Positions 1 through 64,000 of a DNA stretch of 64,000 nucleotides are shown here, in pieces (position 1 is the stretch's first letter; the number at the start of each line of letters is the position of its first letter). The notes below the pieces were generated by a model. It worked only from the letters and a program-made list of their open reading frames with translations. It searched no databases and was not told the DNA's origin. A program made the position numbers and the translations under genes. This DNA is from Tribonema minus. Lineage: Eukaryota > Sar > Xanthophyceae > Tribonematales > Tribonemataceae. The stretch is taken from assembly GCA_017506865.1 (NCBI GenBank), contig JAFCMP010000031.1:248001-312000 (forward strand), in the 5' to 3' direction.

Positions 1-38
1 ACACCATCGCCGCTGCCGCCGCTGCTGCTGCTGCTCAC

Positions 39-3000
39 CTCCTCATACGCGGACGCAGGCCACAGGCCGCACCCCTCCCCGAAGTCCAGCCGCAGCACGC
101 GCGCATGCAGCAGCCGTGCCAGCGCAAGGTCGTACAGCGCCGCCGCCAGCGCGCCGCCCTGCGCGCCCTCCGCGCGCGCCGCCGCCAGCGCCGCTGCGTA
201 GGCGTCCGCGGCGCCCCTGACGAACGCCGCGCGCGCGGCCACCCCGTCGTCCTCCTCCTGATCCTCGCACGCCAGGCCGCCGCCGCCGCCGTTGCCGCTG
301 CGGAAGCAGCCCGGCGGCAGCCGGTGCGCGTACACGCGCAGGTCGCCCAGCAGCTTCCAAGCCGTCCGTGCCCCGGCGCCGCCGCCGCCGTCGCCGCCGC
401 TGCCGTCACCGCCGCTGCCGCCGCTGCCGTCCGCCGCGCCGAGGAACGCCTCCGCCAGCGCGGCGCCGCGCCGCAGGCAGTCCGCGGCGGCGCCGTTCTG
501 GCCCTCGGTTGCGCGTGCGTGCGCGCGCGCGAGCGCCGCCTGCGCGCCGCCGATCCGCGCGAGCGCGTCGCGCGGCGCCAGCGCCAGCGCGCGGTCCAGC
601 GCCTCCGCGGCCTCGTCCACCTGCCCGATCTCGCGGTGCGCGCGGCCGGCGTCCGTGAGGATGCGCACCGCCGCCGCGGCGCGCGCGGCGTCGTCGTCGG
701 AGGCGGCGTCCGCGCCCTCCTGCAGCGTCGCGGGGGGCGGCGGCGGCGATGCATGCGGGCACGAGGCGCATGAGACCCTTGCACGGCAACTTGCTGTGTA
801 ACTTCGAAGTGTATTCATGAGGTTAGGGTCAAGCTCGTCATGTAACGAGGACATGGGGTGCAGTGAGCTGCGCAGCCCGCTGTGCGCTGGCAGCATGTAC
901 ATCTGCAGCAAGTACCACGCGTCTGACAGGCGAATGCTCTGCTCGTAATCTGTGCTTTGCCGTTGGCGGACATCGCCCCGCACAGTCCTGTGACGCCGCG
1001 TTGGGGAAGCAGTGGGCACGTATGCTCTGAGAGCAATACCTGCAACCCCTGAGACACCGCGCTGCGCCAACATGAGATATGCATGTTGAGAGCGACCCCC
1101 CCCCCCCCCTCCCCACCGCCCCCCCTTCACAATGCGTCAAGAGAGCGCAGCAGCACCAGGTACACGCAGCTCGATCACACAGCACGACGCGCCCCACACC
1201 TCCATGACGGCGAGCGCGCGCGCGTACGCCTTGAGCGCCGCCGCCTGCTTGGCCTGCCGGTGGTACACCCAGCCGAGGTCGCCCCAGCCGCGCCAGTCGC
1301 GCGGCGCGCCCGCCAGCGCCTGCTGCAGGTGCGCCGCCGCCTCCTCCAGCTGCCCCGCGCCCATGTAGTGGCGGCCGAGCGCGGACCACGCCCACGACGC
1401 CTGCGCGCTCGCGGCGGCGCTGGCTGCGCGCGACGAGCAGCGTTGCCATCAGTTGCACGTCGTGTACCCCATGCAAATGTCACGTGATGACTGTGAGAAG
1501 TGGCGTGATACTGGGGCGACGTCGCCTCGTCAAGCTGCCCCGCCCCCATGTAGTGGCGGCCGAGCGCGGACCACGCCCACGACGCCTGCGCGCTCGCGGC
1601 GGCGCTGGTTGCGCGCGATGACTGATGACCGGAAAGCGCGGCGTCGCCGTCAGTCGTGCGTCGCGTAGCAAGCACGAGTGCCATATGATGACCGTTCACA
1701 GTGGCGCGATGCTGGGGCAACGCTGCCTTCCTCGCCTGCAATGCGCGCATGAAGTGTCGATCAAGCGTGGCGCATGCCATGATGCCTGTGCGCTCGCGGC
1801 GTCGCTGGCTGCGTGCGATGAGCGATGCGCGCAGCCGCCGCCGTCGGCTGTGCGCCGCGTACCGCGCGCAAGTGTTGTGAAGTGGCTGTGATGAGTGGCG
1901 TTGATACCGATGCGACTTTGCCGCGTCTACCTGCACCGCCGTCCGCATGACGAGCGGCCTGAGGCCGTGATGGCTGCGCGCTTGCGGCGGCGGCGCTGGC
2001 TCGCACACAGCAGCGCTCAGGACTGTCAAATTCCGTCAAGCGCTGAGCGTAGCGTCATTCAAAGAGCTAGCCGCTGCAGTTTGCTGCAGCATGCACATTA
2101 TCCCTTGCATGTGCTGAGGCAAGCATGAAAGATCTGAAGCTAACAAATTTCCTCCGACAGTGAATCCTATGCCTCAGGCGCGATCCCGCCCTGCGACGCC
2201 AACGGTGCGGCGCTGACACAGTCGGAAGTGGAGCTCACACAACCGCACATCACCACAACGTCAGGGCCAGGGTCACGGGCGCACGCACCTCGGCACTGCG
2301 CGACCGCCGCCTCCTCCTGCCCGCCGCGCAGCAGCAGCGCCACGAGCGGCGCGCCCGCCTCCGCGCACGCCGCGTCCAGCTTCAGCGCGCGCGCGAGGCA
2401 TCCGCGCGCGCGCGCCTCGTCGCCGCCCTCCTCCAGGTACCAGCGCCCCAGCAGCGCGAACGCGAGCGCGCAGCCCGGGTCCGCCCGCGCTGCGCGCAGC
2501 AGCGCCGCGAAGCAGCCGTCGCGCGCGCTGCGCCGCGCGCCGCCGAGCGCCCAGAGGCAGCGGCCCAGCAGCAGCGCCGCTGCTGCCGCGGCGGCGCCAC
2601 TCGCGCCGGCGCCTGCGACGGCCGCCTCCGCGAGCGGCAGCGCGGCGGCGCCGTCGCCGCCGTCGAGCGCCGCTGCTGCCAGGCCGCAGAGCGCGCCGAC
2701 ATGGTCCGGTGCAGCGGCAAGGGCGGATTCAAAGTGCGCCTTGGCAGCGGCGGCGTCGCCGCGGCGCGCTGCCATGTCACCGAGGGCGACGAGGGCTTCG
2801 GCGGCCTGAGCGCCCGCTGCTGCTGCCGCCAGCTGTTGAAGTTGAGCCTCCGCCTCGTCGCGGCGGTTGAGATGCTCGAGCAGACGCGCACGCGCCACGG
2901 TCAGGCCCTGCGCAAAGACCGTGGATCGCTGCATTTTAGGGTCGTCGGGCTGCAGTCGGCGGCAGTGTCGCCGCGGCATGACAACAACAACGCTAAGGGT

Positions 3001-5501
3001 GATGCCCTGGCACATCAAAAAGACTGCTGCCTGATAGTCCAGCATACAGCACGCAGCGCTGACGGCGAAGTGAAGTGACAGGCGCACATGGTCCAATACG
3101 CAGGCAGTTCATCACGTGACACTGCCGACGACAATGGGATACATTGTAGCGCGCCCGCGCGACGAATGCGCCTGCGGGCTCACGTGCGTCGGATCGCGCG
3201 TCGGCAGTGGTGTTCCCAGCGCGTCCGCCGCCAGCGCCTCGAGCGCCGCCTCCACCGCGCGCAGCGCATCCGCATGGCCGCCGTCCGGCCAGCCGCTCGC
3301 GGCCGCGGCAAGCGCCTCCAGGCTCGCGCGCCGCCAGTCTGTCGCTGCTGCGCTGTCGCCTGGCGGCGCGGATTCACGCAGCGCCTGCGCCGCGCGCGCA
3401 GCATCGCCGGCGTCCATGGCCTCGCGTGCCGCAAAGAGCGCGGCCTCCGCCGCCAGCTGCCCGCCAGCTGAGCGCTGCCGCCCTTCGTTGGCGATTTCTT
3501 CAAGGTCCACGCCCGGCGGCGGCGCAGCGTACCAGCTGCTGCGCAGCAGCGCCGCGGCGAGCGGCGGCGCGGCGGTGACGCCCGCGCGCTGCAGCGCGGC
3601 GCAGCGCTCCGCCAGCTGCCGCCAGCTCGTGCGCTTCGCCTCGTCGCCGTGCGCGCGCGAGATCAGCGCCAGGCCCCGCGCCACATACGCCTCCGCCACC
3701 CGCGACAGCAACTCTGGCGTCAAGTGCTGCGACAGGTGCGCGGCGTCCTGAAAGAGGGCGTCCAGGTGCTGCCCCGCCGCGTCTGCGGCCGGTTCCTCAA
3801 GTGCTGCCGCTCTGGCGAGCAGCTCGAGGCGCTCTGCGGGCGCGTCTGCGTCCGTTGCAGTGGCCTCTGCGCAGGTGAGCGGTCAGAGAGGCCGTCACCA
3901 CCGGTTATCACCAGGCGGCAACATTTGAGTCTGGCGCTCACTCGGGATAAGCACGACGGACGGTTTCACATGATGTACTGCCTGTGAAAGCGCAGTGCAG
4001 AGGAAGTGTCGGCTGTGCTGTGCCTACTCCTACCTCTGCTGGCAGCATGAAGTAGTGGATGTCGAGAACTATATACGAGAGCAGATCAACAGTGGCTGAA
4101 GCGTGCACCAGTGAGCGTTTGATAAATTTGGTATGATGAGAGTGCCAGTGACATCATGCATGCACTGCTGAACATGCCGTCAGTGGCAAACTTCGCAGGG
4201 TCCTGTGTCATGATTGAGCCCTGAGCACGCTGTCGTGCCTAGGCACTGGGTGCTGCGCTGCGCATAATGCAGACAGCGGTGACCGCTGCACGATGACTCT
4301 GCGCCAAGCACACAGTGCTCACAATGATGGCAGAGGGTGTCAGCTGTACATCAAAGTTGTGACCTGAGCGGGGACTGTTAGTAAGAGGAAGCTTTACATT
4401 GATTAAAGCATTTGTGCTGAGAGTCAGCCTGAGGCAGAGTGCTGCAGCTCCATGTGTTCACTGTTCAATGATAAGGTGCTCCTTCAGTCACTCTCACGAA
4501 CCATGCAGGCTTGTTATGAACGACCCTCTGCGTTATAAACGATCGATATAACCGATGATAACGCGATTTGTTCGAAACGATCGATACAAACGAGCCGAGG
4601 TCGACCATAACCGAGTACAGCCGACTACAGCCTGCGAAATTGCGCCGAGGCCGCGGGCACGCGGCTAGCAGCGTGTAGGCCACCAACGCGCATGTGTTTT
4701 TAAAAGTCTTACACCTTTGATCATGCCCAAAAGCAGGAGTGGTATGCACCGGTTGGACCTTTTGTTCACAGGCAGTGGCCTTGGTTTGTCTCGCCCATGG
4801 TTGCCGACCTCGTGAGGAGGGATTTAACATCAATTGAGCCACCACACGGGCATGCAGGCTAGCGGGGAGCGGGGGCAGGGCAGGGCTAGCAGATGGTAGC
4901 TCGTTTGCAACGACTGAAAGGATGGAAACGATCGTTTACATCATCGTTCGTTTGCATCGATCGTTTGTCGTTCGTAACAACCCTGGAACCATGTCTCTAC
5001 TGGATAAGAAGGAGTGATGTTCGGAAAGGTTCACGCACCTGGATTGCCGATGTGCATGTTAACTGCTTTCAATGCAGCATTGGTGTTGCCCACTACATCC
5101 ATCAGCACCTGAGCGGCCTTCAGAATTAGCCCTCTGGCCCTTTGCCAGTTCTGCTTGGCCTGAGCGATGGTTGCCATCTGCAGCAGCGGCACCGGCAGCT
5201 CTGCCTCCCTCCCCGCCCCTGTCAAGCAATCCACAAGCCCTTTCCACGCCTGGGGCATGTCCGGTCGCAGCTCCGTCAAGCGCTGGTAGAACGCAGCTCC
5301 TTTACCAGGCTCAGCAGCAGCAGCTGCAGCCATTCCAGCGGTCATCAGCAGAGCGCACAGGATCTGCCGATGTGCGTCGTTGGATACATCCAAGCTCTGC
5401 TGCTGCAGTAGAGACTCACACTGCGCCAGAGCAGCCTGTGCATCTCCTGCCTGCAAGGATGTACGAGCTGCCTTGATGGCGCCTCGCACCTGAACACTCA
5501 T
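39..5501 (-). CDS. SKI3: SKI3/TTC37-like TPR protein, N-terminal part (gene runs off the left edge)
   Basis: Five exons, read on the minus strand: 5501-5039, 3866-3184, 2907-2289, 1423-1200 and 719-39, giving about 890 residues before a GAG|GTGAGC donor leads out of the window. Intron phases match at every junction (1, 0, 1, 0). The protein is a run of TPR helices, for example DAGRAHREIGQVDEAAEALD in the last exon and GAGQLEEAAAHLQQALAG in the fourth. The N-terminus (MSVQVRGAIKAARTSL, then AALAQCESLL and AWKGLVDCL) follows the opening of SKI3/TTC37, the TPR scaffold of the Ski complex that feeds RNA to the cytoplasmic exosome. The start ATG at 5501 is preceded by a CA-rich leader. The Ski3 assignment rests on the N-terminal pattern and length and is an inference; another long TPR protein is possible. 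Exons are GC-rich with Ala-rich linkers, and introns are less GC-rich. Confidence 0.72.
1336..2010. repeat. Four tandem copies of an exon 4 acceptor edge plus intron, SKI3-like gene
   Basis: The start of the fourth exon together with its acceptor and upstream intron is repeated at offsets of about 185-202 bp. The marker CATG of the exon (CATGTAGTGG in the functional copy) is at 1362, 1547, 1749 and 1946. Only the copy ending at 1423 joins the upstream exon in phase. The copy at 1547 has CAA in place of the CAG acceptor, and the two farther copies are increasingly diverged. The intron parts of the copies also align (TGATACTGGGGCGACG and CGATGCTGGGGCAACG), so the unit includes both exon and intron. 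Confidence 0.8.
4506..4985. mobile_element. Non-autonomous hAT-type element (MITE) in intron 1 of the SKI3-like gene
   Basis: A 480 bp element has long imperfect terminal inverted repeats of about 110 bp. The left end begins CAGGCTTGTTATGAACGA, and the reverse complement of the right end begins CAGGGTTGTTACGAACGA. It is flanked by a perfect 8 bp target duplication, GAACCATG, at 4498-4505 and 4986-4993. CAGGG-like termini with 8 bp duplications are typical of the hAT superfamily. The subterminal regions carry several copies of AAACGATCG. No transposase reading frame is present. Confidence 0.9.
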
Positions 5502-6280
5502 TCAGCAAACAACAACAAAAAACAACAGCACAGCGTACTACTACTACTACAGCAGGATCTTCAACTTGAGGATCTTCAACACTGAAATTGAAGTTGCAGT
5601 CGTGTTGAGTTGGTAATTACATTGAGTGATACTCGTACCAGGATTTTGCTGCATCAGGATCATGTCATTGCAAGCAACATTGTGGTCTGTTGCACACCTC
5701 CGTCCTTCCATACTTCGCACAGATGCTGGTGGCCAGAGCAGCGAAGCCCTACTCATGCCAGTGTGCAATGCACACTGTGCGTACATTTGCATCCTTGCAC
5801 AATGTTCTTGCAACACGCAATGGGGGCTGTTGATTACACAAGGCAGCCCACAGCTTGTCACTGTAGATGACTTGATTGTCTTAGTTTCCGGCATGAGCAA
5901 GAGTGTAGCAGTCGCTGCCTAGGTGCTTGAACTGCACAACAAGTCCAGATATGCAACCAGCGTGCATGACGATCATGACGATGGACCTGCAGTTATAGCC
6001 TCCAACTTTGCTGATGCGAAGAAGTCGAGGATGACAGATCTGCTGTATGGCAGATCTGCAAGCACTGTTGCCAGTTTGTTGGGCCACATGTACATGACTG
6101 GCTTGGTAGTGGCAGCTGTCTCTGTGCGCTGCTTCTCTTGCCTATTAGTTGCCAGATAGATCCTCGTTAAAAACTTGTTGAAGTCCCCTTCGTTGAAGTC
6201 CTCCTTGTTGAAGTCCACATTTTTTGGATCTTCTGCCGAACCTGCAGGATTTCCGCACGTGCCAGCAAGGCGGCAGCATC
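5502..6280. promoter_or_regulatory. Divergent intergenic region between the SKI3-like gene and the peroxidase gene
   Basis: This 779 bp stretch separates two start codons that point away from each other. It holds a CA-rich leader beside the minus-strand ATG, a short (TAC)n run near 5527-5541, TTGAAGTT-type motifs near 5562-5600, and three copies of GTTGAAGTCC between about 6173 and 6215, just upstream of the peroxidase start. I see no convincing reading frame in it. Confidence 0.5.
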
Positions 6281-9200
6281 ATGTACCGCTGTGCTGTGCT
6301 ATTGCTACTATGCGTCGGCGCTTCTGCCTTCGTCGTCAACAATGTTCGCGTGCAGCCCCGCACCATGGCCACCAAGATGATGGCCGCTTCTTCAGAGGTA
6401 AGAGAGCTCTCACGTCTGGCGATGATCAAGCACCGCATCAGATACCCTGCTGACCCCCAGCTCCTCCCCGTTGAGCAATCTGTGCGTGCACCCAGCGGAT
6501 GATGCCGCCTGGATACCAGATCACTTTCTTGCAAAAGATACGCCATGCACCAGATTCGCAGCATCGCTTGCAATCGCATGCTTCGACTAATCGACTGTTC
6601 TCATCCAACTCCGCGCTGCTTCGCAGCCCACCGACAGGCGAGCACTTTTCAAGATCATCAGCACCACTGTGGCATCTGTGGCCGCATGCACGCAGCTGCA
6701 GACCCTGCAACCTGCCAATGCTGCCGAGACCGCCACCAAGCTCACCGCTGACGAGGTCAACTCAGTGCGTGAGGCAGTGTCCAAGATAGTGAACTCGGAT
6801 CTTAACAAGGTGCGCCAAAGATACACGAGCAGAGCATTGCCTGTGCGGCCTGCAGCGTTCTTGCTGTCGGCCTTCCTCTGTCAGATGCTGTCAACCGGCA
6901 TCTTGCCTGGTACGTGCGGCGAAGGATGTCATGGCGTCATTTCCGATGTGACCTCAGTGCCGCGCTGCTCAGTCAGGCTGCAACGTGATGCTGGATGGGA
7001 GCTCTTGGCGAGAAGAGGTGCATATCAAGTGTGCACACATAAGTCTTTTGACTACTGTGGATATAATGGCACCGTTTGACGCATGGCCAATGACTGCAGC
7101 AGCGGCGACAACGGTTATTGGTGGAAGGCACTTGCGGCTGACCATTCCTTGTCACCTAGAGCTCTACGATCTTTTGATTCGTTTTCATATTACATAGGCA
7201 CACATGGGGGGTGCGTCACAGAAGGGCTGCTCAGAGGGCGTGCCAGAAGGCGGCTGCCGCAAAAGCACACACACTCACAGTGGCGTTTAGCCATGCTGAA
7301 GTCGTGCTGACTGCAGAACTTGTCCCCGCGCATTCAACGCTTATGAATTTGATTTCTGCACATCACAGCGCTCAGGCGAGCCCAATGCTGGCTGTGCGTT
7401 TGTCGAAGTTCATGTGGCATGCGTCTGCTGCGCCTGCAGGGGCCTACCCTGGTGAGACTGGCGTGGCACTGCTCGGGGACGTATGACAAAGTCACCAAAA
7501 CAGGAGGCAGCGGCGGCGGTACTATCCGCTTCAAGGTGAGGCCAAAGTGTGAGCGTTCGGGCATACCTTTTCTGGAAGTACTTGGGTGGTGTGAGCGCTG
7601 TAGGTGCAACGTCCAGGAGGCGGTGTGAAGCACTTGGGCAGGCAGTCACGATGGACGAGTGTGAGGTCTGCTGGAAATCCCTTGCTGCAGTGCTCCGCAG
7701 CATGTGCTTTGCATCGCGTCGTTTGAAAGTGTGTGAAGCATGGCAGACCCAGCAAATCTGCGAGGTTTGTGAATGCGATGTTCGTCCTATCCCTAAGCAG
7801 CTTTGCGGCGCGCCACGCAATGATGGAACCCACCCACTGGTGCATTTCAGCGGCACGTCATCACTTGCACTATGCACGGTGCCTGCGGCGACGCGTCTCG
7901 CACGCAGCGCGCGCGCAGGAGCGTAGCTGTCCTGCCGCCGTCGTTGCCGCCAGCGATGGCTAGCTCATGCGCGCGAGGACTCGGCACCGTCACGCCTGCG
8001 GTAGCGCACATGACCCACAACGGTTGCGCGCAGGGAAAGCATGGCGTCAGGGTGCGCATGCACCTGTGCAGGCCCGGTGGCACGTAAATGCTGACATTAA
8101 CTCCATTGTGAGCACGCACGATGAAGTGCTTTGTGGCGGGGTATGCGTACACATGCTCTAATCACCATCAGCCGCTGTACAGGGCAACGCTCGACCAACT
8201 GCAGGAGGCCCGCCACGCCACTCACGATTGCACTGCGTGTATTGCTGCCGCTGCTGCTGCTGCTGCCGCCACCGCCGCCGCTGCCGCTGCCGCCGCCACT
8301 GCCGCTGCCGCCGCCGCCGCTGCCGCCGCCGCCGCCGCGCCGCGCAGTCGGAGCTCGCGCACGGCGCCAACGCGGGCCTGGCGAAGGCGGTGGAGTGGCT
8401 GGAGCCCATCAAGACGGCGCACCCCAACGTGTCCTACGGCGACCTGTACACGCTCGCCGGCGTGCAGGCCATCTACGCCATGGCCGGGCCCCAGGTGCGG
8501 ACGCCGCTGCGCATCTGCTGCAACTGCTGTGTAGTAATTCACTTTGGGTGTCGCTGCGGCGCGGGAAGCGCCTGTGGGGCGTTGCTCGTAAAGGAGCGGT
8601 TGGCAGTATATAGTCGGTGAAGGCGACGAGTGTGGGTGGCTGCTGCGTCGGCGCCGTGACGGCGTCACGCGGGAACGGACATCGCGACAGGCAAGCATGT
8701 CCAGTGTAGGTATGGGTATGGATGCGCGTGACGCGCAAGGGCGCAATCTCGTCGCAGTGACGTGATGACAGCCTGCTGCATGGCTGACTGTCAAGCACAC
8801 GCCATGGACAAGTCGGCGTGCATGCTGCGAGAGTGCCACAGGCGTAATCAGAAGGGGGCCCTGCGTCTGGCTGAGTGGGCCGTGACGCGGTGACTTGCGA
8901 GCGATGCATGGTGCGCTCAGCGGCCGCAAGGTAACGTCTAGGTACATGTCAGACACCACATTGCTGCACCATCGTTTGTGCGTCGGTCGATGGCGTGCAC
9001 CCTGCGCGGAGTAGTTGCTGCGCCGGCTGATTGACATGATTGCTGGCGCCCGCTCCGCTGCATCAACAGGCATGCGATGGCGTGTTTCACATCTGATTGG
9101 CTCTGTGTGGCACGCTGGTGCCGACAACTCTCGGACCACCAAGTGGCGCACACTTCAGACGGCACGTGATCCTGATGACCACGCATGCATGTGTGCTCTT

Positions 9201-12200
9201 GTGGCATGCCAAATGCTCGACGCACGCGACGGTCGCTGCTGATGCAATCTCGGTGACGGCGCGCGCATTTCATGGCCGCGCACAAGTCCGCCACGTTCGT
9301 GTCAGCGCTGCTCGCTGCCTCAGGTCCCCACTACTTCGCACACTCAGTACCTACACAGTCCCCCACACCAAGCAGCCGCCGCTGCTGCCGCCGCGCCGCC
9401 CGCCGCCGCGCGCAGCGCCCTCTCTGCATTCTTGTATACGCGGCAGAGCACTGCTGACTGCCGCGTGCTGCTCGCTGCCGCCGCAGATCCCGTGGCGCGC
9501 GGGCCGCGTGGACGCGGACGAGTCCACGGTTACGCCCGGCGACCGCCTGCCCGACGCCGACAAGGGCGACCCCATGCGCACCGCGGCGGGGCTGCGCGCG
9601 ACCTTCAACCGCATGGGCTTCAACGACCAGGAGATCGTCGCGCTCTCGGGCGCGCACGCGCTCGGTGAGGCGCGCGCCGCGGTGATGACGATGACGTCGT
9701 GAAGCGCACGGTGATTAGGTCGTGCGTACTCGCATGATGTCAGGTGCTTGGACGGTGTGGACGGCAGGCTGCGCCGCTGAGGGTGTGTGGGAGCGCGGGG
9801 GCGAGGCTGTTCTGAAGCTCTCAGCAGCATACACAAGGAAAAGGGGGTGCTGTGACTGGTAATGCTACACGCGGCGCTCTGGCGAGAGCACAGCGAGCTT
9901 TCGCGCGTTGACCGCCTCAACATTGCTGTGCTGTCGGCTGCGCGCGCCTTTGGACGCCGCGCCTCTTGCGCCGCCAGCTGCATCACACGAAGCAGCATCG
10001 AGTACCCTTACCACCGCTTGCTGCATACTCAGGGGGCACTGCGATGCAGAACAACGAACACAGTGCCATGCATGCGCATGGCTGCAGCGCCCTTCCTGCT
10101 GTTCAGCGCGCACGCCCCGGTCAGTGAGCACTGTTCAACGCATTCCACTGCATCACGCTACCGTATAGAGAAGGCAGCACAAGTGCGGCGCCCGCAAAGT
10201 TCAACCGCTCATAGCCTGGTGTTCAGGCGTTGACGTGCGCCGTCGCTCACCCTTGCCGCACCCGCTGGCCGCCATACCCCCTCAGGGCGCTGCCACCGCA
10301 ACAACAGCGGCTACGAAGGGCCCTGGACGCCCACTCCCACCAAGTGAGTACGACTGCGAGAGCTGGCTGGCAGCTGCTGTGCATGTGTACCAGAAACCCG
10401 TTCTAGCCCTCCGCTGCCGTTCGTCTTAAACATGAGTGCGATTCCTGGTGCAGACTTTGCGGGTATGAAGCGCGCATATATGCAGGTATGGCTCAGTGCC
10501 GTCTCATCACTAATTACCTAGACTGCGAGGGGGGCCGCCATTGTTGTGCGCTCACAGCGTCTTGTTAGCTGCTCCGTGCTTGAGCGGCACGTGCACATTG
10601 GCGCATGATCCTGGCATGGGTTCACGCAACTCGCTTGTCATCGCCAGTGCTCTGCTGCAAGACGGGTTCTTCGCTGGTCGCTGCTGCGGCTGCTCTTTCT
10701 CGCACTTGCAGTCGTCTGGGAACGGCGCGACGCTTGCCGTGAAGGGCATGGCACTCACATCAAGAAGTGCGCGCAGCTTGCCGCTGCTGCAAGATTGGCG
10801 CTGCCGATCGCTGCTGCTCCTGTTGCATGCAGCGCTCGACTGACTGACTGACTGCTGATCGCTGACGGCTGACGGGACAACAACACAGCGACAACCACAC
10901 AACACCAACAACAACATGTACGCCTGGCTTGTTGAACTTGCGCAGCTTCAACAACCTGTACTTCAAGCTGCTCAAGAACGTCAACTGGACGCCCAAGAAC
11001 TGGGACGGCAAGCCGCAGTTTGAGAACGAGGACGGGCGCCTCATGATGCTCCCCAGGTGAGCGCTGCTGCTGCCTGAGCACTGCTGCATGTGGCACAATA
11101 CCTACCTTCCTTTTGAGCCCAGATCGGTGACCGAACTCGCAATTGCACCGACCTCGCAATTGCACCACAGGAAAATTTGCAGCTAAGCCGCGCCCGAAAT
11201 GGCTGCACTATAATGTTGTGCCTCCATTAAGAAGCAAAGGCGCTTCCCTGAAACTGCGCGACCCACAACCCTAATGCTAATGGCGCTGCCGCCGCCATCC
11301 GCACAGGGGTTGCTGCCAACGGCTGCCATGAGTTCGGTTTAGTTTTGTTGGCGGCCTGAAGCTGAGCCTTTCAATATGAAAACATGTATAGAGCGGCTGC
11401 TCCTCTCTGTGCGCAATGCTGCTGCCGTTGAAAGCGGCAGTAGAGGTTAGAAACGGAATGTTCAGGGGCCTGCGTTTCGTGTTCCGTGTTTCGACCCCGC
11501 GGGCATTCCGTTTCCGTTTCGTTTTCCGTGTTAACCGGAACACGGAACACGGAAAACAGAACCGTGTTTCGTTCCGTTTTGGTGGCGTTTTGAGCCTGAC
11601 AGTGTGCAGCCGTGCCATTGCCCACCACGACATGCACAAATGCTGCTAACACTATGGTCCTGCTTAACCCCATTGGCCGGGCAAGCAAGGAGAAATAGGT
11701 TGCAACTACATGGCATGTCGTACATGATGTCGTCTTATCCGATACAATGGACTCTGTCCAGCATTTGCGGCACAGTACGGCAGTAAAACGGGGGGTGACC
11801 GCGCATTTGAGACAGCTGGTTGCAGGGCGACTGACAAGTACGGGACGCCGTGACAAGCAGTCTCAGGGCATAGGCGTTAGTTGTAGGATGTGTTCCAAGA
11901 CCATGCTTTGCGAAACGAACCTCAACTTTCACTTGAACTTGTTACCGCGGAGGTTTGGGCATGGTCAAGCAGTTAGAGCAAAGGCCTGAATCATCGCCAT
12001 GCTGCACAATGTGCAGTGCATCCACCAGAACAGACGACTGGCACCACACAAGCACGCAAACGCGGCTAAACCCGCATAAAACGGAACTGTTTTTCCGTGT
12101 TCCGTTTCCGTGTTTCGGTCCGTTTAAACACGGTTCAAACACGGTTTCCCTGGAAAATTTCCGTTTCGTTTTTCAGTTTTTAATATTCACTTTCAGAACG

Positions 12201-12662
12201 TGATATTTTGAATATGTCATGTGAGCATGCTAGTGGACCTGCAGAGGTATCCGTGTCCTATGTTAAACGGAATTTTTATTCTGTTTTCCGTTTCGGTTCC
12301 GTTCCGTTTCTAACCTCTAAGCGGCAGGGCCACGTCGCCTCAAACGCCACCGTGCTGACACAACCCGCGTCGCTCTGACAGACTCCACTACACAATGGGC
12401 AGATTGCGTGGACCTCATGACTTGCATCAGAGACTGAACAATACATGTCAAAGTATGGTACTCTGCAGCGTTGTTGATGCGCCATCCTACTTGTGCTGCC
12501 ACCGCTGCGGCGCACAGTGACATCGTGCTGCTCCAGGACAAGGAGTTCAAGAAGTGGGTCGACGTCTACGCCAGCAGCGAGCGCAAGTTCTTTGAGGACT
12601 TCTCCAAGGCCTTCAGCAAGCTCGAGGAGCTCGGCACAGACAGCTCCCTCTATACCGTTTAG
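6281..12662 (+). CDS. Class I haem peroxidase (APX/CCP type) with plastid and thylakoid-lumen targeting
   Basis: Eight exons: 6281-6397, 6627-6809, 7440-7535, 8348-8494, 9487-9664, 10286-10343, 10946-11056 and 12518-12662. They join in phase to 344 residues. Residues 1-39 are a signal peptide plus ASAF motif (CVGASAFVV). Exon 2 opens with DRRALFK, a hydrophobic stretch and PANAAE (residues 42-73), a Tat-like lumen signal. Catalytic residues are present: distal R106, W109, H110; proximal H238; W254; D298. The residue equivalent to Arg172 of pea APX, which binds ascorbate, is Asn (N247), and Lys30/Cys32 are also not kept. The spacing from the proximal-side Trp to the Asp is 44 residues, as in yeast cytochrome c peroxidase (191 to 235), not 29 as in APX. 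The C-terminus ([17 protein letters not shown]) also resembles CCP. The protein removes H2O2; the electron donor is open. Plastid import is well supported, while lumen location is inferred. Confidence 0.9.
11441..12319. mobile_element. Second hAT-like element, in the last intron of the peroxidase gene
   Basis: The element is 879 bp with terminal inverted repeats TAGAGGTTAGAAACGG on the left and CCGTTTCTAACCTCTA on the right, flanked by a perfect 8 bp duplication AGCGGCAG at 11433-11440 and 12320-12327. TAGAG termini and 8 bp duplications fit hAT. Subterminal regions contain many short CCGTGTT/AACACGG and TTCCGTTTC repeats in both orientations. No transposase motif was recognised inside, so it is probably non-autonomous. 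It is unrelated in sequence to the element at 4506. Confidence 0.88.
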
Positions 12663-14042
12663 ACTCACGTGCTCCGCTAGTCTAGACTTTACTTCAACCA
12701 CTGGCTGGCTGTGTGCATGAGTTGAGCATGCTCAGCCTCCAGGCAGCGCTGCGCCGCACGCCATGCCGTGCGCATTTCAGCCGCAGCTGCCTGCTGTGCG
12801 CGCCTGGGGAGCGCTGCTGCTGTGTGTGATGGCAGAGCGTTGCTGCTCGGTGCACGCTAGCGCTGGCTCTGGCTCACCCATCTTCTGCTTCAAGTTGTTT
12901 TGCTGTATGTACCTTATGGTTTCTGTTGGCTGCGCGCCTTACGAGCGGCGTGCATAGGCTTAGACGTATCCATGAAGGGAGGCAGGCACAGGCTGGTGGT
13001 CACCCTTGGCAATTAACTTGACAACAGCACACAGAAGAGTTCAGCCTAGGGAGTAGAATTCAGCCTAGGGTTACAGGTGCTGGCTGGTTTGCGGCTTGTT
13101 GGTGTCGTGGTGCAGCTGAGGCGGAAAATGCAGGTTCTTGTACCCCCCCCTTAGTGTCATGCACGCCAATTTCGTAGCGCCTCGCGCTGGCACAGAGTGA
13201 GAGCTGATGTTGAAGGCACGCGTGCACAGTTGTGGGTTTGACGCCAACATGGGTGCTATTTGGCTTGCACAATGTCTCAATGAAGTATTGGGCTAACTCA
13301 GCTCAGATGTATATTGATTTGCTTCAGCAGGTGCTGTTGTGGCACTTGCATCTTAGGAGACCCATACGTCAACCATCAGTCGCGGCGGAAGACTGCCATT
13401 ATCTGTGACCTAGCATCACTGTGAACGAGATGCTTGTGTCAACAGGCGGACTCAAAAAGTCGTTCGCAGCTGTTTTCAGCAGCGTTGCCAAGTACAAACA
13501 ATTTCCTGCAGGCAAGCAAGTATTGTAAACAGCTTCGAGATGTGTCAGAGAATGCGTGGCTTCCATTGATAACCAGACAGCGCGCTGGCTGCAGGGTACA
13601 TATTACCACGCGCCAATGCGACACAATTAAATGTGCTTGTGCTACGTATGCTTGAAGGGTGTTGCGCATGCATATCAGTATATGGTCCGAGCCAAGCCGG
13701 TGAGCTTTTGTCTTGGTTTACAACTCGTTGGTGTTCGCCGCGAAAGCAGAGGTGTGTGGGTGCGTGCTACCACATACATCATACGGTGTGCAATCTGCGG
13801 AGCAGGCTGCTGCGTAACAGGATCTTGCACCATACCACGGTCCGAGCACCGCGCACAACACTGCAACAAAAAAACACCTTTGCCAAAGTAGCTTCACCTT
13901 GAAGTTGAAGTGGTGCTTTTTTGTCCTCGAGGTCTGATTTGACAGCCTGATGACAGGATCGGACACACTACCGACGCAGACCAAAACAACACTTTGCTAA
14001 CGACATTTTGCTGCAGAGAATACTCCAAAGTCGCATCAACGC
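12663..14042. other. Intergenic region downstream of the peroxidase gene
   Basis: About 1.4 kb with no gene I can support. It contains a short duplicated TTCAGCCTAGGG at about 13037-13070, a C-run at 13143-13150, and a TTGAAGTTGAAG motif near 13902 in the presumed promoter of the next gene. Reading frames here are short and show none of the high-GC coding bias of the flanking exons. Confidence 0.4.
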
Positions 14043-17000
14043 CATGCGTGTGTGCACCAGGCTGCTCGTTGTCGTTGCACTGGTGGGTTTGGCGCGTGTA
14101 GCGCCAGCCTGTGCTGCGGTCAAACAAGGACACGTGTCCAGGGTGTTGGCCAGAAGTGGTGGTCAGGTTAACTCGTCAATCTCAAGGCTTCGTGGATAGG
14201 CAGCCACTTCTGTCAAAGGCGTCAGCGGCTTGAAGCAGCCGGGCCTCGGCGGCAGTCGGACCACGGCTCGTGGCGGGCGACAAGTCCCCACCATTCGTCA
14301 ACACGCATACAATGCCATGTTGTCTCTTGTTTGTGCTTGTTGTGAACTGTAACGCGGATTAGCATCGCTGGTGGTGACGCGTAGCATCATGTGCTGCAGC
14401 CTAGCTCGGGTCAGCAGCCTGGCTCGGGTCAACAATCGGTTACACAAGCGCAAGCGCAGCTGGCGGCAGGCTGTGGTTGCAGCCAGGGTACTAACCCTAG
14501 CAGCTGTGGTAAGGATCAGCAAACCTGTGGTGTACACTGGTCGGCGCGGACTCATCCTGTCAAGTGTCAAGATGGAGGTATGGCTTGGCGAGGTGAGCGA
14601 TGTACGCGCTTGGGCTTTGTTGCATGCAGACTGTACGGTCATCATTGTCTGATAACGTGCGGATCTTATTGGAGCTGACCCAAAGTCTGGTGCACCCCGC
14701 GCGACATGCTGCAGCTCATGAGCTGCAGGCTCAGGCAGGCAGCTGGCCTTTCCGTGTTGCCAGACACACACCCAATGACCAAGAAGCTGCACAGGTGTGA
14801 GTGACTGGCTGAAGCGCTCGCATGTGAACCAGCTCCATGCAGTGCTGAGCGTTAGCTTCTGATGTCAGCTGCATGCAGTGCGTAGTATGTTGGCTGATTG
14901 TGCATTGAAAGCCTACACACGCTGCTGCAGCTTCAAGCTGCTTACTCCTGCATATTTTCAAGCATGTGAGCGCAGACACTATAGTAGACCATCAGCTTCT
15001 TGCAGTGTGCTTCAAAGCATGTAGCACTGCCGAGTGAACCATGCAAAGATTTGTGACATTACTAGTCGTCATAGTCGTTCGTACGCTGTAGCCGCAGCTC
15101 ATGCACTGCTATACCTCACAGGGCATGAACACCAGCACTGTAAGCTTTATGCAGGGCCTGCTGCGTATACACACATGCTGCAATGCAAGTGTTGGGGTAT
15201 TGCAACGGGATGGCGTATCCGCCCATCAAGCGGAAGTATATAGAAGCACAATGATATACCCCCATGATTGGACTAGTGCATCATCATAATACTATCCCCG
15301 CCGTGATCGTCCACATTGGCACCGACATTCAACATCAGCCACTTCATGTTCTCAAACGCATTGCTCACCATGTTAGTAGTCATGTGGCGCCGCCAGTGCG
15401 TTCATCACTAGGGCCAACTGCTATGACTGACACTGGGTCCCGCTCAAATCTCTGTGCATCCGCTTGACATATGAGGAACTTGTCATGCCACATGTGCCCA
15501 GTGTGCGTACCCTCATTTGCGCTGGTTAAAGACTCATAGCGTGTGCCATGACTGCCAGCTCTGAATACACCCTGTACTATTACGTGGCCCTCACAGAGTC
15601 AGTCAACGCCTCTTGCCTGGCATCGACACCACTGCCGTGCCCTGGGCGGGCAGCTTGAAGTGGAAATTTTACTCGATCGACAACCCACAAGTGGTGAATG
15701 CGCTCTCCACACCAGGGGGCACGGTATGCAGCTGCAAGAGTGGGTGGCAAACACGTGCAATGCTCAACGGATCTTAGCCTTGTTCAAGTTGCCAGAGCAA
15801 TCGCTAACCACGCGCACCCCGCGATTAGAAGCCCCCTTTGCCCTTTGAAGTTCAACTGAACTTGCAACGTGCATGGGCCATTGATGCAGGGTCCTTGCCA
15901 TGGCAATCTCATTGAGGCCGTTGACACCCGCCGGCTTTTGTTGATCGTCAGTCACATCAACCACAAAATCATGGGTATGGTTTGACAAGGTTTTCTGCAT
16001 TTGAACCATGCATGAAGAGCTTTAGCCACAAGCCGCCTGTTTGACCCTTGCAAATATTAGTGAAGCCTGCAAATACAAGTTCGCAAGTGTCATATTTTAT
16101 ATGCGGCTGCTGCAGAAAGAGGCACGCGTCGAGGCATGCCGTTAGACCCATGTATATCAAGTCATGCAAAGTACACCAATCAGAGCCTTCTGCAGATCCT
16201 GATGAAGCTGCTGCATTATGCTGTGGCTGCACACACGTTTACAAAATCCGAACTCCCTCAAGGCCTAGGGTCTGTTACATAAAGTTGCAAAGTGCCCATA
16301 TATGAGTACTACCGAACCTGATGAGTCCATATGATGAACGCGATCCGCATCCTAATACACGCTTTTGCTAATGCACTGCGCACTCCGCAGGTCTTAGTTT
16401 ACACAGGAATCAAGAATGTCACACAACGCGACGAGGCGGTGCTAGCTGCTGTGGTGAGCCGTGCATACCTACACACCTGTGGCAATGTACTATTAGTAGT
16501 GCATGCAGCCCATACTTGTTGTGATATGTGCTGAGGGCCATGCTGGCCCATCATGATGCAGGAAGACTTTGCTCAACATGATTTGAAGGCCACAGGCGGA
16601 GACCACTGGTGGCATCCAACCTGAGGGCAACAATGGTGACAAAGATGAGGCTGCCCCAGCAACACGGTGTGACTCGCGATAGAAGTCCAGAAAAGGGACA
16701 TGTGACATGTTACTTGTTGGTGGACACATTGGAGCTCAGATACAGGGAGATTAGGGAGAGAGTCAGGCAGCTGTGGGGCTGCAGCCTGAGCATGCAATGA
16801 GCTCTGTAACACCAAGGTGCCGAATGCATATGATTTGCACATGCACGCTGAGCGTTGCCGCAGGTCAGCAGCTTTTGCTACATACTTCAGATTTTCAGAA
16901 GTGGCATATACGATGGACTGTTGTATGTCCCTTTTTACATCAAGAATGCTACCCAATCGCATTTGTTATCGTAAGGGAGTGCATGTGTCACAATTGCTCA

Positions 17001-19256
17001 CACACGCTTTGACATACTGTTCTGGGTGCTCAAGGCAATTCACCATTAAAGGAACTGCATGCAACAACACTTGTTGGCACTTCAAAGGAAGAAGAGGTTG
17101 CAATCTTTGGCTGAGAGATGATTTGGCGATTTATAAGCCTAAAGCTAGGTTTGCTCCTTGCAGACTCAAGTCTTAGACTACTGAAACATTTAAAATGGTG
17201 CACACCAGAAGTAGAGCGTACTCGCATTTGACTGCTGCAAATGACTGCCGCAAATGACCTCTAGATTTTTATTTGGCAGCTGCAGAGTACATTCGGCCAG
17301 CATAGCAACAGTACATATATTTGAGCACTTAATGTTTCGAATTCAGCCAGCTCAACTGTAGTGTGACAGTAGCAGACACTGTCCGAAACCATAGGTGTCA
17401 TATGCTGGTGCAATAGCAGACTGTGCCACCATGGCCATTCTCCACAATATGATAGGCTCACAGCATTGGCCGTCCATATGTGCATTCCTATGACATGGTG
17501 CCACAGGTTGCGCATGAGATGGGCCACATCTTGGTGCGTCATGGCTCAGAAAAGTTGTTTCGGCAACAGGTCTTATGGCGTGTGCTGAAGAAGGGCGCGA
17601 ACTCAGCAGGATTGGTCGGCTCAAAAACCAGATTGCTGCTGAAGAATGCAGAGAACTATCTGCTTGGTGAGCACATGATGCACTGCACCTCTGGCTCACT
17701 GAGGCTGCAACTCTACTTCAAGTTGGCATGAGCTCTCCCAAAACAATGACTGCTGTTGATACAGTGATTGGAGACGCCTGATGCAGAAAGCTTTGAGGCG
17801 GCAAGGCAGTCACTGCTTGACGTCAACACATTGACCACAATTTGAGACTGAGCTTCGAAAACACCAACAAGCACTCTCAGTCTGAGCGGAGACCAAGCCA
17901 CGTGTCACCTGTGTGTAGAGATCGAGCCACGTGTCACCTGTGTAGCAACCTGGTCTTGTACTGGTGTGCTCCCGTAATTACACAGTCACCAATGTTTCAG
18001 CATCAGACTCAGGTCCTACAGTATCATATCGCACCTCTCTTTTACCCTTTGACTAGAGCTGTCAGGGCTGAGGGTGGTCCCCGCCCCCTCCCCTTTCCCC
18101 TCTTTAGCCCCTATGGGGTATGTAGAAGCGAGACTATGGGAGGGTATGTAGAGAGGGGTGAAACCTGCAAGTTGAGGTTCATCAGCGAGGTACTGCTAGT
18201 AGCAGCTCTGAGTCAGAGTAATGCAGTGCCTTGCAGTCAATCGTGAACTTCAGAGCGGTGACATGATCTAATGTGCGGCAGCTGCTTGTGCTTGGACACG
18301 TGCCCGCAGAGCTGCCCATGTCTCGCAAGATGGAGCTGGAGGCGGATGCCGTCGCCATGGTGCTCCTCGCCCGCAGTGGCGTCTACCAGCCCACGGCCTG
18401 CATCGCCATGCTTGAGCGGTACGCCCTCATCATTGTTCACGCGTCCCTCGAGGCAGTGCTCCTGAGCATTGCCAGAAGTCATGTTGAGCTCTTTCCCAGC
18501 ATTGGCACTGGCAAAGTGCGTCACAGGATATTCTCCGGTGACAAGATTACAGCGCGATGGCCTATAGGCTATAGGTACTACCCTGGTCCGCGAGGGCGTA
18601 CGTCTTCAAAAGGCTTGTCAACAATTGAAATGGTGGCATTATCTCATCATCTCATTAACAAAACTTGAAGTACTTCTATGTCAGTTGGCAAGGGTGACAA
18701 TAGGCAGCTAGTAAGTGGTATGTGTGGAAATAGGCATGCCTCGCATGGAAGTGGAATACTATGAGATGTCAGTCTTGATGGCTCAGCCCTGGAAAGCCTC
18801 TCACTCAATGCTGTCGGGCGCTCAGAAACACGCTGTATGCAGCGACATTGATGTTTATTGATGGTGTTGGTCATACTTCGAACTTAAGCTGCACCACTCA
18901 ATGGGTGTCAAGGCTGCAGTAAACACTGTTGCCATGATGTGTGCCGCCCACACTCTGCAGCACAGCAGTAATGTGTAGCCCACTCCCACCAGTGCAGTAA
19001 CGCTTCAACGCCTGCTGCATTCTTGCCGTGGCCCAGGTTTAAGGCCTTGGCCGCGCAGAGGGATCTCGAGCTGCCGGTGGCCCAGGGCAAGCTGGGCAAG
19101 GCTGTGCTGCAAAAGTGTGACACGCACCCGCCGATGGATGAGCGCATTGCAGCCGCGAAGGCCCGGCTGCCAGAGCTGCAGGCGCTGACCGAGCGCCGCG
19201 GGTGGCTTTTCAGTGCCAAAATGTGGCTGCTGCATACTTTTCCTAGGATGATTTGA
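14043..19256 (+). CDS. M48-family zinc metallopeptidase (OMA1/YcaL-like)
   Basis: Firm exons are 16391-16453, 17507-17666, 18310-18418 and 19037-19256 (stop TGA), with matching phases. Upstream exons end at 14592 (GRRGLILSS to WLGE) and 15723 (WKFYSIDNPQVVNALSTPGG). The first exon, from ATG 14043, encodes a secretory-type leader (MRVCTRLLVVVALVGLA). The zinc site HEMGH lies at the start of the 17507 exon, the third ligand is in MELEADAVAM (18310 exon), and the C-terminal THPPMDERI box is in the last exon. These are the ordered motifs of peptidase family M48, stress proteases of inner membranes (OMA1 in mitochondria, YcaL/LoiP in bacteria). One or more short exons between 14593 and about 15594 were not resolved, and the exact start of the 14592 exon is unclear. 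Whether the leader directs it to the ER, plastid or mitochondrion cannot be decided. Confidence 0.85.
17896..17943. repeat. 29 bp tandem duplication containing CACGTG
   Basis: AGCCACGTGTCACCTGTGT occurs at 17896 and again at 17925 in an intron of the M48 gene. Each copy carries one CACGTG palindrome. It is a small example of the local duplications seen across the window. Confidence 0.7.
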
Positions 19257-21103
19257 TCGCCGTGCATGAGCGCACAATGTGTCCACAGGGGGCATGGCAG
19301 CGACATGACCGATATCATCATGTGACGTCATTGCATAATCTGATGATCCTTGGGCGCCCCATGATCTCTGCACATGTCCAGACACTCACCGACACTCACC
19401 ACAACGTCACGTTGTACAGCATAGAAGTCAGTCTGCGCAAATTTGAATGCTTCAGTGGCACTGCAACATTGAAAGCGGCCGTCCGCGACCGTCCCATCGT
19501 GAATACTTTCATCAGTAGGGGTAGCTGCAGTTGGTGGGAAGGGATGCACCTGGGTGCACACTGTGTTGCACTGGCAGCCAGTCATTTGCGGGATGGTGTC
19601 TATATCGCACACTCTGCATACCATATTTACTATAGTATCCTACAGGGTTTCCTGCCACCAAAAATAGATGAATCACTTTCATCCAGAAAGGTTCAGTTTG
19701 CTGCCATGTTGTCACTGTGCCTGTTCTGCGGTGCTGCGGTGACACGTCTTTCACAAGATGACATTTTCATGACATTGGAATGATGCACTGGCAGGCGCTA
19801 ACATGCAGCAAAATCATGCATTCCATCGCCTGGGTACTTGGGCGCAACAGCATAGCCGCAAAACACAACTTGCCCAGTGCTTACATCATCATCACACATC
19901 ATGTGTTGCTGGTATGCACTTTCACTCTGAATGCCTACGAGGCTGGCGGTCGTTGCGGAACAGCCTGCAAGCAACTGACATCACAGGTTTGTCAGCTCAT
20001 GCCTGCACCGACATCTGCAAGGCCTGCCTCGCATTCGCGTTGCACATGATTTGATGCCCTCACTGTTGTGGCAAGCTACAGCGCACCTTGAACATTGTGG
20101 TAGACATTTGACTGCGCACGGGCAGCGGATGCACGACTGATTCTTCCACAATTGATTGACAATCGAGCACACCACTGCTTGCGACGGCAACCCTTTCTAA
20201 ACTCGTGACGTTGAAGTTGAAGATCTCGACAGTGCCGCGCGAACCTTAGCAGGGAGTCCCTTCCGCTGCGCGTTTCAAGCGCAGCTGCCATGTGCCGACG
20301 CTTCTCTCTGTGCTCAAGAGACTTGGTGCCGGCCACTCATGTTGGATTTGCTGTCTTGTCGACTGTGCACCTAGCGAATGTCGCGCTTGGCCTTCTGCAT
20401 CGAGAGGCGCTGGCTATGCCTGCGCTGACCTGTTGAGCACCATTGTCAATGCTGACAAGTGCATAAAGTGGTTTTCAGTCTTCAAAAGGTAGCTTTACGA
20501 GTTGCGAATGTTCCGCTGAGGCAGAAAATGCAGATTATATGCGCTCTGTGTCACGCCACTTGTCTGCCTGCTAAGCTTGCACAGCAAGGCGCCTATAGGC
20601 TATAGCAGACATCGTCGCCTACAGGGCCGCAAGCGTGTTACACGTTGAAGCCGCTTTACATCAACATAAGCACGTGCTTTATTGGAGAATAATTGACAAC
20701 ACAAGCGAGTACACGGAAGGCACCATGTTTGCATTTTGCATTGAACCGTCAGGCTCCGTTTGGCCTTCACCAACTCTTCATCGGAGTGCGATGCTTTGCA
20801 GTAGGTCATGCTCACTAGTGCCTAGTGCCACATCAGGCACCAGAAGCCATGTACCCAGGCACCAGAGCACATGCTTTCGAAAAAACACTAGCACACTGCT
20901 GACAGGGGTGGACACAAGCCAAACAGCAACGCAGCATCGCACACAACCCAGCCACCGCAGCCTATGTACAACGACAGGTCCCATTGTATGTGTGTTCAGA
21001 AACCGCGAAAAAAAACATGTACGCATACGTCTATGGCGCCGTGCCAGAACCGCAACCCGCCAAAAAGACTCCATGTACATACTAAAACCCCACCAAAATC
21101 GCC
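19257..21103. other. Intergenic region between the M48 gene and the sugar phosphatase gene (tail to tail)
   Basis: About 1.85 kb with no gene I can support. The longest open frame (19253-19783, plus strand) has no recognisable domain and overlaps the 3' end of the M48 gene. Notable items are a TTGAAGTTGAAG motif near 20212 and a 14-mer, CCTATAGGCTATAG, at 20592-20605 that also occurs at 18561-18574. Confidence 0.4.
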
Positions 21104-23501
21104 CTACTTGACATCCGCAAAGATCATCTGCGCGCCGAGCAGCGCCCACAAGCGCTCGTCCGTGAAGTCGGCGATGCAGACGCCGGCGCCCGCGCCCCTG
21201 AGCGCTGCCTCGTCGAGCCCCGTCGTCACGCCGACGGTGAACAGCCCCGCGGCGGTGGCGCTCCTGCATCCGTTGAGGCTGTCCTCGAACGCGATGCAGT
21301 CGCGCGCGGCGAGGCCGAGGCGGCGCAGGCCCTCGAGGTAGGGTTCGGGGTGAGGCTTCGCGCGCGCGCACTCGGCGCCGATGACGACCGTGTTGCCGAA
21401 CCGCTCGTGGATGCCTAGGACTTCCTGGAGGCAGTGGGGGGGCGGGGGTCGGGAGTCAGTGCTGATCAGCAGGTCGGGGGGGGTGGGATGCGACCTGCTG
21501 TCGAACTTTGCCATGTGCAGAAGCGCACACGTCAGACCACACGGGGGTGGCGCCCCGCTGAGAGGTTCGTGCTGGGCCGGGAAGTCATGAGCTGATGTCG
21601 TGTGTCTGCCGCGCACGTGCATGACACCCATTGCACCACCTCGGCGGTTGTGTGCGCGCACCGCAGCAGTCTCACCGTCGGCGTTGCGACGCGCGTGCAG
21701 CGCAAGCGGCGCCGAGCGTTGCCGCAGCAGCTCCAGGAGTCGTCAGAGGACTGCTGCATGTGACACATCAACGATGAAGCATTGCCCCCCCCCACCACAC
21801 CTGGTCGCGATCTCGACATCATGACAACCTCGCACTCTTGGTAAACGGCAATGCAGCGAACGACCGCGCGCGCGCGCCCGGCGCGCACGAGCACTGACCA
21901 TGGTGTGCCGCGCGTCGAGGCGCGGTGCGTTGGTGACGATGATGGTCGCGATGCGCGCCTTGTCGTCGTCCTCGAGGTCGCACCACTCGAGCAGGCGCGC
22001 GAGGCCCGGCAGCGGCGCCATGGCCGTGCTGATGCGGCGGTACAGCGCCTCCTTGCGGTCCCACATCTCCTCCTGCTGCGCGAGCGGCATGTCGGGGAAG
22101 AGGCGCGCGGCTGCGCGGCGCGGCGCGGCGAGTTGCTGTTGATGACTCATGAGCTGTGAGTCTTTGATGAGTCCATGAGTCCATGAGCAAGGGCGCTACA
22201 GCTCCTGATGAGGGTGGCGATGCAAGGGTGTGTGCAGGTCCGCCACGCAGCCGCGACCGTGCTGCGGACGCGGTATGTACGCAAGAACAGGCGTGGCGCT
22301 GCAAGGTGTCGGCCAGCGCCGCCGCGCTCTCTTTGCTGACAGGCACAGCGCTTCGCTTGTGTTACGGCTGACATGGAGCCGATCTGCCACACGGACCCAA
22401 AGAGCATCACCACAGGCAGCTGCTGATTGCTGATTGAGAGAGCCAGCACAACATCAGGCGCTTCACGGTGATGAAGTTTCACTTGCGTCGATTCCGAAGG
22501 ACATCCGTTCAAGAGGTATTTTCGACACAGCGAACAGCGAACATCGCCACATGCTGCAGGGGCGATAGCGCAGCTTTGCAACTCTAGCAAACCGATCGAC
22601 TTACTGATAACGGCGTTGGAGTTGCCGCTCATCCACTCCTGCAACGAGCGCACAGCGCACAACAGAAAGAGGTGTGCATGAGAACATGAGGCGCAAGCTG
22701 TTTGGAGCTGCTGCCGTGGACGGGCGCGATGCTGCTGTGCATGCCAGGCTGATGCATTGTCACTCATTCAAGCGGTCGGCCTCATCTGAGCGTCACTGGA
22801 TTTGGATGCACATTGCAGTGTGTTTTCTTGGGTGGACAACAACATCAATAAGCACAGCGGCAGTTGAGGAGCCAAGAGGGGATCGGTGAGCGTCGTACCT
22901 TGTACCAGGCCTTGTCGATTGGTTTGCCGCCATTGTGATCTGGTCGCATCTCCAGTATGATGTCTCTATAGGCCTGAGGCGACACGCAGCGGCAGCGCAG
23001 TCTTGGGTACATCAGCGGCAGCGCATTGCGAGGTCACATGCAGCGCACAGCAGTATTACGGATGACAGCTACACATCAGAGCAATAGCAACAGCTTGGAC
23101 ATGTCAAACCATTGCAGAGTGATCGACCATTGCAGTTTGCAGCGTCATGGCTTCCATGTACCTACTGCGCTTCGTCTGCAAATTGGAATGCAAACAAGAT
23201 GTTGCATAGATTCATGGAGTCAAAAGGGATACGCAAACATGCGTACCTCAAAATGTAGCTCGTCGCTGTCCACTAGCGTCCCGTCCATATCAAAAAGGCA
23301 GCCTTTGATGTGCGCCGGGGAGGGCTGCGCAGGCGCCTCAGTCGCCGTAGCTGCTGCATCTGTTGCGTGTAGTCTGGGCGTCATGCCAGCTTGTGAGACC
23401 GCCTTTGCGCAGGGTGGGAGGAATGCTACGCCCGAGCACACGCTGCTGGCTAGCACAGTCACCAGCAACGAGATTCGCGCTGTGGACGTAGCCAATATCA
23501 T
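21104..23501 (-). CDS. Plastid-targeted HAD-superfamily sugar phosphatase, SGPP-like
   Basis: Five exons on the minus strand: 23501-23247, 22973-22899, 22638-22605, 22110-21899 and 21424-21104, joining in phase to 298 residues. Residues 1-66 form a bipartite plastid leader, a hydrophobic signal ending CSGVAFLPP (ASAF-like) and then an Ala/Thr-rich stretch. All four HAD motifs follow: LFDMDGTLVDSD (nucleophile D71, acid/base D73), TIIVTNAP, RAKPHPEPY (Lys) and CIAFEDSLNG. Family-specific stretches NGGKPID, LFPDMP and EALYRRI match the plant SGPP group of low-specificity sugar-phosphate phosphatases. The likely role is dephosphorylation of sugar or polyol phosphates in the plastid; the substrate is not readable from sequence. 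The gene lies head to head with the DUF3082 gene, 267 bp apart. Confidence 0.9.
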
Positions 23502-23768
23502 CGCCTGCAGAGAGAGAGCAAAATATTTGTTGTTCCAGGTTTCAGATTCCATCGCGTGCTGGTGCACAAGCCTACTAACAGTGCATCTCACCTGCAAAGG
23601 TCACCAGTGTAGGTACGCCTTCGGGATCCGAACCGCTCGTGATCAATGTGGCATCGCAATATGCGCAAGCAGGATGAGGTCGATGGTACGTCATTGAAGT
23701 TAAACTTCACTGCTGAAGTTCAGGAACTTCAAAGCTCAGCCCAAGCAACTTGAAGCAAAGCAGGCGCC
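23502..23768. promoter_or_regulatory. Short divergent promoter shared by two plastid-protein genes
   Basis: Only 267 bp separate the two start codons. The region carries a cluster of TTGAAGTT/AACTTCAA half-sites between about 23698 and 23757 (TTGAAGTTAAACTTCA, TGAAGTTCAGGAACTTCA), close to the plus-strand start at 23769. Both flanking products are predicted plastid proteins, so co-regulation is plausible but not shown. Confidence 0.5.
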
Positions 23769-26063
23769 ATGAAGGCCATCTTCGCGGCAGCTGCAGCAGC
23801 CATGCTGTGCTTGGCAGCGGATGCTTTCTTGCTGCCTGCCCAGAGCAACCTTCACAGTCACAAAACTTGCATCACGAGTGCACGAGCAGCAAAACCAGAC
23901 AGCGAGGACTCTACCGAAAGCAAGGCTGTGACGCAGTCCGTTAATGCAAGGCTGCTGGAAGAGATCAATAGCTCGATGCCGAAGTACAGGGTGCTAGAAG
24001 GGGCCACGCGCCTGTCGGTGGAGAGGGAGGAGGTTGACCTCAACGGCGTGCAGCCGCTGATGGCTTTTCTGGGCAGCGTGGGCGCGGGAGCCATGAGTGC
24101 GGGGGCGTGGCGGCTGACGAACGTATTGGCGGGGATATACCTGGTGCAGAGTGAGAAGTTCGCCAACAGCGACATCCTGGCTGTGCAGAGGCTGACAGGC
24201 AAGTATTGAGCCGTGGGGTATCTGGACTTGCTGTCATGCAATGCAACAACATGTACATCTGCGGGGTTCAATCATGATCGAATGAATCGAGTTGCGGTAC
24301 TCACCAGCTGGTAATAGTAACTGTGATCATGGCTGTTGAACGACGCCACCAACCTATTCATGGGTCAGTATCAAGTTGCAGTTGTTATAAATAGCTTGCG
24401 AGCGATGTGATGGATGAGCAGAGCATAGAGTCCGTCATGCGCCGCGTGCAGCTCGGACTGGCACAAAGTGTAGAACACTGGTTTCCAGCCTCACTCAGCA
24501 GCAATCTACGTATATCAGACACCAGCGCCACTGCCACGCACTGCAGTTGTTGTACTCGACGTATCAGGTACCGCAGTGGCATTGGCTGAGTGCTTCAACG
24601 ATGCATTTCAGCATCGCTCATGTACTGGCTTGAATGGTTTTTCACGGTGCGTGCCCCAGCTCTCACAAGTCATCTGGTGCACTTGAAGGATCACAAGAAG
24701 CAATGAGTACTTTTGTGTCAGTGCCTGTCGTAGCAGCACGTCAGTCTGGCCCGCACGGCCATTATGTAACGGTCGTTTATCATGTAAATCACCCTGTGAT
24801 GTCTTGGGGCTGAGCATGTTATTGCCGGCTCGTTGAGGCAGCGCGCACCAGCATTGTTAGAGCGGGATTTTTTAACCCCAAATCTGGTGCTCGGCGAGGA
24901 TCACGACTAATGAGGAGCGCATTGGAGTCTGGCGCCCGCGCGCAGCCTGTCAGCAGGCTTTTTCCGGCGCATGCGTCTCATGCGACCGCACTGCTTTTGC
25001 AATGTTGCTGATGCTAGCGCCATACTGACGATGTGGTCCTGATCGAGGCGGGGGCAGCCGCCCTCTCGCCGCCCCGCATGCGGGGATTGCATCAGCTATC
25101 GCAACAATGTCACATCTCATTCGTTCGTCAGTAGTGCGCTGTCAGGACAGCGAGAACGGCGGACTGAAAACGACGCGCATCATCGCGTGCCGCGCTGCAG
25201 GCCTCATGAAGCAGGTCATAGTGGGGCTGGGGACGCTCGCGACGGGCGTCTTTGGCGTGACCGCGCTTGGCATGGCGCTGCTCGGCGGCCGCGTGCTCAT
25301 GGGCGTCGTGTCGGGCGAGCTGGACCCGTCCAAGGTGAGCAGCGCATCCATCGACAGCGGCCGCTGGTCCAGTCCTCGCATAGAGGTCACGTTGCGAAGT
25401 TGAAAGTTTGAGTCTGCACCGTCATTCGTGACGACTGGGCGGCATCACAAAGTTTAGGTTCGGGACTGCACCATCAGTTGTGATGACCGGTGGTGCACAA
25501 GTTGAACTTTGACTTCAACTGAAGGGCTGGTCAAGCAATTCTCTTGGGGCAAGCCGGGGAAGAGCCAGCACACTTACAAGCCGCACAAATGATCATCGCA
25601 GCCGCCTCACTCATCCATATAAACCTACTCCACAGAGCTCACAAATCATGCACCACAAGGGACCCCCCGTCAGCTGCACACCAGCCTACAAGGGGACCAC
25701 GTCGGTCAACATTGGTTGTAAGACCAGGAGGGACTGAGTGCTCAACATGCGTAGGTCTTTTGCATCTGCAAGCGGGACGATCAGTTTTTTAAAAGCAGAT
25801 GCTTTAGCATCAGAGGGGAACTGCTTGTCAATGTCAGCCGTGAACGCACGTGCCGTTCAAATCTGCAGGTGGACGAGAAGGCTAGCAGCAGCCGCGGCCG
25901 GGGGCCTGCGCCCACCGCCCAGGAGGGCGAGCTGGAGGACGTCAAGCAGCTGCTGGCCAAGGCGGATGCGGAGATAGCGGCGCAGCTGCAGCAGGCGCGG
26001 CGACAAAAACAGGCGCAGCCGGACAGCGCCGCGGTCGACGGCGTAGAGCAGCAGCAGCTGTAG
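23769..26063 (+). CDS. Plastid-targeted DUF3082 membrane protein
   Basis: Three exons, 23769-24198, 25201-25334 and 25869-26063, give 252 residues. The first intron is of GC-AG type (ACAG|GCAAGT), and the frame closes only with this donor (phase 1). The leader MKAIFAAAAAAMLCLAADAF has an ASAF-like motif before a Ser/Thr-rich transit region. The core GVQPLMAFLGSVGAGAMSAG, RLTNVLAGIYLV and VIVGLGTLATGVFGVTALGM matches the two-helix pattern of cyanobacterial DUF3082 proteins, whose function is unknown. The C-terminal tail (about residues 189-252) is charged and Gln-rich (ELEDVKQLLAKADAEIAAQL), predicted helical and probably an algal addition. Likely location is a plastid membrane. The start is supported by the leader and by an upstream divergent promoter. 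Confidence 0.8.
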
Positions 26064-26678
26064 GCTCGTCTGTTGTAAATAACACGAGGTTTATTAGTCA
26101 TGCATGTTTGCGTCGTGTCAGGGCGTGTTCGCATGATGTGCTGGCAAACGTGGTGCGCTCGAAACCAAGGGCATGTATGTATGAGGTGCCTGTGGCGCTG
26201 TCTGCGAGAGTTGCATGGCAGCGCAGCGCGCCCGCAGCGCACTCATGCTGCAGAGTGACGGTTTGAATTTGTTGCGGTCGCTGCCGCAGTGCTGCCAGCA
26301 GACCTCAGCCAGAATCGCACACAAAGTCATGCCATCAGTAGACGAGGCACACGTGGTGCTTGTGTGTCAAGTATTGTATTCAACACATCACCATCCACAT
26401 CCAACACTCCACACGGCGCCAACTGCGATTGGCGCCTGATTGTGCTGTCCAAAATTGCCGCTGGCTGCGTTCAGTGCCTGCTCATGTGCAGCTGATACCA
26501 TGAGCGCACATGCTTCTGCCATCTTTGTTGTACAGTCCACATCCTCAACGACGACATCTGCACTTCATGTAACGCTCGCTGGGGGTATCATTGACCTCAT
26601 ATGCCTACCCCCTTCATCTGTGTGTCAGTTCTCTTCCCCTGGCACCAACGGCACAGAGATCGCATACGGAGCGGAAGT
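26064..26678. other. Convergent intergenic region
   Basis: A 615 bp stretch between the 3' ends of the DUF3082 gene and the carrier gene. I see no gene, only short frames and likely 3' untranslated sequence of both neighbours. Confidence 0.4.
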
Positions 26679-29600
26679 CTAGGCCGCGTGTGCCTTGCGC
26701 CCAGCCAGTAGCGTGCGCGCGAGTTCCGTGTACTTCTCCTTGATGATGAAGAGGAGCACGGTCAGAATGCCCTGGGCACGGCAGAGACGGCACATGCCAA
26801 CAGAGAAAACGTGTGAGTATGGTCGCAGCCAAAGTACGCGGGGGGGGCGAGGCTGTGAAGCGGGAGGACTTGTCAAAGAGATACTGACGTGTTGAACACA
26901 AGTACACTTTGGCGGGTATGCATGCAATGCAGGTGACCGCTGCAGAGATTCATGCTTATTGCAGGCCTGCCAACACCGTCAGCTGTGTCTGTTCCATGTG
27001 AGAGTCGTGAGCGACTCACGTGTGCCGTCAGCTGATGCAATGCGGATTGGAAGTCAACAATGAATCATTGGACACAGGCGGTGTGAGCAGCGGCAGGCGC
27101 AGCAGGGCGGCAGCGCTCAACTTATGGCGCTCATAAGTCACATCGTCTGATGCCTGAGAAGACCTCGCTGCTCATCACAGCAAACAACAGTGCAGCATGT
27201 GCCAGTAAAAATTACCACAAAGGAGCAGGCGCCGTATGAGGGAAAATGTCTGCTGCACTTGACACAGGGCAAATGGGACAGACATTTTGCGCGATCACGC
27301 TCTGGCATAGCTGTAGAACTCCCTCCATAGCATGGCTTGCACATAGTCATCAGGTGACTGCGGCGCCAATTTACCACGCACAGAGCAGCCACGCCGCCCA
27401 CGAGGGCCATACGCACACGGACACTACAATCGAGCTGCTGTCCACTAGCGCGACATACAACACTGTCCGCCATGGACAGTATGCATTGTGCCTTTGCGAT
27501 TCCTCCTTCAAGGGTGACATACGGCTGTGAGCACCACACGCTGACAGTATACTGGCGCCGTTTGAGCAGTATGGTCATCCCCAACCCAGGGGACCGGTGG
27601 TGGTCGTGACTCTCCTAGCCCCCAGAGAACACGAGGTCAACCGAGCACCCCCTCACGTGTAGAATGCACCCAGCTCCCCTAGGACACCACGTTGCAGTTT
27701 ATTATAATCCCCACGTCGCTGCAGCAGGCTGAGTACGCGCCTGCACCACTGGTCCCGTTCAACACACGAGGCGAGCTGGGAGCTTTTGAAAGGGGGGGGG
27801 TCGGCATTCGCCTCTGGGTTCGTAGAGGCGGCGGTGCCCACCTTGATCATGCTTTGAAGTGCGTTCCATGCTTGGGGGAACAGAAGTGCAACACAGCGTC
27901 CTAGGGGAGCTGGGTGCACTCCACAAGAAAGGGGGTGCATGTGTTCACCTCGGGCTCTGTGGGGGTTGGGAGAGTCACCAGAACCACTTTATTCCCTGAA
28001 AGGTAGGTGACTGCAACGGCGCAGTGCAGCACAAGCTCACCTTGGATGTCAAGTAGGGGGGGAAGCCGCGCCAAAGCGCGCTCACCCCCTCCTCGCGCGA
28101 TATCTGCGCGATGGCGCCAAAGGTGCCCACCCTCTTGGCGGCGCGCTGCGCGCTGCCGCCCTGCTGTACCCTCGTCTTCACTGTGTCAAACTGCGAGAAT
28201 CAATGCCAGCAGGTGGCGAGTTGGCATGCAATACTCTTAGGAAATGGCAGCGGCAATTGCAAGCACTGGCACCTGAGCGGCTTCAGGCTCAGGATCCCAC
28301 AAGATATGGGTGTTCGAAAGGAGCATGCTCGTGTGAGGAAACAGCATTTCAGCAGAAAAAAATATGTGTGACGACGCATATTTACGTTTCAAATCTTGTG
28401 AGCGACCACGGCAGGGGTAGTGCGGTGCTGTGGGTCGCAGCGACTACACGTGTGACACAGGGGTATGTGCGCGTACAGGTGCACTTGAAGTTGCAGCATC
28501 GGCGTGGCGACATTTACAAATGGTGGCGGCTGCATGCAATGCAGCCTCAGTGCGTGCGCGAACAGGTGCAATTGAAGTTGACTCATTGACAACAACGTGG
28601 TGGAGAAACTGTGGCGGCGGCGACATCGACAGCCACGAGCAGCGCTGCACGCAGGCACCACTACAATGCAGTACGTGCGAGCACACATGCAATTGGAGGT
28701 GACTCGCCGGCATCGACATGATGGAGAAGACTATGGCGGCGGCGACGCCAACGGCCACGTGCAGCACTGCATGCAGTCACCACTATCAATCAGTGCGTGC
28801 GCGCACAAATGCAACTGATGTTGACTCACCGGCATCGACGTGGTGGGGAAGACGATGGCGGCGGCGATGCCAGCAGCCACGGACAGCGATGGTCACAACC
28901 AATGCGTGTGCGCACACTTGCAGTTGAAGTTGACTCACCGGCATCGACGTGGTGGAGAAGACAATGGCGGCGGCGACGCCGGCGGCCGCGTGCAGCGCGG
29001 TCCCCGCCAGCTGGCCCTCGAGCAGCTCCTTGACTTGGTCGTACGTCGCAATCTGCGTGATGCTCACCACCATTGCCCTAGAGACACGACCGGCGGCGGC
29101 GCACGAGGCGTAAGTAGCTGTCAGGCGCTACGCCGCAAGGGTGACCCACTAACATAGCCGCAATCTGCGTGATGCACTATCATTGCCCTGGCGGCGTGCA
29201 CATGGCGGTCAGGACGTGTGGCAGACATGGCTGTGAGGGGGTACGCCGCACAGTGGGTCCCATATTAAGATGTGAACGCGTGCCATGGTGCTGGTGGAGG
29301 TGATCTGACGGCGCACTGCGGGTGAGACCCACGCGTGCTGGCTGCGGTGTGCCAACAGTAGCGGCGGATGCAATCAGAGCGCACGTGGCCATGCGACGCA
29401 AGGCTGGCGTGGTAGCTGCACGCCACTGCTGCACTTCAACGCTGCCGAGCAGCTCATGGTGTCGCTCGCGGCGAGCAGTGAACCTTACGATGCACCGCCC
29501 CGTGTAGTAGTGACTATAGTGACTTGTTCACGCAGGTACGTGACAATGCGCGCCGCCGCGCGGGCGTGCGATTGCCAGTGCCGTCAGTGCTTCTGAGTAT

Positions 29601-32600
29601 TATCCACATGGTGCCTGTGAAACTGGAGCCTGAATTCGTCCATGCCGCTGCAGAGCAGGTACCGCAGCGACTGACCCCGCCTGTTGCATTAGGAGAGCTG
29701 CCGCCACGGGGGGAGAGGCGCTGATGATAGGTGAGCAGGCCACGATTCAGATGCACCTGTCAGTCAGCAGTCTTTCAAAACAAGACACTATGTACGTCAA
29801 CTTTGGGAACCGCAATGCTGGGGACATACTTTAGGTTATGAGGCCGTGTTTCCAATCAAACTGTTCAGCTGTCAAATGTATGCCCGGCCTCCGCTGGCAG
29901 TTTTGCAAAGTCCCCTTGTCCGTGCTTAGTGTCGTAGTTGACACTTCCCGTCCAGCTCACGGGAGGTCTCTGCGTTAGCTGCACCCCCAAACGTCAAGTT
30001 TGAGCTTTGAAGTCCTGGAGTTGTCAGTGCGGCATTTATGGCCACCACACCGCCTGTCTCTCTCCCATGCCTAAGCACACACCGGTCTTCAATGTGACCT
30101 CGCAAGAGCTCGTGCAGCTCCGCTCAGCCATGCACTTCAAAATTGATGTACCTGGCAATTTGAAGATGGGTGCAGCACTTCGGAGAGTGACGTGCATGGT
30201 ACCCTACAACCTTCATAAACATGCATTTAAAAGCAGAAAATGTCTGTGTCCTCACCTAATCATGGTGGTGCCGGCCCCCGTCCAGTATGTCGTGAGGCCC
30301 TCTTCCCTGCCTATCCGAATCAGCGCGTCAAATATGCTCTTGTAGTTGCGCCGCGCCGCCTTGGGCAGCTTGCCTGTCAGCGGTGACGTGCCAGCAATGA
30401 GATAATAAACTCTTTTAAACATCTCACATGTCAGGCATACGCGGCATGGCACTTGTGTGACGACGGACAAAGTGGTGCTGCCGCACTTTGGGCGCAACTG
30501 GATGATGGAGCGTCGGGTATTCATGTACTACTTGGCGCAGTAGGAAAGATAAAGTCAAATGTCGCAGGAGGGTTCTGCAATGGTATACGCCGATGCTTTG
30601 CCCTATGGCAGGACCTCTCGCTGTCACAGATGTTGTCATGGTAGCTGGTGATTCGTCAATGTCGCCTGGAAAGCTATACTGGACAGTATGCTGCATATCG
30701 CTTTTGTTGACAATTTGTCGCTCTCACATTGTCAGAGACCATGTCATTCAGTTGGCAGCATACAATGAGTGCCACCCAGGCCAGCAGCAGCGCCCTATGA
30801 CGCAGCAAGAGTGGGATTGCCAGTCGTGCAGAGTGGGCACTGGTGGTGCATCGACAGCACCAAACATCATCGTCCAGCGTCATTGAGGGCGCCACAGCTT
30901 GTGAGCACTGCTGCTGCATGAGATTTCTACACACACGCATGTGTGGCTCAGTGAGTGCGTTCGCCCGTGCCGCATCCATACAAAGAGAGATCGCGCGCAT
31001 CTAAAGCGCGTGCCGTTCTGCACGGTCTGTACTGAGCGGCGCCGCCGACTCATGAGCCTAGGGCCAGCGGCTCCCTGCAGCTCACCTGACTGCGCATGGC
31101 AGCATGCGCGCAGTGCGTTTACACCGGCTGCGCCTGACTCAGCAGCAGTACCGCCATACCCTAGTGGTGACATCCATACACACCCTCAGGCTGCGCTTCA
31201 GGCTCATGCCATCGGTACAAACACCGACCACTCTTCCGCATCACGCTCCCTCGTCTACCGTATCGCGCTCTGCTCTGAGCCAGCCCGTCTGCGTCACCTC
31301 TGCCACGGCGGTGCGCTGCGCTCTCGGCGCCCACTCACCGTCCCCCTGCATGCGCACCAGGCACACCTCCACGGGGCAGCTGAGAAACGATGCCGCAGCA
31401 CCGCTCAGCGCGCCCACCACAAACCGCATCGCGGCCCCGCCGGCGGCGCCGCGCGCGGGCTCCCCGGTCACCAGCTCTATCAGCTCCAGCGCCAGCCTGT
31501 CGCAAGCAGCGGCGGTTGGTGAGGTACAAAAATGACACTTTGACGTATTCAAAGCATGCTGTTGGTGGTGGTGGTGGCGAAGGCGCGATGGCAGGCCCGC
31601 CATTGGGACCACTGCTGTGTTAGAGCAGCGCAAGTGCAGTGGAGCGCGGCGGGCACCCGTTGCCTGGCACTACGGCCTCCCTGTTGGTGTCACCGACGAT
31701 ACGACGCGTGCGCACTGAGACTCAGCACCATCCTGAACCACTTGGCGAGGGCCTGACTTCCAACTTGCTTGAATCCGCGCACCCGCGAATGCGCGCGCGC
31801 ACCACGCCACGTGCCTCCCGCCCCGGCCGAACGCACCGCACCGCCGCGCCGCCGATCGCCGATACCCCCCTCTCCCCCCCCGCACACCTGAATCCGCAAG
31901 CTACCAACGCACGCGCTGCGCGCCGCGCGCACCTCTTGCCCAGGTCGTACAGCCCGAGCCGCAGCGTCGTGTACGTGGCCTGGCGCAGCAGCCCCGCGCT
32001 GAGGCCGCCGTACAGGCTCATGGCGCCCTCCTCGTGCACCATGGCGCGCGCCACCTGCAGCGGCCCCGGCGATGCTCCGCTGGCGGCAGCGCTCCGGTCC
32101 TCCAGCTGCATGCGCGCCTTGATGACGTCGCCTGCGTGTGGGGGTGGCGCGGGCGGATGGGGGCTGTGTCAGGCGTCGCGCAGGGGGGGGCGCGATGAGT
32201 TGCGTGTGCTGATAATGACTCTGGCGCCGGCTGCCTGAAGCGGCGCTGGTGGCGCTACGTTTTAGACAGCAGCGCTGCTTTAGCTGCACGCGCAGCATGG
32301 CCACGCGGCCTGTGCTGCTCTCACAGCGAATTGGGTCGAGCAGCAGCACGCCTGCATCATTTTCTGCATGGTAGTCAGCTCATCGAGGTGCCCGCAGCGG
32401 GCCGCTGGGGCGCCAGCGCTGCCAGCCTCCATCTGCATGCTTGTCTTGATGCTGTCGCCTGCCATGCCACAGCGGCATCGTGAGTTGCTGCATCTGTTTT
32501 TGTGCATAGTGCCACAGAGAGACGTCAGCTGGCGGCACCCAGCAAAAGATTGTTTGATATGCGTCCAAAGTCAGAGACTGTCCGGTGTCTGCTGCTTTGG

Positions 32601-33001
32601 CTGACTCAGGGGCACTCGTTTGTACCCGCGTCGTGCTTCCAAGTATGTGCGCTCATCATCCTCCAACAATGATGTGCATGTGGCGCATCGAACTGTGCCT
32701 GAGGCGGTGAAAGCCGGTGTCATGACCTTTTTGCTGACCTTAAGGTGCAGGACAACAGCTTGAGATCTAGACTAGATGATAGTATCGTCATCACAGAGTG
32801 CAGGTACAGCCAGTCATCTGCAGATCGCCGAAGCAGCAAACACTTGCCTGGGTGCACCACAAGCCAGGCCGTCATCCCCGAGAGGCCGGCGACGGCAAAG
32901 GTGGCATATGTCGGGAGGGGCACCTCTCCAGCAACTGGCGCCGCTGCTGTTGGCGCCAGCAAGAGCGCCGCCGCTACTGCCAGCTTCGGTAAACACCGCA
33001 T
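26679..33001 (-). CDS. Mitochondrial-type carrier (SLC25), oxoglutarate/malate-like
   Basis: Seven exons on the minus strand: 33001-32848, 32131-31933, 31496-31339, 30373-30256, 29077-28939, 28190-28041 and 26771-26679, joining in phase to 336 residues. The first intron is GC-AG (CCAG|GCAAGT). Three carrier repeats are visible: HPGDVIKARMQ; CPVEVCLVRMQ; MPFDTVKTRVQ, each a form of P-x-[DE]-x-x-[KR]-x-[RK]-x-Q. RQATYTTLRLGLYD and NYKSIFDALIRIGREEG are characteristic of the 2-oxoglutarate/malate and dicarboxylate carrier branch. The last exon encodes ILTVLLFIIKEKYTELAR, the sixth helix. The second repeat has Glu and Val in place of the usual Asp and Lys. The start Met at 33001 is chosen because the frame is closed upstream; the leader is short and hydrophobic. 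Substrate assignment is inferred from family resemblance. Confidence 0.9.
27587..27998. mobile_element. Inverted-repeat element with CAGGG ends, intron 6 of the carrier gene
   Basis: About 94 bp at the left end (27587-27680) pairs with the inverted right end (27905-27998). Shared blocks include GTGACTCTCC, CGAGGT and TGCACCCAGCTCCCCTAGGA. The termini read CAGGGGACC on the left and CAGGGAATA on the inverted right, as in hAT MITEs, but I find no matching 8 bp target duplication. It may be an old element or a secondary inverted duplication. Confidence 0.55.
28490..28985. repeat. About five tandem copies of an exon 5 donor edge plus intron, carrier gene
   Basis: The 3' end of exon 5 with its donor (ATGCCG|GTGAGTCAAC on the minus strand) is repeated at offsets of about 91-122 bp. 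On the plus strand the marker ACTCACCGGCATCGACGTGG begins at 28933 in the functional copy, with related copies at 28824, 28702, 28581 and a weak one near 28490. Each unit carries GCGTG-GCGCACA, then TTGAAGTTGACTC-like sequence. The copies at 28824 and 28702 keep a donor-like GTGAGTC or GCGAGTC; the others are decayed. Confidence 0.8.
32353..32458 (-). pseudogene. Decayed or alternative copy of carrier exon 2
   Basis: Reading from 32458, this stretch encodes GDSIKTSMQMEAGSAGAPAA, aligned to the true exon 2 start GDVIKARMQLEDRSAAASGA at 32131. It has the same acceptor (GGCAG|GC) and the same phase 1 entry. After about 36 codons similarity is lost, and there is no normal GT donor in register. 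It lies about 327 bp upstream of the real exon, inside intron 1. It is most likely a tandem exon duplicate that decayed; use as an alternative exon would break the carrier repeat. Confidence 0.6.
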
Positions 33002-33562
33002 CGCTAATCCAGAGAGCCCTTCTTGGATCTCAAAGATTTCAAGGGGTGAAATGCGTGCGGTGGTTGAAGCTGCCAAGAACCTCGGTTGCTATTGTTCCAA
33101 TGGCTGTTGTGCTATCATGGGCAGACTACAGTAGCAAGCTTGATGGCGCGATCCCCAGGCAACTTCTCTGCCATCCAAACTGCAACTTCAAGATGTAAGG
33201 AATTTCCCACGCTGGTGACATTTTCTCCTCAGCGTGCGAAGCTAGCTTCGATATTGTGTTCAATGGCACGTGCATACTTGTCAACAGTGTCACCAAAGCC
33301 CAGGCTGTGTACAGTGTGCTGGTCGCAAAGCAACGCTTGCGAAGGCATTAATTGTACATACTAGCAATCAGCACATCACGTCTTTCACATAGTGTGCCAT
33401 CAGAATGGTTCTTGCTGTTGCTGTCGCTTTGATGCAACCAACTGATACACCATAGAGAGCCACAGATCATGGCATTTTCGGCACAATGAAACGTCGAGTA
33501 AAATCACAATGGATGGGGATGTCAAAGTAGGCAGACGCACGGAACACCCATGCCTGAAATAA
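33002..33562. other. Intergenic region between two minus-strand genes
   Basis: This 561 bp stretch upstream of the carrier start and downstream of the secreted-protein gene has no supported reading frame. It presumably holds the carrier promoter and the 3' end of the next gene. One AACTTCAA motif is near 33183. Confidence 0.4.
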
Positions 33563-34692
33563 TCATGACCGATATCCATTACTCATATTGTCTGTGGTTT
33601 GACTGTACACGCAGGTCACTACTCCCACTGAGTATGTCTACAGGTACTCTGACATCCAACGATCATGTCTAAAGACACACGTGCCAACACATCTCTATGA
33701 GCCGCAGTGGAGCATTGGCCAATATGAACACGCTATGCAATACTTACTCCCACGTCCACACACACTGCTCCTGCACGTTTGGCGAACCCTGCCAAGGCAT
33801 TGAATGATTTAGCCGTTGGTGGCGTTTCCGCACACCTTTTTGGAGTCCGGATCACAAAATACGCGCACTCTATTCATTTGGAAGTCTGCAGTGACCACCG
33901 CATCGCAGCCCACTACAACCTCGATGTCAGGCTCCCCGAAGCAGACTTGCATGTAGGCATTGTTGTTGATGGTCCTGCAGTGAGACCCACGAGCACAAGC
34001 AGAAAACAAAGTGGTGTCAGCAGGCACTCATTGCTGCATCTGGCGCGGAACTTGCTAACGATCACGATGAAGAAGATAGCATACGGGGCGGGTCAAAACA
34101 ATAAACTGCTTAAGCCATGCCCCAACCCCCGCCCATGCCATTGTTCTAAGCATCATTGCCTGCGCCCACAAGCAACACGGTGACGGGTGAGTTGAGGCAG
34201 TCGCAGGGAGAAACAAACTGCCAAATACTGCCACCCGACTTCACGTCAAGGCGAGTGCTAATGCGGCAGTCAGCTGAAAGCTGTGGCGGCTATTCAATAG
34301 TAACTAACTGATGATTGAGTAGGTATGTAGCTGATGATTGAGCCATCCAGCGGATGGCAGAGACTCCTAGTCTAGTAGGTGACACTATGATGTTACAGCA
34401 ATGTGGCGGTTTCGCATACCACAAAGATAGTCTGACTTCGCACGCCATACTGATTAGCGACTCAAATGCTACGCTTCCATCAGCACTACGGACAGCCGAA
34501 GCCTCACCTGTGTATGCCCCATACGCCTTCGGAGCAAATCAGGCCCTTGATCGGGAAGTAGTACGTCTGTCTGGTGGGATCGCATGTGATGATGCGCTTG
34601 CCGGGCACCGGAGCAGTTGCACTTCGGACCGTCGTTATCGCTAGCAGCAGCAGCAGGGCCGCCCACATCGGCGCCCGGTGTAATCGCCTCAT
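33563..34692 (-). CDS. Small secreted Cys-containing protein, unrecognised
   Basis: Four exons on the minus strand, 34692-34508, 33974-33836, 33770-33748 and 33602-33563, give 128 residues; phases match (2, 0, 2). The N-terminus MRRLHRAPMWAALLLLLAIT is a clear signal peptide ending near VRSA. The mature part has scattered cysteines (ITCDPTRQTYYFPIKGLICS, QVCFGEPDIEVVVGCDAVV, RVFCDPDSKK, EQCVWTW), suggesting disulfides in an extracellular or vacuolar protein. Two CDP motifs recur. Exons 1 and 2 are well supported by splice sites and phase. The last two are short and less certain. I do not recognise the family. The gene is head to head with COA5, 278 bp apart. Confidence 0.55.
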
Positions 34693-34970
34693 AAGCTGAG
34701 ACCGCTTCGAGACGCCAGCACACTTCGCTCTTAGCCTCCTGCACCCGCAGCCCCGATACGTGCGCCTCAAAAGAAGGTAACGGTGCGCTGGGGCGAACTC
34801 TACTTTACAGCAAAATTAAAAACTTCAACCACACGAACTGGCACTTGAACGTACCGCCAAACTTGCGCCGGCTCGAGCCACACGGCAGCTGATTACGTTC
34901 AGGGGCTGCAATATAGTTGCCTACTCTCTTTCAAGCACCGAGGCGAGTGGGGTGTCGCAGTAACAGGACC
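34693..34970. promoter_or_regulatory. Divergent promoter region between the secreted-protein gene and COA5
   Basis: 278 bp between two outward-facing starts. It contains AACTTCAACC near 34809 and an ACTTGAAC near 34844, again the TTGAAGT-type motif, and an A-rich stretch (AGCAAAATTAAAAAC). Confidence 0.4.
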
Positions 34971-35174
34971 ATGTCATCAGACTGCAAGGAGCATGCGAGG
35001 GCGCTGCTGGCCTGTATGCAGGAGAGCAAATGCATGCAGGGGGGCGGGAAGCTAAGGGAGTGCCTCAAGACGGACGAGGTGCACCAGTGCGAGCTTCAGA
35101 GGCGTTCTTACTTTGAGTGCAGGCGAGGTCAATTAGACATGAGGACCCGAATACGAGGCCCAAGATCCTACTGA
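34971..35174 (+). CDS. COA5: Cytochrome c oxidase assembly factor COA5/PET191
   Basis: A single-exon frame of 67 residues beginning MSSDCKEHARALLACMQES. The twin CX9C motifs are complete: C5-KEHARALLA-C15 and the pair bracketing ELQRRSYFE. The C-terminal signature CRRGQLDMRTRIRGP matches the conserved KRGQ-DMR-RIRG end of PET191/COA5. This small protein of the mitochondrial intermembrane space is needed for complex IV assembly and is imported through the Mia40 disulfide relay. Length is typical of the family (about 70 residues). It is intron-free, unlike most neighbours. Confidence is high from the motif order and the C-terminal block. Confidence 0.95.
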   Translation: MSSDCKEHARALLACMQESKCMQGGGKLRECLKTDEVHQCELQRRSYFECRRGQLDMRTRIRGPRSY

Positions 35175-36337
35175 CGAGAAGGATTGCCATCAGTATCTGA
35201 GGTACATACTGTAAATTCAAACAAATGCTGCACCACACCAAATACGGCTGATGCATATTTTTTCATTACCACATTGCACTGGATATTTTGCTCCGCCACC
35301 ATGCATGTACAGAGAGCTAGTTTCTGTCCCACCACCACCCGACATCCTCTGCACAGGCGACACCAAGAGAGGCAACTTGAAAGTGAGAGAGGATCTCTGG
35401 CTGCTGCGCCTTGCAGGATTCGTTAATTTGGTGGTATGTTCAGAACTGCGCAGCTGGCGTACAACACACTTGCATGCGCCTCACGCATTGTGTGCTTCTC
35501 AACAGTTGCAGATTCATCAAGCAGCACTACAGCTCAGTTCCTGTAGTGCGGCCGAGCATACGCAGCACACGCAGCCGCTGCAGTAGCGGTGTGCAACCTT
35601 CGAAAACAGTCTAGTTGGCATTCATAAATACCACAGCCCCTCGTGGTACATAATCCTTGTTCACAGCCCCTCGAGGTACATAATCCTTGCTCACATGGCG
35701 ACTGGTGGTCGCGCACTGTAGGATTGCAAAAACGGTAGCTGCGGTGTCATACGCCGGTGCAGCGCATTGCAAGCACTCAAGCTCTATGCCAATCGCATGC
35801 AAACACGGCTCTCGCCTCTGCGGCTCTGTCGGCTACAGACACACAGTCCGCTCAAATTGCTGTGCGTTTGGTAGCGTGAAAACACATAGTCAAAGAGACG
35901 CTAACAAACCCTGCACAAACGCAATGAATGGCACTGCTGACAACTCCTTGTGCGCATGTCCAAGGCAACAATCAGCCAAGACCTCAACTGAAAGGAATCA
36001 TAGATTATGCCTGGTATTGCCTCGTGGTTCCAATGCATTGATTAAACCCATGGGTATGGCAGTACTGCTGGTCGGGATTGCAGCGATGTACCCATGGTTG
36101 CTGTACAATTCGCGAGCAGCGTCATGTGATGTTCAGGTCCAGCAGCGCTTGGCTATTGTGTTGCGCACCGGGCGCGGCGCGCGCAATGATCTCGCCAGCG
36201 CCTCCCTCAGCTTGGGGAACACAGCACCGGCCGCCAAAAGAGCACCATCCCACTGTGCAGCACCCAGTGCCGACACGTGCATCCCAGGCTGCTGCTACTA
36301 GGGGAACGCAGACGTGTCCAACCCCCCTGCGCGCGCG
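35175..36337. other. Convergent intergenic region with a 30 bp tandem duplication
   Basis: About 1.16 kb between COA5 and the 3' end of the next minus-strand gene. A 30 bp unit starting CACAGCCCCTCG and ending AATCCTTG is present twice in tandem at 35632-35691. A plus-strand frame of 204 codons (35687-36301) has no recognisable domain and looks like chance. No gene is supported. Confidence 0.45.
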
Positions 36338-39300
36338 CTAGACCGCCAGGGTGTCGCCCTTGAACGTCATGAACGCCACCGCGGCGCCGAAGATCAGCGG
36401 GTTCTTGAACTGCATCGCGAGCGCCTGCGTGACGCCTAGCGCCGCCGCCGTCCTGCTCCAGAGCTTGCTGAGCGCCCCCGGCTCGGCCTTCCGCCGCGGC
36501 TTGTTGAGGAAGCCCTTTTCGACCGCCTTCTTGGCGCCGCCGGCGGGCTTGCCGCCGCCGCCGCCGCTGCTGCGGCGCGCGAGCTTGCCGCCGCCGGGCG
36601 CTGCAGGGCCGCGTTTGCGCGCCTCGCGCAGCTGCGCAGCGCACACGTGGCGGCGGAAACGATTCAGCTGGTGGTGAAGCACGCGCATGCGCGTGGGCGC
36701 TGCAGCTTGGTGATTGCGCGCTGCGCGTGCAGCATGCCTCAGCAGGCGGACGCGAGCGTCGCCGCAACTGCCATCTTCGGCGCATGGGCTGGGGGGGGTT
36801 GCAGCCCCCAAATGGTTTCCGCCGGTGCCGCCGACATTGCGACTGATGTTGGAGGCTGCGCCGCGCGCACGCGGAAGACCCATTTGATGAACCGTGTGCA
36901 CACTTGACGCGTACAATTCAGCCCTTGCAAAACATTACGGCGAGCCCCGCCCCACACAGGCATCATCTCGTCCGGACTTCTGTCCTGCGTGCGCGCACTG
37001 AAACACCTCAGCACCACAACCGCGGCAAGCAGTGTTCGCCCAAGCACACACAGAGCGCTCGTGGCAGTGCAGGCGCAGAGAGGGCGTCGCCGCTGCCGCA
37101 GCGCTCACCTTCTTCAGCCGCGCCTCCATCTTTTGGACGCATACATCTCAGGCCGTGCAGTAACAAGCGCGCAAGCTCAGCCCCTGCACAGGCACGGTCC
37201 TGTCCTGAGTCCGCTACCGGAAAACCTTAGAGAAGTTGTGGCATCCGGTGTTTGCCGTGTTGCAAACAGACCGCTCGTGGCGGTGCGGTAGTCGCAGAGA
37301 GGGCGTCGCCGCCGCTGCAGCACCTCACCTTCTTCAGCCGCGCCTCCATCCTGATGCGGTCCATGGTCGCCTCGTCGAACCGCAGCGTCAGGTCCTGCGC
37401 GAGCTGCTTGAGCTCCGCGGCCTCGCCCTCCGGCAGCGGCAGGACGTGCGCCTCGAAGCAGACGCAGGCGTCCTGCACAGATGAGGGGGGCCGATGCAGC
37501 GATTGTTGAAGATTAAGTTGAAGTTGACATTTGGAGGGTAGTGCATGTACTCAATGAGCTGGGGCGGTGCAGAAGAGCACCCCGCTGCGGCCCAACGGGT
37601 CGGGCCTTGTCAGGCGACTCAGGGGCTGCATTGAGGATGTGGCGTGCTGTGCGGCACTGTTTTGGTTGCCAGAGAGCGTCAGTGCTCCCGGGGGTGCACG
37701 TGCACGCCGTGGGACACTAGCAATGGGGCTTACGACATGTTGACATATGACATTAACAGTGTGCGGGGCCACACGTCCTCGTGGTAGCCAGCTACAGCGT
37801 ACTTCAGATACAGCTGCGAGCAAAGCGGGCACACTAGCCTGACTGACAGCGGAGCTGCTGCTTGTGGCGCCATGACCACAGGGCGAGCCATCTTGTTCAG
37901 CGGACTTTGCGCATGTTGCATTACAACGTGAAGTCTACTTGGAGGTACACAATGCTATCATACCGCAAGTGATACTTCAAAGTATATTCTAGTTGCACAC
38001 AGCTGCATGCACGGGCACAGCAGCGGGCGTCCGTCTGGGCGCAACATTGACCCTGGCAGCCCCCTGCTGACTGTGCGCCCCTCACGTCAGAGAAACAGGT
38101 GTCCCTGCATTAGCCTCGCCAACACTGCAACATGACCATTTCGCACCCGCATGCGCCGCAGACATGGCCGCCGTCCCCACGCGTGCCCAACTCACCTCGC
38201 TGTCCCCTGCATACGCCCACTGTGCGACGCCCCCCCCCTCTGTCGCTGCCGACGCTGCGAAAGTCACGAGCACCTCGCGTTCCACAACGGCCTCCGCCGC
38301 TGCCTCCGCCGCTGGCGCCTCCACTGCCGCCTCTGGCTCCGCCGCCGCCGCCGCCGCTGCCTCCGCCGGTTCCTCGCTCGCCGCCGGCGCCTCGGCGGCA
38401 GCGCCCTCGCCTTCCTCACTGGCAGGCTCCGCCGGTGCGGCCGCCGCCGCTGCTGTCGCTTCCGGCGCTGCCGCATCCTCAGACTCGGCAGCGGCGGCGA
38501 CAGCAGCGCTGTGCTCCGCGGCCGCGTCGTCGCCGGACGACGGCTCCTCGACCTCCAGCCAGCTATCGCCGCCGGACGCGGCGGCGGCGGTGGCGTCCAC
38601 CGCCTCGTTGAGCACTGCCGCCACTTCCGCTGCTGCCACGGCGTCGGCAGCAGACTCCGCGACGCCGGCCGCCGCGTCGTCGTCTGCCGCCGGCGCCGCC
38701 GCTGCAACTGCGTCCTCTGCCGGCGGCGCCGGCGGCGGCGTGGAAGGCGAGGGCGATGACGTCGCGACGAAGGTGATGGTGTACGGCTTGTTGAAGGTCA
38801 CAGAGAAGCTCGCAGACTGATCGCTGTCCAGCGCCGACTCCTGCTATGTGAAAGGGCACAATACAGAAAAACGAGTGTGATGACACGTGTGATGACTACG
38901 ACAACAAGCGTTTTGTTGCTGGTTGCGCATGCCATGCCGCGCGCAGTGCCTTGTAATTGTAGTCCATGCATTTTGTGCACGGGTTCGGTTGCGATTGCGC
39001 CGCAAGTGCCGTGCATGCGTACAAGGGCGCATGCTGGCTTCGACTCGTCAGCTGCCGTGAAAGAAATGCCATGCTGTGTGCCGAGAACATACAGTCTGTG
39101 ACATGCAAGGGCAACGAGCGGCAGGCGCCACACATTCGCACGGCGCTGATGTCAGACTCAGTCAAACACGCTGGCACAACTTCATTCACCAAGGCAGGGC
39201 GTAGCATCAACACCACACACTTGCATGCGAAAGCCACCAGCGTTGATCGCTGTGACACCCCAGCATCGCAGGAGCGCTTGCGAGACTTTGAGGATGATCG

Positions 39301-39959
39301 CCATGCTGCGGCGCTTGCAGTGGCAGCACAGCGCGCTGTCGCCAGGAGAAGTACGCACGGCGTCAGTGTCATACACGTTGCTGGCAATCGCACCTGATTT
39401 GCCGCCTGTGCGCCCTGCGCCTCGACGCGCACGCTGCGCACAGCCAGCTTCAGAGTCTCCTTCACCACCACTTTGAGAACCTGCAGCCACAGCCGGCATG
39501 CAACCAATGAACGGGGTTTTCACACTGCACAATCACAATGTGAATGTAACTGTATATTATGCTGCCCTCAGTGTCATTTGAAACATCTTCAGTTGTTTCA
39601 GGGGCCGAGCATCCTGTGCAGTGTGATTACGGAGCGCCTGCTTGTTTTGACGGCCTGCGACCTGAAGCAGATGAAAGCTCCACAGCTCTTCGCTGGACGT
39701 GACTTTGAGTACCAGGCTCAATGACGACATGCACAGGGTTCCAGATCGTCAAAATCTGGTGACGACAGACGCAGACGGTGCACTTTGCGAAGGCGATCTT
39801 GCCATCACTGCAGTGTCACAAATGAGATTTGCAGGGTCAGCAGCACACCTTCTTGTTCTTCTCCCGAGCATTGACATCCGTCAACTGCTTCACCAGATCA
39901 TCGACGTGGCTGTTTGCGGCGTCGTACTCTGCCTGCACCTGCGCCAGCTCGTCAGCCAT
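36338..39959 (-). CDS. Unrecognised protein with coiled coils, an Ala/Glu-rich region and a hydrophobic C-terminus
   Basis: Five exons on the minus strand: 39959-39849, 39480-39394, 38840-38196, 37472-37329 and 36631-36338, all joined in phase 0, giving 426 residues. The start MADELAQVQAEYDAANSHVD is preceded by an in-frame stop. Residues 1-66 are coiled-coil-like. A beta-rich segment (SVTFNKPYTITFVA) is interrupted by roughly 140 residues of Ala/Glu/Pro-rich sequence, then resumes (VLVTFAASA, GGGVAQWAYAGDSE, ACVCFEAHVLPLPEG). A second coil (LKQLAQDLTLRFDEATMDRI) and a basic Gly-rich linker follow, ending in NPLIFGAAVAFMTFKGDTLA, which could be a tail anchor. The split beta segment loosely recalls GOLD-type folds followed by coil and membrane helix, but I do not claim this. 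It shares a divergent promoter with the nucleotidase-like gene. Confidence 0.65.
37061..37352. repeat. Duplicated exon 4 donor edge plus intron, offset 220 bp
   Basis: The end of exon 4 and its donor (CGCCTGAAGAAG|GTGAG on the minus strand) plus the adjoining intron recur 220 bp farther into the intron. On the plus strand CTTCTTCAGCCGCGCCTCCA begins at 37329 (functional) and 37109 (copy), each preceded by CAGAGAGGGCGTCGCCGC. The copy encodes the same MEARLKK and keeps a GTGAGC donor, so it could act as a cryptic site. Confidence 0.8.
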
Positions 39960-40339
39960 GGCTTATCTGTTGTCTCCCAGTCACACGAGTGCTTGTGCTT
40001 CGGGGATCCGCGCTGGAGGAGAAGCTGGCGGAGCGAGCGTTTGCCACACTACAACTGAAGCGAATGACGTTCTCTAAGCTCAAACCCACGCACGCTACGC
40101 TCGCTCGTCTCGCCCAGAACAGAAGTTCAAGTGTCCAGTTGAAGATGAGGTGACACACGCAGGTTTGCTCCCACCTGGAAACATACTTCTCAGCCAGCGG
40201 CAGGTCGTAGATAGCACCCAGCACTATACCGTCCTGAGTTCCTGACAGCAGCAGAGGTGACAGCAGCAGAAATTCCCACCTAGAACATACTAGTCAGCCG
40301 GCAGGTCGTAGATAGCACCCAGCACTGTAGTACTAGAGC
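39960..40339. promoter_or_regulatory. Divergent intergenic region containing a duplicated exon-like segment
   Basis: 380 bp between outward-facing genes. A segment of about 55 bp is present twice, at 40170-40225 and 40275-40326 (offset 105 bp), sharing CAGGTCGTAGATAGCACCCA. Read on the minus strand, the first copy encodes VLGAIYDLPLAEKYVS and ends TCCAG|GTGGGA like an exon with a donor. The second copy is disrupted by a stop. I could not join it in frame to the downstream gene. TTGAAG motifs lie near 40127-40146. Confidence 0.45.
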
Positions 40340-41098
40340 ATGGCACCAAACACACCTCCACCCTGTGGATCATCTTCGGCAGCACCCAACGTTGTCCGGC
40401 CCATAGTGGCGGTGGACCTCGACGAAGTGCTGGGAGGTTTCGTGCCACAGCTGGCCAGTTTTCACAATGTCACCTATGGCACCGACCTCAGCGCCACCTC
40501 TTTCAACAGCTATGAATTCCACCAAGTCTGGGGAGGCACACGAGAGGAGGCAGACGCCAAGATGCTGGCGTTCTTTGCCAGCGAGCACTTCACCGGCAGC
40601 ACCAGCGGTGGCAGCAGCGGCAACAGCACAGTCGCCGTTGGCATACCCATTATCGCAGGGGCCAAAGAAGTGCTGAAAAAGTATGCGGACCGCTTCGACT
40701 TTCACGTCGTGACCAGCAGGCAGAATCTACTCGAGGCGGAGACTCTGCGGTGGCTGAAGCACTGGTATCCGGGCGTCTTCAGAGGGGTCGAGTTCGGCAA
40801 CCACTACGCGCAGGAAGGCATCCACCGCAGCAAGCCGGACATGTGCAAGGAGATTGGAGCGTGCTTGCTGATAGACGACTCCATGCGATACGCGACGCAA
40901 TGTGCGTCCGCCGGCATCCCTGTGGTGCTTTTTGGTGACTACGCCTGGAACGCAGGCAAAGCTCCTGCAGGCGTGCAGAGAGCATCTGATTGGGCGCAAG
41001 TTGATAGAATCCTGAGCGACCTGGCATCAAGTAGGAGCAGCAGCAGCGGTGCATCAGCGTCATCATGCACCATGGATTTGTCGAGGCCCGGCACGTAG
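40340..41098 (+). CDS. HAD-superfamily nucleotidase-like phosphatase
   Basis: A single-exon frame of 252 residues. HAD motifs appear in order: VAVDLDEVLGGF (nucleophile and acid/base Asp), HVVTSRQ (motif II), a Lys in HRSKPDMCKEI (motif III) and CLLIDDSMRYA (motif IV). The insert between motifs I and II (YGTDLSATSFNSYEFHQVWG) and the overall spacing resemble the 5'-deoxyribonucleotidase/YqfW group acting on small phosphate esters, probably cytosolic, since there is no leader. N- and C-terminal extensions are Pro/Ser- and Ser-rich. The start at 40340 is the first ATG after an in-frame stop region, and the gene is intron-free. The substrate is unknown; the HAD assignment is solid and the nucleotidase label is tentative. 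Confidence 0.8.
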   Translation: MAPNTPPPCGSSSAAPNVVRPIVAVDLDEVLGGFVPQLASFHNVTYGTDLSATSFNSYEFHQVWGGTREEADAKMLAFFASEHFTGSTSGGSSGNSTVAVGIPIIAGAKEVLKKYADRFDFHVVTSRQNLLEAETLRWLKHWYPGVFRGVEFGNHYAQEGIHRSKPDMCKEIGACLLIDDSMRYATQCASAGIPVVLFGDYAWNAGKAPAGVQRASDWAQVDRILSDLASSRSSSSGASASSCTMDLSRPGT

Positions 41099-42778
41099 TA
41101 ATACATGCACTTTTTTCAGCCACATTTCTATTATGTGCACGGTGCAGACTCTGCAGAGCTGATGCGAGTTTCCTGCGTTGCATTGCTTGTCAACCAGTGT
41201 TCATTCCAGTGGCTGCAGCTGTGACCTGCAAGTGTGCCTGAAAATCGGGTATGAAGTCTCTTGGTGCCAGTCCACAATGATGCCTCACCACGCCCAGCGA
41301 GCAGAGCATGCGGCATTGCTGAGGCATTCCTCTCACAATTGGTTTGTAGAGCGACCTGGCTGCCTGAACCTTTCCCTACTAGTACTACTAGCGCGGCGGT
41401 AGTGCTCTGTGACGTGAGTGCACTCGTCGAATCGGCGCTCTGCTTGTTTCGCCCATGAAGCGCCGACACTGTGATGTTGCAAATTAGTCATAATCTGATT
41501 ATCACAGACACACTCCTATGTACTCGCCAGTACATATACTATGTATTCACATAGGTACAGCGTCCCAAGCTCGTTAACGCCGAAAGGCGTGGCAGCGAAT
41601 GCGGCTGGTTTGGTGGGTGGGCTGGGCTGCAGGGCTTGCAGGAGCTAGCACCAGCGGCCCTCAGGTGATGCCAGCGTGCGTAGCCCCTTCGAGAGAACTT
41701 CAAACGTGTGGTGGTGTCTCGGAAGCCCTGGCTGGCGTGCGGAGGAGGGACAGGCAGCGGCTTGGCGTGCTTGGAGAGCAAGTGGAGTCGGCTGCACGCC
41801 ACGGCACCAACCACAACTTACTCGCAGCGGTAAATGGCAATATCTTGTCAGGCTTGCAGCCTGCAGTGAGCCGTGACCTCGCTCATCAAGGAGGCGATGC
41901 TTTACTTAGTTATATAGCCTTTCTCTCTAGCGTCAGCGCCTGGCGCCCAGTGACTCCCTCTGCTTATCTCTATGATATCGGGGTTCACGTAGATAGCCAC
42001 AATCTCCAGTTCAGGGCCCATCATGGTGACCTTGGCCTGCATGAAAACTTTGAGATGGAGTCTGCGTGGATCTGGGTGGCCCTTAGAAGGGTCTGTCTGT
42101 GGGGGGAGAGTCTTGCAGCTTTGTTTGTTATCCCTGCTAGTGTGTGGGGGACAGTCGCTTGCGGATGCTTTGTTGGGGGTGATATGGGAGGCCCGGTGAA
42201 CCACCGTCCCGCTCATCAAGGAGGCGATGCTTTGCGTAGTTATATAGCCTTTCTTTCTAACGTCAGCGCCTGGCGCCCAGTGACTCCCTCTGCTTATCTT
42301 TATGATATCGGGGTTCACGTAGATAGCCACAATCTCCAGTTCAGGGCCCATTATGGTGACCTTGGCCTGCATGAAAACTTTGAGATGGAGTCTGCGTGGA
42401 GCTGGGTGGCCCTAAGACGGGTCTGTTTGTGGGGGGAGAGTCTTGTAGCTTTGTTTGGTATCCCTGCTAGTATGTGGGGGACAGTCGCTTGCAGGTGCTT
42501 TGTTGGGGGTGATGTGGGGGGCGGGGTGTGGCGTGCAAGCTTTGCATGCTACATCCAAGAGTGAGAACAAGGCGACACACCTACAACATGGCATTTCCAC
42601 AGCCACAAGTGGAATATAATAAAAGTACTCACCAGGACATTGCCTCAGTGCTCAGCGCTTTTGATCCCCAAAATCGGCACGCCGACACACACACACACCT
42701 CGAAGCCACACACACCGCGCAGGCAGGTCGCAGCGACTGCCACGGAGCTACGGGTGCTTGAGAGCCCCACCCGCGAGG
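41099..42778. other. Intergenic region with a 330 bp tandem duplication
   Basis: About 1.7 kb between two plus-strand genes. A 330 bp unit beginning GCTCATCAAGGAGGCGATGC is repeated at 41881 and 42211, ending near 42535, at roughly 95% identity by eye. The period is exactly 110 codons, and a plus-strand frame (41599-42564) stays open through both copies; a minus-strand frame (42372-41902) is also open. I recognise no domain in either. Downstream (42570-42778) is the leader region of the next gene, with an (AC)n run near 42690. Confidence 0.55.
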
Positions 42779-45700
42779 ATGGCGTCAGCCGCAGCTATCC
42801 GGAAGGTATCTAGCAAATTTGAGCCGGACGGACGGCACAGTTTTTTTTCGGTGCCTTGGCGTGTTGACCGCCAACCCCTGTAAAGTCTATGTCTTCACTT
42901 CCCTCAGCCTTCATTCCGCGCTCTTGGCGCCGACATCAGATGCTCACACCGCGCCGGGGCCCCCCTAGGTGCCTGAAGACCAAAAGCAGCTATATTTTTT
43001 TCCCCTGGGCTGCCTTTTGTGGGGCTCACTTCGTCACTCTGTCTTACCGAGCACTTTCATCCGTCATAACGCAGCAGATTAATTGTCGGCTTACATACCA
43101 GCGTTCTCCATCAGACCGAAGCGAGGGCTGTTAGACGCAATCTTTCGTGTCAAGCGGAGCATTCCCAGGATATCTCTGTGTGCCTGTGCAATGTCTGCCT
43201 GCCATTGAGCTGCGCTCCAGCTCCCTCTTAGCTCCTGCAGCACCGAATAGCGCTTTCCAGCCTTGCTGAAGTCCTCGCGTGAACCTCGCTCGCGCCTCCC
43301 GCCACAGTACAAACCCCTGGTGCCAGTCGGCATCACAGACGACGACATCGCCCAGCTCATCAAGCAGAACCACAACAACCATGACAAGATCCAGCGCGCC
43401 ATCAATGACTGGTGGGAGGATCCCATGGCAAACGCGGCGTGGGAGTCCACGGACAAAAAGGCCAAGAAGAAGCAACCGTCGACCAACGGCAGCAGCGCAC
43501 GGCCCCAGGGCGGTGGCGGCGGCGGCGGCAGCAGCAGGAGCCATGACCACAGGTCCTCACGCCGCGAAGACGGCGCAGGACGGGGTCACAGCGCTCCGCC
43601 CGGCGGATTCGGCGGGCGGGGCGGGCGCGGCGGCGGCGGCCGCGGCTCCTCCGTAGGCCCGCGCAGCAGCACCGCGTCCGCCGCCGCGCCGGCGGCGCCA
43701 CGGGAGGCGAGCGCGGGGTCCGCATGGGGCGTGCGCGCGCCAGCGGCGGTGGCAGCAGCAGCGCCAGCCGCCGCACCTGCACCAGCAGCGCCGAGCGCAT
43801 GGGGACAGGACTCATCGTCCCCAGGCGTTGTGTCCGGAGGCTGGGCGGCGGCGGTCGCGAACGGCAGACCTCCCACCGCGGCGGCGGCGGCGCCCCCGCG
43901 CGCAGCGGCGCCGCAACCGGCGTCGGCGGCCGCAGCGCCTGAGCCCGCGGCGTCGACGAGCAACGGCGCTTGGGGCGGCAACGACGGCGGCTGGGGGGGC
44001 AATGACAGCGGAGGGTGGGCGGCTGCGCCGGCAGCAGCGGCCGCGCCCGCCGGAGACTGGAGCGCTGCGCCGCCGGCGGCCGCCACCGCTGCCGCGCCGC
44101 CAGCGCCGCCCGCAGCGCCAGAGCCGCCTGCGGCGCCCGCGTGGACGCCCGCCGCGCTGCCGGCGTCGTCCGCATGGAGCCGCGGCTCGTCGGCGATTAT
44201 CAACCCCAAGCCCAAGCCGCCGGCGCACGTGGCAGAGCAGCAGCAGGCGCCGGCGCACACGCTGAGCCCCGGCGGCGAGCCGGAGGCGGCGCCGGCGTCG
44301 CCGCTGTCGCCGATACGCGAGCGGTCCCCGTCGCCGCCGCCGCCGCAGCGCGCGGCCACGCCGTCGCCGCCGCCGTCGCCGCTCGCCGTGCGGTCGCCCT
44401 CGCCCTCCGCTGGCGCCCACGGCGGCGGCGTTCTGGACCTCGCCGACGCTGCCGCTGCGGCATCACCTCGGTCCGCGCACGCGGCATCGGAGCCGCAGAC
44501 GCCGCCTGCGCACGCGTCATCTCCGCTGGCGGCGCTGAGCAGCGCTGCGTCGCCGCAGCACGCGTCGCCCGCGGCGAGCCCGCTCGCGCGCGCCGCGTCG
44601 CCGCCGCGGGCGGCAGCGCACGCAGAGTCGGCGGCGGCGGCGGCGGCAGCGCAGGAGGAGGCAGCCGCGGCGGCGGCGGCGGCGGTGGAGGGCCTGCGCA
44701 TGGGCAAGTGGGACCAGGGCCTTGGCGCGACGGAGAGCGCGGACACAGCGCTGTCTTTCTCATTCGGCTCGCTCACGTTCGGCGTGTCGGACGACTTGGC
44801 GGTCGCGCCGCCGCCGCCGCTGCCGCGCACGCCGTCGCCGCCGCCGGCCGCCGCCGCCGCCGCGCCCCTCGCGCCGGCGCCGGCCAACAACAACGGCTGG
44901 GGCAATGGCGGCGGCGGTGCGCTGTCCGCGTCGGCGTGGGGCCAGGAGCCGGCGCAGTCGGCGGCGGAGGCGGCGGCGGCGACGTCGTCGTTCGCGTTCG
45001 CGTCGCAGCCGTCGCCGGAGCCCGCCGCGCAGCCCGCGGCGGCGCCGCAGCCCAAGGCCACGCCCCCCGGGTTCGGCGCCGTGCCGGCGGCGGCGCCGAT
45101 GAAGGCCATGTCTCCCGCGATTGGCTCGTCGCAGTCGGGGCCGCCGCCAGGCCTCGCGCCGCTCAAGGTACAGACCGTGCACGAGCTGGAGGCGGAGCTG
45201 GAGGCGCGCACCAACGCGGCGGCGGCGGCGGCGGCGGCGGCGCAGCAGAAGGCGCAGCTGGAGCAGCAGCAGGCGGCGGCGGCGGCAGCGGCGGCGCAGC
45301 AGCAGCAGCAGCAAGCGGTGGCGGCGGCGCAGGCGCAGGCGGCCGCAGCGCAGCAGGCGGCGCAGCAGGCAGCGCAGCAGCAGGCGCAGCAGCAGGCCGC
45401 GGCGCCAGCGCCGCAGCAGCAGGCCCAGCAGCAGCAGCAGCAGGTGCGGGCAGACAGCATGGCCAAGGCCAAGAAGGACGTGCAGCCGAGCAGCAACTTC
45501 TACACCGCGCACAAGCAGGCGCAGCTCAGCGGCATGGGCGTGTTCGGCAGCCCCGCCAGCATGGGCGGCATCAGCTCGCAGCCCCCGCCGCCGCAGCAGC
45601 AGCAGCAGCAGCCCAACATGGGCTACGGGCACCAGCACGCGCCGCAGCAGGCGGGCCACGCCGCGATGAGCTCGCTGCAGCAGCAGCAGCAGCAGCCCGG

Positions 45701-46565
45701 CATGTACGGGGGCCCGCCCCCCGGCATGGGCCTCCAGCCCGGCTACAACGCCTACAGCCAGAGCTACCCGCTGTACACCAACTACCAGGCGCCGTACTAC
45801 TACCAGCAGCAGCAGCAGCAGCACCAGCAGTACTCGTACGGCCAGCAGCAGCAGCAGCAGCCGCAGCAGCACGGCGGCACGCGCGGCGGCGCGTACGGCG
45901 GCGGCAGCGGCATGCAGCAGCCACGCGGCTACCCCGCGGACTTCAACCAGAGCGCAGGCATGGCGGGCTACGGCATAGACCAGCACGGCAGCGCGGCGGC
46001 GGTGGCGGCGGCACCGTCGCAGGCGTACGGCCAGCAGGCAGACTACGGCATGGGCGCGATGGGCGCGCCGCAGCAGCACGGGCTCGGCGGCGGCGGCAGC
46101 TTCGGCGGCGCGGCGCTGGGCCTCGGCGGCGGCGGCGGCAGCGGCGGCGCGGACAAGCCTCAGGGGCTCAACGGCGGCGTCCTTGGGCAGCCGAGCCTGA
46201 GCGCCGGGATGTACGCGGCGGCGGTGCCGCAGACGAGCGCCGGCCTGTACGGGCAGCCGTCCGTGCACATGGGCGCGTCGGAGCCACAGCAGTCGCACGG
46301 CGGCTGGGGGCAGGGGTATGGCGGTGGCGGCGGCGGCGGCGTGGCGCAGCAGCAGCAGCACCTCGGCGCGTCGCACGCGCAGGCGGGCGGCGGCGGCGGC
46401 GGCGGCGGCTGGGGCGGCATGATGCCCTCGCAGCAGCACCAGCAGGCGCAGCAGCAGCAGCAGCAGCAGTACCTCCAGGCGCAGGCGGGCCTCGCGCAGG
46501 GGCCGCTCGGCGGCCAGCAGCAGTACGGGCAGTACTCGGGTGCGGACGCGTGGGGCCGCAGCTGA
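42779..46565 (+). CDS. UBA/CUE-like protein with GW/WG repeats, polyQ and PPG motifs
   Basis: Two exons: a 27 bp first exon 42779-42805 (MASAAAIRK, AAG|GTATCT) and 43308-46565, giving about 1094 residues. Residues 10-50 (YKPLVPVGITDDDIAQLIKQ and INDWWEDP) look like a small UBA/CUE helical bundle, similar in position to that of plant GIP1-like and fungal Def1-like proteins. The rest is low complexity: Ala/Pro-rich, with WG or GW pairs (SAWGV, SGGWAAA, AWGGNDGGWGGNDSGGW, NNNGWGNGG, SAWGQE, GGWGQGYG, GGGWGGMM, DAWGRS), Gln runs from about 45240 to 46470 and Gly runs near the end. Three PPG-hydrophobic motifs (TPPGF, PPPGL, PPPGM, near 45063, 45140 and 45715) match GYF-domain ligands. RNP-granule or mRNA-regulatory function is an inference. 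Confidence 0.82.
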
Positions 46566-48703
46566 GCTGCTGCCGCGGCGGCGGCGGCGGCGGCGGCGCG
46601 GCCGGTGCGGCAGCGGCGGCGACGCGGCGGCTGAATGGCTGCTTCCGCGACGCTTCGCTGTCAGTCCTGGGGCGCAAGCATGCGCCCCGTTGGTAGCCCT
46701 GTCAGTCATTCCCGAAACGCGCAAGCAGCGGCGTCATCGGGCGCACGCGATGTCCGCCTGCGGAGCGAGGGGTGCAGCAACAAGCGGGCGCGTGCGGGGC
46801 GGGGCGGGGCACGGGGGTCAAAAAGTGTACCCGTTTGTGTGTCGAGCTGTGGCGGTGTTTGTTTGTTTTCTCATGGCGGCGCGGAGGTGCGGGGGCGGGG
46901 GGGGGGATGGGCGGAGGCGGCACTCATGTTGTTTGCGCTGGCGGCGACAAGGGCGCAAATGAGCTAGTGCCGCGCTGGCACGGCGGCGGCGCCTACACAG
47001 TTGCCACCGCAGGCGCTAGCACACCCGCAGTGTGTGTCGTTGTGCCCGCAGCACGGGGGCACTGTTGATAGAGCTGGGTGGGGGAGGGGGGGGGGGGGGG
47101 GGGGGGGGCCACAATCATAGAGGGAGCATATGAGCCCCGCTCAGGTTGTAAGCTGGGTAAATGACACAGCCCCCTGTTCAGCAAAGCCATGCTCTCATAT
47201 TTGTATACGTTGGTATGCAACGCAATGGTGCTTGCCACAACTTCAGCGTCAAGCAGATGACTTGCCCTTTGACTGGGATGGCAGTTGCGGCACTCGGGCA
47301 TGTGGCGAGGCGATCGTACAGCGCTGCTCGCTGCTGTTCTCATCCAGCAATGTGCGTAATCACGCTGCGGCGCGATCACGCGGTCCTCTCACGCGGCAGC
47401 TTTGCCGCATATGCAAGCCAGCATGTGCCATGCGTCCAGTATTTGAGCAATGCAGACAGCAATCAAGGCACCGAGCTCATGTGCGTCACAGCGAGGTGTT
47501 GGGCCAGGCGAGCGCGAATGTCAAAGCACTCGCCGTCTGAATGGTAGAGACCAATCATGTGAAGTAGGATGATTCCGTTGTGTAGGTTTGCCATTTTCAT
47601 CACTGACACATCAGTTGGGTGTGCTCCTGTGCTGCTTGGTGTTGGCACCTGCGCCGCCTCGCAGCGTTCCTTCAGTCCAACCAAAGATGTGGAATGGGAT
47701 TGACACACAGGTCGTAGAACGAGTACTTCAAAGTACTTTCACATGTTTTCATTTGAAAGTGCCACGTCGGTCTGCGATGGATGGCACCACTTTCATGTTT
47801 GACATTTCAAAGCGTAGCATGGATCGGCATGCTTATCAGCAAGCATGCAGTGAGTGCGTATGACGAGCACTTGTGGTGGCACAGCACATGCAGGCCGCGC
47901 TGGTCATCGTTGTGCCAGGCATTGGTTTTGGTTGCATGCATGCGGATCGAGCACGTCTCATCTGCGCTTCCTGCATATCCTGAGCAAACCTTTGCAAGCA
48001 TGTTGAGCCATGTACTGCACCATACTACTCGGAAAGAACGTGCTCACACACAGCACATGACAGTGCAATGCAGCCGCGCCCCATGTGGTCACAGTGCGTG
48101 CATTTTGATGCATTGTGGCATTGCCCTGAGGGGCTTCTTGCCAGCTCAGAGTGCTCTTCCAGACGTCATTGTACTTCACCATTGACACATTCAAATGGCC
48201 CAGAGGCTCAGTTTCAGAGCAGCTCTCCACGCCCAAGCCATTGCCCGCCGCCTAGGACACGGGTAACTCCCCCATCACAACGCTGAGACTGTGTGATGCG
48301 GGGCAAGCTTCTATACAGTGCACGCTGTGTACACTCAATGCAACATGCAGACATTTAGTTGTGCGGATCTACTTGCAGTGCAGCCCCATTGCACATCGGG
48401 ATGTAGCCCTCCTGAGCCGTGCGCGCAGGCCAAGCCACGATGCGCACACGCCGGCACTGTGAGTGAGCACGGCAGACTCGCGTGAAACCGTCAACAACAC
48501 GCACCATCTGAGCAGTAAGTCAATGTCATATACACCTACATACAGAGGCAGTACTGTGGCATCTACAGCTTGGAAGGCTGGTGTGCACATGCAGTGGCGG
48601 TGGCGTACACGTAGTGGTCTGCTGCCGCAATTGCCGTTGCACTTCGTCTCTCAATCGCCGCCCCCGCCGGACAAGCAGCTGCAGCCGGGAGGGGTCTTTG
48701 CAC
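46566..48703. other. Convergent intergenic region with a 23-base G run
   Basis: About 2.1 kb between the 3' ends of the GW-repeat gene and QCR8. The first 200 bp are very GC-rich 3' flank. A run of 23 consecutive G is at 47086-47108, following GGGTGGGGGA. The remainder has only short frames on both strands and no recognisable gene. Confidence 0.45.
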
Positions 48704-49687
48704 TCAGCACCGGTGCTCACGCGCGAGCATGTCGTCGATGTACACGGTGTATTTGATGGTGCCGTAGACCATGAGGAACGTGCCCACCACGTATGGGCCA
48801 AAGTTCTTCATCTTCCGAGCCATCTGCAGAGGCGTCAGGGCACAACAGCAGCGGCGCGCCGTGACGTGAGGTCGTGGCCCCGGTCAAGCAAACTTGTACT
48901 GGTGCTGCAGTGATTTTTGCGCTGGGCACGAGAGCTTGTCCTGAAGCAAGATGCTCAGATGGGTATGGGCATGCGCGGCGAGTGCGCGTGCTCTACGCGG
49001 ACAAACTGAGTGCTGAATGATATCTATTGGCTATTTGCAGTTACAAGCGCATGCACAATCCCGGACTCATCATGTGTTGTTGCCCTGTGAAAAGAGCTGC
49101 GAGACAGTTGCTCGGCCATATGGCTGTTGTCAATGCACTGATGCCATTGCTACACCACTATTGGGATTTGTGTATGACTGCCTGTGACTGCCTGGCTATG
49201 TAGGCGTGATGCATTTGAGTAATGAAAAACGAATCAAAAAGATCGTTAATCTTTTCGGCCAACATGTAGTGTGTTGCCCATTTTTCTTCAAGCGCAGGAT
49301 CTCACATGACATCGGAGTAGCACGTATACGGTCCCAATCTTCACAATCGTTGTGACCAAACTCATGCTGGTAGCATGCAACAAGCAACGAGCACTAGCGA
49401 CACAGCAAGATCTTTACCTTCGCAGGCGCGGCCTCATAGAGCGGCATCATGATTCTGATCTGGTTGGGGGAGAGATGGCGCGTGACCTGCGTGGTTGAAA
49501 ACAAGAGGCGTCCGAGTTCGTCAGTATCCGCCGGTAAGGAGCAAGCCTGACTCTGACCACGTTGCCAATCGGCACTGACCTCGCCGTCGACGCTTGAATA
49601 TTTGCTCCAGAACTTGACGAGCGCCGGGTGCACCTCAGGCCCTGGCTTATGCGTGGCGAACGCTGCTGTCGACCGTCTGAAAGCCAT
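48704..49687 (-). CDS. QCR8: Cytochrome bc1 complex subunit 8 (QCR8)
   Basis: Three exons on the minus strand, 49687-49580, 49486-49418 and 48823-48704, all in phase 0, give 98 residues. The N-terminus MAFRRSTAAFATHKPG fits a mitochondrial protein. The core HLSPNQIRIMMPLYEAAPAK followed by a single membrane helix (PYVVGTFLMVYGTIKYTV) and a charged end ARЕHR-type tail (sequence ends R-E-H-R-C) aligns with plant QCR8, which has ALSPFQQKVMPGLWKDLP and ends LEHRF. QCR8 is a small single-span subunit of respiratory complex III. The first exon donor is GAG|GTCAGT and the second AAG|GTAAAG. The N-terminal extension is longer than in plants (72 residues). It is head to head with the large modular gene. 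Confidence 0.82.
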
Positions 49688-49977
49688 GTCGGTGCTGTTG
49701 TCGTGTATCGCCCTCCCTCGCGCAGGAAGTCGAGGTGATCGGCGGGCGGTGACACTCCCTTCATTGGCAGTTGCAGGAAGAACGAAGTCCTCGCGCTGTG
49801 TCATGTCACCAATAGGTGGTTGGCGCGAGTGCGCCAGCATACCGTGACGGGATTTGCTTCGTGCATGTGACGAGAAGCGCTTTTGCTGCATCTTCACACA
49901 TCAGGCGACTGTCGTAAAGCAGGCATCTGCAGAGTCCGCCTCGAAGCGCGAGATAGATAGATATCTATCTATCTAGC
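49688..49977. promoter_or_regulatory. Divergent promoter with a perfect 24 bp palindrome
   Basis: 290 bp between the QCR8 start and the next plus-strand ATG. A perfect palindrome, AGATAGATAGAT followed by ATCTATCTATCT, occupies 49951-49974, three bases before the ATG at 49978. It could form a cruciform in DNA or a hairpin in the leader of the plus-strand transcript. Confidence 0.5.
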
Positions 49978-52900
49978 ATGAGTGTGCATGAGGTGAGCAT
50001 CCACTTTGTCAGCTCAGATGACCGGTTTTCTACATACATGAGATGGCATCAGCGCTTCATCGCAATTAAAGGTCAGATCAGCGATCTCGAGCACTCTGCA
50101 GAGCCTGATGCCCTACCTATTTGTAAACACTCTTGCGACTGCAAACCACTCCTTGTATGACGTCCAGGTGGCGCTGCTGATGATCGCAGTCTATCAGAGA
50201 CTCACCCCCTCCAAGAGCTCCGCTAGCAGCGCTGCCGCACGCACCAGCACCTTGGCGACAAGGACTCTCTCAATGTTCAAGGCGAGCGGAGTTCTGGGCT
50301 CGGTGGTGACGCACACGGAGGTGCGCGCGCTGCTGCAGCAGCAAGTGCGGCCGGATGGCGAGTTCAGCTACCAGGCGTTTCAGTGGGTGCTGGAGCGCGT
50401 GGCGCTGCTAAAGTACGGCGGCGGCGGGGATGCGCAGCACGACGGCGGCAGCGGCAGCGGCAGCGCGCACGGCGGCAGCGCTGAGGTGCAGGAGTGCCTG
50501 GAGCGGCTGCTGGACGCGTGCATTCTGCCCTATGCTCGTGCGGAGGTCAGTGGCACAAACTCCTTTCATTTCAGTGCCGGTCCTGGCTCTTGTGTTGAAA
50601 AGCTGCGAGCTGCTACCAGCGCGCGGCGTGCAGAGTCACAGAGAGTTCCGCGGTCGGTATCGATGTGGTCACAGTATGCGGTGTGTGGCGTGCCCATGCC
50701 TCGTATGGCGGGCGAACAAGGACCCCAGCAGCGCGCTGTGTCACTTCAAACAATGCGCGCTCTGCACTTTGTGAACGCTTCATTACTGCCTTTGAACGCA
50801 AAGCCGCCTCCGCCTCCGCCACCGTACACCCAAAATTGCGCGCTGCGCGTCTCACCCCCTGCCCCCAGGCCCGCCCCCCCTCGCTACGCCCGCAGCAAGC
50901 GCTGCTGCCGCGGCACTGGGCAGTCCCGCCCCACATCATGTATCACGAGCGCGCGCTAGCGCTGCTCGACGAGCACGCCCCAGCGCTCAGCCGCCTCTTC
51001 GCCGCGCACGCCTCCGCGCGCGGCGGCGCCGCCGCTGCCGCGCCGCGCCTCGCGCCGCGCGCGTTCCGCGACGCGCTGCTGCGACTCGGGCTGAGCCCGC
51101 TGGTGCGCGCGGGGGCGCTGGAGAGCGCGCCGCGCACCGTCCTCGGCAACGGCCAGTTAGACAGCGTCGACGTCGACGTCGCGCTGTCCGAGGGGCTCAG
51201 GTGAGCGCTGCTGCTGCTGCGTGTACGACGCGGCGCCCCTCTGCGAAGGCACCTGCGGAGCGGCGCCGCCGGCCCTGCAGCAGCGGCGGCGGCGCGCGCG
51301 GCGGCGACGGCGGCGGACGCGCTGCGACGCTGCTGCAGCTCACAATATCGCGCGCGCACGCCCACGTCGTGCGAGGGAGGCGTACGATTCGGCGCTGATT
51401 GCGTGCTCCGAGTGCCCTTTCTTTCCCCTCGACCCGCGTATTCCAGCCCGAAGACATACAACGCTCTCGCTCTGCGCCCCCTCCCTCCGCTTGTGCGCTC
51501 CACCAGCTGGCACGACTTCCAGGAGTGCCTGGTGGCCGTGGCGCTGGGGCTCTTCGGCGGCGCGGCGGCAGCGGCGGCGGAGCGCGACCCCGCCGTCGCG
51601 CTGGCGACGCTGCTGCTGTCGGTGGAGCAGGGCATGGTCCACGCGGTGCTGTCGGCGTATGCGGGCGGCGAGCGTGGCGGCGGCGGCGGCGGCGGCAGCG
51701 CTCGCATCGACGGCGGCGGCGGCGGAGAAGGCGCGAACGGCAGCAGATGGGGCGCGCGGCTGACGCTGGCGCAGCTGCTGTGGCTGTGCCGCGACGCTGG
51801 CGTTTTGGATGCGGAGCTGGGTGCGTAGCGGGGGCGTCACGGTCGTGGTGTGCATGCTGGTGTAACTGACACGTGCGCTTCCGCAGCGCCTGCACGTCGC
51901 GTATAGTCCGCAGCGTCAGTGATCACTGATTCGCCTGCCGTGGCTGCGGGCGCAGCGCGCACCCCACCGCTGCACGTAAGAAACAGCTGGTACATGCTGC
52001 GCCTGACGCAACATGGTCTATCCGAGGTGACTGAGCGTCACACTCCGAAGAAGCAGGTACATTCATCGCTCTCTTGGCGCGTCGTTTGTTGCGCAGGCTA
52101 CGTGGAACTAGAATCGCTGCACAAGGAGCGCTGCGCGCCACTGGCCGCCAACGGCGACAGCACCGCCCAGGCGCAGATGCCCGTCGGCAAGCAGCAGTGG
52201 ACAGAAGCTGTGGAGGCGATGGCGGGCCTGTGCGGCAGTCGCGGCGGCGTGGATGGGGGGGCGCGCGCGCTGCGGCAGCGCTTCGTGTGCCTGTACGGCG
52301 AGCGCGGAGTGCCCAGGGACAGGTGGGTGGGCATAAGTATAGGTAGGGGTATAGGCATAGGTATCGGTATAGGCGGAGGCAGACGGTCAGGCATTGGCGG
52401 CATATGCATAGGTGTAGAGGGCCAGGTCGGTGGCTATAGGGCAGCCCCGGCGATGCATGGCTGCGGATCACCGTGCTCTGGCGTGCGTGCGGGTGGAGCG
52501 CCGCCGTGCTGCTGCGCAATTATGCGTTGGCGAGGGCCCTCACGCGCCCGTTGCAGTCGACGCATCGTCCCGTGTTCATGCCTCATGTGCGTGATCACTG
52601 ACGCGCTACCAACGTGCAGCCCGCGCGCGCTGCTCGGGGGGGGGCTCGGTGCACGTCCTAATGAATGCGGAGTGCTGCCATACGTGCGCCCGTCTGCACG
52701 CGTCGCGCGCCAACCATGTCAGCGGCGGCCCTTCTGTCCACGGCGCACATCGGATGTCGTGCACATGTGTGTCATCACCTGCTTGGCGCGCTGCTGCTGC
52801 TGCTGCTGCTTCCGCCCCACCCCGCGCAGCCCGGAGTACGCGCTGCTGTCCCCGTTCCTGACGGCGGACGTCGTGGACGACCTGGCAGCAGCGCTCGGCC

Positions 52901-55900
52901 ACGTCAAGGACCTCTTTGCGCGGTGGATGTCCGATGACGGAGCGATCAGGTAACGATCAGGACGGGTCTGTAACATTGAAGTTAAAGATGAAGTAGCTGG
53001 TCGTCTCATGTGAATACGTGTCGCCGTCGCATGTCCCGCACATCACAGCCTCTGCACGCAATGACGTGAGCAACAGCTGCCTCAGTCATTTCCGTGCGCC
53101 GCCCGAAGACATGTCGCGCAAGCGATGATCGCCCCGCTGCGTATCAGGGTGCGTCATCCCGCGTGGTCGCGCAGCGCGTCACCGTGCCTGCCCGCCTGCC
53201 CCCTCCTCTCCGCGCACAGCAACGGCAGTGCCAGTAGTGGCGCCGCCGCCGCGCATGGCACGCTCGCGTTCGTCGGCCTCGCCGCGCTGCTGGACGAGGC
53301 GGGCGTGCTGAGCGATGCGCGCATGCCAGACGCGGCGCTGCGGCGCATCTGGGCCACTGTAACAGGCAGAGACGCGGCGGACCCCACCTGCGCAGTGAGC
53401 TTCCCGCTCTTCGTGGACTGCCTGTTCGGGTGCGCGGCGGAGCTGCTGCGGCGCGGCGGCGATGGCGGCGGCGGCAGCGGCGGCGCGCGCGGCGCGTGGC
53501 GGGGCCTGCTGCAGCTGCTGGTGAGAGGCGCGCGCGCTGCTGGCTTTCAGGATGCGGCCTCTGCGTAGGTGCTGCGTTGTCATTGGTGGGCGCAGGTGGC
53601 GCTGCCGCGTCATGATGTCTTGGGGGCTAGCATGCTTGTGCGTGCGTAGCCGCTGTCCGCAGCTTCCACGTCAGGCAGTATTGTACATGTGCACAAGTCA
53701 GAGCTTGTTTCGGTATATCACGCACTGCGACGCCAGCGTGTGGTCCGGTTCCATTTCTCTGCATGCAGGGAAGCGCAATCCATGCCATGCGCCCACGGGT
53801 GCTGCCGCGCTTTATGGCGCGCTTTGTGAACACTGCGAGCCGCGTTCCGCATGGGCACGCGGCGCAGCGCACGACTCCCCGTTCCCCACGCTGTGGAAGA
53901 GAACGGCGAGCGCCTCCGGTCGTCACATGCACTATTGTTACAGGCAGGGATCGACGTGCATTCTAGTGTTTGGTGCGTATCATGTGTTGCTGGTGTGTTG
54001 ACAACGGCTCTGCGCCATTGTTACAGGCAGCGACTGACGTGCTATCTAATGTCTGGTGCGTATCATGTGTTGTTGATGTGTTGCCAACGGCTCTGCAGGA
54101 CGCGTCGGGCGCATCGTTCGGCATGCCGCCGCTGTCGGACGCTTGCGCCGCCGGCAGCGTGGCGTCCAGCGCATCGGGCTTTCAACGCGCCGCATCTGTG
54201 CTTGACGATCGCCAGAGCGGCAGCAAGCACGCCGCCGCTCGTCTGGAGCCAGCGGAGGCAGCTACCGCCGCCGCCGCCGCAGCAGCGGCAGCAGCAGCGG
54301 CGGCGGACGAGGCAATAGATGACGAGGCAGCGCTCGAAGAGGAGCTGCTCGAGCAGCAGCAGTGGCGTCTCCACAACCTCAGCAGCCTCAGCGCCGCGGG
54401 CACGAGCCCGCCGCCACTGCTGGCATCCCCGCTCTCGCCACCGGCGCTGCTCGCGCAGCACCTCGCGCACCGCAGCAGCGGCGGCGGCGGCAGCGGCGGC
54501 GCGTGGGATGGCGTACACGATGCTCACGGCCGCGCAGACGGCAGCAGCTGGAGCATCAATGGCGGCAACGGCGGCGAAGAGGAAGCAGAGCTGCAGGAGG
54601 AGATGGCGGTGGTGTTTGCGGCGCACGCGCGTGCCGCGGCGCCCGGCAGCGGCGGCGGCGGCAGCGCGCAGCTGACGCTGGAGGCGTTCCTCGTGGCGGC
54701 GCGCGGCGGCGACGCGCTCGGCAACCGCGTGACCGTGTGGGACGCCGCGGTGAGAGGGGGCGTCGTCGTCGGCACCCTGCGTGATCGCTTGCGCGGCGGC
54801 ACACGCAGCTGTCACTGGCGCCGCATACGAGCGGAGACTAGGAGCGGCTGCTGAGTTCCTATCGTTGTGGCCTTGGCTGGGCCGTCGCTGACGCTGCCGT
54901 TGCGCGTTAGTGAATCCCTCGTCATGTGCTGGGTGTGTTGTGATCAGGGCGAGGGTGAGGATTCAGGGACACGATGGGATGCTTTGCAATTGCCCCTGTG
55001 CTGGCGCTCGCGTTGCGCGCTCGCTGCCACCCCGTGGTGAGCTCGTGTATAGCGCACATGAGCAGTCGGTACGAGGTCCACCGATGTCATGGCTTCTGAT
55101 CAGGCCAGTTGCTGCGGTCGCACTGCGTGTTGCGCACTCCAACAGCTGCACGCAGACAGCTACGACGACGAGCAGCGCAACGCTGTCGCCGCATCACTCT
55201 TTGCTGCTCGTGGCGCCAGTACATGCCAGGCTTGCACTCCGACATTTGACGTTGTCGCCCACGCTCAACGTGCTCATGCTGGTCATGCGCAATTATCCGG
55301 TGCTCGTGTGTGCCAGGCCGCATTCCATGACGCTGTGGCCACGGGCACGAGGACAGCTGCAGGCGGGAGCGTCCACGAGCGCGCCGACCCTCCGCTCCTG
55401 TCACTGCGCGGCTTCACGACGGCGTACCGGGCTGTTGCCGTGGTAAGTATTTATGTACTCAGCAGCTCAGTACGCAGCTGCGTGTGAGCTTGCGCGCGCA
55501 TGCGTTTGCAGCAGCGCGTTAAGCAGCCGCACGCAACGCGAGCGGCGGCGCTGCTGCCGCTCACGCCGTCGGCGCAGCCTCCGCGCGCTCCGCTCGCACC
55601 GAATGTGGCCACGTCGCGGCCGTGTGTGCAGATGCCGCGGCGCCTGCTGCAGCTGTGGATGTGTCTAAATCAACCACTTGAACTTCCTTTAAGCCGCCCC
55701 CCTCGCGCGCCGCCGCGCGCTCAAGGGGGTACTTGGCAGGCCTCGCCGCCGACCGCAGCGCGCCCGTTGATGATGACAACTCTCAACAACGCGCACAGCG
55801 GCGGCGCGCCGCCCGCTCATCTGTGCCCCCCCCCCCCCCCCCCCCTCCCCGCTGCAGTGCGCTCTGGGCACCGACGACCCCGTCACCCTCCTGCTGCGCG

Positions 55901-58900
55901 TCGTGCAGCCGTGCGCAGACGCCGTCCGCGGCCGCGGCGGCAGCGGCACTGGCGCGTCGTCCGACGACGAGCGGCTGCTGCACGACTACTTTGCGCACGC
56001 CGCGGCGCTGCCGCCGCCAGCGCGGCGCCGCCTGGAGTGCCTGTTCTGCGTGCTGGAGGCGCGCTCGAGGGACAGGTGTGCATCGCGCCGGCACACTGGC
56101 TGTTACGCTGGAGTTCACCGAGGCGCTGCGTTCCTCGCGGCCGACGCCTGCACGTGTGACTTTCTTCCGTGCCCACCAGCCATTGCCTCTACTGCAGCTG
56201 TGCCCGGCACTCTTTGGCTGCCTGTCAGCGCGAGGTGTGGTATGGCGCGCTGCCGGCTTCCCGTGAGGGCTTGCAAATAGTACCCATTCTACGCCTGGTC
56301 CCCCATTAATGGGCGCACACGCGGTATAGAAGGATTGTTTTCGGCGGCCGGCCCACGCTAACAAGTTAATGGAGCTCACGTGCTCAGCACTAGGCTGCGT
56401 CACGTGCTCTCTGCGCACGGCGCGCCGCTGCCGTCTGACGCTGTCCTACGGCCGTTGCCCGCTGCCACCTCCTCAGATCTCACCACGAGCGCTCCACGCA
56501 CAGGGCACGCGTCTGCTTTCGGCCAGCCTCATCTGCCGTGCGTGTCAGCACAAGCTCACGCCATAAAACTTGTGTCTGAAAGCTTCAAGCACGTCATTTG
56601 CATCTGTGCAGGAGTGCCGTTTCAGTGCCGCCAGCGCGCAGCGCCGCCGCCGCTGCCGCTGCCGACTCCCCGGGACGGCAGAGCCCCCCGCCGCAGGGCG
56701 CGCTGCCGCCGCCGCCGCCGTCGCACCTGCTGCCGCTGTGCTGGGACCAGGCGAAGGCGCGCGGTGCCACGGTCCCGGCGCGTAGCGCCATGCGCATCAT
56801 ACCGCAGGTGGGGCGTCGCGGCACAACTGCTGTGTGACGTGCGCGCAGCGTTGAGAGCATGCCCTCGGCCCCTTGCTGCTCTGGCATCAAAGGCCTGCAG
56901 CGCTGCTGTCCGTGCACCGCAGCGCCGCGTAACGAGGAGACAGCGCGCTTCTGCGGCGCGCGCGTGCCTGCCGCTGCTCGGCCGACCACGTCATGCACAG
57001 AGCGACCTGGCATGTGCCCTGTGCCCGGCATACTGCTGCACATCTCGCTGAGCGCTGCTCTGCACGCTGCGCCGCCCCCTGACCCGGTGTCGTCGCGCTG
57101 CTGCTGCTGCTGCTGCTGCTGCCGCCACTGCAGGAGTACCTGCCGCCAGCGGCCTGCGAAGCGGCGGTGAACGCGCTGGCGCCGTACCCCGGCCAGGGCG
57201 CCGACCCAATGTGTGAGTCACCTGCTCCTGCCCGCATGCGCGAGAAGTCAAGATGCCTTTTGATCTGATTGTGCGCGTTAGGGCGTGCACGGGCCTAGCT
57301 AGTGGCGATCCGGTGGCTAACTCGCGCCCCAACTGTAAGGTCAAGCGCGGCGCGGAGCCTGGAGATGTGAAGACTCCCCTTGGCATCGTGTCGAACGTAC
57401 ATGCCTTGTGCTGAAAAATGAGCAGCGCACCCCGCGGGGAGGGGGGGGGGGGGTGTTGAATGAGCGAGTTGATTCGCTATACACGCGCAGAGCACATGCG
57501 TCCACGACCTTCCCTGATTGACGCTTGCGTACCTCATGTAGCGCGCAAATCGCGTGTTGGACGAGAAGCATCCTAGACTGCGCTGCTGACCCCGAAAAAC
57601 AGGTACTGTTTATGTTTTGCGTCTGCGGCTCCCCCGCGCGTGCGGCAGGGGTTTCGGCGACCTTGCGTTGGTGGCGTGTTTGACCGAGAGGCTGCTCGTG
57701 GGCATGCAGTGTTTGCGGTCACTGGTTGTGTGCTGCGCATTGCGCTGCTCTGCACTCACGCGCGCGTCACGCATGCTGTCGCGCCGCCGCAGCTGCCGGC
57801 ACTGCGCGCCCAATGCTTTCGTATTTGAAGTTGAAGTTGAAGTTTGTGCGCCCCCGCCACCGTCAAAATGTCACCTCACAGCCGTCAATTAACCCGCCTT
57901 ACGCCGGAGAAGGTGCCGATGCACATGCCCTCGTGCCTCGGGTCAGGGTTAGGGTTAGCTGAACTGCCGCCGCCCTGCCGTGCAGCCCATATGGACCTGG
58001 ACTTTGGCCGCTTCACCGAGTTCCTGTACTGCGCGGCTGCGCGGCGCGCTGACTGGGAGGGGGCCGCCGCTCCTGGCCTCGAAAGGTAATACTTCTACGC
58101 AAGGATCACACCTTCTTGTAGCACATTCTGGGCTTGTTCGCGCCCTAAGCGATAAAAAGCACAGTCTGCGAGTGGCGAGTCACTAAAAAGCACAGTCTGC
58201 GAGTGGCGAGTCACCTTCCCGTTCCTCTGACCGGAAGTCCCCATACTCACGAGGACGCGGCATCCGTCAAAGCCGTGCTTCATTTCACAGTCTAACATCG
58301 CATGCATTCACGCAACTACAAGCACTGTCTCAGGACATTCTTCACTCAGACGTGTTGCGTTGCCAGCTCGCGCCGCTGGGTCCGCGACCCAGGGTCATGT
58401 GCTCAGTGCTCGGTGTCATCGCCAACACTCCAGTGCACATCCCTGCATCAGCTCGCGTCGGTACGTCGTGCTGAGACATGCCCGGTGCACGCGGCGTCCG
58501 CCGGGCATGGTGGCACAACCCCTGCCGGCACAGTGTCTGGACTGGGAAGCCTTGACGCACCTAACACACCTGCTGGAGCGTCAGACACTTGGTGGCGGGT
58601 GCGCACGCCGGCGCAGCAGCGCTCAGCACGCACGCACGCGCCGCCACCGCACCCCCCCCCCGCCCCGCACCCACATGTGTCAACTGACGCTGTCCACGGG
58701 CGCGCCGCGGTGGGCATGCTACGTGCAGGCATGACGGCGACGGCGCAGCAGCAGCAGCGCTCAGCACGGGGGGTCGCGTCGCCGCGCAGCGCTTCATGGA
58801 CCTCCTCAGCGCGCTCTACGCAGCGGAGTGCAACCGCTTCTGGGCGCACCCTAGCGTGCCCGCCGTGTTGTACGGTTGCGCAGCAGACGGCGGCGGCGGC

Positions 58901-61900
58901 GGCGGCGGCGACGGCGGGGACCTGCAGCAGTGGGTGGAGGTGCTATATCACGCGGGCCTCGTGCTCGTGCAGCCCGAGTCGTACAGCGGCGGGGCGCGCG
59001 CGCGGTGGGACTGCGGCAGCGTCGTGAAGGTATGCAATGAGCGTGTCATGGCGGTATATAGGTAGAACCTCGCCCCGACCCTCAGTAGTATGTGGCATGG
59101 GCAGAGCCGCTGCGATGCTGCACGTGCCGTTCCCTGGACGGCGAGTGCACACGGGCGCGCATCTCTGCTGCCCCTTAGGTCCTTTGTGCCGACTGCTGTA
59201 TCAACTTCAACCTTAAGCCTCATGCTCGGGGAGCGTATGCGCTTTTGCCCGGTGTGCTACGCTGTGCGGTCTCCCCGCGGGCATATGCGGAGATGTCTTG
59301 GACGCCATTGCTGACTCGCTGCAGGCATCCCACAAGTGCTGCCGCGCAGCGTGCGCTCGCGCTCTGCCCAACTCCTCACGTCGTGGCCAGGACCCCACGT
59401 GCTTGGGCGCTCGTACTCCTGCAGATGTGGGCGCGGCGCGCACACGGCTAGCCAATCACCTTCAAGTGAGCGCTCCTGACCGCCAGGTGGTGCGCAACTG
59501 ACAAGCACTGCTGCCGTATCATTCCGCCGCGCGCCGCGCCCCCACGCAGCTGCTGCGCGATGCGGGCCTGCTCTCCGCGGCCGTCGGCTTCGATGCGGTG
59601 CTGGCGATCTTCGAACGCCATGCGCGGTGCCGCGACGCCAGCGGCGACGGCGCCGCCAGCGGCTTCGATGACGGGCTGCTGGAGCTGGAGGTTGACGCCT
59701 TCTCCGCCTTCATGCGCGATTTTGCGGACGCGTGGAGCGCAGCTCCCGGCGGCGGCTGCGGCGGCGGCAGCGCGCCGCTGCGGCTGCTGCTGGCGCGGCA
59801 GCTGCTGCCCGCGCTCAACGTGCTGAACGCCGCGGCCGCCGGCGCCGCTGCCGCCGCAACGGCGGGCGACGCTGCCGCTGCGCCGCCGCAGCTTTTTGAC
59901 TGCGGCGCGCTGAGGCTGCTGCGCGAGCACTGCCACACACTGACAACCCTGCACCTGCGGTACTGCCGCGATCGGGGGCAGCACGGCGGCGGTGCCGCGG
60001 CGGCGGCGGCGGCGGCAAGTGCTGGCAGCACGGCGGAGGGCACAGCAGCGATGACGGCAGAGGACGCGGTGCGGTGCGCACGCGCCGTTGGCATCGTCCC
60101 GGACGTGTGCAGCGCGCGCAGGTGCGGTCGAGCGTGCCACATTGTGACTTGCACTGCAGGCTGTATAACTTCTACGACTCTTTGCCTCTCTGATCCTGCT
60201 CGCTTGAACAAGGCGACCGTAGGGATTGCAAACAGAGGCGGGGGGTCATTATCTTAGCACGTGACCCGCGGTGACTGCCCGCACTGCCATGGGCCTGTCA
60301 GTGCGCAGTGGTGGCATTCAGCAGGCGGTGTCGTGCTGGACTGAAATCGTATGCAACAACCCCACATTCTGTCAATGTTGTACTTGAGTCATTCATGTAC
60401 TGCAAGTCCTGATTGCAAAGTGCAGGAGTCAGCAAGTAGTAGATGCGGAACACCGATTGTCTCCTCAGGTTGTACGACTTTGTTGCGATCGTGCTGTTAC
60501 AGCAGTGCTCAGAGCACTAGCCAGCGGACGTGTTTTGCGCGGCTCGTCCGCTTTTTCCGCGGCGCATTGCAGCAGGGACCGGCAGCCGCGACATGCACCA
60601 TACAGCCCAGGACAAAGCCTCACGCGCCGCGCGTGGCGCACAATGCTACTCTCTTCAGGAGGTTGTGACATGAGCACGACCCTGCAGCACGCCATCACTT
60701 CATCATGCACGTCTGATGCTGCGGCTCGTGGAATCAAACTCAGCGCCGCCAAACCACGCGCCCCTATGCACCGCCGCTTCGCACAGGCTGCGCGCGCTGG
60801 CCGCAGCGGCGCGCCACCCGCGCAGCGTACGCCATGCCCACAGCGACGGCGCCGCCGCCGCCGCTGCTGCCGCGGACCCCTCAGCGGACTGCGACGCCAG
60901 CTGCTTCACCGTCGCCACCGCCGCCACCGGCGCCGCCCCCGCCGTGAGCCTCACGTACCCGGAGTGGTGCGAGCTGCTGCTGCGCTGCGCGGCGCTGCTG
61001 CTGCCGCCGCCGCCAGCGCCGGCCGCGGCTGGCGCCGCTGCGAGCGCGGCAGCGCTTACCGGCGGCGAGCCATTAGCTCGGCTTCTGTACGTGATGGGCA
61101 TCGACGTGGCCGCTGGCGCGGAAGCCGTTTCGCACAACGGCGGCAGTAACGCTGCAGCGGCGCTGCCGCTGCCGCATGTGGCGGCGGCGGCGGCGGCGGA
61201 CGCAGCAGGCGACGCGCGGCGGCACAGCTCCCCGGACGGCCGCAGCGCGGCGGCAGTCGCGGCGGCAGCAGCGGCGCGGCGCGCGAGCGGCGGCGTGCCC
61301 AACGCGCACGGCAGCGGCGGCCGCGACAGCTGCGCCTCGCCGACGCGGCAGGCGCGGCAAGCAATGGACAGGTGAGCGCTGCTGACCGCTGCTGCTTGCT
61401 CACTCCACCTGCGCGCTGGAGGCGTAGCATAGCACTAGCGCGTGCGCTTACGGGCGCGGTGCACTGACGCGCTGAGGAGCGCTGCTGATGCGACGTGCGC
61501 TGCGCGCTGCTGCCGCCGCCCGCGCAGCCTGCTGGGGGAGTGGAGCGCGGCGGTGCTGCGGTCGCCCACGCGCATGGCGCGCCGCGTGATCCGCGCGATC
61601 GAGCGCGCCACCGCCGCCGACGCGCGCAGCGGCGGCGGCGGTGACGGGGGTGGGGACGGCGCCGCGCTGCCGCTGAATGAGGACCTGTTTAGCGCAGGCA
61701 AGTCTCACCATCGGTAGCAATGCGCGGGGGCCTTGCCTCACGTGTTGAATCTGAGCATCAACGTGACGCAGGCGTATAGGCGATGCGTTGGAAGAGCACG
61801 GCGTGCGTGCGCAGCGGCGGACGGGAGAGTCGGCCTTCTCCCTGGAGGCAGGGAGCTGCCTGATCACACAGATGTCCATGGCGGTTGGCCGTCAGTTGTG

Positions 61901-64000
61901 TTGCCGAGTCTCGCATCCACATGCTGTTGGTGGGGGGGGGAGGGGTCTAGTGAGCGCGAGTGTTGCGCTTCATCCTGCGGCGTTCGGGTCATTGCACGGC
62001 ACCGCCATGAAGCGCATTGTGTGCCGACTTGAACATCTGATTTGCTGCGTCCGCGACTGCTGAGTGCTGAGGCCGCCTGCGCACTTGCGCACGCGCACTG
62101 CAGTGCGCTCTGGGGGCTGCTAACCCTAACCCTAACCCTAAGCGCATGCCGTCTCTCAGCCGCGTCGATGCAAACGCGAGAGGGCACGCTGACAGCACAC
62201 GATGCGCACGCAGCTCTCGCATTCGCAGCAGCGCCTCGCCCCGCGCCGCCCTTGCACGTCCCCGCTGGCGCTTGCAGGACGGCACTGCTGCCTGCGTTCG
62301 CCTCTTGGCGGCACGCATCGACATAATTATACTTCAAGTGGTAGGGTCAGGGTCAGGGCCGTGGGCTGCGACACGCGAACGTATCGACCGCGCCGCCCTC
62401 TCACGTGCCGTTGAATGCGACCTCAGCAGGTGCCATCGCCGCCGACGCGTCGGCGCGAGCGTACGCGGCGGTGACGAAGCTCAACGCGGGCGCGCCTCGC
62501 GGCGACGGCGACGGACGCTCGACCTCTGCCGACAGCAGCAGCAGCGGCGGCGGCGGCGGCGGCGGCAGCGACGGCTGGCACGCCGACACGTCCCCGCAGC
62601 AATCTCACCGTGCCTCGCAGGTATGCTCCGGCGGTGATGGGCACAAAGGCAGATTGCATGTATGTTCTCACAGATATCATGTTTGCCATAAACGGTGCAT
62701 GCAGCGTGTGCATTGCGCGCCTCCGGTGCGGGCCGCGCCGCTGCCTCTGCCGCCGTGCCGGCGTGCTCCTCGTGCTGCGTTGGTGCTGCTGCCGCTGCGT
62801 GGCATCCCTGCAGGCGTGCTGCTGCTGCTGCTCTCCCCTATCGATATCTACTTATAGCACACGCGAGACACTCACTGCTAGCTTGCCACCCACTTTGCAA
62901 TGTCCGCCTCCACAGCACGGCGAACTCCCGCCCGGCCGCACGCCGCTCAGTCCGCTGCCCGCGAAAGCGTGCAGTGGCGGCGGCGGCGGCGGCGGCGCGG
63001 CGGCGGCGGTGGACCCCTGGCAGCGCGCGGCGGCGCAGCGCGGCGCGCGCTACGGCCTGCGCGCGCAGCAGACGCTGGCGCTGGAGGACACGTTCTTCGC
63101 GTTTGCCAACGCGTCTCCCGCGGCCGGCACTCCAGGCGCAGGTGATTTGAAGCCGCTCGAAGCACTCTGCAGTAGGGCTGGGGCCGGCTTTAAAGAATCT
63201 GTTTCATCATCTTCGCAGATGCGGCGGGGGAAGGGGGGTGCCTCACATGCGGGCGTGCCATTTTCTTCTTCAATGATCTGTGTCCTCTTACTGTCTCAGT
63301 GTGGGTCAGGTGTACATCATCGTCGCACGACACCCCCCCCTCTCCGCTATCACCAGCACCATACAAGAACCATTGCCAAACACTGGGGCCCCCTTCAGCA
63401 TACGCCTCACGGAGGCCGAGGATGGCAACGTGATGTTGCTTTCTGCAGCAGCGCTCCGCAGCCGCTGCGCTGCTGCTGCTGCTGCTGCTGCTGCACGCTC
63501 TGCATATGTGGGCCCGTCGCCGCACGGCTCATCGTGCTTGCGCTCTCACGCCTGCGCACCATCGCAGTCGCCCCCGCTTCCTCCCATGTCCTCTTGTCGC
63601 GCACGCCTGCAGCAGCAGCTTCTGTTACCTTACCGCCTGCTGTCCCTCTCTCAAGCGCAGCGGGCGAAGGCGGCGGTGGCGGCCGCGGTGCCACGCTGCT
63701 GTCCGCGGCGGCATTCTACGCGCTGCTCTGCCGCTGCGGCATGCTGCACGACGGCCTGCCGCTGCACGACATTGCGCTGTCGTTCCACGCAGCTGCCGCG
63801 TGCGCAGCCGGCGGCGGACGGGGCGAGCTGCGCGCGCGCGACGCCGGCGGCGCTGTTGTCGAGGTCCCCGCCATAGGTGGGTGCCTGCCACCTCGGGCTC
63901 TGCTGTGGTTATGTGCCCATATAGCGTCGTAGGCGTGTCGATGCGACGTGCGGCATCCGCTGCGCACTGCACTCTGTGTCAGCGCTCATCGGCGGAAGGA
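49978..64000 (+). CDS. Very large modular protein of helical, EF-hand-like repeats (gene runs off the right edge)
   Basis: Exons (phases match throughout): 49978-49992, 50168-50545, 50896-51200, 51507-51820, 52097-52322, 52830-52949, 53220-53520, 54099-54749, 55146-55442, 55858-56075, 56612-56807, 57134-57212, 57986-58085, 58765-59029, 59550-60121, 60469-60495 (uncertain), 60787-61371, 61528-61697 (GC donor), 62430-62620, 62916-63141, 63661-63876, then onward. More than 1810 residues are encoded here. Modules of about 100-150 residues recur: a helix ending LF or VF plus AxHA, a stretch with F-x-x-L and GVL or GLL, then L-x-F/W-x-x-F-x-x-x-L-x-x-x-A, for example SWHDFQECLVAVALGLF, SFPLFVDCLFGCAAELL, DFGRFTEFLYCAAAR and TYPEWCELLLRCAALLL. 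This recalls degenerate EF-hand pairs of ciliary proteins, but no canonical calcium loop is seen. Ala, Gly and Pro tracts link the modules. The family is not recognised. The 15 bp first exon is tentative. Confidence 0.72.
53933..54098. repeat. 84 bp tandem duplication at the acceptor of exon 8 of the large gene
   Basis: ATTGTTACAGGCAG starts at 53933 and again at 54017. Each copy continues through GGTGCGTATCATGTGTTG and ends AACGGCTCTGC, and only the second ends in the functional CAG acceptor at 54096-54098. Another exon-edge duplication, here on the intron side. Confidence 0.8.
55826..55845 (+). other. Run of 20 C forming the pyrimidine tract of an acceptor
   Basis: Twenty consecutive C lie 12 bases upstream of the CAG acceptor of the exon that starts at 55858. 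Pure C polypyrimidine tracts are unusual, and runs of this length are prone to length change. Confidence 0.6.
57944..57958. repeat. Short interstitial telomere-like tract (TTAGGG type)
   Basis: CAGGGTTAGGGTTAG lies in an intron of the large gene, 27 bases before an acceptor. It suggests TTAGGG as the telomere unit of this organism, but the tract is too short to be more than suggestive. Confidence 0.45.
58153..58214. repeat. Perfect 31 bp tandem duplication
   Basis: A 31 bp unit beginning TAAAAAGCACAGTCTGCGAG occurs twice with no mismatch, at 58153-58183 and 58184-58214, in an intron of the large gene. The lack of divergence indicates a recent event. Confidence 0.85.
62120..62141. repeat. Interstitial telomere-like tract, three CCCTAA units
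   Basis: CTAACCCTAACCCTAACCCT followed by AA lies in an intron of the large gene. A degenerate AGGGTCAGGGTCAGGG tract follows at about 62343-62357. This does not mark a chromosome end, since coding exons continue on both sides. Confidence 0.6.

Follow-up and report, generated by a model that had tools for sequence, protein, structure and literature searches.

A gene in the nuclear genome of the alga Tribonema minus raises the question of where a class I peroxidase resembling cytochrome c peroxidase (CCP) would work if it carried a leader for the thylakoid lumen, and what would reduce it there. The gene lies in a 64,000-nucleotide stretch of contig JAFCMP010000031.1 (positions 248,001 to 312,000; hereafter the window, in whose numbering all coordinates are given), and the host DNA is a eukaryotic algal nuclear genome assembled as 158 Mb in 554 contigs. 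Here we report an analysis of its exons, active site, relatives and leader. We consider it quite probable that the protein combines predicted lumenal targeting with CCP-type parts, a statement that leaves the donor aside. The whole explanation, in which a Tat-imported lumenal CCP-type peroxidase would be fed by cytochrome c6, is more tentative and in our judgement falls just short of an even chance.

An exon outline was drawn by eye and its ends were then fixed by splice-aware alignment, giving eight plus-strand exons between positions 6281 and 12662. The joined coding sequence of 1035 nt encodes 344 residues and a stop codon in an intact reading frame, and 7/7 introns are GT–AG. Exon 1 (6281–6397; 39 residues, phase 0 donor) encodes a putative signal peptide, whose cleavage site carries ASAF (codons 14–17, 6320–6331), and a basic transit peptide. 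Exon 2 (6627–6809) encodes an apparent thylakoid transfer segment, comprising a twin arginine (RR; 6636–6641), a hydrophobic stretch and an ANA end, and then the first helix of the peroxidase; the predicted mature start, at Ala72 (AETATK), lies after ANA, at about 6723. Exon 2 contains no Met, so translation must start upstream of it. Exon 3 (7440–7535) provides the distal haem side with the RLAWH motif (R106, W109 and H110), and exon 4 (8348–8494) continues the peroxidase domain. The proximal His238 is encoded in exon 5 (9487–9664), which has GAHAL at its end and carries a DADKGD..RT insertion common to the mitochondrial-type CCP paralogues. Asn247, at the position of ascorbate peroxidase (APX) Arg172, and Trp254 (CCP Trp191) follow in exon 6 (10286–10343), and a loop and LMMLP (CCP Met230/Met231) in exon 7 (10946–11056). 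Exon 8 (12518–12662) finishes a split Ser codon, contributes Asp298 (CCP Asp235) and extends as far as the stop codon. The protein has a single Pfam domain, PF00141 (E 5.3e-46, residues 86–316). Intron 7 contains an element (11441–12319, no strand assigned) with 18-bp perfect terminal inverted repeats and an 8-bp target duplication (AGCGGCAG, at 11433–11440 and 12320–12327), features from which we take it to be hAT-like; it has no part in peroxidase function.

The original prediction proposed an alignment with APX, CCP and hybrid class I peroxidases as a check, and in this alignment the Tribonema peroxidase carries CCP-type residues. Distal R106, W109 and H110 and proximal H238, W254 and D298 are all kept, as had been predicted, and together with the PF00141 match they identify the protein as a class I peroxidase. 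Asn247 occupies the position of pea Arg172 (yeast 184), so that the hallmark arginine of APX is absent, and the Lys30 and Cys32 positions are Leu and Lys. Trp254 aligns with yeast CCP Trp191, and Met293 and Met294 align with Met230 and Met231. We take Thr164, Thr180, Asn182 and Asp187 to be the cation-site ligands, and we likewise assume the roles of Trp191 and Met230/Met231 in CCP, points that PMC9358470 covers in part. Only Thr180 of these four is kept, the other positions being occupied by Ala, Thr and Asn. The protein thus has the residue set of CCP, with equivalents of Trp191 and of Met230/Met231 and with the proximal cation site lost. The best 60 of 232 PDB matches are all labelled CCP, CCP variant or CCP fusion; 1jci and 1cck, which both rank among the top three, are presumably CCP engineered with a cation site. 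Taken together, the residues and the PDB matches argue that the protein is CCP-type by sequence and that its chemistry is most likely that of CCP.

Two markers on which the original prediction had drawn proved weak. The spacing from W254 to D298 is 44 residues, as in yeast CCP, but it is not specific to CCP. It could be measured in seven of the 12 alignment rows, the other five being partial and too short, and was 44–46 in every one: 46 and 44 in two CCP-type paralogues from the same genome (L013 and L014), 45 in the hybrid-type A peroxidase LmP, and 44 in two planctomycete proteins (L021 and L022). Because the planctomycete proteins have Arg at position 172 and nevertheless share the value, we rejected spacing as a CCP marker; CCPs, hybrids and Arg172 rows are alike in this respect. 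The second marker was read correctly, in that Asn stands at the Arg172 position and Lys30 and Cys32 are missing. However, Lys30 is absent from 3/3 APX-type genes of the same genome and Cys32 from 1/3, so the absence of these two residues is not diagnostic here.

A PF00141 search of the genome gave 18 exon matches at eight loci, including that of the Tribonema peroxidase. The seven other loci were modelled and classed by eye as one KatG-like gene (L009), three APX-type genes with Arg at position 172 (L010, L011 and L015), the two CCP-type genes and one TL29-like gene (L012); the models of L009, L010, L011, L012 and L015 are partial, with unreliable C-terminal parts, and the model of L014 runs beyond its locus. 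Within the 12-row set, the highest identity of the peroxidase is 53%, to L013. An insertion, DADK[GQ]D..[KR]T, is common to the peroxidase, L013 and L014 and absent from the yeast CCP, LmP, planctomycete and sorghum rows, and the algal APX rows bear different insertions at this place. The 12-row tree puts the peroxidase, yeast CCP, L013 and L014 on one side with support of 37/86, and its deep branches, on which a hybrid-type A position between APX and CCP would show, are poorly ordered. No core intron shares its place with one in L013 or L014 by eye, one pair lying 2 nt apart. The notion of a lost ascorbate site is not supported by these comparisons: no APX ancestor is shown, the best PDB matches are CCPs or fusions, and the nearest tree rows are the mitochondrial-type L013 and L014, with weak support. 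The gene thus appears nearest to the mitochondrial-type CCPs of its own genome, albeit weakly, and an APX ancestry is unsupported. A pattern search matched 12 stretches in viral contigs, with no relatives among them, and 16 in bacterial and archaeal genomes, of which two were relatives, both planctomycete.

The leader of the Tribonema peroxidase differs from that of L013 and L014. In place of the mitochondrial leader that is usual, though not defining, for CCP, it has a signal peptide ending in ASA before F and a basic stretch in exon 1, and RR, a hydrophobic stretch and ANA in exon 2. Both segments are present where the original prediction had placed them and, read by eye, they follow the order of a Tat-type lumen leader, namely a plastid leader, RR, a hydrophobic stretch and AxA. 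Control leaders were taken from the same genome, and the joins from exon to domain were read from open reading frames and splice-site-like ends. Signal peptides ending in A/G–F occur in PsbO, APX L011, HCF136, the PsbP-family protein L031 and TL29-like L012. The two PsbO leaders (GGASAF ... AAPAQA) have two steps and no RR. Two-step leaders with RR are found in L031 (MKTAAAWTALLSATACTCSHAF...ATRRTFVTDAVSAASAIAIAAAVPAVASA), in HCF136 (MAPSPLVLAVSVLLASTACDAF... in one exon and ESRRDFFKSSSALVGGAAAVAGLAGVTAPSAAEAA in the next, with an AEA end) and in L012, whose two-step RR leader is of the same kind as that of the peroxidase. Among three PsbP-family genes scanned, the leader is complete in L031 only; in L032 an RR piece lacks a signal peptide and is perhaps not a leader, and L033 has a signal peptide but no credible RR segment. 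APX L011 has the first step only, with MRASTAGLAVALSLMAPGYAF and a transit peptide in an exon ending at a GT donor, and no RR segment was found in three frames between this exon and the first core exon. Yeast CCP carries a presequence and a sorting signal, and by eye the leaders of L013 and L014 (MLGNIARCTLAQAARSGTSNFIRHARGLSSRAE and MLGTAMRRAAVVGMRTGATSVRSFSARAE, respectively, each followed by a hydrophobic exon) are of this type.

We aligned the exon-2 leader locally to the other leaders, shuffling each 2000 times. For HCF136, 0/2000 shuffles were as good as the observed match, and 8/2000 with RR masked. The corresponding counts were 183/2000 for PsbO, 576/2000 for L012 and 1599/2000 for L032, and the result for L031 depends on the stretch chosen (31/2000 with 25 residues and 1938/2000 with 16). 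For the mitochondrial-type leaders, 1499–1506 of 2000 (L013) and 641–661 of 2000 (L014) shuffles were as good. By these scores, the exon-2 leader appears clearly to resemble that of HCF136 and to be unlike the mitochondrial-type ones; its resemblance to the other RR leaders is unproven. We also considered that a mitochondrial exon had been swapped and its intermembrane space-sorting segment reused as a lumen signal, an idea that is unsupported, as the L013 and L014 segments are no more alike to it than shuffles. The exon-2 hydrophobic segment is less hydrophobic than that of PsbO (1.67 versus 2.03). HCF136 and TL29 are listed among Tat substrates in the available text of PMC3813922, and Tat import into the lumen would be the natural reading of the leader. 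The predicted targeting to the thylakoid lumen, with which the control leaders of HCF136, L031 and L012 (and that of PsbO, without RR) agree, is well supported at the level of sequence.

The closest PDB match of PsbO from this alga is 8iwh (401 bits), which, like the next matches, we take to be a diatom protein; the plastid is therefore likely to be a secondary one from the red lineage. In diatoms, cytochrome c6 carries electrons from b6f to photosystem I (PMC10669542, in part). The searches found no intact petJ in the assembly, which yielded only two short petJ-like pieces. One piece, in C69, spans 23 residues with 78% identity amid what by eye appear to be protein kinase exons; the other, in C61, spans 27 residues with 63% identity. 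Both lie in AT-rich islands (0.45 and 0.43 GC), and their third codon positions are G or C in 9/23 and 4/21 codons (21 of 27 counted), the fraction in the peroxidase coding sequence being 0.86. The AT-rich islands and plastid-like third positions point to nuclear copies of plastid DNA, which suggests that petJ is plastid-encoded and that cytochrome c6 is present in this alga. Family profiles of cytochrome c6 and plastocyanin gave nothing at E 0.001 in an exon-by-exon search, in which split genes would be missed, and a genome search with PF00034 gave one match (E 0.83), in simple repeats, and likewise missed mitochondrial cytochrome c.

The stretch before RLAWH has no counterpart of the acidic docking loop of yeast CCP, a loop that the alignment does not contain. 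The core net charge is 0 in the Tribonema peroxidase, −1 in L013, −3 in L014, −8 in yeast CCP and −3 in LmP, and three algal cytochromes c6 have net charges of −5, −5 and −6; the shift goes toward a fit with cytochrome c6 but is too small to argue for a basic patch that would receive it. Yeast CCP docks cytochrome c through Asp34, Glu35, Asp37 and Glu290 (PMC9358470, in part). Cytochrome c6 would be a plausible donor.

In the mechanism that we propose, the signal-peptide route would bring the protein to the complex plastid, and the Tat translocase would carry the folded peroxidase into the thylakoid lumen. There, R106 and H110 would split H2O2, yielding a compound I composed of oxyferryl haem and a Trp254 radical, which the cation site, had it not been lost, would discourage. 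Two electrons would reach the Trp254 face, one by one, from a reduced protein carrier, for which cytochrome c6 is the candidate in the lumen. The gene may have originated as a copy of a mitochondrial-type CCP that was given a Tat lumen leader. The gene itself, its catalytic and CCP-type residues, the lumen-type leader and the petJ traces are read from the sequence; import by Tat and a radical on Trp are inferred, and so, more than anything else, is the identity of the donor. That the enzyme is a lumenal cytochrome c6 peroxidase, diverting b6f electrons on cytochrome c6 to H2O2 instead of photosystem I, is possible, but its chances lie visibly below even. On the donor side of photosystem I, such an enzyme would act as a sink for peroxide and also as an electron valve needing neither ascorbate nor NADPH, and with cytochrome c6 as its donor the removal of peroxide would be coupled directly to photosynthesis. 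A lumenal CCP would let algae that rely on cytochrome c6 clear lumenal H2O2 through a carrier already present, and peroxide handling in the lumen could then be tested directly using a single recombinant protein together with a single cytochrome.

A lumenal CCP-type peroxidase could also be reduced at an unspecific site by a small molecule, such as lumenal ascorbate or phenolics, with no cytochrome involved. TcAPx-CcP, a hybrid-type A enzyme, oxidises ascorbate although it lacks Arg172 and Lys30 (PMC9358470, in part), so that an enzyme without Arg172 may still use ascorbate. In the available texts APX-R proteins take guaiacol rather than ascorbate in vitro, and the yeast-type docking acids are missing from the Tribonema peroxidase. 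Against a small-molecule donor stand the absence of Arg172 and the presence of Trp254, Met293 and Met294 as a CCP set, and we rate it as unlikely, although it deserves serious consideration. The proposed scheme would also change if the protein served no enzymatic role and were a lumenal scaffold or metal-handling factor, as has been proposed for TL29 and APX-R. In the available texts, each of the two known lumenal class I relatives has drifted from ascorbate peroxidation; the Tribonema peroxidase, however, keeps all the catalytic residues that TL29 has lost and, in contrast to APX-R, retains Trp109 and has no MxxM or MxxH in its mature part, which leaves a scaffold the least probable of the readings considered here.

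Location admits two further alternatives. If the leader has been misread, the protein could be mitochondrial like its paralogues, or reside in both organelles, given that CCPs are usually mitochondrial and that L013 and L014 also carry a presequence and a hydrophobic segment in two exons joined at phase 0. Yet exon 1 encodes an ASAF signal peptide and not a basic presequence, exon 2 lacks a Met, and many shuffles match the mitochondrial-type segments as well as its hydrophobic segment does (1506 and 661 of 2000), making a mitochondrial protein very improbable. It is improbable, too, that the RR segment stays uncleaved and anchors the protein in the thylakoid, perhaps facing the stroma: although the case for cleavage at ANA comes purely from sequence, and a hydrophobicity of 1.67 against 2.03 for PsbO fits Tat but does not prove release, ANA obeys the AxA rule and HCF136 here ends similarly, in AEA.

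The lumenal CCP-type peroxidase that we prefer shares with yeast CCP, L013 and L014 the catalytic residues, the Trp191 and Met230/Met231 equivalents, the absence of Arg172 and a spacing of 44–46, but it differs from them in its plastid-lumen rather than mitochondrial leader, and the acidic docking loop of yeast is missing. For the CCP of Ectocarpus, the expected location is the mitochondrial intermembrane space (PMC3097184, in part). According to the available text of PMC9358470, TcAPx-CcP, which like the Tribonema peroxidase has Asn at the Arg172 position and which lacks Lys30, forms a Trp radical, favours cytochrome c over ascorbate and resides in the endoplasmic reticulum, mitochondria and plasma membrane, and LmP is mitochondrial. 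LmP, with a spacing of 45, retains Thr164 and Asp187, which the Tribonema peroxidase does not. Most hybrid-type A peroxidases are, by description, non-secretory, with a Bigelowiella paralogue thought to be secreted (PMC4232752, in part), and a Symbiodinium hybrid has a signal peptide (PMC4416395, in part); as both could be plastid-bound, plastid CCP-like enzymes may extend beyond this gene.

Stromal-type algal APXs (L011 and Galdieria 1iyn) are class I enzymes with Arg at position 172, where the Tribonema peroxidase has Asn247; L011 shares with it a signal and transit peptide but lacks the RR segment. A Chlamydomonas chloroplast APX is annotated as a putative ascorbate–cytochrome c peroxidase (PMC3095285, in part). 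Chlamydomonas APX2, an APX-R, resembles the Tribonema peroxidase as a class I chloroplast protein with predicted Tat import to the lumen (PMC10669542). In the available texts it has a Tat motif, is linked to plastocyanin copper and uses guaiacol but not ascorbate, its natural donor not being known, and the diatom APX-R of the same work is without a Tat motif (PMC10669542, PMC11496181). APX-R proteins have Phe41 (PMC8069737) and mostly MxxM or MxxH (PMC11496181) in these partial texts, whereas the Tribonema peroxidase has Trp109 and neither motif in its mature part and so falls outside that group. TL29/APX-L shares the class I fold, and TL29 is a Tat-imported lumenal protein, described as inactive in the available texts (PMC3813922, PMC8069737); it has lost catalytic residues that the Tribonema peroxidase keeps, and its match in this genome is L012.

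In open-licence full texts, seen in part, we found no report of a catalytically competent lumenal CCP-type peroxidase, and the available text of four papers naming both CCP and the thylakoid lumen (PMC3095285, PMC4396506, PMC8069737, PMC5720477) mentions no lumenal CCP. The phrase 'cytochrome c6 peroxidase' has no match in the open-licence full texts searched, in which 'lumenal peroxidase' occurs once. The view that no enzyme of this kind had been described consequently holds for the CCP type, as far as these texts go, but is too broad for lumenal class I proteins in general (PMC10669542, PMC3813922, PMC8069737). Lumenal class I relatives are already known in TL29 and, by prediction, Chlamydomonas APX2; what would be new in Tribonema is a member of the CCP type that is predicted to be lumenal.

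Beside the window protein, a CCP-type class I haem peroxidase whose leader reads as lumenal, the same genome assembly encodes a predicted second lumenal member of the class, L012, which lies on the minus strand of contig C8 (reverse-complement coordinates 1412 to ~3145) and carries the leader MALSKTLAVVCAIGSPAAGFVSP...SDRRDFLAASALALATLVPTASEA. In L012, KLAIS occupies the place where the distal motif RLAWH would be expected. The top PDB match of L012 is TL29 (3rrw; E 7.5e-9), followed by sorghum APX (E 4.3e-8). One would not expect an alga of the red lineage to have a TL29/APX-L-like protein, because an origin of APX-L in a charophyte/streptophyte ancestor has been proposed (PMC8069737).

Two bacterial class I peroxidases, L021 from Adhaeretor mobilis and L022 from a planctomycete MAG, share 50% and 46% identity, respectively, with the core of the window protein. 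Both have the 44-residue spacing (Trp254 to Asp298 in the window protein), Arg at the position of pea APX Arg172, and a C-terminal extension that appears ankyrin-like by eye.

The petJ-like (cytochrome c6) pieces L019 (C69:106175-106243) and L020 (C61:134745-134825) are short, AT-rich segments surrounded by GC-rich nuclear contigs, and are probably nuclear insertions of plastid DNA.

Within the window, a divergently placed minus-strand ORF (5031-5501; start MSVQVRGAIKAARTSL) has a weak TPR match, slightly below the Pfam cut-off. Intron 7 of the peroxidase gene contains a hAT-like element (11433-12327, including the target duplication), with perfect 18-bp TIRs (TAGAGGTTAGAAACGGAA) and an 8-bp target duplication (AGCGGCAG).

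Assigned by eye, the class I genes of the assembly (L009-L015 and the window gene) comprise one KatG-like, one TL29-like, three CCP-type, including the window gene, and three APX-type genes. For algae, PMC10640588 gives a single APX isoform.
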